DNA of 64,000 bases from Benincasa hispida (taxonomy: Eukaryota > Streptophyta > Magnoliopsida > Cucurbitales > Cucurbitaceae), in the NCBI RefSeq assembly GCF_009727055.1, contig NC_052357.1:86294959-86358958 (forward strand), given 5' to 3'. The notes under the pieces are model-generated. The model was given only the letters and a program-made list of their open reading frames with translations. It did not search any database and had not been told where the DNA came from. The position numbers and the translations under genes were made by a program. This document shows positions 1 through 64,000 of this stretch, one piece after another (position 1 is the stretch's first letter; each line of letters starts with the position of its first letter).

Positions 1-1100
1 TCTTTTTTTTTTTTTAACAATTTAAGATTATTATTGAGAGCTTTTTTTTCTTTTTCTTTTTCTTTTTCCTAACGCCAATATGTGGAGTTGGAAATTCAAT
101 CCTTTAACCTTTTAATCAAGAGTAGATATGCTTAAACTAGATGAACTATACTTTGACATTGTTTTAGAGCACAAAAAAAAGACAATTACAAAATACGAAT
201 ATTTATGGTTTTTTAATTTTTTTTTTTTTAATTCAACTAACACATAAAATCAAGATTTTTGATAGAGAATATATGTCTTAATTAATCGAGCACATTAAAC
301 TATATTTAATACAAACTTCTTTATGTAGTCTTAAAATAGGTTTTTTTTTTTTTTTTTTTATGTATCATTTTCCATCATGTCTGCCTTAGATTTTTGGTTA
401 TATTTATCCCATTAATATAAGCTAAAGACAAAGTTGAATATCCTAAAGATTTTAAAAAATAAAATAAAATTGATTTTATATATAAGAAATAAAAGAATGA
501 TTTGAGTAATAGAAACATAGGACATGAGGCATAGTGACAAAGCAAAACGTAGCATTCATTTTTGTTTTGGACAATACCTAATGTGGAGAATGATGTGACC
601 TTATCAAATGGTGCAAATTTAATTTGTTGCCAACCAACTCCAACTTTATTGCCAAATAATAATAACAATAATAATTACTATTAGTATTATGACAATTTTT
701 ATTTGAGAATTTGATATTATAAATATCGGTAAGATACATGGAATATCTTTTCATTGTCAAATTAATTTGGGATACAACTTCGTATTTATCTAATATGGTA
801 TTAAATGCCAAAAACTTTATACAAATATTCGGTGCATAAAAAACTGGATTTTGATCCTGTAAAGACGAATCAAAGTACATCATCTTTTGAGAATCATGTT
901 CAGGATCTAACAAAGACGTATAACTCAGTTTGAAAAATAAAACAACTAAATTTATGATTTAAATATTTTCTACAAATCAGTTGAGGTTAATATTTTGTAG
1001 ATATATCCGTAAAATTGAAATATCAACATCAATATTTTAAACCTTGGCTTTGAGATAGAAACTCATGTTTATCTGATACACCTAGACTTTGAAAGTTTTA

Positions 1101-1373
1101 GGTGTCGTTTGGTAACCATTTGGTTTTTTTTTTTTTTTTTTTTTTTTTTTTGAAAATTAAGCCTTAAACACTACTTCCACATCTAAATTTCTCTTTGGTT
1201 ATCTACTTTTTACTAATGGTTTAAAAAATCAAGTCAAATTTTGAAAATTAAAAAAAAAAATTTATAAAAGCTTGTTTTTATTTCTGGACTAAGAATTCAA
1301 TAATTGTACTAAGAAAATAGACATGATCTTTAAAAACCAAAAATAAAAAACGAAATGGTTACCAAACTGTGCC
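1101..1373. mobile_element. MITE-like element, copy 1
   Basis: The left end reads GTGTCGTTTGGTAACCATTT, and the right end, read in reverse complement, begins GGCACAGTTTGGTAACCATT. The termini are therefore imperfect inverted repeats of about 25 bp. The body is AT-rich, has no coding potential and contains a 28-T run. A diverged relative lies at 7391-7685, with the same internal blocks (a TTCAA-TTGTACT(T)AAGAAA-like stretch near the right end). Small non-autonomous DNA transposon is the natural reading; the superfamily is not determined. Confidence 0.6.
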
Positions 1374-2769
1374 GAAAAAAATACTCTTGAACTCCTCTTC
1401 CTCTTCCTCTTCTTCTTTTGTTTATAAACAATATAAATTGTTGTGGTTGTTAGATGTCTAAAAATTAGAAAAAGTAAATATATTATCACTCTTATATAAA
1501 ATTATGGTTATGATTATCATTTATTTCATCTTAAAAGTCATCGTTAAAATTATTTACATAACCACATTTTAAACATCAGTTGTTAAATGATTTATTTGAA
1601 TTATGTTGTAATTAAAATGAAATCGTGTATATCTTGCAATTCTTCCGCATTAACCATTGTGTAAATTTTCATTCTATTTTATTGGAAAGAAACTCGTAAA
1701 AGATATTTTCTTTTGAACATTCATACTACAAAGTAAACTATTTAAAATTGATTAATCAAATCTCAATATCAAAAGGCATTTTTGTATAATTTAAAAGAAA
1801 AAATTATATATATATATAACTTCATTTCTAAATTTTAAGTCTGACAAAAGTGAAATGAAGATGATAAAAACTAAAGGAATCCAATATTATTGGTGGTTGC
1901 TATAAATAGCTCTAAATAGTAGTATGCTTTTTCTAAATAATAATTATGACAATAATGATAATAAAACAAGGCTATAACTCATAAGCCTATAAAACATAAA
2001 TAGAAGTACAAATAATTTGATTATGGTACTTTCATATGAATTTTTTTATGGAATTATAATCAAACCAATCACATTTAAAATAATATAATTAGTATTTTAT
2101 TCATCAAGTCAAATTTAAATTGACAAAAATAATAAATATATTCGAAATCTTCCTCATATACTTGAATCGTAGTACTATAATAAGATCGTTATTGAATCTT
2201 AATTTGATTGATATATATAGGTAAGTCTTACAATGAAAATTTAAAAACTAATTAAAAGTAACTTTCAAAATTTTGTTAATTTGATTCGAGACTTTTAAAA
2301 CATTTCATACAATTAGACAGTAATTAATTATATTATCTTAAAATTTACAATAAATTAATAGATGTACCAATTATAAATTTATAACAATGCCAGTAGATTT
2401 AAGTTGAAATTTTAGGAATAGAATTAAGATTTCAAGATATATAAACAATAACATCTCTAACTTGTACATGTGTTGTTTGTCCTCATCATTTTTTTTTTTT
2501 TAAAGTAAAGTCTAATTACAACATTGCACATGATGAATTACTTGTTATATATTAATGGTAATTAGGCAAATAAGCTTCGATTTCTCTCTCCTAACCTATA
2601 AACAAGAATGACAAATATCAAACAAACTTATTTTATCCAATTAGACTTTATCTTTAAGGGAATTAGACTTAATTATTAGCTCATGAACTCTTTAATACTA
2701 TAATCACAATGATACTTTTTTCATGTGTTAGATTATGGGTTAGCAAGACCCAAATAATTGTTACATCTA

Positions 2770-2773
<4 letters not shown>

Positions 2774-2801
<28 letters not shown>
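2774..2801. repeat. (TA)n microsatellite
   Basis: About 13 uninterrupted TA units, a typical plant dinucleotide microsatellite. It is likely length-polymorphic. Confidence 0.9.
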
Positions 2802-3299
2802 ATGGATATTTAATGGATATAAAATTAACTTTCTTTTCAATTTACTCTTTATTACTTTACAATTTTCTTTATAGTTCCATAAGTTTTTGAGATATAGTTA
2901 GTTAAGATGTGCGAGGAAGATTCACTTTTTTGGATAATGGAGGAATTTTTTTAGTACTACAATAGTATATATTTGTTATTTTCGTATTATATTTGATACG
3001 TTATGAAATGATATATCACACAATTCTTAAAGGTTTCTTCTATAATAAATAATGAATGGAGGTCGAGGTAGTCATAGTACTAAAAATTTTTCCTACAATA
3101 TTAAAATATGAAAAGTATTCTCATTCATTATTTGTTGAACCAACATTATTTAAGAATGATATGAGATTTATAACATTAAAGATTTATTGGTAAAAAAATA
3201 TTAATATGAATAGAATGAATAGTAAGAGACTATAACTTTTCTATATAGGGATGCTTTCAAATAAAAAAAATTGAGTTAACTTATTTACCAATATAGCAA

Positions 3300-3430
3300 A
3301 ATTTCATTATCTATCAATGAAAGACCGCGATAGACATCTAGCAGTATTTACAGTGATAGAAGTCTATCGTAGTCTATCATTGATAGACTGTGACATTCTG
3401 CCATACTTAAAAATATTTTTAGCCGTTTTT
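3300..3430. repeat. TCTATCA/TGATAGA dispersed repeat, copy 1
   Basis: This segment has several overlapping palindromic motifs of the form GTCTATCA-n-TGATAGAC, followed by an AAATATTTTTAG-CGTTTTT-ACCTTTTAAAACAATTA tail. The same motif-and-tail arrangement recurs at 6890-7075, and motif-rich stretches recur at 30545-30815 and 42885-42960. It is non-coding. It looks like a short dispersed cucurbit-type repeat whose palindromic core has been amplified. Confidence 0.55.
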
Positions 3431-6400
3431 ACCTTTTAAAACAATTACTTCAAATTTTTAAACTTTTTATCTTCAAAATTTCGAGAAATTATTAAATGAG
3501 GTGATCGTTACAATTATTTCATCTTATTTTTACATATTATTGATTGAGAGGCTACGAAAACTTAAATATCTAACTATACATAAAAGAATATATGTTAATT
3601 ACTATTGAATTATACTCGATAACTCAACGACTGTAGCATGTCCCGTAGTTGCCATAACTATAAGGTAAGATTCTCAAACTTTGCCGACCTTCCTCCATGT
3701 ACAATAATAATGCTATCCTTATGCAAATTGCTTCTTTGTAATTTAATGGCCAAAACTGTACCACAAAACAGCACATGCCGCACCCCATCGCCAATCTCCC
3801 ACATGCTCTCAACCTTTTCTTCTAATTTTCCACTTTCTTTATTATTCTCCAAAATAATATTTCCGTTGAATTTTGACAAAATATTAAAAATATACTTATC
3901 TCGCATTAAAAAAAAAAATTAAGAATGGTTCCATATCGTTGCAGTTAGAAACATGACTTGAAGCTTCTGTCTGCTAATTATTCTGTGAGTAGTATAAAAA
4001 TTTTGAGAATGTGTAATTAAGATCAGGGAGAGAATTATTCTGTGTGATTGTAACAAATTTTCACGTAGAAGATTTCTTGGTGGGTCGTAATTTTTCTTTG
4101 GATTGGATTTCTTGTTTTCTTTAATTTTTTCGGTCATTTTTCTGTTTATTCCTATAGTAATAGTGAGAGGTTTTTCTCAATAATATGTACCTCTTAAAAC
4201 CATATTAGATAAACATATATAAGTTTTATCTCAAAATTAATGGGTAATAAGCAATATCAAGTATTTGTTTGGTCTTCATAAACTCTGATACCATATTAAA
4301 TAAATAGAAAGTTTCATCTAAAAAATATTTAGTAATAGAATGAGTATTCTAGCTAACAAGGGTTTAGCTCAACTGACATTTATATCTATCGAGAATCAAT
4401 CGACAATTATGATGAGATAATTGTTGATTGTTTTGTTTTGGCCATTTATGGACATGGGTGGTGTTTGTTTAATTAAACCCTTTTGTTTGGTGAAAGTTTT
4501 TGTGGGATTGTTTGAATTAGAGAACCAGCTCAATGGGGTTGGCTTAAAACTTGAAGAAAACAATGCAGTGGCTGCAGATTTAGGACAGCTTTGAATTCAA
4601 TAACATGTTTCTCTCACACGGTTGTTTGTGAGCACCACATGTTTGTGAAAATGTCCAAACCAACCTTTTCTTTTCCTTCTTCCTTTTTTTTTCCCTAAAT
4701 TATTTTAAAAAATGCCCATAAACTTTATTAACTCTTTCAAAAATGCATTTGAACATATTTGAAGTAAAATGTTGGATGAAATGTTAACATGTTTGAATGT
4801 CAGTTTATTTCAAACTTAATTCAAACAAGAGTTCATGTCCAACATTTTAAAGGGTTATTGGAAGTGCTAAATTAGTTATTATAATCAGTATTTATCACGG
4901 TTTGTATTTGTGATGAAGACTATTTTAGACTATTTGGGGGTCCGTAATGAAATGTGGGTTTGAATTGTAATGTAATCCAAAATCCATGTTTGGATTGAAC
5001 ATTTTGGGTCTAATTTGTTATATTAAACTCACTTCGTTCTGACAGTTTTTAATTCAACCCTCTTTTTTACTATTTTCACATTTCATGATCCTATTTTCGT
5101 TCCACCTTTGATTCTTCATACACCTTTAATGGGTGTCGCGATGGGTCTATTTGCGATATTACTATGTATTATTTTGGAGATTTATAATTCTTCCATTTTA
5201 CTGGACGGAATTTCAAGCAATTAGATAGTATTTGCAATTTCTGAGGGTCGTTCTAGCTTTATACGAAATTCTTGATTAATAATAAGATAAATCAATTTTT
5301 GGGTTCTTGGGGGAACTCCATAGATTTAGAGAATTGGTTACTATTCCCGAATCGCACAAAAGAGATTAAAAAAAAAAAACTAGGGATATTGTAATGTAAT
5401 AAATTGGTATAAAAAATAGACAACTCAAGGCAAGTCGAAAAAAAGACAGTCGAATCAAAATAATTTGTGTTAAGTTCTATTTCTTTCAGAGGGCAATACT
5501 CTTCTGAATTCTAATAATCCATATTACATTTTAGCCTCCCAAACAACCCTTTTTTAGTTTGTAGGTTATAAATAATTTGGAACTTCAATTATTATACCAA
5601 GACATAAAAGGCAAGTTGGAAGCCCAAACGTCCCCTAAAAAAGTATTTTTTGAGACGTTCATAAAAGATCAAGTGCAATGTATCACAACGTTGGAAAGAA
5701 TAGAGTTTTTTTTTTCTTCTACAAATAAACAGTTGTTTTGTTTTTGTTTTTTTTTTTTTTTATGAGGGTAGATGATGAGGCAATGAGAAATATGACTATT
5801 TGGGGTAGCTATAAAGAAAGCCTAATATCATGGGGCATTGAAAAATGATTGGTTTAGGGGTCTGTGTGTGACAGATTCTTACTCTTTGAATTTGGACAAA
5901 GAAACTGATGTTGTGAAAAAGATGCATTGTCTTAGTACAATGAGGCAAGATGGCTGGCTTACCACCTTTCTCAGCTGTGAATTTAAATAAAGTCAATTCT
6001 ATCAACATGACTAAAGCCTGTCAATCGCCCTCTTTTGCTTCCTTCTAATTCATTATGATACTCATATTGCAATTTACACTTTTCATTTTGTTAGAGCTTG
6101 GTTAAATTTTGTGATATATACCATTCTCGATTCTAATCAAATCATCTCGTTTCTGAGACATGGTTAACGGTCCAAAAAAAAAAAAAAAAAACTTATAAAA
6201 GAATGATTTTAAGACATATTTGAGACTCATTTAAGATTTAGATTAATATATTTGACATGTTTTTCTTTTCTTTTTTATAACTAAATGTAGTAAGATCAAA
6301 TGGTTGTCCTAACTAAATAGTTGAGGATGAGTTCAAGCTAATTCAGACATTTATATATATTGTGTTAATCGTAATTTACTATCTAAATTTACATATTTAT

Positions 6401-6854
6401 TATATTCGAGACTTTTAGATTTTTAAAATATCTATTTAAGCTTGTTAGTGTTTTAAAAGTAATAATTGTTTGGATTGAATACAATTAAAACTGATTAACC
6501 TAACAACTATTTTTTTTTTATTCTGTGAAAAGATTATTAATTGATAGTTACAAAAACATGATAAGAATTGAAGTCTTTTTTTTTTTTTTTTTAAAAAAAA
6601 AAAGGAAGGATAATACCCCTTTTTTAATATAGATGGGTAACACTTGAACTAGTGTTTAAAGAATATATAAAAATATTTAATTTAATAATAATATATATTT
6701 TTTAAGTTTTAATACGTGAGAATGAAGATTTGTTGAAACCTGAAACCTCTAACTTTTTTATCTATATATTTTAACCAGTTGAATATTATAGTTGTGTTAT
6801 CTCCATAATTTAATTACTTTGACTTTGGAGCATAGCAATCACTTAGAGTTATTT

Positions 6855-7075
6855 TTAAATATAGGAAAATATGTCAACTTTTTTACAAATATAGTCAAAT
6901 GTTATAATCTATCAATGTCTATCAATGATAAACACTGATTGACATTTATCAATGTTAGTTATGTCAATCACTAACATTAATAAATGTCTATTAGTATCTA
7001 TCATTGATAAATAGTCACATTTTACTATATTTGAAAATATTTTTAGTAATTTTTCTATTTAAAACAATTATCCAA
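6855..7075. repeat. TCTATCA/TGATAGA dispersed repeat, copy 2
   Basis: Same family as 3300-3430: a leading 'atgtcaactttttacaaat' block, a core of TCTATCAATG / CATTGATAAA motifs in both orientations, and the tail AAATATTTTTAGTAATTTTTC with AAAACAATTA. No coding potential. Confidence 0.55.
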
Positions 7076-7390
7076 TAATTAATTTAATAGAGAGTAGTAG
7101 TTTGTAACTTGATATTTAATTAATAATTAATATTATTCTTTTCTTAAAAAATAATAATGAACATAATTCTTACTTGTCATTGCTTTTAGGCTTCGGTGAT
7201 TTAATAAATACTACTTATTTGACTTTAATTAACATTATTCTTGCCTCATATAATGTCATATTTATTAATTTTTATGCTCGCGTACACCTTATCAACTTTC
7301 TCTCTCTTCTTATTCTCTACCCTCCATGAGGTTCAAAGTATATTTTTGTCCCAAATCTTAATATTTTGAAATGAAATTTTAAATTCTACA

Positions 7391-7685
7391 TCGTGTTGGA
7401 TAATCATTTTGTTTTTTATTTTTGTTTTTTAAAATTAAAGTTATGAATGCTACTTCTACCTTCTAATTTCTTTCTTTCTTACCTGTCTTTTTTTTTATAT
7501 AGAAAAAACTAAGTCATATTTTAAGAATTGAAAATAGTAGTTTTCAAAACATTGTTTTTGTTTTTAGAATTTAGTTAAGAATTCAACCATTGTACTTAAG
7601 AAATATGCAAATTATTATAAGAAATGTGCACAAAATAAACTTAGTTTTCAAAGACTAAACATCAAATAGTTACTAAATGGGGCGT
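7391..7685. mobile_element. MITE-like element, copy 2
   Basis: Diverged relative of the element at 1101-1373. It starts TCGTGTTGGATAATCATTTT and ends with AAATAGTTACTAAATGGGGC. The interior shares order and wording with copy 1: the 'aattcaaccattgtacttaa' block and a T-rich left half. Non-coding. The two copies are far enough apart in sequence to imply an old family. Confidence 0.5.
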
Positions 7686-8045
7686 TAATATTTTAAAATG
7701 AAATAAATAACTGCCATTTTTTTTATGTGAATTAGCATGTAAAACAAAATTTATCTTATCCTTTCAAATAATTCCATTTCAAGAAAATATATTTGCTAAA
7801 ACAATTTTTTTAATGCAAAATGTCTTTAACACAAAACACATGTTTAGAATAGTTTGGTTGTATAATTTGTTAATTCTGTTTTTGAAAAGTTAATTTTCCT
7901 AATTGTTTTGTTTTGTATGATTTTAAAAATTAACCCATATAATAGACTTTTTCAATAATAATTAGTATCTTTATCTGATTAAGCTATGTCCATATTAATT
8001 TGTGTTGTTGTATTTTACTATAAAATTTAGAGCAAATATCAATTT

Positions 8046-8350
8046 ACACTTTTAAATTTCAGGATTTGTATCAATTTAAATCCTAAACTTTGAGGGTTAT
8101 ATCAATTTAAATTCTGAATTTTGAAATTATATTAATTTAAACCCCAAACTAATAATTTTATCAATTTAAACCCTAAACCTTTATAAGAGTATCAATTTAA
8201 ATCCTGAACTTTCATAAATATATTAATTTAAACTCTGAACTTTTATGAATGTATCCAAATAAAACATAAGGGAGAGTTTAAATTGATACAATTATAAAAA
8301 TCTAGAATTTAAATTGATACACATATAATAGTTCAGAGTTCAAATTGAAA
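8046..8350. repeat. About 31-bp tandem repeat with inverted half
   Basis: At least six tandem units of about 29-31 bp share the core TCAATTTAAA(T/C)CC(T/C)(A/G)AAC, beginning near 8046, 8076, 8107, 8137, 8167 and 8198. From about 8270 the same core appears in inverse orientation (GTTTAAATTGATAC, AATTTAAATTGATACA, GTTCAAATTGAAAC), so the whole block is a fold-back array. No coding potential. Similar 'aactttgaaagg' wording occurs in the first intron of the WD40 gene. Confidence 0.65.
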
Positions 8351-11299
8351 CCATTATTTTAAATTGATATAATTATTAATTTAAGCTTTAAATTTGTGAT
8401 TTATCTCAAATTATTTCATCTTAAAGTACAGTTTTTTTTTTACCTGAAAAACCGAGAAAATAGAATTAAAGCATGACCACATAATTATAATAATAATAAT
8501 TAAATAAAAGTAAATTCTTATATTCTCATATTTAATTCTAATACAGGCTGTTAGGAATCAAGGCACGAGGTTTTATTAATAACAAATGGTCTATCTNTAT
8601 ATATTTGAATTATATTAATTATAATTTGTCAATGAATTATTAATGAGAATTAAAAAGCATCCAAAGACATTGTCTATAGTTAGTGGGAAGGAGGATTCTT
8701 ACACACATATATAATTGATCTACTTTTCTCTATTTCTAATTCAACCAAAAAAAAAAGTCTTCTATTTTTTGTTTTAAACAAATCTTTTAGTATTTTATTT
8801 TAGAAATATTTCATCAGTGATTCTTTCTAGAAGCTACCACAACAACCAAATGGAACATTTCTCCCTTCCTTTTTTTTTTCCCCTATGAAAATGACAATCT
8901 CTTAGAATAAATTTAAATTGTTTAATTCCATATTAGTTTTTGTATTATGGTTTAACATTCAAATTTTATGATTTTAACCCAAATTGCTTAATCTAAATGG
9001 AATTAGAAAAAAGAAAAGAAAAGAAAAGAAAACTCTCCAAAATTAAAAGTTTTTTTTTAATAAAATATTTCATCTTATTAAAACTAGAACAATTTCTACC
9101 CTTGGATGATATTAATGAACATTTTTCTAAAAAAAAAAGAACTACTTGATCGAAGCAGAGTATATTGCATGAAATTATATAAATGTTATGAGTTATAACA
9201 TTGGTTGGATGCTATTACGCAAAGAATTAATGAAGAATCTAATTATTATTCATGACTCACACAAATATAAGACTTTACTTATTCTTAAATAGGAAAAATA
9301 TAACCGTCAATTACGAGCTAATATTAAATTAATAATAAAGAATTAATTAAACTATTTTACAGTTACTAAAAATTTCTCATTTAATATTAAATCAATACAT
9401 GTAATAAATGCAAAGAAAATATAGTTGTGGTACATATATAAATTACTTACTATCTTTTATCAAACACTCATTTCAAGTGCAACAATATCCATTATTAACT
9501 CTCAATAGAGAGACAATAATGCAAGGTATAAGTTTAAAATCTTTTAAAGAATTACAATGTATCAATTTTACCATATATAAAAAAGTTGTGTCCATTCATT
9601 TTTATTTGTAATAATCAATTAAAACACGAGTATAAACTCTCTAAATTTTAACTTAAAATTCTATGTTAAATTTTGTAATATACATGTTATTCCACTGTTA
9701 AAAGACTGTGAATGATTTTTTTTTTTCTTTTTTTCTTTTTAGAAAGAAAAAGTAGATTTATAAACCTAATTTTGTGATACATGGAATGTAATTAAGAAAG
9801 TAGAGGAAAGTAAAAATAACAATGAACAATTCATTTCACCTTAAAAAAAAGTGTATGAACTTGAGCCTATCAGATAAAAGGCTGCTCCAATTCCACCAAA
9901 CAATCACACTAATCAAGAAACACCATTACATGAAGGGAAGGCCTATGATTGCGTGCTTCCAAATCCCAATAACTCAAAAGATTTTTTTCCTTTCTTTCTT
10001 TTGGCCATAGTTTTTTTTTTTTTTCTCATTTTAAATTTCTTCTAATGGATTCGAATTCGGTTAGTCTTTAGTTGTATTTTAATTTCAACGATTTAATAGT
10101 CGTAGCTTCGAATATGTATAGTAGCATGTCAATCTTGTTATAATGGAATTAGATTATGAAGTTTCTCTTGTTAAAATATTAGCTATACCGAAGGGTCTTC
10201 TTTTTACAAAATTTCTTTCCCGCCTCAAAATTAATGTTGAATCCAAGCTATCAACCAAATTTCTAGAGAGAAGAATTGTTGGTACATTGAAGACATCAAA
10301 AAGCTTGAGAAGAATTTTGATTCGATTTCCTTTATACATTGATATCTTGGCAAAAGAAGCAAGATCTAATGGTCTTAATTCTATATGGTGCTCTAATTAT
10401 CCCACGTGGACTGTAAAAATTGTCCTCAAGGATAATATTTCAAATTATCCCTAAGTGGTTACTTAATAAATTTTTTTATATTCAATTAAAAAAAGTAGCA
10501 GGTTAATACGAAGACGATTTCAAACTAAATAAATTATAGATTGAATATTAGACAACACAACATATTTGAGGTAGAAAAGTAACATAGCAAAATCAAAATA
10601 GTTTATTTTAAAAGATTTGAAAATCAAAGTTAATATTTTTAAGGTTTGACCAAAATGAACAAACTAAATAAGTTATAGCTTCATATTTATATTCACCAAA
10701 ATCGTATAAATATAAAAGTTGAAGCACTAAAATGAAATTTAAATTTGTTTTTCTTCCATTCAAATCAGGCTTATTTTGTTGGTGTGGTAAAAGCTTAAAC
10801 TTGAGCATCCATATTACAACACAGAGAAACTTTTATGACTGATTTTGTTGAAAAGACAGCCCTATGTATATATATTTTCAGCTTTATCCATAAGTCTTTT
10901 CAGAGATTCCCAATACATATTTCATTTGTTGATGATCCAATTTTCCTTTTTGGTTTGTGTTATTCCCAATGGTCAGACAATATATCATAACTTACTTTTT
11001 TTCTAAAATATATCTATTTTTTTTTTTCCATTAAATCTTTCCTAATGTTTCTCCTCTACTTGTATTTCTTTAAAAAGAATAATATTAATAATAAAAAAAA
11101 CTTGACACTAAATTTTATGATCATGTATCAATTTTAACTCTACAATTTTAATTTCATCAAATTTAGATGTGTTGTAATTTTAATTTTAATCTATACTATA
11201 TATGAAAGAGATTACGAGAGAAGAATCTTTACATCCCCATTTTATCCTTATATCTTTTAATAATTCCTATTTTACCATTTGTTATAATTATTCGAGTTG

Positions 11300-11660
11300 A
11301 GATGGTTACACATGAAGTGATGTATATTCTTTAGTGTATGGATGTGGTCTAGACCATAATTATGAACAGTCTAACGATAAATATATGTTTAAATGAACAA
11401 TGACGTACTTTACCCCATTACAACTATTCAAACTGCGTTATTATTAGTCTAAATGGTATTTCATTTCGTATGAACCATACATATGAAACATCACAATCTG
11501 AGTGTGGTGATATGTTTGAATAGACAAACACGCATTTTGCCTTGGTCAAAGTAGTTGCACAATGAAGTAGTGTATCCTTTCGTGTATGGGTGTGATTTAA
11601 ATCACATATATGAAACGTCACAAGTGAACATTTGTTTAAATGTATAATCCAGCTATCTGC
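11300..11660. repeat. Diverged tandem repeat of about 120-130 bp
   Basis: Three related units begin near 11304, 11436 and 11555. Each carries a variant of 'gaagt(g)atgta', 'gtgtatgg(a/g)tgtg' or 'atatgaaac(a/g)tcacaa', followed by 'tgtttaaatg'. The preceding sequence CTATACTATATATGAAAGAGATTACGAG resembles the opening of plant Helitron-type repeats, and a related opening recurs near 30225. I cannot identify a 3' hairpin or CTRR terminus, so only a repeat is claimed. Confidence 0.35.
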
Positions 11661-12942
11661 GAGTTAAGTTCCTATTTTATCTTTCTTCTCAAATAGCGGC
11701 AACTATCTGAGTTAAACAATGTAAAAGACTATTTCATTAATTAAAATCTCTTTAAACATTTTTCTTATGTGTACTGAAATAGAAATAGAAGTGTCACAAA
11801 CATCGCACACGTTATGGCCTAGTCTTTAAAAGAGTTGCAATTTTAACACCAAGTTATCAACCATCAAATATGGTTAAAAAAGAGTTGTTTGTTGTGTATC
11901 TGTCGAATTATAAAATATATTTAGTACACAAAATTGTTAATTAAAGTTTTTTTTTTTTTTTTTTTTTTTTTTTTGTCGTTGAAGTCTATTAATTTTGGTA
12001 AAGTTATTTAATAGTTAATTTGTGTCTTCGTCAAACTATTTTTTTTTTTGTAAAACTGTATTTTTTTAATTAATAAATTTATATTAAAATGAGGTTAATT
12101 CAATGGTAATTGACATAAGCTTTTTCTTTAGAGATCGTGGGTTTAATCCCCTAGCTCCATCGTTGTTGTACTACAAAAAAGAAATTAATGAGTTTATGAA
12201 AATTTTTATATTGTATTATGTTAAAATTAGGGATCGAATTAGTGAAAATTAAACCTATGATAAATATTGCAAAACTTATTTATGTTTGTAGTATAATTTG
12301 ATGAAATTAAAATTTTATTGTCTAATTTAACCTATGAAATTAAAATTTTCATATTAGTTCAATTAAAAAATTAAAAATTTCATAGGTTAAATTTTATTGT
12401 CTAATTTAACCTACAAAATTTGACTAAAGAGAACGTAGTTCAATTCACACATGCATGTATCAGTGACCACGAAGTTGGTTCATATTTCCCCCCTAATGTA
12501 CTAAAAAAGAAGAAGAAGAAGAAGCAAACAAATGGAATTTATATATGATTTATAATTTAGACCATTTGTTAAGATTACATTTGAAAATATTTGTGAATTC
12601 ATTTTTTTTTTTAAGTTTATGCATACAATTCTTATACATGTGTGGACTTCTACAAATGTCAAATTAATAAAATAGACCATAAATTAAAACTCTCACACAA
12701 TGTGATAATGCTGGTGCAAAAATTGTAATTATTGGTCCAAGGTTTATATTGATACATTTCTAAAACTCATGAGTATAAATTAATATACTTTTCTAAGTAT
12801 ATATGATTGAGGTCACATTTACCCCCAGTGAAAACGTAATAGATTAATGGGAATAAAAAAATGAGTTCCATTTAATCACTTTTAGTGTTGCTTACTTGTG
12901 TTATGCATTCGTTACTGTTACTATTACCACTATAGTTACCGT

Positions 12943-14616
12943 TGTTGGGATTGATGTCCTAATTCTAGTGTATCTCATGGTTTGTAGTTTTGGTAACACG
13001 AATTATTTATCTAATAAAATCAAAGGTATTTTATTTGACATTTAGACAACATTAATTCAATCCAATAAACTAAGATCCAAGGTTATATGATGTTGCTTGA
13101 ACAGTATGTGGTGACATACAAGTGGTTCATGTTCAAGTTACCTAAAAGGTTTGCAGTAAATGGATGAAGATTAGGTGTATTATTTTGGTAACACCGCAAA
13201 TACGACCCACTTTGTAATTGTTATATGAGATGTAAGTGTTACAAAGAATATGAACTATATTGTTCATGTAATGACATGTAAGTGGAGGTATCTTGTATAA
13301 AGGAGTTTATACATAGACCGGACCACGAAATAATTAGTTTCTCTTTATAACACCATTACTTGAAGAAACTAATATTTCACTAAGATGACCATAAGAGACT
13401 TGACCTTAATTCTGAGTGAGTTGTGAACTTCTGTTTATGATGTCAGTCTTTTGATCTGTATGGGTGAGAGTGAGTCAGTGACCATGATAGCCGACTCAAT
13501 AAGCCTACCATTTTGGGAATTTATCTGATTAGGGAGCTAAGAACACAGCTACACGAGATGGAATTCACCCATTATCATTTCTTGAGAAAGTAGATAAATT
13601 GTTCCCATAATAGCTGGTTCCAAGTCTTGAACAATGAGGCCTTAACCTCTCACTGACTCGAGAGGTGTTAGTTTATAGTTGGACTATAAACTGTTTGTTC
13701 ATTAGAAGAATCAGTGGTAGTTAAAGAGTTAGATGTAACTGCATAAAACAGTAGTTTGACCCAATTGTAGTTATGAGGATTATGAAGGGTCATTGCTCTG
13801 TTGATTGGTTATATCAATGAACACAGAAATATATCTACAGTGCAAAGAGTACAACTATCGATCTTTAGTAGAGTGATCGATAGTTAATGAATATTAATTA
13901 ATTGGATTAAAAGAAGTTTAATCAATTAATCTCATATCATTGGAGCTTCTAATTTGTAGGTTCACTAAAGGATATTAATGAGAAATGATTTAAATTATTC
14001 AAATCAAATGAGAGAATTTTATATTATTGAGATTAATATATAATTGTTAATTATAGATATGATCTACAATCCAAATTACGTAAGAGAGATATATTTGAAT
14101 AAGATTCAAATATTAGATTTATATGAATTGAATTCATAAAGAGATGTACACATATAAATATGTGATATTTATATATTAATTAACTCTATATTAAATATGA
14201 TTTAAAATAGTCATTTAATTGATTAATTCATGGTTAATTAATTGATTAAGAAATAATTGAGATCGGAGGTTAGCCTTCAAGCCTCTACATTCTTTCCAAT
14301 TTCTCTTTGAAAATTCTCTATCATTTTTCTCATCAAAATTTATTGGAGACCACTCTTTCAAGTTCTTTAGAATTCTAGAGAATAACAAGATAACTTTGTC
14401 GGTGGTATCCTTCTTCATCGGAGAAGTTTGAGATCGTTGATAATGGTGGAAGAGGAAAGGTAGAAGAATAAAAAAAGCTGAGTTTTGATTTATTCTCTTC
14501 TTCTTCTTTTATAGCATGCTTATAATTTTGTTTGAATGTTTATCCTACAAATGTATGTTTTATTTTACTGATGTTTGTTTCCATAAAAACGAATGTCTAA
14601 ATGCAAGGCGTTCTCA
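12943..14616 (+). mobile_element. Copia-type LTR, copy 1 (solo or fragment)
   Basis: It starts TGTTGGGATTGATGTCC and ends near GGCGTTCTCA, giving TG...CA ends. It is homologous along its length to the LTR copies at 45768-47777, 48176-60295 (interrupted) and 60296-62048; shared landmarks include a 'gaattcaccca' block and 'gtatgg(g)tgagagtg'. No gag-pol is attached on either side. A clean 5-bp target duplication is not visible: ACCGT precedes the start and CGCTT follows the proposed end. The right boundary is therefore tentative. A GTTACTGTTA-type motif occurs on both flanks (about 12911 and 14690). Confidence 0.6.
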
Positions 14617-14971
14617 CGCTTCCGCGAAAATTCGATTTATTATTATTGTTATAGCTGAAAAGTTATCAATTTTGACATGTTTACTGTTACTGTTACCGTT
14701 TAACTCTTAAAGGTAGAGGCAGAGGTGAATAGTACATTTGACAAAATTCATAATTTTAAGTAAATTCATAATCCAATTATACTTGCATTTCGAACTGATT
14801 ACAATTGGACTACATGGCAGAGTTAGAAGCCCTAAAAAAATATTAAGTTACCTAAGTGTCAATTTAAGAGGATATAAGTTCATGCCAGCTTAACTATGAA
14901 AGGGGAGCTCGGCTTGAGCAATTTCTTCATGCCAAAGAGAGGGAAATGTTGCCAAATTAAAAAGTGAGGAG

Positions 14972-16847
14972 TGTTATGACCCAGGGCTACTGGAAAAAAG
15001 TACCCACAGAATCAAGTTGAAAATTGAAGACTTCCCCAACTGTGCAAGGCTCTCGGATCACTTGAACAGGCTGTAAAGATTTGGGAGTTTCAGGTTCGTT
15101 AGATGGAATTTTGAACTGAAATTTTGAGGTAAGTTGGGGTTAACACATGTGGGAGCAAATACTTATAAGGAAATTTTATAAGAAAACACTTGAATTTTGA
15201 ATTATTTATGCTGGAAGATAAAATTGGGAAATTGATAGGTTGAACAAGCAAGCTGTTGCACTCCAATCACAAGTGAGAGTCGGGGTTGTGTGGTGAAGAG
15301 CGTGCGCGAGAACAGGCTTTGTGTGCTATATGATAGACGTGACTTGAGGCGTGTGGTGGGCTGTGTGTGTGTTGTGCGACACAAGCAAACACGCGAAAAG
15401 TGTGTTGAACTGGTAGGCGAGTGGGGCGCATCTTGAGCACCCTCGAGCGACCGTTTGTGGGCAACAAGGTAAATTTGTGAGGTAAGGATGCGATAGACTT
15501 GGACAATGTTAAACTTGTGAAGTTAGGTCTAATTTCTTGAGTTAGGCTGAAAAGAGGCTGAAAAATATTAACCCATGGTTTATGTTAATTCCATAGAACA
15601 AATGCCCATAGGAGAGGCTTGAGGAAATAGCCCAAAAGATGGTGAGTGACTAGTTTTATTAAATAACTTACTTTGAATTCGTGAATGAAGTTTTACTAGT
15701 ATTAAAGTATGCATATTGATCAATAATGAGTATTCTGATATTTTCCAGAAGGCTAAGAGGTTTTATGCAATTTTATGAGTTTGTTATGAGTTTCACAACA
15801 TGTTTTCCTTAGCCCTTGAAAACATAATTGAGGTTATATGCATTGATTTTCGATGAAGATTATGAAGCTTGTTTTAATGAGTATTTCCTGCATGAGCATT
15901 TCTTGAATGACCTTACTATTTATATGTATTTAGTGGAATGATGTAATGAGATCTATGAGTTATGTGAAACATTTTATATTGATGATGTTATTAAGGAAAT
16001 CCAGTACTAAAGGACTAAAAAAAGGTATATGGGTTCCATGATACTTAAGGTATGATAGTATCTAGGGTATATGAGTAGTCTTTAAGGCTTAACCACGTGC
16101 ATGTATGTATTATCAATGTTGGTTGTGTTGAGATTGCTCCACACCAACTAAAGGCTTTCGACGTTGAGGGATTGAGCAAAATGGCTCTCCTCAACTAAGA
16201 ATTGATGAGTGGAGGAGGTTTTCTAGAAATGAGAATATGGTTTTCAGAGTTTTTATGCATTATGATAATTTATATGTTTTATGACTTAATCATTTCAAAC
16301 CATGATTTTTTTTAAGAGTCATACAATTTATTGACGTTTACTGATCCATACTTAAAAGAAGTCACTCACTGGGCATCAACTCACTTTTTCCCTATGTTTT
16401 CCTTTTTCCCTCCCAGGTAGCAGTTTACACCCCCAAGCCTAGCTGATCTACCAGTCTACCACATGAGTAGACCAAGTTTTGGAAGAGTTGAAGGAAGAAG
16501 AAGTTTAGATCGTTAACTTGTTTTGTTAAGTTTTATCACGTGCATACTAGGGACTAGAAACATACTTAAGTTGAGAGAGCCCACTACTGAGTAACCTAGA
16601 GATAGATGTGTTTGTAATATGTATATATTTTCTGTGTGCCTGGAGTTTCTAAGTATCTCATGTGGTTAGTGTGAATGTTTAGTTAAAACTACGTTTTATT
16701 TTAAAAGCAAGTACTTATCAAGTATGCCAAACCCAAATTATAAACTTCTGAGGAGAGAGGGGGTAGTAGATGTCGCAAAAGGGTTGACATCTGCTGTCTT
16801 CACACTCCCTTCTAGGTTAAAAAGGTGATCTAGGAGGGGGTGTGACA
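14972..16847 (+). mobile_element. Probable chromovirus-type solo LTR
   Basis: This 1.88-kb block begins TGTTATGACCCAGGG and ends GGGGGTGTGACA, giving TG...CA with near-complementary edges (TGTTATGAC / GTGTGACA). That edge pattern is common in plant Tekay/Del-type Gypsy LTRs. Inside is the wording typical of such LTRs: 'actcactgggc', followed by pyrimidine-rich 'ccctatgttttcctttttccctcccag'. No gag-pol is seen beside it. The 5-bp flanks (AGGAG and ACAAG) do not match, so the boundaries or the intactness of the insertion are uncertain. Confidence 0.45.
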
Positions 16848-19240
16848 ACAAGATAAATAATAATAATCATATCAACGTCAAGATAAATAACATGCACGAC
16901 TGAACCAATTTGAACTTGTTAATCTCATATAAATAATAATGATTTAATTATCATCTTGAACACAACTCAATTAGTTAGGAATCTTAGGATATATAAGTAA
17001 AAATTTTAATCTATACTTTCACATTTGGATGAATAAAAAAAATTATAATGGTTTAAATTGATTGGACATAAGAATATACAAGAAAAACAAATTGAAAAAT
17101 GACAAGTGATTGTAAATACGATGAAATTCTAAATAATCAAAATTATACTATATTTATGAAATTTTTAATGATATTTTGTAAACTTGTTATAATTATATGA
17201 TAGATTTAAAAAGAAAAATTAAATTATGTTATTTTGTATATCAATGTGAGGATCTACAAATATTCGTATTTTAAAAACACGAAGAATTATAAAGTATTAA
17301 TTAAAAAAAAATCTAGCATCTTCGCATCCAATTTTGTGTTTTGAATCCACAATGTAGTAAAAAAAAAAAAAAAGCTAAATTAAAATATGAGAATTAGAAA
17401 AATGGTTGATAATTGGTTCTATATAAAAATGTGAAGGGAAAAATTAGGTTATTAACTTCAACATAATCAAACACTTTAAATTAAATGCTGCAGCTTCAAG
17501 ATTCCCAATATGAAATTTGTTATTTTTGATGAATGGTACAAACAAATATCTGATGGGATTGAAACACCACCCAATCAAATGGAATGCTTTTGACTTTTGT
17601 TTATATGTATGGACAACAACATTGTTACTATCCCTACTCTTCCTATTCCCCCCTATGCTTTTTTTTTTTTTTCTTGTACTCTACTCTCATTTTCCACCTA
17701 ACTCACTTAATTTTTCGTCTCATTCGATTTTCTTTACTTCTACCCCGAATTCAGGGTTTCTCTCACGTCGAACTGAACGATGATCGAAATTCAAGATTTG
17801 TTATGTAGCTGTCGATAGAGATACACATAGGGTTATTTGGTGATTTAAACATCAACGTGTAAAAGATGAGTAGAAGTCGTTGATTTGGAGTCGAGGCAAA
17901 GTAATGAAATTATCTACTCAGAGTAATTTGAGAGAGAGGAGAGAGGGGAAAAAAAATTGCATGGAAGGCATTGATAAGATGGTCCCTAAAGGAGTTATAG
18001 CCTTGGGGTGTCACCTTCAGTTACCAGTAATGGGCTGGACAGGTTGAGGATGGTTGGGGAGTACAGTAACTAGTTGGCCATATTTGGTTGTACATTTGTG
18101 CCCTTTCTACCTCTACTTTTTCTTGGGCTTCCAAAAGCCCATTTACTTTTTCTTTTTATATTATTTAACCACACCATTCAATGTTTTTCTTTTAATAATT
18201 GAATTGACCTACGATATTTTTCTCAAAGATCAAAGGTTCAAATATTCATGTTCTCACTCTTTTACTAAAACAAAATTCGATCTCATGTTGTAATTAAAAT
18301 CGTTTCAATACTCTAATCTCTTAAATAGTTTACTTATGTTCATGTTGAAGTTGATTTTTTTGAGTTGAAGTGGCTCAAACTACTGATTTCATGGTCATTA
18401 AACACATCTTGGATGATAGTTGATCTATGTTTATTTTAACGGTTGAGGTTGACTTTTGTATATATTAGTTATGTATATGCTTTTATATATATGAGAGTTA
18501 GGGCTAGCTTACGCGCATCTCGACTAATCTCATGGGATAATCCGTCCGACTTTACAATATTTGAATGCCAAGAAAACTCGTAGAATATTAAATCCTAGGT
18601 AAATGACCATCATGGTTTGAAATTCCATGACCTTCTAGCATTTTATATGTATATACTCGTTAATATTATACAATATGTATAAAAATATAAAAATCGGAGG
18701 CTTTAGAATATGGTTATACATTAGAGGGTTTTTTTTCAAACAAAAACTATATATACATATATTTTGAAAAGTCAATCCAAATGAACCGTAAGATCAGTTT
18801 AAATGAGTAGATATTTCATTAGTATTGGCATAAAAGACAAAATAAGGTTTATTTTTGTTTAAAAAAAGAAAAGAAAGAAAAGGTTTATTAGGAAATGAAA
18901 TTAGTTGCATTAAAAAAATGAAGAATGGGTATGAGAATTGAGAAGAAGCTCTGCCTTGGTTGGTTTAGTACAGTAAAACTGTTGGAGTGACATCTTGGGT
19001 TCTTCCATTCTAAATGCCTTTTTTTTCCCATTATTATTATTAGTATTAGTATTATTATTATTATTATTGATATTTTAAATTTTAATGGACAAACAATTCT
19101 GGTTGCCTGTGTTTGAAAAGAAGATGTTAACTTGGTAAAAGAGGTTCCATGTTCTTGTTGGTTCCATAATTCTAATTTAATGGTCTCTTTTAACACACCC
19201 AGTTGTTCATACACCAAAATTTTGTTGCTGAATCCCACAT
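16848..19240. other. Intergenic spacer upstream of the WD40 gene
   Basis: I see no supported gene here. The open frames are short or, near 18888-19460 on the minus strand, are antisense to the CT-rich leader of the downstream gene. A TTA/ATT trinucleotide microsatellite lies near 19030-19070. From about 19240 the plus strand becomes strongly CT-rich, as expected for a plant 5' leader. Confidence 0.6.
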
Positions 19241-19703
19241 TTTGCATTGGCAGAATCCCAATCTGTTGTTTCTTCTCTCTGTTTTTTGCTCTTTTTTGTT
19301 TCTCTTTCTCTATGTGAGTGTTGGTTTCTGGGTTTGTTATAGTTTCCTCCAAAGTTCCAAACACAGACAGCGCAAAATCCAACTCTTTTGCATAACCCCA
19401 GCATAGGGCTTCGTTCCCTTTCTCCTTTCTCTCGCTCTTTTGTTGGATCTGACTAACCAACCATAAATCTTTGCATATTACCTTCCATATTCTTCCTTCT
19501 CCGATCCCTTTAAATTCTTCTGTCTTCCTCCTTCTTTTCTTTCTTTCTTCCTCTTTCTGTGTTCTTGATTCTTATTGGGGAATACCCATTTCGGTTGAAC
19601 GATTGATTGATTGATTATTCACTAAGAACGGCATTTAGCGAACCCCATCTCTGATCTGATCGTTTCTTGGGGCATTTTCCATTGAGATGGCAATGCCCTT
19701 TGA
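19240..19703 (+). promoter_or_regulatory. CT-rich 5' leader region of the WD40 gene
   Basis: The plus strand is rich in CTT/TTC runs (for example 19500-19560). This is a common property of plant core-promoter/5' leader regions (Y patches). No clear TATA box could be placed, so the transcription start is unknown. The region ends in a short uORF at 19687. Confidence 0.4.
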
Positions 19704-19707
19704 ATGA
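19687..19707 (+). promoter_or_regulatory. Six-codon uORF overlapping the main start codon
   Basis: An ATG at 19687 opens a frame of six codons (MAMPFE) closed by TGA at 19705-19707. The stop overlaps the main ATG at 19704-19706 in an ATGA arrangement, and a second in-frame main ATG follows at 19707. If the leader is transcribed as expected, ribosomes would stop exactly at the main start, which suits termination-reinitiation or leaky scanning. Functional relevance is inference. Confidence 0.5.
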
Positions 19708-22700
19708 TGAACAAATCCGTGGACGAAGACGACGAAGAAGATTGTTTCTACGAGTCACTTGATCGCATTGCCTCCTCAGGGTCATGTTCTACTTCCAATT
19801 CCGACGATGACAGAGATTCAAACGCCAACTCCCCTAATTATGATTCTGAACACCCTTTTCCGATACCCAAATTCCCAATGGCTGTTTCCAACTATGATAT
19901 TTGGATCTCCGAGCCGGCTTCTGTGTTGGAACGACGTAGCCGTCTTCTTCAAGAAATGGGTCTTAGCGGTGACCCTTCTCTCTCACGGGTTAATACGGTC
20001 TTGGAATTGGATCATAGAGAAAAGGCTGTTGGCGATTTTGGTCGATCGGTGTCGTCGGATTATTTGACTAGTCAACAACAGCAGCCCCCTGCAATCATCC
20101 GCTCGAAATCGGATGGTGCTGCAGATTGTAACAGGAACACCAGCTCTTCACAGGCTTCCGGCAGCGATATTAATAACCAGTGTAATTATTCGTCGTCCAT
20201 TAATTCTCCTTCAATTCTTTCATTTCATTCGGTCGATGAGACCACCACTTCATTTGCAAATAACCGTAATCGTGTAGTTGTTAAGTCCAGAAGCTGTAAG
20301 AGCGATGGAACTCCATCGGTTTCTTTCGCTGCTTCACAGCATAAGCCGCCTTCTGGGAAAAATTGTAGATGGGCAGATGAGATTCGAAGTGATTCGTTGG
20401 TTGTGAATGCCAATTCGGATCCTGATCCATCGTCGATGTTCCAGAATGGTGTGAATAGACGAGAGGTTGGCGAGGATTCGGCTTGTTCTACTAGTGGAAA
20501 GGTCAATGAGAATGCCTGCACTATCAAAGATCTAGACAATGGGAAAGAGTTTGTCGTGAATGAGATTACTGAAGATGGTATGTGGAACAAGCTCAAGGAA
20601 GTAGGGACTGGGAGACAGTTGACCATGGAGGAGTTTGAGATGTGTGTTGGGCATTCACCTATTGTTCAAGAACTGATGCGGCGGCAGAATGTGGAGGATG
20701 GTTGTAACGAAAATGTCGATTTGAATGTGAATGGGGATATCAGTAGTAGTTCGAAATTGAAAAAGAAAGGAGGCTGGTTTAAGAGTATAAAGAGTGTCGC
20801 TAGCACAGTGAAGGGTCAAAAGGAGAGACGTAGCAGTGATGAGAGGGATACTTCATCTGAGAAGGGCGGACGAAGGTCAAGCTCTGCAACAGATGATAGC
20901 CAAGATGTCTCCTTTCATGGACCAGAGAGAGTAAGAGTTCGGCAGTATGGAAAATCAAGTAAAGAATTGTCTGCACTCTACAAGAGCCAAGAGATACAGG
21001 CCCACAGTGGGTCGATATGGACCATTAAGTTTAGTTTGGATGGGAAGTACCTTGCAAGTGCAGGAGAGGACCGTATCATTCATGTTTGGCAGGTCATTGA
21101 GTCTGAGAAAAAGGGTGATCTACTGATGGAGAAACCTGAAGAAGGGAATTTGAGTTTCTTATTTGCAGCTAATGAGTCACCAGAGCCCACTTCATTGTCT
21201 CCGAATGTGGATAGCCATCATGAGAAGAAGAGAAGAGGGAGATCTTCTATCAGCCGGAAATCAGTGAGCTTGGAACATGTTATAGTGCCGGACACTGTAT
21301 TTGGGCTTTCAGAAAAACCTACCTATTCTTTCCAGGGGCATCTTGATGTTGTGCTTGACCTATCTTGGTCCAAATCTCAGGTTAGTTTGTATTTGAATCC
21401 TTATAATGTTTTGTATTTTGGTGGTATCAATATTTTGGATGTTTTGTGTGTTGTTTTTTTTTTTTTTTAATTTACATCTTCAAATTGGTACCTTTTAGAT
21501 CCACAATATGAAATATTGTCTGGGAATATTGACATTGTATAATTTGCTATTTGAGAGATTTTATCATGCTGTTTTGCATAAATAGAAATTTTCAATTCGA
21601 GATCGAGAGAGATCCCCTCTTCGTATTCTTAGGAATGTACGGATTCGTGCTTTGAATATGAATCGTGGAATGGAAATGCTAGAGGTATATTTGGAAAATT
21701 CCTAGGCAGTTATATTGTTGTGAAACTGATTAAAGTAACTAGAATGCAAGGGAATAATTTTATTTAGTTCACATCTGAGAAAGATGGAAAGAGATTTCAC
21801 CTGGTTAGAACTTCTGAAAGTGACTTCCAATATTTAGAGCTATTTGCGCGAGATATTATGTGCTTATATGGATAGGCTAATTATTGTGGATATTACCTTA
21901 TATTTAAGGTTTGAACTCTATATTGATTCGAGAAGGAATTCAACTTGGTATTAGTACCTTATATTTAGCCCTCCGGGTGATAACTGAAGTCTCTAGGCTG
22001 GGACATTTACTTGGTGAGAGGGCCTAGAAATGGTAGACTGACATTCTGAATATTGTATCGGAGACTCCGATTTCAAATATTTGTGTCATTTGTCTGTAGT
22101 TCTAAAATTAACTATCTCCATATTGTGCCCTTGATCAATTTTGAAGCCAAAGCTCATTTGGAAGAGGGGTTTAGGGAGTTAATTTGAATAAATAGATGAC
22201 CTTTAACCTAACAACTTGAGCTTTTGAGCTTTGTATTATATATTAGGAATTATTCACAGATGTGACTACCATTTGTGCTAATGTACAAGTGATGTGGATA
22301 ACAGTGAAGTTCTATCTACAAGGAAATTAAAAATGCCAACATGGTGAAGAAGGTATTGGCATTTGAAACTACACTGCTTGATTTATGGTGGTAGCTAATG
22401 TTGTCAATGTTTCAACTTTTTTCATGTTTAAAAGGGGACGATATCTTATTAGACATAAGTTTGGCACACTTTTTTTCTGTTTATGAGCTATTGAAAATAG
22501 TTTTTCACTATTGTTTCAAAGTTTTTTTCAAGGACTGTTTTGGATAACTGGTAAATGCTAAGGTCCGTATTGTACACTTAAAATTACTTTTGATAAAGTC
22601 CACTGTTTTGGAAGAAAGAGAGATTATAAGTGTTCTGAGAAGAAAAAATATTGTTCTGAAAAACAGGCCCACCATGAAAATAAACTACAAGAAACAAGAG

Positions 22701-25700
22701 AAAACAACTGTTAAGAGAAAATATCCCGCCAAGGCTTGTAGAATCAACTCGATGATATGGAGGAGTGATGTGTGTGTTAGTTCAAAAGGGGGAGTGAAAG
22801 TAGTTGGGGATGACAAATTCTTAGTATCTAACGTTCTAACTTTAAAAAAGGTCGTTTGGGCATATATGGTGATCAGGATTGGGAAGGTCATCTGTTCTTA
22901 TTGACGCTGCTCTAGAGGGGAATCAATGCTCGTCAGACAATCAAAAGGCTTCTAGTTGTTGTATCTTATGTAAAGAGCAAAAAGAATCCTAATCACTTGT
23001 TTCTCCAACGTCCCTTCTCCTGCAATTTATAGACTTGTATAGTAGTTATCTTTGTTCTTCACTCCTATTTTCCTAGAAGAATGCAAGAAATGAGCAACAA
23101 GTATGTGGCTATCCTTTTAAACAGATAGCGAATAAAATGTGGTAGTGCTGTGACAGCTCTACATTAGGAACGTTGGTTAGAAAGAATAGGAGGTTTTTTC
23201 ATCATTTGTCTAGGGACCTACTCATCTTGTTGATATTTCTGGCTTTGCTTTGGTGAACTCTTTTGAAAATCATCTGTATAAATATTTATACCCTCCTTTT
23301 GATTTACACCAATTGGAGCTTTTTCCATAGCTGATTAGCTCTAGGAAGGAGGTCTTATCTTTGTCAACGTATTTCCCATCATAGGAAGTGTTTCTAATTT
23401 TTTTTTTTTTTTAAAATGCTAAATTATGCAAAATCCCCCTTAAATTAGATTTTGAAAGGTTTCATTTTTACCATTCAATGTGACATTTGTTCCAAAACAT
23501 ACCTTTGGAGAGTTTTTTCGTTAAAATTATTTGGAAATTGACGTGACAACTAGTGTGTAAAAATTGAAAGGCATACATGATATCATTTACAATATCATTC
23601 ATGTAGAATAGTGTGACAATTGATGTGTAAAAATTGATTATGCAAATGATTTTAATGATATCTTTTGAGATAAAATAAATAGTAACAACGACGATAATCT
23701 TCTTTATAGTTGTAGATAATTATATCCTTTCTAACTTTTACATATCAATTGTCACGTCAGTTTCCGTACTTTGTTTGATTTGAGTATTAGTTTCTTTTCA
23801 TCATATCATTGAAAAGCTTCGTTTCCTTTAAAAAGAAAAACAAAAAAGATATTTTGTAAAGCAATTTCAAAGTTCAAGGGTATTTTTAACAAATTTCAAA
23901 GTTCAAGGATAAAAATTAAACCTTTCAAAGTTTAGGGAATAATTAAAAAAAAAACCCAAAGTTCAGGAGTATTTTGTATAATTTAACCTTAAAAAGAGTG
24001 ATATAGAACTCTAGAGGAAAAACAGAATGGAATTGTGTATGAAGTTCTTGAAGACAATTTGAGGGAAGGATGCGTTTTGGTCAGGCATGGATGTCTCCTC
24101 CCATGGTAATTTTAGATGCCTATGGCTATGGTACTATATTCCTATAGCTTTGGACAAAAAATGAGCAGCTCTTAGATTTATGATATCACCTCTATATTTT
24201 GCAGAAATATATGGTGCCTTTCTAGAATTTCATTTACTAGTATCATGAGGTCCATGACCAAAATGAACTCCTGTATGTTGCTTCTTCTTTAGGCCAATAT
24301 ATTATTCAAGTGGATGAAGATGAATAGCTTGATGAAAATGCTTTGTATATCAAATTTTCTAGACTCTACAGGATTACTAATAACCATCTGGTAAGTATTC
24401 ATGAAGTTTTGGAACGGGGATAGATGGAGCCATAATGTCAGAAGGCCCTTGGCAAAGTCAATTAATTTGATGAAGTTGGGAAGGACATCCTGAATTTGAC
24501 AGTCTCTCCGGAATGATTTGTGTGTACAGTAGAAGTGGAGAGATCAAAACCTTATTTGGTGGACCAGTTTCTGGCTTTCCAATTTCCGCTAATGTATCCA
24601 GAAATGTCTTATGTGAGTATTTGCATTTTGGAAGGGAAAACTAAAATTCAGTGGGTGTTAAACAATGCTGTGGATTCTTTGACTTGAAAGGAGTAGTGGG
24701 AATTGAGGAATAGTCGACAAATGTTTATTAAAAGAGAAGAAAGAGTCGTCCATGAATGAGGTTGAGGTCATCATGAAATATTTATTTCCTATATAGAAAA
24801 TAAATAAAGAAAAGAGTGAGGTTGGAGTTGATTGCTATATATCTTTTGTCTAGAGCGTTTTACTTTTTCCTTTTTTCCATTTGAACTAATCAGAGACCTT
24901 TCTTTGGTGATCTCCTCTCCTTTAGTTTTGGAGAGGATAGAATCAATGCTACAAAATGTGTGAGCTTTGCACCAGAATGCTCCTTGCCTCACATGAGGCG
25001 AGACAACCTCAAAATGGGGGCCTTTGCCATTTTTGTTGTTACTCTACCACTCGCTCTCTTTCTCTCCCTAAATTGAAGGAACAAATGCCAGAGGGCCTAT
25101 TTGCAAGAAAAAATCTCTTAATATTGCCCTCATTTCTTGAAATTTTCCTTATTTTGATGATCATTATTGGAACCTTTGCTAGACATTATATTACATTGAT
25201 GATTAGAACCGGGAAACATCTTTCCATTGCCTTGCTCTTTGGGCATGGTCAAAATCAGTGATCGTCTATTTTGAAACTCATATCTATAGTTTATCATAAC
25301 GTGTGCAATAGATATTTTTAATTCGGATGTCTATTTAGGTTTACTTTGGATGAGATTATTTTTTCCCCAAGTTTGGTAACAGTAGATAGTTAGAAGCTGC
25401 ATCTTCCAGTGCAGAGTTTTGAATTGCACGTGTAGGCGCATCTAGGCGTGAGGCGCAATGAAGGAGAGGCAAGGCATCTTATGGAGGGTGCGTGCTGTGG
25501 CACACCTTGTAATTTTGAAACATATTTTCCCTTTTGTTTATATGGGAAGAAAATAGCTCGAATCCTTTTATATTTATTCAAATTTTTTTCCCTTTTTTTA
25601 GAAGGCTCTTCTTCTTCTTATTACTATTATTTTAATTTTTAATTGTCTCATTCTTCATAACACTATATTCTTCATTTATAGAATTAGATTTTTACCGTAC

Positions 25701-28700
25701 ACTTCAATTAAAACAATCCCTCTTTAAAGAAAAAAAAAAAAATAAACACAAGTCCCACAATTTTTTTCCCCTGGCCTTCTGCATTTTTTTTTCTTTTAAA
25801 TGTCACTGTTCCAGATCCATTTCGTTATCATCTACGTGCCATAAATAAGGTGAGATACTAATTGAACCAGCAACCATTGAATCAGAATGTATTGTGAGAC
25901 AGCCGAAAGTCTAGGATATAGGATTTAACAGGGTGGGAAGATAAAAATGGCTGTGATAAGGAGAGCATTCTCTACCAGTGGTATCACCTAATTATATGGA
26001 AATTAGGATGTTGTATAGTGTTATTTTTTGTTTACTGAAAGTTTCATCCGTTCTTCAGTTTTTCCCTCTCACTAATTGGAACTTAAAAACTTGAAACCAT
26101 GTATTTTGGTTGAAATATCTTTCTGTAGATTTGTAATTCCTCATATAAAAGGGAGCTTTATTGTTTGAAGTGGCTCATATTAACTCTTGTTATTTTAAAA
26201 ATTTTCTGAGACAGTATAAACTAAATGTTACGTTGAATTAATTTTCAGAGTCATTCCTAGCCTTAATATTGTAGTGTAAACTTTGCTTTTATTTTACCAG
26301 CATTTGCTCTCGTCTTCAATGGACAAAACTGTGCGGCTCTGGCACTTGTCAAGCAAATCCTGTTTGAAAATCTTTTCGCACAGTGATTATGGTAAGTTCA
26401 CTTTATTTTTCTTGGTTTGGTTTTTTTCCCCTCGTTTTTTCCAGCTTTTTGTGGTAAAACTATGTGTATGTGCCTAATTCAATTAAAAATTGTGATAGTT
26501 GGCAAGTCTAAGATGATATAACAATGAAAGCAAAACCCTGGCATAATTTGATTATCTAAAAATCCCAAGGAAAGTTTTGTTATCTTCTATGGTTTCTTGT
26601 ACTGTCTTATAACTAATAGCATGTCTCTTTCTCATGTGTGCCCTGCCACAGTAACTTGCATCCAGTTTAATCCTATTGACGATAGATACTTCATTAGTGG
26701 ATCGTTGGATGCAAAAGTTCGTATATGGAGTATCCCAGATCGTCAAGTTGTTGATTGGAGCGACTTGCATGAGGTGGTGACCGCTGCATGCTATACACCT
26801 GATGGCAAGGTTGAATAGTTGATAACATTGCCTTGTTTCTATAGAAATAATCTTCAGTCCCATTTATTGCTCAAAAAGATTTTTTTTCCCACTTTTAAAG
26901 GGTGCATTGGTTGGTTCTTACAACGGAAGCTGCCGATTGTACAGTACTTCTGGTATATTATACTCTCTGTCAAACCAATCATTCCTTCCTTTCCTAAGTT
27001 CCAATTGACTGGCTGAATTATTTTGTGCGTCTAGTTAGACTGAATTATAATATTTCTTTCAATTTTTTCCCAGAGAACAAGATGCAACAAAAAAGTGAGA
27101 TAAATCTGCAGAACAAGAAGAAAAAATCTAGTCACAAGAAAATAACTGGGTTCCAGGTAATTTGATGGGTTTATTTTAGTGATTTTTTCCTTCTATATTT
27201 TTCCTAGTACAAGGGAATCGAAAGCCATTGTTACTACCCCTAGACTCAACCAAAGCATGTGGATTCCTGAACTTCCTTTCAGTCGCTGATCATTTCCAAT
27301 TAACAGTTTGCTCCAGGAAGTTCTTCAGAAGTGCTCATTACATCTGCAGATTCACGCATCCGAGTGGTTGATGGTGTTGATCTGGTCCAGAGGTTTAAAG
27401 GTATGGTAGAAGTTCATTAAGATGATCTTTTAAGGGTTACCTTTTAGATTTCTTAGCAAATGTGATAAGTAAAAAACCTATGACTAACGATCCAGCTAAT
27501 TGGACTTGCTTTGTGGTAAGCTCCTTAACTGTGGGGTTGATGCCTCTTCGCCAACACTTCAAGAAGTCGGTTACAGTTTCGGTTTCACACCTTCAATTGA
27601 CTGCACAATTTTGGCTCATGGCTTCTCAATCTTGGCCATCCTCATTTCTATCCAGTGCTTAAATGAATTAGCTTTAGCGATATGATCACTGCCAACAAAT
27701 ATTTGCCTCTCACTGCACATTGATCTTCCTCTAGCTCTACTTTTGTGATCATACGAGTTTTTTCCTTTGCCTTTATTCCTTGCTTTTGAATCCTACTTTC
27801 ACACCTTTGATTGACTCGTTACCGTGTAAAAATCGACTCTGGTGCATGGCTCCCATAATTTGGTCATCCTAGTTCTTACCCTACGTTTAAATGAAGTTCT
27901 AGAGATGGGATCATTGCAAACGAATATTTGTCTCTCACTGAACATTTTTCTGGCCATACTTTTTGTGATCATATAAGTTCAATTCCTCTGTCTTTAATCC
28001 TTGCTTTCGGGTTTTTTACTGAAGCGGTAAAACTCACTTCACTCTGGGCATCAGTCCATAACAATATATAGTCCTACAGTGAAGAAAACTAGTTAAATTG
28101 ACCGTTCATGCCTCATATTGATGAACTGATGGTATGAGGCGTTTTAATATGTATATTTTAAACACGGTTGTAACTTCGGGATTTGATTGATTATATACCC
28201 AGTTTCTCTGCTGTTTAAATTTGCTCATCTGCCAGGCTTGGATCCAAGAATGATAATTCTTATATCAGTGGTTTGTTATGTTTACTATTTAAGAGTTTTA
28301 AGTTGGTAACAGGGTTCCGAAATACAAACAGCCAAATCTCTGCCTGCCTATCAGCGAATGGCCGGTACGTGATATCGGCCAGTGCGGACTCTCAAGTGTA
28401 TGTATGGAAGCATGAAGCAGATTCTCGACCTAGTAGGAGTAAAGGAGTGACGGTCGTTCGATCATATGAGCATTTCCACTGTCAGGATGTCTCTGTGGCT
28501 ATTCCTTGGCCTGGTATGGGCGACACATGGGGACTTAACGACGATTATTGTGGAGATGACAATGTGATTGAAAATCATCTCGACGAAGTCTCCTCTGCTA
28601 ACCATCCCCCTTCGCCCGTGGAGGCAGAAAATGGCAGTGAGGATTCACTATTGGCATCTGGCTGCACCAACAGCCCTCTTCATGGAACTCTTTCAAGTGC

Positions 28701-28914
28701 AACCAACAGCTACTTCTTTGACAGAATCTCAGCAACGTGGCCGGAGGAAAAGCTCGTTCTGAACACTCGGAACAGCCGTAGCCCTCATTCCAGTGTGGAC
28801 ATTGCGAGTGGAATGTTCCAAGGCTCATCAGCATGGGGTATGGTGATCGTAACTGCAGGTCTTCGAGGCGAAATCAGAACATTCCAAAATTTTGGATTTC
28901 CAGTTAAGATTTAA
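19704..28914 (+). CDS. WD40-repeat protein, WDR44-like (7 coding exons, 918 aa)
   Basis: Exons by GT..AG junctions: 19704-21380, 26301-26391, 26652-26809, 26901-26952, 27074-27156, 27307-27400, 28313-28914. Together they give 2,757 nt in one frame. The N-terminal ~430 residues are acidic and serine-rich with low complexity, plus a conserved-looking segment [22 protein letters not shown]40 units follow: one near 433-465 (ending IIHVWQV), one near 546 ([11 protein letters not shown], split by intron 1, then KTVRLWHL), and further blades ending VRIWSI, then SCRLYS, then one ending QVYVWKH. The protein matches plant proteins annotated as WD repeat-containing protein 44. Animal WDR44 is a Rab11 effector, but the plant role is not established. 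Intron 1 is 4.9 kb and contains a fold-back repeat. The start is the first ATG in frame, preceded by a six-codon uORF. Confidence 0.93.
23411..23996. repeat. Fold-back (MITE-like) repeat in WD40 intron 1
   Basis: Outer inverted arms: the left 'aaattatgcaaaat' and 'gaaaggtttcatttttac' blocks correspond to the reverse complement of the right-side 'tttgtataattt' and 'aaattaaacctttcaaa' blocks. A tighter inner pair lies at 23533-23571 and 23726-23765 (TGACGTGACAA-type ends, about 40 bp with a handful of mismatches). Non-coding. It is wholly intronic, so it should be spliced out. Confidence 0.55.
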
Positions 28915-29299
28915 AGAGGTGTGAAATGAAGAAGTTGAAAGCCTCTTGAAAACCAGCCCCAAATGGGAAGGCAAAGGAAAGATGGGAAGGGGAGTTAGAA
29001 AAACCAAACTCCAATACCATTGCCATTTGCCATACATTCCTTTCCTCCCCATTGATTGGAATATATGTGTACAGAGACAATGTTGGGTGAGATTTGTAAT
29101 GTTAGCAGAGTTAAGTTTCTTGTTACCCTGTGCTTGTGCTCGTCGGGTGGGGCTATACCGAGAGCCAGTCCGGTGGAGAATGGCAGGAAAAAGTATAGAT
29201 TTGTGAAGGGAAAAACTGAAAAAGGGGGAAGGGAAAAAAAAAGGAAAAAAAAAAAAAGACAAAGAAAGAAAAATTTACACTATGCATTTAGCAACAGAT

Positions 29300-32200
29300 G
29301 ATGTAATTTCTGTAATCGGGAATTGTAGAGTTTTGAGCACTGCGAAAGCTTTATTGAATTGAAAAGGAGGGGAGAAAAGAAAAAAAGAGGAATTTTTTTA
29401 AAGGTTGAATGTTGTCCGAATTGGTTTTGAGAATTATTGTTTCTCTTACAAAATTACAAGGCGTCTGGTAATTGAATTCAAGCTTCTAGCTGTATGTTTC
29501 TGTGTCAATGGTCTCAATCTTTATTTTTTATTTGAAATAAGTTAAAAGAATGATGGATTTCACTTTGAAAGATAAAAGTGGAAATTAAGATAAAATGACA
29601 AATAGATTTTTAAAAAATATATAATCCAAAAATTATATAGCCCATCTTCCATATAATTTATATTATTGATCGTGTAGTTAGTTAAAAGTTTGATTATCCA
29701 TCTTACAAGTTGTGATAAGAACATAAACATTTCAAAACTACGATGGACTATAAATTTTAAAATTTTGAATTTAAATTGAGATTTTGTGTGGTGATGATCT
29801 AGAATAAAAATTTGGATCACCAACCATTTTAAGTTCTATTTATGTGTAATTTCAAAGGTAATTTTAATAAGCTAAAAGTAATATTACAACTTTAAAAAGA
29901 ATAATTTTTTTTCTTCAAATAAATGACAAATTTTATGTGCATTTTTTTATAACTTAGACACAAAAATAGAAAAGAAAAAAAAAAAAAAAACTTTAGCCAC
30001 GTCAGATCAACATTTTATTCCTAGTTTTCAACTTTTTAAAAATAAACTTACTGAAACTACACCCTTGGGGAAATTTTAAAACAAAAAGAGATTTCTAAAA
30101 TGTTTTTTTTTAACATTTCACTAAAAATTCAAAAAATAAAAACCTCTATATAAAGAGACTTTTAAAATGTCTTTTTTCTTTTAAAAAAAAACATTTCATT
30201 AAAAATTCAAAAAATAAAAACCTATACCCTATATAAAAGATGTCATGAGGGGAGAATCATTCTCTCCATTTTGTCCCTATTTTTTCAAAAAAATAAATTA
30301 GTATTTTATCTTTTTTAGATGGGACAAAATCCTTTTAAGCGTGTTTGTTAACTGCGCAATTGATACCAAATAAGAATCGAGTTTTCAATTCCCCTTATAA
30401 AATTGTAGTAAATCTATAAAATAAAGTTTAGAAAACGCTGACACAACAAATTTTATAAAATAAAAACTATATATTTTAGAAATAAAAAATTAGGGAATTT
30501 TCAAAAATAAAAAATAAGAAAAATTATTTACAAAATTTAATAATCTTTTATTGAGGCTGATAGAAGCATATCAGTGTTTATCAGTGATAGAAGCTAATGG
30601 AAGTCTATCATTGACACTATCAGTGATAGAAATTGATACAAGTTTATCACTGATAGACGTTGATAGAAGTCTATCATTAATAGAAGTTGATAGAAATCTA
30701 CCAATGTTTATCAATTATTGAAATTGATATAAATCTATCATTGACACTATAGTGATAGAAATTGATACAAGTTTATCATTGATAGACGTTGATAAAAATC
30801 TATCAGAATTTATCAATATTTTTTTTTTACTATTTACAAAATTTTAAAAGGGAAAATAAAGTGAGAGAGAGAGAAAAATCTTTTTTTTTTAACAAAAACA
30901 CTAGAAAGAGGGAGAAAACTTGAGAAAAATGAGAGAGAAAAAAATTAGCCTAAAGAGACAAATAAAATAAAATTGTATTATTTTATTTTTCTTATGATCA
31001 TAGTTTAAAATTTCCATCGAAATCTAGAAATATCAAATAAAATTAAATTGTACTGATATTTGAGATTTCGAGGGCTCAAAATTTTGATCGGGGAAATTTA
31101 GTTTTTCCTCCAATTTTGACGACAATTTCAAGAATATTCCGATTCCCCAATTTTGACGAAATTTCGAGAAAAATTTTATATATTTTTAATTAACTACATT
31201 AGCCAAGTTCAAGTTTTTCAATTTTGTGGTCCTAATTATACACAATTCCATAGTTTTATACACCAATGTCAATTTTGAATTTTCAACTTTTCTCAAATTT
31301 TAGCTTTATTTTTTAGTTAAAACTTTCATTTTTAAAGAAATTGAATTTGAAAAATCACAAATATGACCTATATTTATTTTAAAATCATTCAAACTTTTTT
31401 CATTAGATTTTCAAATCATTTCACCTCAAAATTGAATTGATGTGAGTTTTTTTTTCTTTTACCATCCAAAATTTTCATAATTTTCACATCATTTCACTTC
31501 AAAATATTTCTAAACTTTATTATTTTGTAATTAATTTTCTATTTATTTTTTAAAATTTCGGCTCTCATATCAACAATTACACATACATTTACAATAGGCA
31601 TCTAAATATTGTTTTACTTTATAGAAATTGTTATTAGAAATGGTCAATTATAATCTAATTAAGCTACAACGAAAATTTCATTAATTAATTATAACAATTT
31701 TCATTAATTTCCATTAATATTTCCATAAAATCGAGACGTCGATATTTCGAACTTTGTTTATGACATTAAATCTTATTTATGTTCAACATTGATTCTCGTT
31801 ACCTTTGAAAAGTAGGAAATTAATGGTTATAATATAAATATTTTATTTATGATTACGTTTTTGTTTGGATTATTACATTGTAGTTTAAGACAATAAAATA
31901 GGTGTGCAAATTATATCATATAATTGTCTTTGAGTGTTTTTTAGACAATTAAATACTATTTTAAAACTTTAAATTAAAAATTTGACATTTTTCAAAAATA
32001 AAAAGGTTAAAAATAGAAGAAGAAAATGAAATTTAAAAACAAAAACCATGGTCTCTCTATTCCATCTCAAGTACAACCCACTCCCTATCCCTTTCAATTT
32101 TGGAGATTTTCAGCCATCATCCCATAATTTCATTTCTACTATTTTTTATTTTTTTATTTTTTTAAAAATATCTAAGGAAATCCAGTTCTCAAATTTTGAT

Positions 32201-32300
32201 TGGTTGCCACAAATTGATATGGAAGAAGCCCACACTTCACCAATTATCTTATCCTTTCTGATTTTTGGTATCTTAGAGCCATGACTCCTTTTTGTATGCA
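29300..32300. other. Intergenic region between the WD40 gene and POR
   Basis: AT-rich with no supported gene. It contains a near-tandem duplication of about 85 bp at 30095-30225 (AACATTTCA-TAAAAATTC blocks), an opening sequence at about 30225 resembling the one at 11190, and a dense TCTATCA/TGATAGA array at 30545-30815. The remainder shows no structure that I recognise. Confidence 0.6.
30545..30815. repeat. Palindromic TCTATCA/TGATAGA array
   Basis: About a dozen alternating motifs of the type AGTCTATCA and GTGATAGAA, with irregular spacing of roughly 20-25 bp. Two longer direct copies of 'tcattgacactat..gtgatagaaattgatac' lie near 30617 and 30740. Each motif pair can form a hairpin. It is the largest copy of the repeat also seen at 3300, 6890 and 42885. 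Confidence 0.65.
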
Positions 32301-32330
32301 ATTCCTTCTGATCTTTCTTCCTATATATAC
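32248..32330 (+). promoter_or_regulatory. POR promoter elements: I-box and TATA box
   Basis: CTTATCC at 32248-32254 is the reverse complement of GGATAAG, the I-box/GATA-type core common in light-regulated plant promoters. A TATA box, CTATATATAC, lies at 32321-32330, about 90 bp before the ATG, so transcription likely begins near 32350. Both match what is expected for a photosynthesis-associated gene. Binding itself is inference. Confidence 0.5.
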
Positions 32331-32415
32331 TCTCTCTAGATATTCTCTTCCAAATGCTTAAGGTAATTTAAAACCATCAATTTTCTGCTCTCTGGTTGCT
32401 CTTTTTTTTGTTCTA

Positions 32416-34110
32416 ATGGCTCTCCAAGCTGCTTCTCTGGTTTCCCCTGCTCTCTCTGTTCCTAAAGAGGTCTGTCTCTTTTTTTTTTTACACTTAAACA
32501 TTGGAGACGTGTTTCTTGAATCTGGGTTGTGTTCATTTTGGTTTGACATGCATGTGGGTTTCTTTTTCTTTTTTTTGCAGGGTAAATCTAGTGTATGCTT
32601 GAAAGATTCTAGTTTGTTTGGGATTTCATTCTCAGACCAATTCAGTTCATCTACATTGAGGTGTAAGGTAGTGGGTGCTTCCAATTTGCTTTTCTTTTGC
32701 TCTTTTCCCTCCATTTAGTAGTGATGTGAGAATTTGTTGATTCATGATTGTATTAGATTGCATGTTGATTCATGATTGTATTAGATTGCATGTTGATGGG
32801 ATGGTTTGGTTTGGTTTGATTTGTTGGTTTTGTTTCACTTTCATTCAAGCTGAATTGTGGTGAACTTTATGTGTTTGACAAAATGCCAGAGAGAATTGAA
32901 CCAGCAGATTGGTGCAATCAGGGCTCAGACAATTGCTACCACCACTCCAGCAGTCAACAAAGCTGCTCCAGATGGGAAGAAAACTCTCAGAAAGGGTAGT
33001 GTTGTGGTTACTGGAGCCTCTTCTGGGTTGGGATTAGCAACAGCCAAGGCTCTGGCTGAAACTGGAAAATGGCATGTCATTATGGCTTGTAGAGACTTTC
33101 TCAAGGCTGAAAGAGCTGCCAAATCTGCTGGCATTAGCAAGGAAAACTACACTGTTATGCATTTGGACCTTGCCTCACTTGATAGCGTTCGCCAGTTTGT
33201 CGACAACTTCAGGCAGTCAGGCAGGCCACTTGATGTGCTGGTGTGCAATGCTGCTGTTTACCTCCCAACTGCTAAAGAGCCTACCTTCACTGCTGAAGGT
33301 TTTGAACTTAGCGTTGGAACTAACCATCTTGGTCATTTCCTCCTTTCTCGTTTGTTGTTAGAGGATTTGAACAAATCTGATTACCCCTCAAGACGGCTCA
33401 TCATTGTTGGATCGATAACCGGTACATTCTATTGTGGGTTGTGCTCAATCTCGTAATTGCCTTGTTGGTGTGCTGAATTTTGTATTTTTATGATCAGGGA
33501 ACACAAATACCTTGGCTGGAAATGTACCTCCTAAGGCCAACCTTGGAGACCTTAGGGGACTTGCTGGAGGATTAAACGGCCTAAACAGCTCATCGATGAT
33601 CGACGGTGGTGAATTTGATGGTGCCAAGGCATACAAGGACAGCAAAGTATGCAACATGCTTACTATGCAAGAGTTCCACAGACGATTCCATGAGGAAACC
33701 GGCATCACATTTGCTTCCCTCTACCCCGGATGCATCGCTACAACTGGATTGTTCAGAGAGCACATTCCCTTGTTCAGATTACTTTTCCCTCCATTCCAAA
33801 AGTACATCACCAAGGGCTATGTTTCAGAAGAAGAAGCAGGAAAAAGACTTGCTCAGGTAACTTGAAACTTCACCCATAGTCGGTGAAAACAATGTCAAAT
33901 ATTGTCTGGTCGTATATATTCGTTAAAGAATCTGATTGATTGCTTGTAATGCAGGTTGTGAGCGAGCCAAGCTTGACGAAATCGGGTGTGTATTGGAGCT
34001 GGAACAAGAACTCGGCTTCGTTTGAGAACCAGTTGTCTCAGGAAGCAAGTGATGTAGAGAAAGCTCGGAAAGTGTGGGAGCTTAGTGAGAAACTTGTTGG
34101 TTTGGCTTAA
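32416..34110 (+). CDS. POR: Light-dependent NADPH:protochlorophyllide oxidoreductase (5 exons, 395 aa)
   Basis: Exons 32416-32469, 32581-32667, 32890-33421, 33498-33856 and 33955-34110 sum to 1,188 nt in frame. The enzyme reduces protochlorophyllide to chlorophyllide in plastids using NADPH and light, a step in chlorophyll synthesis. Residues 1 to about 60 are a Ser/Thr-rich, chloroplast transit-like region starting [14 protein letters not shown]. The Rossmann NADPH motif TGASSGLG lies at 88-95, NAAVY and GTNHLGHF follow, and the catalytic Tyr/Lys pair is Y270 and K274 in AYKDSK. The POR-specific segment with [14 protein letters not shown] and the C-terminal VYWSWN...ENQLSQEAS are present. 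Length matches plant PORs (about 395-405 aa). Whether it is an A-, B- or C-type isoform cannot be told from sequence alone. No breaks are seen. Confidence 0.97.
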
Positions 34111-34256
34111 AATCTGAAGCCTGAAGTTCCTATGATGGTCTTTCATTGCTAAAACTGAAGCTCATTGTGAGTTGCGGGAGTTTGTAACTGTGATGTTGTG
34201 TTGTGTAAACAAATTTTCTGTTGTAAAAGTAGTTGGTTGACTTGAGTTTAGTCGTT

Positions 34257-34262
34257 AATAAA
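34257..34262 (+). terminator. POR: POR polyadenylation signal
   Basis: Canonical AATAAA, 147 bp after the POR stop codon and preceded by TTGT/TGTAA-rich sequence (34195-34230) typical of plant far-upstream elements. The cleavage site is probably about 15-30 bp downstream. Confidence 0.6.
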
Positions 34263-34957
34263 ACTTGCAAAGTTCCAAACATTCTGGCATCTTGTCACAT
34301 GTTTCTCTATCCAAGGTTGTATTTTAAACATTATGCCCTTCGTCAAACCAGTGAACCGTGTGAACAGATTAAATACGTCATTGGGGTAGATGGCTTGTAG
34401 TATAGTATGGTAGTACCACGGTTGAGCACGATTTCTAGAACGTCTTCATTTGCTCTGATGTGCCTACTAAAACAAGAGCCAAACATACCTACCTATCTCA
34501 TGTCTCACTCTCATAGTATTAAATCAAGATCTTCAAGGATTCAATGTTGATATGAGGAGTGAATTCAACATTTTCATTGCATCTATGTAAAATATAAAAT
34601 AAGTAATGACATTACTTTAAATTGTTTAAAAAATGTATAATGTTAATTTTATTAAATCAAATTCAGCTTTAACTTTTTTTTGTTTTTATAAATTTTCTAT
34701 TAATATCAATCGACGTCGATATGACGATATTTCCTCTACAATCTCACAAAATTGAAACCTAAACATTTTCCTCGATATCGACATTTTGAACTTTACTCTC
34801 CAAAATCTTTGAAACCGTATTGTAACTGTATTGTATCTCTCTTGACCTGAATACTCTTGAAATCGATCACTTTTCCTATCCTTTTCTTTCTTCATAAAAT
34901 TGTTTTTTCTTAATTTTTGTAAGCCTAGTATTGTTCTGTCTATGAAAGCGCATTGAA

Positions 34958-35083
34958 AAAATTTTGGAACATTAAAAAAATGAAATCATGAAATTAAAAA
35001 ATAGTGTATTATATCATTTGGTCCTCTAAATATACACTATTTTTTAATTTCATGATTTCATTTTTTTAATGTTCCAAAATTTT
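34958..35083. repeat. Perfect 52-bp inverted repeat with 22-nt loop
   Basis: The left arm 34958-35009 is the exact reverse complement of the right arm 35032-35083 (52 of 52 by reading), separated by 22 nt. The arms are AT-rich (for example ATGAAATCATGAAATT). It lies in the spacer between the convergent 3' ends of POR and the LanC-like gene. A transcript on either strand would fold into a long perfect hairpin. It could be a MITE-derived hairpin, a small-RNA locus or a very recent fold-back duplication. Confidence 0.85.
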
Positions 35084-35580
35084 CAGTCAAATTTCTACCA
35101 AACAAACATTTTTAAATTAGCTTCCGAATTTTTCAATTCAAATATCCAAAATGATGGTTTGAAAATTACACTTTCCTCTCTTTTTCCTTTTTAGTAATTG
35201 AAATTGATGGAATCTATATTTAACTAGAGACAATTGAGTTATAAAATTGAATAAAGCCAAGTTAGATATTTTATGAAATAACATGCTACACCACTATTCA
35301 TATATTTGATTTAATTGGGTCAGAATTTTACAGAAAAAGTTTAAAATGTTGAAAATAGCATTGAAACCTAAAAAATAATAGAGACAAAATTCCAGGGAAA
35401 AAAAAGGTATATATATACAAAATATTATATATATTAGACAATAGTCTGGAAAATCTCCTTACAGTACAAAAGGCCCAAAGAGACAAGTACAAACTCTACA
35501 ATATCAAAATTCTAAAATGTTGTCAAGGTTCACTTGAACTTTGTACATTCCAGAAGTCTCAGGTAAGTTTTAAGAGAACT

Positions 35581-37995
35581 TTAGAGTTCATAAGATGGGA
35601 ACTTTGCTGCATAAGGCTCAATCATGTCAAAAAAGAGATATGCCATTCCCCCAATTCCTTCAAACAAGGAATAAGGGCTATCACCAGAATGCATTTTTCC
35701 TTCTGAAATTAGCGTTTGTGCATTCTGATGCAGAAAGCATGCAAATGCTTTGGCTCTGTACAAGTGTATGAAATCACCGGTTAACCGGTAAAGTGAAAGA
35801 AACACATACGTGTTACCACTAATTCCATGGCAGATGCCGACCCGTTTCAGCAGACCACGGTTCCACACGACTTCCCCAGCATCCAATGCCGCTTGCAGAA
35901 ACTCATCGTCTCCAAAAACCTGGTGTAGATGCATACATAGAGATGAATACTATGATTACTTGGATCTTTAGTAATACAGATCTAAAGACAAGAATGATAA
36001 TGAATACCTCAGCTGCTTTTACGAGGGTAAGTGCAACCCCAGGAGCACCATGGCACCAGTGCACCAGACAGTCAGATTTGTTTCCTTCGCTCGAAGGATA
36101 ATTACCACTTGGAAATCGATTTTTTATCATGTAACGTAACGTATTCTTGACATCCTCAACTTCATCTGGTTTCAGTTCCATGTTCATCAAGACATGCATG
36201 ATTCCAGCCAGTCCATGGGCAGCACCCCAGTACTTCTTCCCATGCCATTCATACATCAATGGAGATTTCCTCTTCTTACCCAATCCTCTACCAGCCTCAA
36301 TGACTTCATCCACCACTGATCTCTACCCAAAATGATAATCCATTAGATGAGGAATTCTGCAGATTCTCAAGTTAAGAAGGTCAAGTGAGAGTATGTGACC
36401 GACATGGCATACCATAATAGTGTTAGATATTGTGTTCCAACCAACATGCTTGTTTAGGAACAAACAGGCCCATAGGAACCCTGCTCTGCCATATAGCAGT
36501 TCATTTGGTAAATCACTAGGTAGTTTGATCTGCTCTCACAGGCATATAAATGGGGTATTAAATTTCGTAAGCATAGAAATGTAAGGAAGCCAACATGAAA
36601 TCATTGGTGAAAGAGCATTACATCTTTAAACTTTTCCAAGTAATGATCGACTAGGCTTCCATCATTGGCGAGCTTTGCTGCAACTGCACCAAGAGCACAA
36701 ACTCCAGCTTGGCCACAGATAAATGACACACGCCTGCAAGGAACGTGAAAAGGGATTGAGAACAGGATTGACACTTAAATTAGGAATGAGCTGAAATACA
36801 TTCCAAATAACCAATTTCACCAGAACTAAGAATCAACACATATATCTCGACATCAGACAAGAAAGATTGGATTGAGCTATACATTTTCATCTTTCATTTT
36901 GTAGCTTCAGAATTTGCATTTCAATCCTCAGAAATGCCTAATTTCACCAGAACTCCGAATCAACACATATATCTCCACGTCAGACGAGAAAGATTGGATT
37001 AAACTATACATTTCCATCTTTTATTTTGTAGCTTCAAAATTTGCATTTCAATCCTCAGAAATTACCAATGTCACAACTCAGTATCAACACATATATCTCC
37101 ACATCAGACAAGAAAAATTAGATTGAACTATACATTTCCATCTTTTATTTTGTAGCTTCAGAATTTGCATCAGTCCTAAAAAATAACCAATTTCACCAGA
37201 ACTCAAAATCAACACGTATATCTCCACATAGACAAAAATGATCAGATTGAACTATACATTTCCATCGGTTATTTTGTAGTTTTAGAATTTCCATTGCAGT
37301 CCTCTAATTTGATTCAGTCTTATTAATAGTCCCTCTCAACAATTAACCATATTGATTTTATTTTTGACAAGGAACTGACTCTATCTCCACCATTCTTCAT
37401 ATTTACATAAACTCATTAAATACTCCATTGAAATTAACTTATTCACAAAATACAGGGACTATCCAAAAGATCAAACTAAAATACAAAGAACAAGACAAAA
37501 CTTGGTACAGGAAAACACAATTGAAACGAAAAATTACCTCGAATTTCTAGATACAGACTCACAGGCAGTGACAATCTCAGAACACAATTTGAGATCATTC
37601 TCATTTTTAGAAACTAGGTAGGATTTCAAAGCCAGGAAAGCCGTCCCTAATGCTCCAGTATACAAAGTATAATCCTGCACATGCCTTCCACCCAACGCCC
37701 ACGTCTCTCTCACGACCTAAAACTATAAATTTCAGACCAAAAAAGAAAGGAGCCCTAGAAAAGCATAAAACCTCCGGAAATTTCTGAAAACGAACCGAGT
37801 AACTAAAGGTACCGTTTCTTTGAGGTTGAGAGCTGTCTGTCTAAGGCGATCGGAAAGTGCAGCGTCGGGAAGTGGAAGGAGCTCTGTGGGAATGAGAGTG
37901 TGGTTGGCGGAATCGGAATCGGACGCTGCGAGTTGGTCCGCCGGTGATTCGGCAAGGGAGCGTGGCATCCGGTTTGGAAAGAAACGGTCGGACAT
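35581..37995 (-). CDS. LanC-like protein, GCR2/GCL family (6 exons, 414 aa)
   Basis: Minus-strand exons in coding order: 37813-37995, 37538-37716, 36622-36733, 36413-36529, 36008-36322, 35581-35919. They sum to 1,245 nt with consistent phases. The protein is a lanthionine-synthetase-C-like alpha-toroid protein. The zinc ligands expected for LanC proteins are visible: C287 in HWCHGAPG and C332-H333 in GICHG. Family GXXG-type segments such as YTGALGTAF, ELLYGRAGFLWA, YWGAAHGLAGIMH and FEGIGGMAY are in order, and the protein ends FPSYEL. Length fits the Arabidopsis GCR2/GCL proteins (about 405-433 aa). GCR2 was once proposed as an abscisic-acid GPCR, a claim later disputed; animal LANCLs act with glutathione. 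Intron 2 (36734-37537) carries a tandem repeat. The start begins MSDRFFPN, a usual opening for the family. Confidence 0.95.
36811..37310. repeat. Intronic tandem repeat, about 4 units of 122-128 bp
   Basis: Units begin near 36811, 36937, 37065 and 37187, each opening with CCAATTTCACCAGAACT or a close variant. Each then carries 'atcaacacatatatctc(c/g)ac', 'attg(g)a..aactatacatt' and 'attttgtagcttcagaattt'. The block lies entirely within intron 2 of the LanC-like gene and explains most of that intron's 804 bp. The units differ by small indels and substitutions, so the duplication is not recent. Confidence 0.85.
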
Positions 37996-38149
37996 TTCTG
38001 CGCGTGGAGATGGTGGTTCCGATCTTCCCTGGAGAAAAGCTGAGTGACGCTAAGAAGTGCAGCAGCAAAGAGAGTGAGTGGAAGATTTCGGAAGCAGGTA
38101 AGCGGTTGCTGTTGATGATTCGGCTGCCGGAGCTAACACGTGTTCCTTG

Positions 38150-40730
38150 GTTAAAGTACTTATTTTCAGAAGTTAACGTGAGGATGTCGAGTGAAAGTTG
38201 GAATAGTGATTTTATAAAATTAGATTCAGGTATTGTTGATTTTAAAAAAAATCAAATTTACTTTTAGTTTTAAACATTTTAAAGTGATTTTTAAATATTT
38301 AATAGTGATTTTGAATTATTATGTTAATTGATTTTAGAAGTGAATGAAAAATTCGTACGGATGGGTCGAATTTTGAGACCTACTCGAAATTTGGTCCAAC
38401 TTTCAAAGACATTTGAATTTTGACTTTTTGATGATGTCAGTGGCGTATAAAATGTCTGTTTAGTCCCCAAGACACTCGATGTCGCACACGCATCGTAGAT
38501 TCTCGCTCGTTCATCTCGTTTTGGACTCATTCATCTCGTTTTTCATCGGACAGATTGAACGTTTTAATTTTAAATTTCAGTCCGACGACTTCTTCTTCCT
38601 CTTCGTCTTCTTCTTCCTCTTTCTTTTGCCTTTTTTTTTTCTTCTTCTTTCTTCTTTTGGCTTTCTTTTTTTCTTCTTTCTAAATTCAAATGAAGAAAAA
38701 AAAATCAAAGGAAAAAACTACAAATTTAATGAGGAAAAGTTAGAGGAAGAAACAAGAGAAAGAAGTGGGAGGAAGAATTCAAAATAAAAGAAAAAATTAA
38801 TGAAAAAATGATGGATAACAATGTTAATTGGGGAGCAAGATGAAGTAGCGAGAGGAACGAGATGAAGGAACGAAAGGAAAGAGCGAGAAATTTGTGTTTG
38901 CGTTTGGTTGTGTTTTGAAGTTAAAATGGTACTTTCCCATGCGATTGACGTTATCAGGAAACAAATTTTCAAGTGTTTTTTTAAAAGTGGGTCAAATTTC
39001 AATTCATACAAATTTCCCAAAATGAATTTAGTGTTATCCAATTACTCAAATATGTATTTTCTATTTAAGGAACCATTATTTAACTAAATAATTATGGTAA
39101 ATATCTATATCTATTTATTTTATTGTTAAATTCTTTTAATATTTTGAGTAAGGTGAAAGTTTATCATAGATATTGAAAGAGAATTAAATATATATGTAAT
39201 TATTTGTTTTATTAACAATTTAATGACATCTTTTGTTCCCGTATTTAAAATCTTTTTGAAAAATGATTTTATGAATCTCAATAAGCTTTCTTCTTATTGT
39301 ACTCTATGCTGGAATTTTTTCCTACCACCGGGAAAAGAGAGGCCGATCTCGGGTCAGAAATATTTCTATTTCATCTTGCTTTTCACTAACGAACAAAACC
39401 TGAGACAGCGAGCCTCCTAGTCCCCGTGAGGAATAAACAAGGGATCCTAAAACAGAATAAAAGATCGGCTTCTTTCATTTGTGTAGGATAGCTAACTAAC
39501 AATGTTTTAACAAAAACTAAATTGGACAACCATTTTGGGAGTGATTCTCGACCAATCAGTTAATAAAAATCACCTATCAATTAATCCTCCAAAATCAATT
39601 TGAAATTATTTTAGATTTTTCTAAAATCAATTTTAGCTCATGCCAAACACCATTATTTTAAGTAAAAGTAATTTTGGTGGTTTTGACCCTTTCAAAATCA
39701 TTCCCAAACATATCCTAAATAGTCTTTGAAAGTAGAGAATTTTTTTACTATGATCTAATTAAAGTGGCATTAATGTTCCATCCTAAAAAAAACAATGAAA
39801 ACTAACTTATAGAAATGTCTCATCGATGGTAGTAGAGAGCATTGTGACTAGAGATGTCCATTTAATCCGCGAAATTGAAGCTCTACGAGATTCGCATCAA
39901 ATGAGGTGAAAAATCCCCAATAAAATAGTTGATGGGAGAGGGAGCAAAGAAATTTTTTTTTTCCGAGACTACATTTCTCTATTTTAATTATATTTAATTT
40001 TCGTCATATATGAGTGTGGATTTTAACTATTTAATTAAAAAAAAAACTCATGATTTAAGTTGATTGATATTTTAACAAAATAATAATAAACAGTAAAAAT
40101 TCTTTGTTAAAATCTGATCTCACGTATTTCTGTAAGTATCCCCGTCCCGAGAAATCCATGAAAAATTTTGCAAAAATGAGAAATGAAATGCATTCATCCT
40201 CATAAAATTCCCCACACACAAACCTTAAAATTGAACCTCTGTTTTGATCATTAGAAAAATTTTAGGCATTTTTTTCCGCTGCCAATTGAGCAGTTTCATA
40301 TCCATGGTTTGAAACTTTTCATTGAATTTCAATAATGTGATTATAGATTAATGTGGCAATGATAAGATATGACATCACCGTTTGATTAGGGTATCATCAC
40401 AACTTTCACTTTGCGACGGTCAAAGAACAAAATGAAATCAAGCTCTTTCTTCCTATTTTCAAAGGTCAGAAACTTCCAAACTCCATTCCGATCTCTGTCA
40501 TCATATCATTTTGAATCCTTTTCAAGCTTTTGAGTGTTTTAAAATTTTGAATAAATTCGAGTTCTATTCAACTAAGAAATATACAATTAGAGAAAGAAAA
40601 CGGAGAAATATTGTAGTGCCGATAAGGTATTTGATATAATTCTTCGCAATGAAATATAATTGTTTTAACTCTAACAGGTAATGAGTTTATTTGTTTATTT
40701 ACATATATGAAGAAGTAAGAAAGAAAAGAG
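38150..40730. other. Intergenic spacer between two minus-strand genes
   Basis: This holds the upstream region of the LanC-like gene and the downstream region of the TSJT1-like gene. It has a CT/TTC-rich tract at 38580-38690, a MITE-like element at 39535-39709 and no supported coding sequence. The plus-strand frames near 38479 and 39223 are low-complexity or repeat-derived. Confidence 0.6.
39535..39709. mobile_element. MITE-like element with terminal inverted repeats
   Basis: The left end, TTTGGGAGTGATTCTC, and the reverse complement of the right end, TTTGGGAATGATTTTG, are imperfect inverted repeats. The interior has the 'aaaatcaattttagctca' and 'agtaaaagtaattttggtgg' wording common to short plant MITEs. 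About 175 bp, non-coding. The duplication at the target is not resolvable by eye. Confidence 0.5.
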
Positions 40731-40734
40731 AAAT

Positions 40735-40740
40735 TTTATT
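40735..40740 (-). terminator. TSJT1-like polyadenylation signal
   Basis: TTTATT on the plus strand reads AATAAA on the coding (minus) strand, about 115 bp after the stop codon at 40855. This is a sensible distance for a plant 3' UTR signal. Confidence 0.5.
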
Positions 40741-40854
40741 GTTTCAAATAATTACAAGCCATTGAAACTGAAAAAGGGATGTTAGGACTTAGAAAAGCTA
40801 AACTGTGAAAATGGTAGCAGCAACAACACACAGAGAAGAGAGAAATGTATGAGT

Positions 40855-42144
40855 CTAGTTTGTATCCCATTCAGCCCAGTTAGCTTCACTGCCTCTCCTC
40901 GGGATGCTGTTGACCCTTGTGTAAACATCAACCTTGAAATTAGCTCCGCACATGGCTCCTTCACTGTCAATTCTAGGCATTGCTTTCATCTTGTTCATTG
41001 GATGCTCAAAACTCATTAGACCTCCTTCACTGTGGAACATGCATCCTGCTCATTCATTCATTCAAAGCCATTTCTCAATTACACAATGTTTCCAAATCTA
41101 GTTCCTCATTAGGGGTGAACTAATGGAAAATCTCATCTAACTTGCACGTGTTCCTCAACGGTGAATTTGTTGTCTAAGCGAAGTTAGACAACAAATTCAT
41201 TGTTTAAACACTTGCAGATCAGATGGTGCAATTTTCCTTGTCCAGTTTATTGTGGATTACCAGTTGGAAAAGGGGCATATGATTTAGCACAGCCTTCTTT
41301 GATGACATCCACATCGTCTGATATCACCACTGACCCATCTGCTGCAATTCCCCAATACAGCTTCACTCCCCCATCAGCTCCCTGTTTAAGTGAACCTTAT
41401 AATTTTGGGGAGAAAAAACCAATCCTAATGCATGAATAAGCAGAAAATAACGAAAAAACGCCACCCCCCACTCAAAAGGAAATCTATTTCCCTCGACCCA
41501 CTAACAAAAACCTCAGCTTTTTAGACGTCTAATTTTTTGCCAAAAACTTACCAATGTCAAATTGCCACTTGGAAGAGGATGATATAAGATAAAAAGAGAG
41601 AGAGAGAATTATACCAAGGCAGCAAAAACAGCACCGGCCCTGCTATCATAAACAACAAAAGCAAAGCTGCCATCAAGCTCCTTAAGGACCTGATCAGCTG
41701 GGTAAGGACCTCTGTCTCTAAGAGTCCTATACGCTTCAATCAAAAACATAGCCTCATTTGAGCCTTTTGATAGACCGTATTGCTTATTCAATGCACATAA
41801 ATTGTTTAAACTTCCCAAGAACAGACAGTATATGTCATCAAACCCACAGAACAGCCTGCAAAATCACCCAAATTAATCAAACCCAGAAAACCAATTAAGT
41901 AATCCATCCGTTAAAGCGTGAAATTAAATTACCTTTGGTGAATTGAAAAGGAACGATGAGGAGAAACATAAGCAAGAACAGCAGCTTGGCCAAAATTAAC
42001 AGAGAAAGTGTTGTTAGGATGACGAGAAAGAAAGTCATTGAGTGTTTCTTGAGGTAGCTTAGGGGGCTTAGAGGCAGTGAAAGAGGCAGGGCTGTTAAGC
42101 TCTTCAGGTGGGTGTGCGAAAGTTTTGTGGAAAATAGCTAACAT
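40855..42144 (-). CDS. TSJT1 / aluminium-induced-type protein with YGL and LRDR motifs (4 exons, 254 aa)
   Basis: Minus-strand exons in coding order: 41933-42144, 41615-41855, 41261-41381, 40855-41045. They sum to 765 nt with matching phases. The protein begins MLAIFHKTFAHPPEELNSP and carries the two motifs that name the family: YGL at 97-99 (QYGLSKG) and LRDR at 116-119. The fold belongs to the class II glutamine-amidotransferase-like (DUF3700) family, but the catalytic N-terminal Cys is replaced by Met-Leu, as is usual here, so no amidotransferase activity is expected. Relatives are stem-specific TSJT1 and sugar-starvation/auxin/aluminium-responsive proteins of about 250 aa. Biochemical role is unknown. 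Intron 3 (41046-41260) has a perfect 16-bp hairpin. Confidence 0.95.
41162..41199. repeat. Perfect 16-bp hairpin, 6-nt loop, in TSJT1-like intron 3
   Basis: TGAATTTGTTGTCTAA (41162-41177) pairs exactly with TTAGACAACAAATTCA (41184-41199) around the loop GCGAAG. It sits inside intron 3, about 60 bp from the upstream edge of exon 3 on the coding strand. Confidence 0.85.
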
Positions 42145-42215
42145 TTTGCATAAATGGAACTTACTGGATTCTCATCAAAATTTGAGAGAGGGAGAGAAGC
42201 TTATACAGAGTTTGC

Positions 42216-42228
42216 CTTATATATATGA
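42216..42228 (-). promoter_or_regulatory. TATA box of the TSJT1-like gene
   Basis: On the coding strand this reads CATATATATAAGG, about 75-80 bp before the ATG. Position and sequence fit a plant TATA box, implying a leader of roughly 45-50 nt. Confidence 0.55.
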
Positions 42229-42299
42229 GCAAAAACAAGTATCTAAAAGAATAAAGAAAGGCAAATATGGTACCAAATGTTGTGTAATTATTGTGGGCG

Positions 42300-44905
42300 T
42301 GGATTTTTGTGGGATGGGATGAGATGAGGGATAAGGTTCTCGTTTTTCAATGTGGCCTTATCCCTCTCTCTATATGTTTTTTTTTTTTTTTTTTTTTTTT
42401 TTTTTCATTTTTTAAATTTTGTGTGATACGATATATTTTAAAAAAATAATATGTTGAACAATATTTTTAAATCATACATATTTTTTTCCAAAAATAGATT
42501 TATTTGATAAGTATATTTGTTGTTTGTTTTAATTTTTTTTTTTTGGAAAATAGTTGTTAAATGAAGTTTTGAATCTCTGTTTATGCTAAAAGATTGGAAT
42601 TTTCATGGAGAATTATTATTATTGTTGTTTTTTTTTACCATGATCGAGTAAAATAATTTTTTTGAAAAATATTTATTTAATGATTAATATTCAGGGATTT
42701 ATTCTCATTTAAAATAAAATTATTGATTTTTTAATAATAAAATAAAAATAAAAATAAAATTTAAACATATTAGGTAGATAAATATTTTTTTTAAAAGAAA
42801 AAATCGAGTTGGAATAGAAAATTAAGGCAAGAAACTTTAAAATTTAAACTTATTATGTAGATAAATTTTTATAAATTTTTAATATTGATAGACACAGATA
42901 GATTTCTATTAACTTTGATTTAAGAGATTAAAATTTTACTTTTTTTATTTTTGAAAATACTCTGTGTTCTTCATATTGTTTTTATGGGAGGTAAGAAGTG
43001 CAAATTTGTTTGGTTAGATGGTGGTATTTGAAAAAGAAAATCAAATATTAAGTACTTGTGAGGGCAATGATTAAAGCATTGATATTGACATTAAACTATA
43101 AATTTTAAACACTAAGATACATGCTTACCACTTAATTTGATGAGACGTTTTAAACTTATTGGATTATAATATAACTTAAATCATATGTTTGTGCAAATAT
43201 TATTTTGTTTTATCCTTTTTAATACAACAAAGTGAAGATTGAACTAAAATGATAATTAGAGTCTATAATTTTATGATAGTAAAATTATATATAATGGACT
43301 TTTAAGTAAGGTCAAAATTATGGACACTTTCAATCCTCTTACCTTCTCCCATAAATTAAATGGAAGAATAACCAAAGGGAAATTTAAGAGAGGTAATAAA
43401 ACAATATTTGAGTACATTCATTATTTCATAATTTAAAAAATTTTAAAAATTTATTATAATATCATTTCGATCCTTATATTTTTAAGTTGAACTTTTTAAT
43501 ATTTTCAATTGTCCAATGTCATCGTACTTTCAATCAATCTTAAATTAAGTCCCTCAATATTAATTTTTATGCAAAGGAATAGAGTATATAGATTGTTTTT
43601 CAAAATTTATAGTAAAATGATAATCACTTACAAAAAAAAAAAAAAAAAAAGCCAAATAATAAGTTAACTTTAGAGACTAAATTTAAGATTTATTAGAAGT
43701 ACAAAAACTAAAATTGAATAATAGAAAATACAAAAACTAAAATAAAACAAACTTCAAACTATAGAGACCAACACAATATTTTGATCTAAAATATTTTTAA
43801 AAAGAAGAAAGAAAGACTTATCACGTGATAAACTATGATTGAACAACCAAATAAATTGTGACTGAACAACTGAATAGGTCAACGATGGTGTAGTGCATAA
43901 TTCTCTCAATTTTTTTAGAATTTTTTTTTAATACTATTGTAATATCTATTACTCTCCTTAATTATTTGATACGCCATTAAATGATATATTGTTTTTTAAT
44001 TTATTTCGTAGAGCTTGTGTAATTTACACAGTAAGAAATGAATGAATGTATTATGAAATATTTGGCCGGTATTAGAAATTTTGAAAAGAAAAATTGTGTT
44101 ATTTTTTCTACAGATTATTAATTAAAAAAAAATGTGGGACCAGATTAGGATGTGGTTTGGTATGGAAGTTATCCAAAAGTGGAGAAACTCATTGCCACAT
44201 CAGCTGACAGTGCTATATTCTTTCCTTCCCAAATCTGTGGGTGTATTATCAAAAGAAGAGCTAACCCTAGCACCCAGAAATAGCCCATACCCTCTCCAAA
44301 ATATATATATTATATAGACATGGTTTGTTTTTACCACTCTTTTCTAACCTTTTTTTAGGCTCACTATATTTCTAACATTGGACTTTATTATATACCCTAA
44401 TTTTATTTTCACGTATTTGTAGTTTAATTGTGTCAAATTATAGGTTGCATGAATTTGGAAAATTTTACAAAATCATCTAAAAAAAATTCTATGACTAACA
44501 TCATTCTAAAAGTTTGTTTGTCAATGACCATTTTGCCATGTGAAATGTCAGATTTACCTCCAAAATTAAAACCTCTTCTCAACCTGCCAACCTTCTTCCT
44601 CCTTCGACGATTTCTTCCGCGATCTAACAAATTTATTCAATGCAAAGCATTTATTTTCAACTAATATTCTACCAACATTGAATGCTAGTGATATCATGAA
44701 TTGAAGGTCACTCTCAATTATTCACTTTCAATTGAACTTTCCAACTTCTTCTCCCATTATTCTCTCAGAGTTTTAGTCCAACATTCTCATTGTTGATCAC
44801 TTTCATCTTCGTTTAGAGCAAGTTTGTTCCTCAGAATCAGAAATAGAGAGAATGTAAGTGCTTACGGAGTATTTTTCTTCCAATATTGCTTTCTTAAAAA
44901 TATGA
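42300..44905. other. AT-rich spacer before the transposon cluster
   Basis: No supported gene. It includes a 29-T run at 42377-42405 and a short TCTATCA-type repeat near 42885-42960. The frames at 44132-44664 are short and unrelated to any family I recognise. Confidence 0.6.
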
Positions 44906-45150
44906 GATCGCTCGACATAATGTAAGTGATCATTTAATATTATATTCTTGATCACTTAACTAAATGATCATTTACATAACTATGGGTGATCTCTTATAAT
45001 TTGTTGGTCGATCACTTATTAGTTACTGGGCGGTCTATTATAATTTAATGGGCGATCGTATATGACTTACTGGGCGATCACTTATTACTTATTGGGCAAT
45101 ATATTATAACTTACTGAGTGATCACTTATTACTTATTGGATGATCGCTTA
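44906..45150. repeat. About 22-bp minisatellite with GGGCGATC core
   Basis: Roughly ten tandem units of 21-23 bp; a representative unit is TACTGGGCGATCACTTATTACT. Between 45001 and 45150 seven consecutive units are easily read; farther left the units decay. It immediately precedes the MULE remnant. A 22-bp-like GATCG-containing repeat also occurs inside the Copia LTRs (59680-59870 and 60817-61005). Confidence 0.7.
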
Positions 45151-45240
45151 TTTTAATAACAAATTGAATCTAATTGTCAATTTTCTGATTACATATCAAA
45201 GACACTGATTCGTATCTTTGTTTGATTTGATGGGGAATGA

Positions 45241-45753
45241 GATTCGTTCAAAACCAATTATGTTAGAGGTCATATGAAAGGTCTGAACGTCAGAAATGAT
45301 ATAACTTATAGTGAACTAGTGAGTATTCAGCACCAATGACTAAATATATATCCAGATACGTTTGATATACACATTAAATTTTGTTACAACTTATTAGTCC
45401 CAACTCCCCCAATTGACATAGTCGAAAATAAAGACCTTAACTTTTCTTTAGAAGGTAGTGATGCATCCCGGATTCCTTGGTTTGTATCAGTTACACCTCG
45501 CAATATTCTTAGAGTAGACACAGATAATATGTACTAGCATTGCAATCTAAGAATTCGAACCATTAAAACTAGACAAAACTTTGGGTTAGCAACTGTTCCA
45601 ACACATAATATTCCTACTATATCTTCACTAGATGAGAATATTGAGCCATGCAACCTAGGGGATGACAGAAATGAATATTGGATTAGTCACAACATCCAAT
45701 CTAGATGCTCTTCGCAGTTCGATACTAACCATGTATATGTGAAGGAACTCTAA
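45241..45753 (+). pseudogene. Mutator-like (MULE) transposase N-terminal remnant, part 1
   Basis: One reading frame, with in-frame TGA and TAG stops, resembles the N-terminal, PB1-like region of plant MuDR/MULE transposases: GGHMKGLNV-like opening, ITYSELVS, then a segment like LNIYPDTFDIHIKF, followed by VPTPPIDIVENKDLNF. No complete protein is possible. It is cut on the right by the Copia LTR at 45768, and a second transposase-like piece appears at 47930-48175. Family assignment is by recall of motif layout and is moderate. Confidence 0.5.
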
Positions 45754-45767
45754 ATCTAGAGAATTAG

Positions 45768-47777
45768 TAAGCAGAAGCGGATCATTCCAAACTCCAATGT
45801 GAAAGAACATAAACATTTACAATCAAACGAAAAAAAGTTATGTATCAAAGGTAAATTACAACATACTTCTTAATCTAAATACAAAGGATCAAGTATAATA
45901 CCTTTGAAGAACCATTTCTTCTAGTATTCCCTCGAGCTATCACCAATGCGTCCAACAACATGAATGCAACAAGCCTATGGAAAATTCACGATCACCAGCG
46001 AGTACAACTCGATCCTCAACCCTTGAATAGGAACTGCACACTACCACTCGATTACCTTGGTATTCTCGGTGTGAGAATCCAGGAGGTATTCTCGTTGTGA
46101 GAATCTAGGAGGTGTGGGCTCTTTATGAATTTGGATAGAGGGATGGAGGAACTAGATGATCGAGTATGCAATAACCAATCGTTTAGAAGAAGAAGTCTAT
46201 CGTATAGACTTGCTACTCGATCGTGTAGAAAGCGAGTTCTATTGTATAGAAAACTCGATAATTATCGTTTACTCTCTTGAATATGAAAACGATCACTTGA
46301 TGCGTGTGTCATGTGGTATGAATAATGAAAACTATTTCATCTTTATTCATCAGTTGGCCATAAACCGTGTATAACCACCCATTAAGTTGGTTATTGGAGA
46401 AAAAGAAAACTAATTAGCTCATAATTAATAATTATAAAAAAATATAATAATTAACTTATCATATTATATTTATAACCTTTAGTTTTAATATTGCATCATA
46501 TGCAACGTATAAACCATAGTTTTTCTCTCTCTTTTTTATTATGGCATTTAATATAAATCACATTTATATTAATTCCTCCAATTAAATAATGTATCAAATA
46601 CATTAAATCAAGCATATCACATATAATTGAATTAATCTAATTATATCATATATAATTAAATTTCCTCTTGTTAATTTGAACATTTCAAATTAATCCAAAA
46701 ACTGATTCTCAACTTGAATCTATTGAGCTACCAAGGGGACCTTATGGACCTATAGCTTGAAGCTCTAATGGTACGTGAGTAACTGACTAAACTCTTTAAT
46801 CACGATATCCACCATTTGTTAACTGTCGGACACTTCACTAAAGATCGACAACTGCACTCTTTACACTACATATATACCTATGTTCATTGGATATAATCAA
46901 TCAATAATACGACGACTCTTCATGAATCACTTGTAGGTACAACTAGGCCAATTTACCGTTTTGCCCATGTAGTTACATTTAACTCCTTAAGTACCATTGA
47001 TTCCTCTAAGGAACAATAAATCATAGTCCCACTATGACTAAACCCTTCTTAGGCCAAAAGAAAGTGTGGCACCACATTGTTCAAGTCCCGGAATCAGCCC
47101 TTAAGGGAGTAATTTATCTACTTATCCATGCTTCGCAGAAGGAGTGAATTCCATCTTGTGTAGCTGAGTTCCTAACTCCCCAATCAAACGAATCCTCAAA
47201 GTGGTAGGTTTGAGTCGGCAATCTGGCCACTCGCACCCATGCAAATCAAAGGTAGGCAGAAGTTCACAACTCACTCAAGATTAAGGTCATGTTACCTATA
47301 GTCATCATAGTGAAATGAAATTCTCAATTATGAATGGTGTTATATAATGAGACTTAACATTTCATGATCCGATCTTATACAGACTCCTTTGTATAGAGCA
47401 TCTCTGCTTGCATGTCTAATACACGAATGATCAGGATCAGACCATTTGTAGTACTTTACAACATTTGTAACACCTATAAAGTGAGCCACACTCATAGTGT
47501 CACAGGATAAGGTATCCCTCCTTTATCCATATAATACAGACCATTTAGGTTATCACTTAAAGCACGATCCACTTGTGTGTCTCCACATATATGCTTAAGT
47601 TACAACAATAACCATGGATCTTAGTTTATTGGTTTGCAGTTAATGCAACTAAAATATCTCATATTTCATAGACTAAAGTAAATAAAATATCTCATATTAT
47701 AAACCAAAAAATCGCTTGTTCATACAAGTGTTTACAAACTACAGGACCGTATGAGATTTAGGGTATCAACCCTAACA
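45768..47777 (-). mobile_element. Copia-type LTR, copy 2 (3' LTR on minus strand)
   Basis: On the minus strand it starts TGTTAGGGTTGATACCC (at 47777) and runs about 2.0 kb to GCTTCTGCTTA (45768). Directly upstream on the minus strand, at 47791-47778, is the purine tract CAAGTGGGAGAT that typically precedes a plant Copia 3' LTR. It is homologous to the copies at 12943, 48176 and 60296. The terminal CA appears mutated to TA. Only about 150 bp of internal sequence remains (47778 to about 47930), so it is a truncated element. Confidence 0.7.
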
Positions 47778-47791
47778 ATCTCCCACTTGTC
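47778..47791 (-). other. Copia polypurine tract
   Basis: The reverse complement reads CAAGTGGGAGAT next to the LTR start TGTT. This is the plus-strand primer (PPT) arrangement of plant Ty1/Copia elements, and it fixes the orientation of copy 2 as minus. Confidence 0.65.
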
Positions 47792-47929
47792 CTAATGCTA
47801 GTGGGGTGTACAAGATAATCATATTACAAGTACACAAAACAATAAACTAGGGCACAAACGCCCAATACAACAATATGGACAATCTTTAGGACCACAAATA
47901 ATTCCAACATCTTCCATTCATGTTACAAC

Positions 47930-48175
47930 CCCACCTGTTCTCATCCTACTTGTGGTGATGCCTTCAATTCAAATGCATTCTACTATTCCAACTCAACCAT
48001 TTAAAGATATACTCATACCATCGGAGGACCCGTCGTATGACAATCTTATCACAATACCTCACAACTGTTTGAATGACGATGATATAAAGGTTGGATAGAT
48101 TTTCTTTTCAAAGTATGATGTATCAATTAAATTGTCGATGCTTGTAATAAAAAAGAACTTTGACTATCGTGTAAA
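47930..48175 (+). pseudogene. MULE transposase remnant, part 2
   Basis: A frame with one stop reads ...DDDIKVG, stop, then FFSKYDVSIKLSMLVIKKNF and DYRVN. This resembles the 'xxVGQxFxSKxxxxxxxSxYAxKNNFxyrV' segment at the start of the MULE DNA-binding/transposase region. It is cut at 48175/48176 by the next Copia LTR. With 45241-45753 it suggests one old MULE split by LTR insertions. Confidence 0.5.
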
Positions 48176-49007
48176 TGTTGGGATTGGTGTCCTCATTCTC
48201 CTGGAGCCTTGTTGTTTTGTACAGATACACATTGTTTGATGAATAAAATAAGTGTTATTTAATTCTGGCATTTACTTATATCCAATAAACAAAGCTCCTT
48301 GGTTATCTTATGTGAACTTAAGCATATAAATGTGATATACAAGTGGATCATGCCTTAAGTGATAACCTAAATAGGTATGTAGTATAAGGATTAAGGTGGG
48401 ATACCTGATCCTGATGACACTACGGATATAACCCGCTTTGTAGAGGTTTGCAAGTGTTGTAAACTACTACAGATGGTAGATTCTAACCATTCATGTGGAA
48501 ACGTGCGAGCAGGGGTGTCCTATACAAAGAGTTTATATATGACCTGAATCACAAGATGACTAGACTCTGTATATAACGTTGTTGATACTAGAGACTTGCA
48601 TCTCACCTAAACGACCATAGGTGACACAACCTCAATCTTGAGTGTTTTGGAAACTCCTGTCTTTGAGGGCGATACTTTGATTAGTATGGTGAGAGTGGCC
48701 AGATTGCCAACTCAACATGCCTACCTTTTTGGGGACTTGTCTGATCTGGGAGTTGGGAACTCAATCCACAAGATGAAATTCACCCATTTTCCAAATCAGG
48801 GATAAGTAGAGAGATTACTCCCTTAAGGGGCTCATTCCGTGGCTTGAACATAGTGGCCACAACTTCTCTTTGGAAGAGAAGACTTAGTCATAGTAGAACT
48901 ATGACTTATGTTCATTAGAGGGATCAAAAGTACTTAAGGAGACAGATATAACTATAGAAGCATAACGATTATTGGCCCAACTGTACTTACGAGCTATCTG
49001 TGAAGGG

Positions 49008-49012
49008 TTGTC
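49008..49012 (+). repeat. Target-site duplication (left)
   Basis: TTGTC immediately before the element edge TGTCACG; it matches 59023-59027. Confidence 0.9.
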
Positions 49013-50875
49013 TGTCACGATAAAATTGATCTTATGTCACACAATGCATGGATGCATATGATGCAAGTTCATGTCCCCGTAACCAGTTTCCTGGCAATGG
49101 CGCCATAAACTTGTTACGGTAAAATTGCTTCCTTATTAATGATGCATGCGTTAATGAACTCAATTTATGCAATACTATTTCTAGATATGCGTTATTAATG
49201 GATGCTCTTGTAGTATGCTGTATGTTGTCACAAGTTTCCTTACGTTGGAACTAAGTGTAATTCCACCGCAAGTTTCTCAGTGTGATCCGAGGTCAAACAC
49301 AGGGACTGTTTGAGGTTATTGCGTTATGTTTATGATACATGCGACTAGGTTTTTTTTTTCTTTTCAATTTAATAAAAGTATTTGTGTACAAGTATATAAA
49401 GTTGCAATAAAGTGAAGGAAAGCAATAAAAATGCGATAATAAAATAAAATGCAGTAAACCTAAGCTAAGATGGCAAAAGATACAAGCGGCATGATCTAAA
49501 ATATTGAGGGCAAGGCTGGCTGTGAAGATTATACACAGATCATGTGATGCGATGGCAAGTCTTATGTACGAAGCAGAAAGAGAAAGATAACTAATATAAA
49601 CATCGGAAGTTCCTTAATTGTGTTAAAATGATAAGTATGGTTACACCTTTCAGTGATCAGCCGCATTCTCATATGTCTGTGGTGAAACAGAGATGAACCT
49701 GATGAACGCAAGGTTGCTTCTATTCTTGGAAGTACTACTCGTTCTAGTTAACGCATTCTTCTGACCTTCTCTCGATAGATCAGAATGACATCTTCACTTC
49801 TTCTCTCATAGGTGAAGATGTCATGCTCATGCCTTAGCTAAACGCAATTATCTCTCTAACACAGATTAAGTACTCGTTTAATTCATATTGACTACCCGGG
49901 GATCAAGAACACTTCATGAAGAAAACGATAAACGGAGGAACGAAAATAGACAGAGAAGTGGTAATGAAAACGATCGAGACATTCAATATATCTATTTAGC
50001 GTCTGATACATGGTGTGTGAATGAAGAGATAAAGAAGATGAGATACACTGATGAAAAGAGATAGAAACAAATACAAATAAGTGCCAACGTCTCAACACCG
50101 ATTTGGATGGAGATTTGCTTGCCAGAATGGATGGATTGTGTGGAAGGATGAGCTTCTCTCCTAGGCTTGCTTAATCGGTAGAAGGGATCTGAGTATAGAG
50201 CTTCACGGCGGGGATCTGGCAGATTAACACTAAGACTCACCTCTCGGCCTTGCGTCTTCTTCTTCCCGGATTTCTTCAGTTTAACACTCAGCTCAGCCTC
50301 TTTCTCAATATAATAGCAGCAATTAGCCCAGTATCGAGTAACCTCTTTTTTTGTGAATTCTATGGGGTATTTATAGGTGAAGATCTTTTGACTCTGGCCT
50401 TGTGGTCCCCACTTGTTGTTATGGAAATTCTGATGATGGAGGGATATTATTCCTTCTGTTATGCAATCAGACAGTCAAATCTGCACAACCGTTCGGCGTA
50501 CACGTGGCATAATCCTCCGCATTTGCGTTGCTCAGCTGCATCTTTCGATCGAGTGTTCGCATGTGGTGTTGTTTTGCGTATGCGGGTGAAAGTCAGCTCA
50601 GGATCGACTGTCGCATTGCGCCGTCATTGCATTAATCGCCTTTTCATTGTTGATTAATGGGTGCAATATGTCAAAGATGCGTTGGTCAGTTTGTCTTGAG
50701 CCTTAATTGCAAACGGTGACTTGGTTTCCTGCAAAATAGAGTAGAAATCTCCTCTCCTTCTATCTTAATGATGTTAGTTCGTGTAATTGTGATAATTCAG
50801 AATTATTGTATTTCTAAGCTAATTTTCATACCTAGATAAGACAGTATAAATAATTTGTATTTCTACAAGTTATCA
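49013..50875 (-). repeat. Athila 3' LTR (1,863 bp)
   Basis: Minus-strand LTR from TGATAACTTG at 50875 to CGTGACA at 49013. It is longer than its partner because it keeps about 800 bp (roughly 49937-50740) that the 5' LTR has lost. Near 49080-49122 it contains an internal second copy of the LTR-edge/PBS segment (GGCAATGGCGCCATAAACTT, then GTTACGG). Confidence 0.88.
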
Positions 50876-50888
50876 CACCCCCAAATTT
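50876..50888 (-). other. Athila polypurine tract
   Basis: The minus strand reads AAATTTGGGGGTG directly before the 3' LTR start TGATAA. This is a classic Gypsy PPT and sets element orientation. Confidence 0.85.
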
Positions 50889-52470
50889 AGATATATGCTT
50901 GTCCTCAAGCATATCTTCTACTAAGGCAATAAAGCTCAATTTCTATCCTATATTTCAGCGTCAATTGGTTGCTCCGACTGTTATACTTAGGCACATTCCT
51001 TGACATCGTAATTTCTTTCTATCCTTGTTAATTCTTAACAAGCCCGTACTTTATTCTTCTATATAACAAAATTCTGCTCAAAGATGCTTTTCTAATTTTT
51101 TTTCAAAATAGAATGTTTATCTCTTCTTGTCAAAACACTTGATATATCTACATACAGTGGTCAAAATTTTTCCGTCATTTACTAGAGACAGTTGGTCATG
51201 GTTACACTCTTCATTTTGGCCTGTCCCCATAGGTGTCATGCGAACATCCAACTATGGTTGTGTGCCAATCTCAACTTTAACTCATGATATTCAGAGGAGT
51301 TGTCTCTTGCATTTTTTTTATTATATGTTTTTTTTAATACTGCGTTGATCTTGGAAACCCATCTTCGTTTTAGCTTGCTCCTACGAGTGTTCATATGAAC
51401 ATCCAACTACGAGCAGGCTCCTTTCACAACTAAACTCTTATCAAGTTGGAAACATTTTATTTTTTCCCTTGTACTGACATTGGAGTTTTGCATAAAAGGA
51501 TTTTTTTTTCAAAATAGAAAATGAACGCATGTTCTTAAATACTGCATATTCTTGATCTTATCTGCTCAGACCTTCCCTACCCCCAAATTTAAAGATGAGC
51601 AAGGTTCTCATTGCATTGTTTCGATAGAATAGACAAACACTTAGAAGAAAAAAAAAATCAAAAAGAAGGTTTGAGCAGAACTTTGAAAGATAAAGAAGTA
51701 AAGTACTACTAAACTAAGAATTAACTAAGTGTTAGTCAGAATTTATAAAGTATGAGAAATGTTTCTAAGTATAAACATATATTACATCATAGCAACACAA
51801 TGAAAAACACAAAAGTAAAAGATTCAGAACATTGCAAAGATTGACAAAGGATGATAAAGAGAAAGGCACAGGCAAAAAGTAGAGTGAATATGTACTCATT
51901 GTATTGAATATTAACAAAGTATACAAATAATTATAAATTAACGCAATACAAAATTGTGTGCCTGTACAAGAATTAAAGAATTGATTAACTTTTAAAATTT
52001 AATTCAGATGGGTGCACGCTAAAAAGTAGCACCGCGCTCCTAATAATGCAAAAACATTTTTGCTGAGGACGGGAAACAACGCATGCACCCCCGCAACACA
52101 ACCCCTTAACTAACACATTTCTGGAGGATACCTCAACATAGTGCATTTAGCTAAGGACAGGCAAAGGACACATACTCACGCAACACACCCTTCAACGCAA
52201 TGTATTTGGGTGTAATGGACGTAAAGTGTCTCTTGTTAACTCACAATGTACCTATCATCATATTTCTTATCAGTATTTATTGTTCTTTTCAATTCATCTA
52301 AAACGCAAGTCGAAAAGGACTTTGCGGTGTTTAATGCTTCATCCAATCATTCACAAAAATTTATGAACGGCGCTACTAAATCTAAGGAATAGAAATGCAT
52401 ATGAAAGTGTATTGAAAGGAAATGCATAAAGCATTAAAGACTAATTCTAATGAGCAGTAAATAATGACAT
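50889..52470 (-). other. Athila 3' internal spacer
   Basis: About 1.6 kb between the integrase end and the PPT. Athila-lineage elements often carry an extra ORF or long untranslated region here. I see no intact frame and no recognisable env-like protein, only AT-rich sequence with 'gaggacaagca'-type wording next to the PPT. Confidence 0.6.
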
Positions 52471-52893
52471 TTAGTAGTTGATAAAAGAAAGCTGGAGAGA
52501 AAGCATGTAAACATAGATAGGGATGTTGATTGTCAGATGTTTCAGAATTACCGCAATCGCTTCCCCCACAATTAGTTTAATCCTGCTTGCCCAAGTCAAT
52601 GGTGTCCATGCGTCGTTCGAAGTCGCCTCCATAGTAAGGCTTAATTCGCTGACTTTAAATGTGTTGTTCCCATCTAAAGTTGTTAGTTCTACTGCGCCAT
52701 GAGGAAAGATTGTCTTGATTCGGAATGGCTCAGACCAGCGGGACTTCAACTTTCCTCGGAACAACCGAAAACGAGTGTTAAATAATAATACATGTTGACC
52801 TTCGGTGAATGTCCGATCGTTTATGTGGTCATCATGCCATTTCTTTGTTTTCTTCTTATAGATCTTGGCATTTTCGTAGGTGTCCTGTCGCAT
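52471..52893 (-). pseudogene. Athila integrase C-terminal part
   Basis: A 140-codon frame beginning MRQDTYENAKIYKKKTKKWH and containing GQHVLLFNTRFRLFRGKLKSRW-like wording, which is the C-terminal region after the Gypsy integrase core. It is separated from the core at 52952 by a frame break. Confidence 0.75.
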
Positions 52894-52951
52894 TCGACCA
52901 GTTAATTCAATTGCAGCTTTCGGACTTTCCCCGCACTTGCTAAATCAAACT

Positions 52952-53548
52952 TCAGCTTTTTACATGCCCACATTGCCTTACTAACTCGAGCGGCAGATGA
53001 CAAGCATTTCCAAAGACCAGGGCGTACGGGGACATGCCAATTGGTGTCTTATAGGTAGTCCTGTATGCCCACAATGCTTCATCAAGCTTGGGTGACCAAT
53101 CCTTCCTAGAAGTACTGACTACCTTCTTCAAGATCGTTTTGATCTCTTTGTTAGAAATTTTCGCCTGCCCATTAGTCTGTGGGTGATACGCAGTCGCAAC
53201 TCGATGGCCGACGTTGAATTTTGTCAACAGGTTGGCAATTATGCGGTTGATAAAGTGGGAACCCTCATCGTTGATTAAGGCTCGTGGCATCCCATATCGA
53301 GCAAAAATGTTCTTCTTCAGAAACTTCGCCACTACGGCCGCATCATTCTTGGCGCATGCGATGGCCTCAACCCATTTTGATACATAGTCAACCGCGACCA
53401 GAATATAGTGATGACCTTCTGATGGTGGAAATGGGCCCATGAAGTCAATTCCCCAAACATCAAATAATTCAACCTCTAAGATTGACGTCAATGGAATTTC
53501 ATTTCTTTTAGACATATTCCCCGTTCTTTGACATCTGTCGCATTGCAC
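52952..53548 (-). pseudogene. Athila integrase core (DDE)
   Basis: A 198-codon open stretch. It has the end of the HHCC zinc region (CDRCQRTG), then the rve core with the three catalytic acids in place: D in GIDFMGPF, D in INDEGSHF and E in ISNKEIK. It ends LPLEL. It is the best preserved part of the element, but the polyprotein is broken on both sides. Confidence 0.85.
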
Positions 53549-53895
53549 AACATGGGCATGGGCATCCTTAAAAAATGTTGGCCAGAAGTAGCCACACTGT
53601 AGGACCTTTATTGCAGTCCGCTGCCTCCTAAAATGTCCTCCATATGAGGAATCATGACAAAGCTCTAAAATGTGTTTGACTTCGCATTCAGGAATGCATC
53701 GTTGTAATATATGATCAGGTCTGAGTCGATATGGGAATGGATCGTCCTAAAAATAAAATTTGGCATCATGTCTTAGCTTTTTCTTCTGCTGGTAAGTATA
53801 GTCATCTGGTATTTGTCCGCAAACGATGAAGTTTACTATGTCCGCATACCAGGGAACATTAATGTCTACTACCATCAGTAGCTCATGGGGAATCT

Positions 53896-54291
53896 TTACT
53901 CAATATCTTTTTCTATCACCTGAACCTCGCAATTTTCCAATCTTGATAAATGATCCGCGACTTGGTTCTCGATGCCCTTCTGGTCTTTGATCTCTAGGTC
54001 AAACTCTTGCAGTAGAAACACCCAACGTATAAGCCTTGGTTTTGCATCCTTCTTTGTCATCAAGTACTTGATCGTAGAATGATCCGTATACAACACAACA
54101 TCTGTTCCGATTAAGTATTGTCGAAATTTCTCCAGTGCAAACACCACTGCGAGCATTTCCTTCTCTGTGGTTGTATAGTTTTCCTGCGCATCATTCAACG
54201 TTTTACTTGCATAATAAAGAGGATGCAATACCTTATCCTTGCGCTGACTCAAAACTACACCCACAGCATATCCACTAGCATCGCACATCAA
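53896..54291 (-). pseudogene. Athila RNase H domain
   Basis: A 131-codon frame with the RNase H acids: [10 protein letters not shown], the [15 protein letters not shown] helix, [10 protein letters not shown], then the VADHLSRL end typical of Gypsy RNase H. Stops occur downstream before the integrase frame. Confidence 0.85.
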
Positions 54292-54329
54292 TGCAAGTGG
54301 TGCGCTCCAAATTCTGGCGCATCAAAATA

Positions 54330-55303
54330 GGTGCGGAGATGACCATCTTTCATGTTTGAATGCTTTAGTGATGCGTCATCAAAATTATATTTCGTCAGCT
54401 TCTAGTAATCACTTAGGGGCCTTGTGATCGGGAGAAGTTAACGAATAAATATCTATACCACGCATGTCAGAAAGCTCTAAGTGTTTTATGGTTCATGGTG
54501 GGGGTAACTTGGAAATTGCGTCAATCTTTTCCGATCAACTTCAGAGTACCGGCCTTAAAGTTTTGTGACCCATAACTATTCCCTTTCCCCTCTACCACCA
54601 TAACAGGGAACATTTTCCTACTGTTAAAACAATATTTGTTTGCCACGCATCTTTCAAGATTTTCAAGGTTAGATAGACATGAGTATAATTATTGTCAAAA
54701 AAGTGCGAAATTCATACCAAAATACCTTCGACTGACTCTCCAAGTATTGAGAATATTGCCCATTAGTATCGTGAAAATGTGCCTAGCGCATTGCAGAATT
54801 AAATTGGCATGCCGCGTAAATGCAAACGACCAAATGGGCACGTGAAGGTTGACGTTGTCTTGGTTCCTCTGGTGCAATTGCTATCTGTTGTACCCTGATA
54901 GCCTTTAAGAAAATAGAAGAATTATTTCCCGAAAGTCTGTCTAACATCTGATCAATGAACGGGAGTGGGAAATGGTTCTTTTTAGTGCCAAATTCAGCTT
55001 GCGATAATCCGACCCAAATCACCCCCGTAGTCGTTCTCGTGGGATTAATTCATTCTTGTCATTAGTGATGACTATCCACCTCTTTCTTTGAAAACACACT
55101 GCGGGGCTTATCCAGCTGCTATCAGATATCGGGTAGATGACACCTGCGTCCAACCACTTCACTATTTTCTTCTTCACGACCTCCCTCATGGCAGGGATCA
55201 AACGATGTTGCCTTTCTCTGATCCAGTCTTTCCTTCTTCCAGACGAATCTTGTGCATACAATATGAAGGATTGATTCCTAGAATGTTTGCCAAGGTCCAT
55301 CAT
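54330..55303 (-). pseudogene. Athila reverse transcriptase, broken
   Basis: Recognisable pieces across several frames: an N-terminal block with VIYPISDSSWISP and NDKNELIPRERL, then KNHFPLPFIDQMLDRLSG, then a palm region in shifted frames. The second catalytic Asp pair (xMDD) is not intact; the corresponding position reads like GMNF followed by a stop. Frameshifts near 55020 and 54780 and several stops make it inactive. Confidence 0.75.
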
Positions 55304-55616
55304 AATGCCTTTGCGTTATTTTTTAGGATCTGTATGAGCACATCTTCTTTTCCTTACTCAACGATGCGTAAATGATAACCGATAATGTGTCGTTATTTCC
55401 TAAGTAAGCATACTTAAGGTGCACGGGCAATGACTTTAACTCTAGCACAGGTGGATCTTCCTAAGATGGCTTAATGCGTTGTGATGTCCGTTCAGATAAC
55501 TTGAGCGGTTCATAATTTGATTCAATATGAATTGCGGCGCAATCTTCCTTCAACATTGCGTCGATTTCCAATTCTTCTTCCTCTAGCTCCTCCAGGGGTT
55601 CGTGCAAAGGCTCTTC

Positions 55617-56207
55617 TCATAGTTCCTCAATATATTGGCAATTTTCCACATCACCAGGGTATTTCAACGCATTGAATAAGTTGAATTTTACTTCCTGATC
55701 GTTGACCCTGATAGTCAATTCTCCTTTTTGCATATCGATCAGTGCTCGCCCTGTCGCGAGGAATGGGTTATAAAAAATTATAGGGATTTCTTTATCCGCT
55801 TCGTAATCCAATATGACAAAGTTTTTCGGGAAGATAAACTTGTCCACTTGCACGAGAACATCCTCTATCTTGGTCTTAAGAAGCTTTATTGATCTATCGG
55901 CCAACTGTATTGTGATAGTAGTTGGTCTTGCGTTGTCGATATCCAGCTTTTTAAAAATTGATAGGGGCATTAGATTCATGCTTGCCTCTAAATCGCACAG
56001 CACGTTCCCGACCTTCTTCCCTCCTATCGTGCAGGGCAATGTGAAACTCCCAGGATCCTTTATTTTAGTTGGGAGATTATTTTGGAACAGCACGCTACAT
56101 TCATATGTTAACGCAACTGTTTCATTTTCCCCGATATTTCTTTTATTTGCAAGAATATCCTTGAGAAATTTTACATAACTTGGCATCTGCTCTAGTGCTT
56201 CTATCAA
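55617..56207 (-). pseudogene. Athila gag C-terminus and aspartic protease
   Basis: A 196-codon frame. It begins with the typical Athila segment MPSYVKFLKDIL...NKRNIGE, followed by the protease region. The active-site motif, usually D-(T/S/L)-G-A, reads DLEAS here, with Glu replacing the Gly after the Asp pair position. The protein then carries NLMPLSIF and the VPIIFYNPFLATGRALI-type end. The altered motif suggests an inactive protease. Confidence 0.75.
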
Positions 56208-56278
56208 GGGATTGTTAATGTGTAGCTACCGGAGAACGTCCAGAAACCTCTGAAATTTCTTGCTATCATCTTTCTTCT

Positions 56279-56813
56279 TCAGCCTGGACGGGAAAGGTGG
56301 AAGATCCTGCCGTATTTCCTGTTCACTTGGCTGCTTGCGAGGTTCGGTGCTTGCTGCGCTTCATTAGCTGGAGATTTCGTTGATTTAGCATTCATGTCTT
56401 GAAGAGCTTCATCTTTTGTAGATGAACTTACTTCTGAACTGGTACTTTTTCCAATATTAACTGGCTGGTCATCATCAACAATCAAATCGACTAGTGTTGT
56501 TGTTGCGTCTGGTACTGATGACATTGGGGCTGATGTTTTTCCACTCCTCAATGTCACTGCATGATATTGTTCTTTTCCTCGTGGCCCCTGTGCTTTTGAG
56601 CTGCTATGCTTCGTCCCAAGCTCTTTCTTCTTTAATTCCCTCGTAAGCTGCTCTATCTGCTCTTCTAATTCTTTAACGGTGTCAGCTTGCGATTGTCTCA
56701 TTGCCTCGCTCTTTTTAATATAATGTTTTAACGATGTCTTCAGAGACGAGGTGCTGCAAGAGATATCATATAGGAACGGTTGGTCACAGGGTGGTATAAC
56801 TTGGGCATTACTT
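56279..56813 (-). pseudogene. Athila gag, C-terminal linker part
   Basis: A Lys/Glu-rich, partly coiled-coil-like region (TVKELEEQIEQLTRELKKKE) followed by a polar linker. The apparent start codon of this frame (peptide MYKRQ) is inside the sequencing-adapter insert at 56814-56850 and is not a real start. The zinc-knuckle region expected between this and the upstream gag part is missing or damaged at the insert. Confidence 0.65.
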
Positions 56814-56850
56814 TGTCTCTTATACACATCTAGATGTGTATAAGAGACAG
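56814..56850. other. Sequencing-adapter insert (Nextera mate-pair junction)
   Basis: TGTCTCTTATACACATCT (56814-56831) is followed directly by AGATGTGTATAAGAGACAG (56832-56850). The second part is the exact 19-nt Tn5 mosaic end used in Illumina Nextera kits and the first is its reverse complement minus one base. Two mosaic ends head to head are the circularisation junction of Nextera mate-pair libraries. This is an assembly artefact, not a biological palindrome. Confidence 0.97.
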
Positions 56851-57690
56851 TCTCTGCATTGGACGCAATTCATTGGGGCCACGTGAGTTAACACATTAAC
56901 TTGTGCTGATTCTTATGAGAGAGTTCTCTGTTGGTTAGTCATTGTCTGGAGAATTGAGGTCATTGTGGTCATCTGATCGACCAGTGCACTCATTGTATCG
57001 GTTGACACCTCGGCACTTTCTACTCTCTCTTGCTCTAGACCTCTTACCTCAAGCCCAGTCTCAATCCACTCATCAGAATGTCGCAAGATGCGATCCAATA
57101 TGTTCTTTGCCTCCATATATGACTTGTTCATCAAACCTCCTTCTACAGAGGCATCGGCAACTGCTTGTGTTGATTGGTCTAAGCCATTATAAAAGGTTTC
57201 CATCAAAATACTATCAGGAATCTCGATATGCGGACAGCTTTTCATTAACTGTTGGAATCACACCCATGCGATACTCAAGGTTTTGTACCCTTTTTGTTCA
57301 AAATTCAGAACATCCCTCCGTCTCCTTGCGTTGACTGGTGAAGGAAAGAATCTGTTCATGAACCTATCAACCAACTACTCCCAACCATTAATCTTGGCTG
57401 TCTCTAACGCTTGAGCCCACCTCTTAGCCTCATCTCGCAATGTGTACGAGAACATATATAATTTAAGCCTTTCTTGAGTTACACCAGGCATGGAGAATGC
57501 ACTGCACATGTCTACAAAATTCGTCAAATGAACGTGTGGGTCTTCTCCTTATAATCCTCCAAATTGACCCACATTCTGAATCATCTGCAACATGATAGGT
57601 TTTATCTCAAAGCTTAAATTCCCCTCAACCAAGGGTCTTGAAATTCCTGGTGAGAAGTTATAAAACTTCGGCGCCGCATATTCCCTCATA
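56851..57690 (-). pseudogene. Athila gag, N-terminal and middle part
   Basis: Readable gag wording in minus frames with in-frame stops: an opening REYAAPKFYN, VDMCSAFSMPGVTQERLKLY, then LRDEAKRWAQALE and NRFFPSP. The continuous frame 56913-57245 includes FYNGLDQSTQAVADASVEGG. The order fits the Athila capsid domain (retrotransposon gag). Stops at several points make it non-functional. Confidence 0.75.
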
Positions 57691-57887
57691 GGGATGTTAT
57701 GGTCAACAACAAGAAAAATCGGATCTTACGCTGGCAAATTTTCCCTTTGGTCTCCTGCAGATGCCACATTCTCATCAACAATGCTTCTTCACCAATTAAT
57801 TTGGCCCCGATGAACTCTTGCACGAATAATACACTAGATCTCTGGGTCCGCTTAGAATTACCAGATCACTCCCGCATTCATAAGCCA

Positions 57888-57905
57888 TCCCCGACAACGG
57901 CGCCA
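57888..57905 (-). other. Athila primer-binding site (tRNA-Asp type)
   Basis: The minus strand reads TGGCGCCGTTGTCGGGGA. It matches the 3' end of plant tRNA-Asp(GUC) (complement of TCCCCGGCAACGGCGCCA) except for one base, and lies 6 nt inside the 5' LTR edge. tRNA-Asp priming is usual for Athila-type elements. Confidence 0.85.
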
Positions 57906-57911
57906 TAAACT

Positions 57912-59022
57912 TGTCACGGTAAAATTGATCTTATGTGACACAACGCATGGATGCATATGATGCAAGTTCATGTCCCCGTAACCAGTACCCCGACAACAGC
58001 ACCATAAAATTGTCACGGTAAAATTGCTTCCTTATTAATGATGCATGCGTTAATGGACTCAATTCATGCAATACTACTTCTAGATATGCGTTATTAATGG
58101 ATGCTCTTGTAGTATGTTGTATGTTGTCACAAGTTTCCTTGTGTTGGAACCAAGTATAATTCCACCGCAAGTTTCTCGGTGTGATCCGAGGTCGAACACA
58201 GGGATTGTTTGAGGTTATTGCATTATGTTTATGATACACGCGACCAGGTTTTTTTTTTTTCAATTTAATAAAAGTATTTGTGTACAAGTATATAAAGTTG
58301 TGATAAAGTAAAGGAAAGCAGTAAAAATGTGATAATAAAATAAAATGCAGTAAACCTAAGCTAAGATGGCACAAGATACAAGCAGCATGATCTAAAATAT
58401 TGAGGGCAAGGTTGGCTGTGAAGATTATACACAGATCATATGATGCAATGACAAGTCTTATGTACGAAGCAGGAAGAGAAAGATAACTAATATAAACATC
58501 GCAAGTTCCTTAATTGCGTTAAAGTGATAAGTATGGTTTTGTTTTTCCCTTAGCGTACACCTTTTAGTGATCAGCCGCGTTCCCACATGTCTGTGGTGAA
58601 ACAGAGATGAACGTGATGAATGCAAGGTTGCTTCTATTCTTGGAAGTACTACTCGTTCTAGTTAACACATTCTTTTGACTTTCTCTCGATAGATCAGAAT
58701 GACATCTTCACTTCTACTCTCACAGGTGAAGATGTCTTCTAGCATGCCTTAGCTAAACGCAATTATCTCTCTAACACGGATTAAGCACTCGTTTAATTCA
58801 TATTGACTACCTGAGAATTAAGAACACTTCATGAATAAAACGATAAACAGAGTAGAAATCTCCTCTTCTTCCATCTTAATGATGTTAGTGGGTGTAATTG
58901 TGATGATTAGGAATTATTGTATTTCTAAGCTAATTTTCATACAATTGGTGCATATCTATTCTCTTTTGACCGCAATATCTAGATAAGGCAGTATAAATAA
59001 CTTATATTTCTACAAGTTATCA
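57912..59022 (-). repeat. Athila 5' LTR (1,111 bp)
   Basis: Minus-strand LTR from TGATAACTTG (59022) to CGTGACA (57912). Compared with the 3' LTR it lacks about 800 bp: its sequence jumps at about 58847 from AACGATAAAC to AGAGTAGAAATCTCC. It keeps small segments that the other LTR lost (about 58941-58977 and about 58538-58555). It also has an internal LTR-edge/PBS-like copy at about 57987-58020 (CCCCGACAACAGCACCATAA, then TTGTCACGG). Confidence 0.88.
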
Positions 59023-59027
59023 TTGTC
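59023..59027 (+). repeat. Target-site duplication (right)
   Basis: TTGTC immediately after the element end TTATCA; it pairs with 49008-49012. Confidence 0.9.
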
Positions 59028-59675
59028 GCAATGCTGATTGGTTAAGATGGACACATAATATATCTGTGGTAAGGAGAGTTTAGCTGTCGGTCTTTATTGA
59101 AGTGCCTGACAGTTAACGGATGGTGGATCCCATAACTAAAGAGTTTAGTCAGTTGTTCATGTACCGTTGGAGCTTCGAGCTACAGGTCCATAAGGTCTCC
59201 TTGGTATCTCAATGGATTCAGTTGATGATTAGTTCTTGATGTTGATTTGAAATATTTAAATTAACAAGAGGTATTTTGATTATATATGATATAATCGGTA
59301 TGATGTATGAGATACTTCTAGTGGAGGATTGATGTAAATGAGATTTACATTAAGTACCATGGAATAGAAAAAGAACTATGATTTATATGTTTCATGAGAT
59401 GAAATATTAAAACTATAGGTTATAAATATAGTATGATAAGTTGGTTATCATTTATAATTATAACAATATTAATTATTGGATAATTAATTCTTTTTCTTTA
59501 ATAACCAATTGAGTGGGTGGTTATTGGATTTTCATGGTAATCGTGAGTTAAAAGAAAAATGGTTTTCCTAATTTTAGAAGTTTTTCATAAAAGTTTTTTG
59601 AGATTTCTCTCACAAAAAGGATCTCACAGAGTTGTCAAGTAAATACAGATTTACTAAACAACAGCTTGGGTGAAT

Positions 59676-59870
59676 TAAACAATCGTGCAAGTGGTGAGCT
59701 AAACAATCATACAGTATTTACCAAACGATCGCATAGCTTTTGCTAGACGATCGTTTGCCTAAAGTAAACGATTGTGTAGTGTTTGTAGGCAACAGACACT
59801 AAGCTAAACGATGAGCTAAACGATTGCATAGCTTTTTCTCTACGGTCGCATAGCTTTTGCTAAACGACTA
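59676..59870. repeat. GATCG-core minisatellite inside Copia LTR copy 3
   Basis: Irregular tandem units such as CTAAACGATCGCATAGCTTTT (about 22 bp), with variants AAACGATTG and AGACGATCG. The inverted counterpart is at 60817-61005 in copy 4, and a decayed version is present in copy 2 near 46150-46260. Confidence 0.65.
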
Positions 59871-60295
59871 GGCATCGACCTATACGATAGGTCTCTGCCA
59901 TCTCCCACTTGCTCAGTCGTGTACACGATCGGTGTTTCCTTCTTCATCTGCCTGACCAAGTCTGAATAGAGCCCACCCTCTAGATTCTCACACCGAGAAT
60001 ACCAACGTAGCCTTGTTGGTGGTGTCATACTCAATTCGACATCGTCGAGGTTCTGTGGAGGCTATTTGTGTTGCTGGGGAGTTCGTGACTGAGGCGATCG
60101 TTGAGGACGAGCGCGAAGTGTTCGTGCTGTGTTGCGGTCATGTAGATCGAGCGTTCGAGGTTCCTGTTGTTCGAGTGTTCGTGCGCAAGGGAGCATGGAG
60201 ACTTATCTTTAAATGTTCGTAGAGTTTTCTCTTTGTTCATTTGAGTTTTCATGTTGTAATTTCTGTATTGAAGGAAATCAGATTCGAGATTTCCA

Positions 60296-62048
60296 TGAGC
60301 AGCCGAACAAGATTATTCCAAATCACAATCATAAATGAACAATACATTTACAGACGTCTTCAAATAAGCAGTTATACAATTCATAGAGAAATTACAACAT
60401 GGAAAAAACTACAAATGCTAAAAGGGAAAACTGTACGAACATTTGCAGATGCGTCTCCACGCTTTGTTGGCGATCGCTCGAAAAACAGAAACCTCGAATA
60501 CTCGATCTACACGACTGCAACACAGCAGCACGAACACGTCGCGCTCGGTCACGAACTTCTCAATGATCGCCTCGGTCACGAACTTCTAAGCAACACCACG
60601 AACAGCCTCCACACCACCACGAACGGCGTCCAGAAAACCTCGACAGTGTCAAGTTGAGTCTGACACCACCAACAAGGCGACCTTGGTATTCCCAGTATGA
60701 GAATCCAAAGGGTGGGCTCTGTTCAGACTTGGTATGAGGCAGACGAAGGAGGAAACACCGATTGCGTACACGACGGGCAAGTGGGAGATGGAGGAGACCT
60801 ATCATATAGGTCGATGCCCAATTGTTTAGATAAAGCTATATAATCGTCTAGAAAAAGCTATGCGATCGTTTAGCTCGGTCTGTCGCCTACAGACTCTACA
60901 CGATCGTTTATTTAGGACACGCGATCGTCTAGCAAAACTATGCAATCGTTTGGTAAATATTGCATAATCGTTTAGCTCGCCCCACCGTCGTTTAGTAAAT
61001 CCGTATTTACTTGACGACTCCATGAGTTCCCTTTTTGCCGAGAGAAATCTAAAAAACTTTTATCAACCTTTTATTAAAAAAAAAAAAATTCAAAATAGGA
61101 AAACCACTTTTCTTTTAAACTCAAGTTACCATGACTCCAATAACCACCCATTTGGTTATTAAAGAAAAAGAATTAATTATTCAATAATTAATATTATTAT
61201 AAATATAAATGATAACCAATTTATGATACTATATTTATAACCTATAGTTTTAATATTTCATCTCATGAAACATATATACCATAGTTCTTTTTCTATTCCA
61301 TGGTACTTAATGTAAATCTTATTTACATCAATCCTCCACTAGATGTATCTCATACATCCTACCGATTATATCATATATAATCAAAATATCTCTTGTTAAT
61401 TTGAACATTTGAAATCAACATCAAGAACTGATCATCAACTGATCCATTGAGCTACCAAGGGGACCTTATGGACCTGTAGCTCGAAGCTCCAACGGTACAT
61501 GAATAACTGACTAAACTCTTTAGTCGTGGGATCCACCATTCGTTAACTTTCAAACACTTCAATAAAGACTGACAACTGAACTCTCCTTACCACAGATATA
61601 TTATGTGTCCATCTTAACCAATCAGCAGTGTGACAACCCTTCACAGATCGCTCGTAAGTACAACTAGGCCAATAACCGTTATGCCCCTGTAGTTACATAT
61701 GTCTCCTTAAGTACCACTGATTCCTCTAATGAACATAAGTCATAGTCCTACTATGCTGAGTCTTCTTTTCCAAAGAGAAGCTGTGGCCACCATGGTCAAG
61801 CCACTGAATCAACCCTTAAGGGAGAAATCTCTCTACTTATCCCTGATTCAGGAAAGGGGTGAATTCCATCTTGTGGATTGAGTTCCCAGCTCCCAGATCA
61901 AACAAGTCCCCAAAAAGGTAGTCATGTTGAATTAGCAATCTAGCCACTCTCACCCATACTAATCAAAGGACCACCCTCAAAGGCAGGAGTTCCCAAAACA
62001 CTCAGAATTGAGGTCGTGTCACTTATAGTCATTTAGGTGAGATGCAAG
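60296..62048 (-). mobile_element. Copia-type LTR, copy 4 (minus), interrupted by a second Athila LTR
   Basis: The left edge TGAGCAGCCG is the reverse complement of an LTR end ...CGGCTGCTCA. The block is the mirror image of copy 3 (59028-60285) back to the point where it stops at GAGATGCAAG (62048). In copy 3 the matching sequence continues (CTTGCATCTC at about 48596), so the break is due to the LTR inserted at 62049. The rest of the copy must lie beyond the window. Confidence 0.72.
60817..61005. repeat. GATCG-core minisatellite inside Copia LTR copy 4
   Basis: Inverse-orientation counterpart of 59676-59870: units such as AAGCTATGCGATCGTTTAGC, with variants. Confidence 0.65.
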
Positions 62049-64000
62049 TGTAACGGTGAAAATGAATTCTTTAATGCATAAGAACAATGATGAATATGAA
62101 TGAATGAGATGTTGAGTTATGTTATCGCTTATGCACACTACTGCTAAGTAAATCTTTTTATCTATTCTAACGCATGGTTTATGGATAAGATGAATGATGT
62201 GTTGAATATGTGCTCAAGTACTTTGCGATAAAGACATTTTTACGTGATACTACGTCTAAAAATATGTGTTGTTAATGGTATGCTCGTAGTATGCGATGGA
62301 GTAATGCGTATCACAAGTTTCTTTGCACTGAAACCAAGTATAATTCCAACGCAAGTTTCTCAGAATAATTCGAGGTCGAACACAGGGATTGTTTTTGTTA
62401 ATGCGTTACTTTTGTGATACATGCGACCGGTTTAACAATGAATAAAGAATTAAGTTTATACAGGAATGTAAATTGTGATGAAACAAAATTGCGTTCATAA
62501 AATAAAATCCTAAACTAATATGATACAAGATACAAGATACATGATACACGATACTGAGGTCGAGAACTGACTGTGAAGTTGTACAAAGATTCGATGAATG
62601 CGATGGCAAGTCTTTATGAATGAAGTAGAAAGAGAAAAAATAAATAGTAAAAACATTGCAAGTTTGTCAATTACGTTAGAGATGCAAGTAAGGTTCTGCT
62701 TTCCCTTGGCGTACACCTCTCGGTGATCGGCCTCGTTCCCATATCTCTATGGTGAAACAGGGATGAACGTGATGAATGCAAGGTTATTTCCATCTCTGGA
62801 AATACTTCTCGCTTTAATTAACACATTCTTCCAACCTTCTCTCGACAGGCGGAATAACATCTTCACTTCTGCTCTCACAGGTGACGATGCCGTCGAGCAT
62901 ACTTTAGCTAAACTTAATTATTTCCTTAACAAAAATTAACTCACTCGCTTAATTCTTGCTAATTACCGAGGGAATTAGGAAAACATCATGGAGAAAATGG
63001 GTTATGGATGAACGGAAAGAGACAGAGTGATGACAATGGTAATTATCATAACATTTAATTCTAGAATTAAACGTTCGATACATGGTGTGAATGAAAGATT
63101 AAGGAAGATGAATAAAAATGATGAAATAGAGATTAGAAACAAATACAGAAAGAGTGTCAACGTCTTGACACAGATCCTGAACGGAGATTGTGCTTGTCGG
63201 CGTGTGGAAGTAATAGGGAGGAAAGCTTCCCTCTCAGGCTTGCTTTCCTGGTAGAATTGACCTTTGCACAGATCTTCAGCTACGGGAATTGGAAGGATTC
63301 TCTGCTCGGAGACTCACCTCTTGGCTTTGTCTCGTGGTTCGCCTGGATCTACTCTGTAAGTCGCTTCAGACCAGTCTCTCTCTTAGAATCAGTATATGCA
63401 TGTCTCTGTGTATTCATGCATATCTTTTAGTGAATTTGCAGAAGCTATTTATAGGTGAGGCTTGGCTCTTTGAATGTTGGTCCCCACTGTATGGTTATGG
63501 TAGTTCCTAAAATGGTGTAGTGAGAAATTCCTTCTGTTATGTAATCAACCTGTCAGAAATGCACAACTAAAAGATGTACACTTGTCAGAATCCTCCGCAA
63601 ATGCGTTGCTCTTTACATCTTCGATCGATCGCCGCATGCAGTGCTATTTTTTATTACCGCATGTGGTTGAAATTGTGTTGATCGCTAGAGCTCTTGATCG
63701 ATTGTCGCATGCGCCTTCATTGCGTTGATCACCTATTCGTTCTCGATTGATGGGCGCAATGCGACGTAGATACATTGTTTATTCTATCTTTGAGCCATGA
63801 ATGCATGCGGTGACTGATTTCCTGCAAACTGAAACTAAAACATTCTATTCTACCATTGCAATGGTGTTAGTGGGTGTATTGACGACATTTTATAATTTTT
63901 GCATTTCTTAGCCAATTTGTATTCTATCGACGCAACTTTCCTTTCTTTTAGCCGCAATATCTAAATAAAACAGTATAAATAACTTGTATTTCTACAAGTT
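62049..64000 (-). mobile_element. Second Athila-family LTR, incomplete at window end
   Basis: Starts TGTAACGGTGAAAATG and is homologous along its length to the LTR at 49013-50875, including 'cgtacacctctcggtgatcgg', 'ctctcacaggtga' and 'tttctacaagtt'. The window ends at ...TACAAGTT, only about 3 bases before the expected TTATCA terminus, so it should be about 1.95 kb long. GCAAG (62044-62048) is the predicted target duplication. No gag-pol is visible; whether a full element or a solo LTR follows lies outside the window. Confidence 0.78.

Follow-up and report, generated by a model that had tools for sequence, protein, structure and literature searches.

A Nextera mate-pair junction adapter inside a gag relic of the wax gourd assembly and its probable role as a local false bridge

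The bases at positions 56814-56850 of a 64,000-nt stretch of the wax gourd (Benincasa hispida) assembly, hereafter called the window (C9:86294959-86358958), match 37 of the 38 nt of the Nextera mate-pair junction adapter, with the first C missing. In the assembly as a whole the adapter lies at C9:86351772-86351808. Judging from the sequence, it was very probably built in from untrimmed reads in place of ~213 bp of genomic DNA, the two sides presumably having been joined through it as a local false bridge. The palindrome that the adapter forms is most likely an error rather than a biological feature, because its 36-nt core occurs 10,313 times in the assembly and because it stands at a position where other gag copies carry ~213 bp.

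The Nextera mosaic end is a synthetic sequence of 19 nt, and two of them placed head to head make up the 38-nt mate-pair junction. The plus strand of the window at 56832-56850 is the exact mosaic end. Its reverse complement was found at 56813-56831 with one mismatch, a T for C at 56813 (there were no matches in 100 shuffles). This T is genomic, as the left-flank matches of other gag copies extend through 56813 (query position 314), and the adapter is therefore 37 nt long and carries no strand. The initial annotation had described an exact mosaic end preceded by its reverse complement; the mosaic end is indeed exact, and the reverse complement lacks its first C, having the genomic T instead. 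The adapter identity and the coordinates given there were borne out by the mosaic-end match and the left-flank matches. Positions 56814-56849 form a perfect palindrome with 18-nt arms, and no longer one was found within the window. According to the Skewer paper, the Nextera mate-pair junction lies mid-fragment in every properly built fragment and must be trimmed, and both Skewer and NextClip are trimmers that remove it (PMC4074385). The wax gourd adapter has the same head-to-head mosaic ends as the one that these programs remove, but it sits inside a chromosome-scale assembly, and the window copy differs further in lacking its first base and in the 213 bp of genomic sequence that are gone beside it.

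With as many as 1 or 2 mismatches allowed, no other library adapter was found in the window (TruSeq, Nextera read tails, P5, P7, SMRTbell, nanopore, MGI, 454 and EcoRI-type linkers). A reading of the junction region as structured RNA was rejected, there being no Rfam match at the gathering score in 56500-57200. The sole ambiguous base of the window is an N at 8597, and single Ns are also present in some other wax gourd loci.

A search of the assembly for the adapter, which had been proposed with the initial annotation, covered 912,946,352 bases. The exact 36-nt cores that it returned have a density of ~11 per Mb across 913 Mb, and the number expected by chance from base composition is ~1.5e-12. 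Exact full 38-mers numbered 9,991. Reversed-pattern controls gave 0 for cores and for 38-mers. We infer that the assembly searched is the published draft of B. hispida line B227, which is described as 913 Mb long and built with ALLPATHS-LG and PBJelly from paired-end reads and five mate-pair libraries (2 and 8 kb; PMC6856369). Mate-pair libraries were thus used for that draft; the main text of the paper mentions neither Nextera nor an adapter and leaves the mate-pair kit unnamed (PMC6856369). In the pf3 paper, the B227 assembly is described as incomplete and as highly fragmented (PMC9905507).

In the window, the adapter interrupts a gag relic on the minus strand. Gag sequence downstream of the junction lies at 56500-56813 (as tested; the relic continues beyond) and matches other copies up to 56813. 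Gag sequence upstream of the junction, recognised by the other copies, lies at 56851-57200, with CVQC, the first half of a zinc knuckle, just before the junction. A 196-aa open frame on the minus strand (56279-56869) runs through the adapter and, as had been noted, gains an artefact peptide, VSYTHLDVYKRQ. Three unrelated ENA database proteins found with this frame carry VSYTHLDVYKRQ in two or three copies each, and one match of the frame, a B. hispida protein, is related to the gag itself.

When window positions 56500-57200 were compared with the genome, at least 87 matches were obtained, with 40 of 1,939 candidates scored. Flank spacing was counted in 80 of the 87 rows, leaving out the window itself and six short adapter-matching rows. 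Among the matches listed, 36 copies had a left flank that aligned as far as its end; in all of them the right flank was on the same strand, and in 26 of these 36 the spacing, extrapolated to the flank ends, was exactly 213 bp. The remaining ten spacings were 190, 203, 207, 207, 208, 209, 211, 212, 245 and 307 bp, the 245-bp value belonging to a C3 gag copy that itself holds the adapter. The 50 or more extra bases that had been expected in related copies are accordingly there, in larger number. In a separate comparison of the zinc knuckle, both flanks were present in 27 of 30 loci, comprising the window and 26 rows from 24 distinct copies (two were listed twice). The motif CxxCx3-4Hx4C was kept in 14 of the 26 rows (13 of the 24 distinct copies); the window copy has none, only the CVQC being left. 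The missing ~213-bp stretch carries the rest of the CCHC zinc knuckle in other gag copies, in agreement with the earlier proposal that zinc-knuckle coding sequence is missing at the junction.

Other gag copies hold adapters as well. In a copy on C3 (L162, C3:54249800-54251200), the adapter, at position 612 of the locus, is at the same gag base as in the window with almost no loss; a copy on C4 (L163, position 919) has the adapter together with a 279-bp duplication; and a copy at C8:733729-733762 has a truncated adapter of 34 nt. The region C9:66107700-66117576 contains two gag copies on the same strand ~9.0 kb apart, perhaps tandem copies of the element.

By its sequence features, the element that hosts the junction is a decayed relic of a Ty3/gypsy LTR retrotransposon on the minus strand; its placement in the Athila lineage, the name used in the initial annotation, is putative. 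LTR comparison placed its left LTR (the 3' LTR) at 49013-50875 and its right LTR (the 5' LTR) at 57912-59022, with approximate ends and the right LTR ~0.8 kb shorter. Between the LTRs, Pfam matches identified remains of RNase H at 53899-54321 and of integrase at 52955-53746 (together 52955-54321), so that RNase H comes before integrase in the reading direction, as in Ty3/gypsy elements. The CCHC knuckle of such elements is seen in the related copies; the window copy differs from an intact element in being decayed, with stops and frame changes. Divergence between the two LTRs was K2P 0.072, or ~8 My at a rate of 4.5e-9 taken from the wax gourd paper. A part of the left LTR (49938-50733, ~0.8 kb) has no counterpart at 58852 of the right LTR, representing either a real deletion or assembly loss. 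A 2.6-kb inverted repeat (foldback) at 59023-61636, ~80% self-complementary end to end, starts right where the two LTRs cease to match. The window also has short tandem arrays at 36805-37304 and 30543-30750, their units spaced at 124-127 bp and 64-66 bp.

Junction geometry was determined at 50 consecutive core sites of C1, up to 6.03 Mb, and at the next full 38-mer (n = 51). Sampling as a whole was confined to the initial 6.1 Mb of this one chromosome and to selected gag copies. Full 38-mers were present at 50 of the 51 sites. A direct duplication of 17-213 bp adjoined the adapter on both sides at 19 sites, as compared to 7 of 288 random window points used as a control, and 32 sites had no adjoining duplication. 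Arrays were also found: C1:2861252-2861753 has four adapters at a spacing of 167 bp, and at C1:6026275 two adapters lie 128 bp from each other, the 90-bp units being identical. The loci used for measuring offsets held 33 distinct adapter sites, 18 of which were measurable; 14 offsets were negative (bases written twice) and four were positive (bases lost). Most of the negative offsets are not independent, since what they measure is the site's own duplication. The positive offsets were +212 at the window site (213 by the flank-spacing count), +3 at L162 on C3, +553 at L167 with one comparator, and +102 at L129 with one weak comparator (~76%). The largest offset was ~770 bp; since the loci were only 1.2-3.7 kb long, offsets of 2-8 kb would hardly be visible.

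The occurrence of offsets of both signs suggests that a false bridge was made through the adapter when regions were assembled locally or gaps were closed. Untrimmed mate-pair reads would have carried the junction adapter into the assembly, where every mate-pair fragment end would meet the same self-complementary word of 38 nt. Wherever a region was assembled locally or had its gaps filled, this word could then become a hub at which any left side may be joined to any right side. Where the right side resumed downstream, the bases between would be lost, as we propose for the window (+213); where it resumed upstream, bases would be written twice; and a loop walked again would yield arrays such as the one of four adapters. 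At the window locus, both sides may have reached the adapter and been sealed there with the loss of one adapter base. The step that built the adapter in may have been the patching of gaps with jump reads. Some results count against a hub. A palindromic hub should also yield inverted joins, and inverted flanks were seen at none of the 51 C1 sites, nor at the bacterial (147) and wax gourd (27) sites of a further set. Losses make up only four of the 18 measured offsets, two of them on one comparator each, and the 32 C1 sites without an adjoining duplication show no such geometry. We consider it likely that a false hub was formed by the adapter genome-wide, planting the palindrome at about ten thousand places and deleting or duplicating tens to hundreds of bases.

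The adjoining direct duplications and tandem arrays would also be produced by short circles, if the assembly had faithfully copied single circularised mate-pair molecules (fragment end, junction, then the beginning of that fragment) and no local bridging had taken place. This is unlikely to be the explanation. A circularised fragment places its start after its end, which leads to duplications or long jumps and not to a short colinear loss; the right side should come from upstream, whereas the window resumes 213 bp downstream and the C3 copy L162 resumes ~3 bp downstream. True mate-pair geometry would have outward-facing flanks 2-8 kb apart, whereas in other copies the flanks of the window site are colinear with 213 bp between them, which argues against a faithful single molecule and not against the identity of the adapter.

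It is very unlikely that the adapter is artefactual and the 213-bp loss nevertheless a real deletion in the window gag copy. The gag copies do vary in length here, from 190 to 307 bp, but among the matches listed the stretch is present in all 36 other copies, and in the window copy both edges of the break coincide exactly with the adapter.

Ordinary Nextera tagmentation and mate-pair kits share one mosaic end, so an ordinary tagmentation library could in principle have been the source. The assembly contains 10,764 forward and 10,766 reverse mosaic-end halves (reversed control, 0), and 19,982 of these 21,530 halves (93%) sit in full head-to-head junctions, which fits mate-pair circularisation and not ordinary read-through. 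With the window also free of a Nextera read tail, P5 and P7, we regard a tagmentation source as highly improbable and retain the mate-pair junction.

The same 38-mer was then considered in other sequence collections. It was absent from 50,697 phage records and from 20,395 E. coli records, and was present in five of 72,556 plasmid records. The PLSDB records with the full 38-nt adapter are NZ_CP032357.1, NZ_MT039157.1, NZ_KY978628.1, NZ_MF589339.1 and NZ_MF918372.1; the description of NZ_KY978628.1 calls it a complete sequence. In IMG/VR, the 38-mer was found in seven stretches on six contigs, and none of the three testable sites had a duplication. Prokaryote contigs contained at least 120 stretches with the 38-mer, from at least 17 unrelated organisms among the matches listed (n = 80). 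In bacterial drafts (including Enterococcus, Collinsella and Scytonema), duplications adjoined 27 of 147 junctions, three more being too close to an end, and an exact 9-bp match was found at one of 144, the same as in the shifted control (1). These remnants share the 38-mer and the adjoining duplications with wax gourd, which differs in having its 10,313 cores in one assembly.

An in-vivo Tn5-type insertion was rejected, as an exact 9-bp target-site duplication was found at 0 of 51 C1 sites and 0 of 25 wax gourd sites; one exact 10-bp duplication was present at C1:1804792. More generally, a palindromic element or Tn5-like insertion that truly belongs to the wax gourd genome would accommodate the high copy number and the perfect palindrome, but it is scarcely credible in view of the exact match to a synthetic mosaic end, the freedom of all 10,313 cores from mismatches as against K2P 0.072 between the host LTRs, the lack of 9-bp duplications in the C1 sample and the occurrence of the same 38-mer in drafts of unrelated bacteria.

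No published notice of the adapter defect in wax gourd was found in the literature searched, whose coverage left subscription papers mostly outside, and searches on mate-pair junction contamination and on adapter contamination of reference genomes likewise gave no notice of the wax gourd case. There was no mention of VSYTHLDVYKRQ or THLDVYKRQ in the literature searched. In the portions of text that the search covered, no published notice of the 38-mer as contamination was found, and its appearance there concerns another subject.

Although the palindrome itself is most likely without biological meaning, the defect is genome-wide in the reference of a crop. It can be detected by one exact 36-mer search. 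Masking of the 38 bases would not mend the record, because the adapter often accompanies lost or duplicated sequence where this can be checked. False peptides such as VSYTHLDVYKRQ enter reading frames, and the adapter could be mistaken for a palindrome, a hairpin, a mobile element or a presence/absence variant. If the adapter did act as a false hub, calls made against this wax gourd reference (small structural variants, frameshifts, gene losses) would in part be edits made by the assembly.
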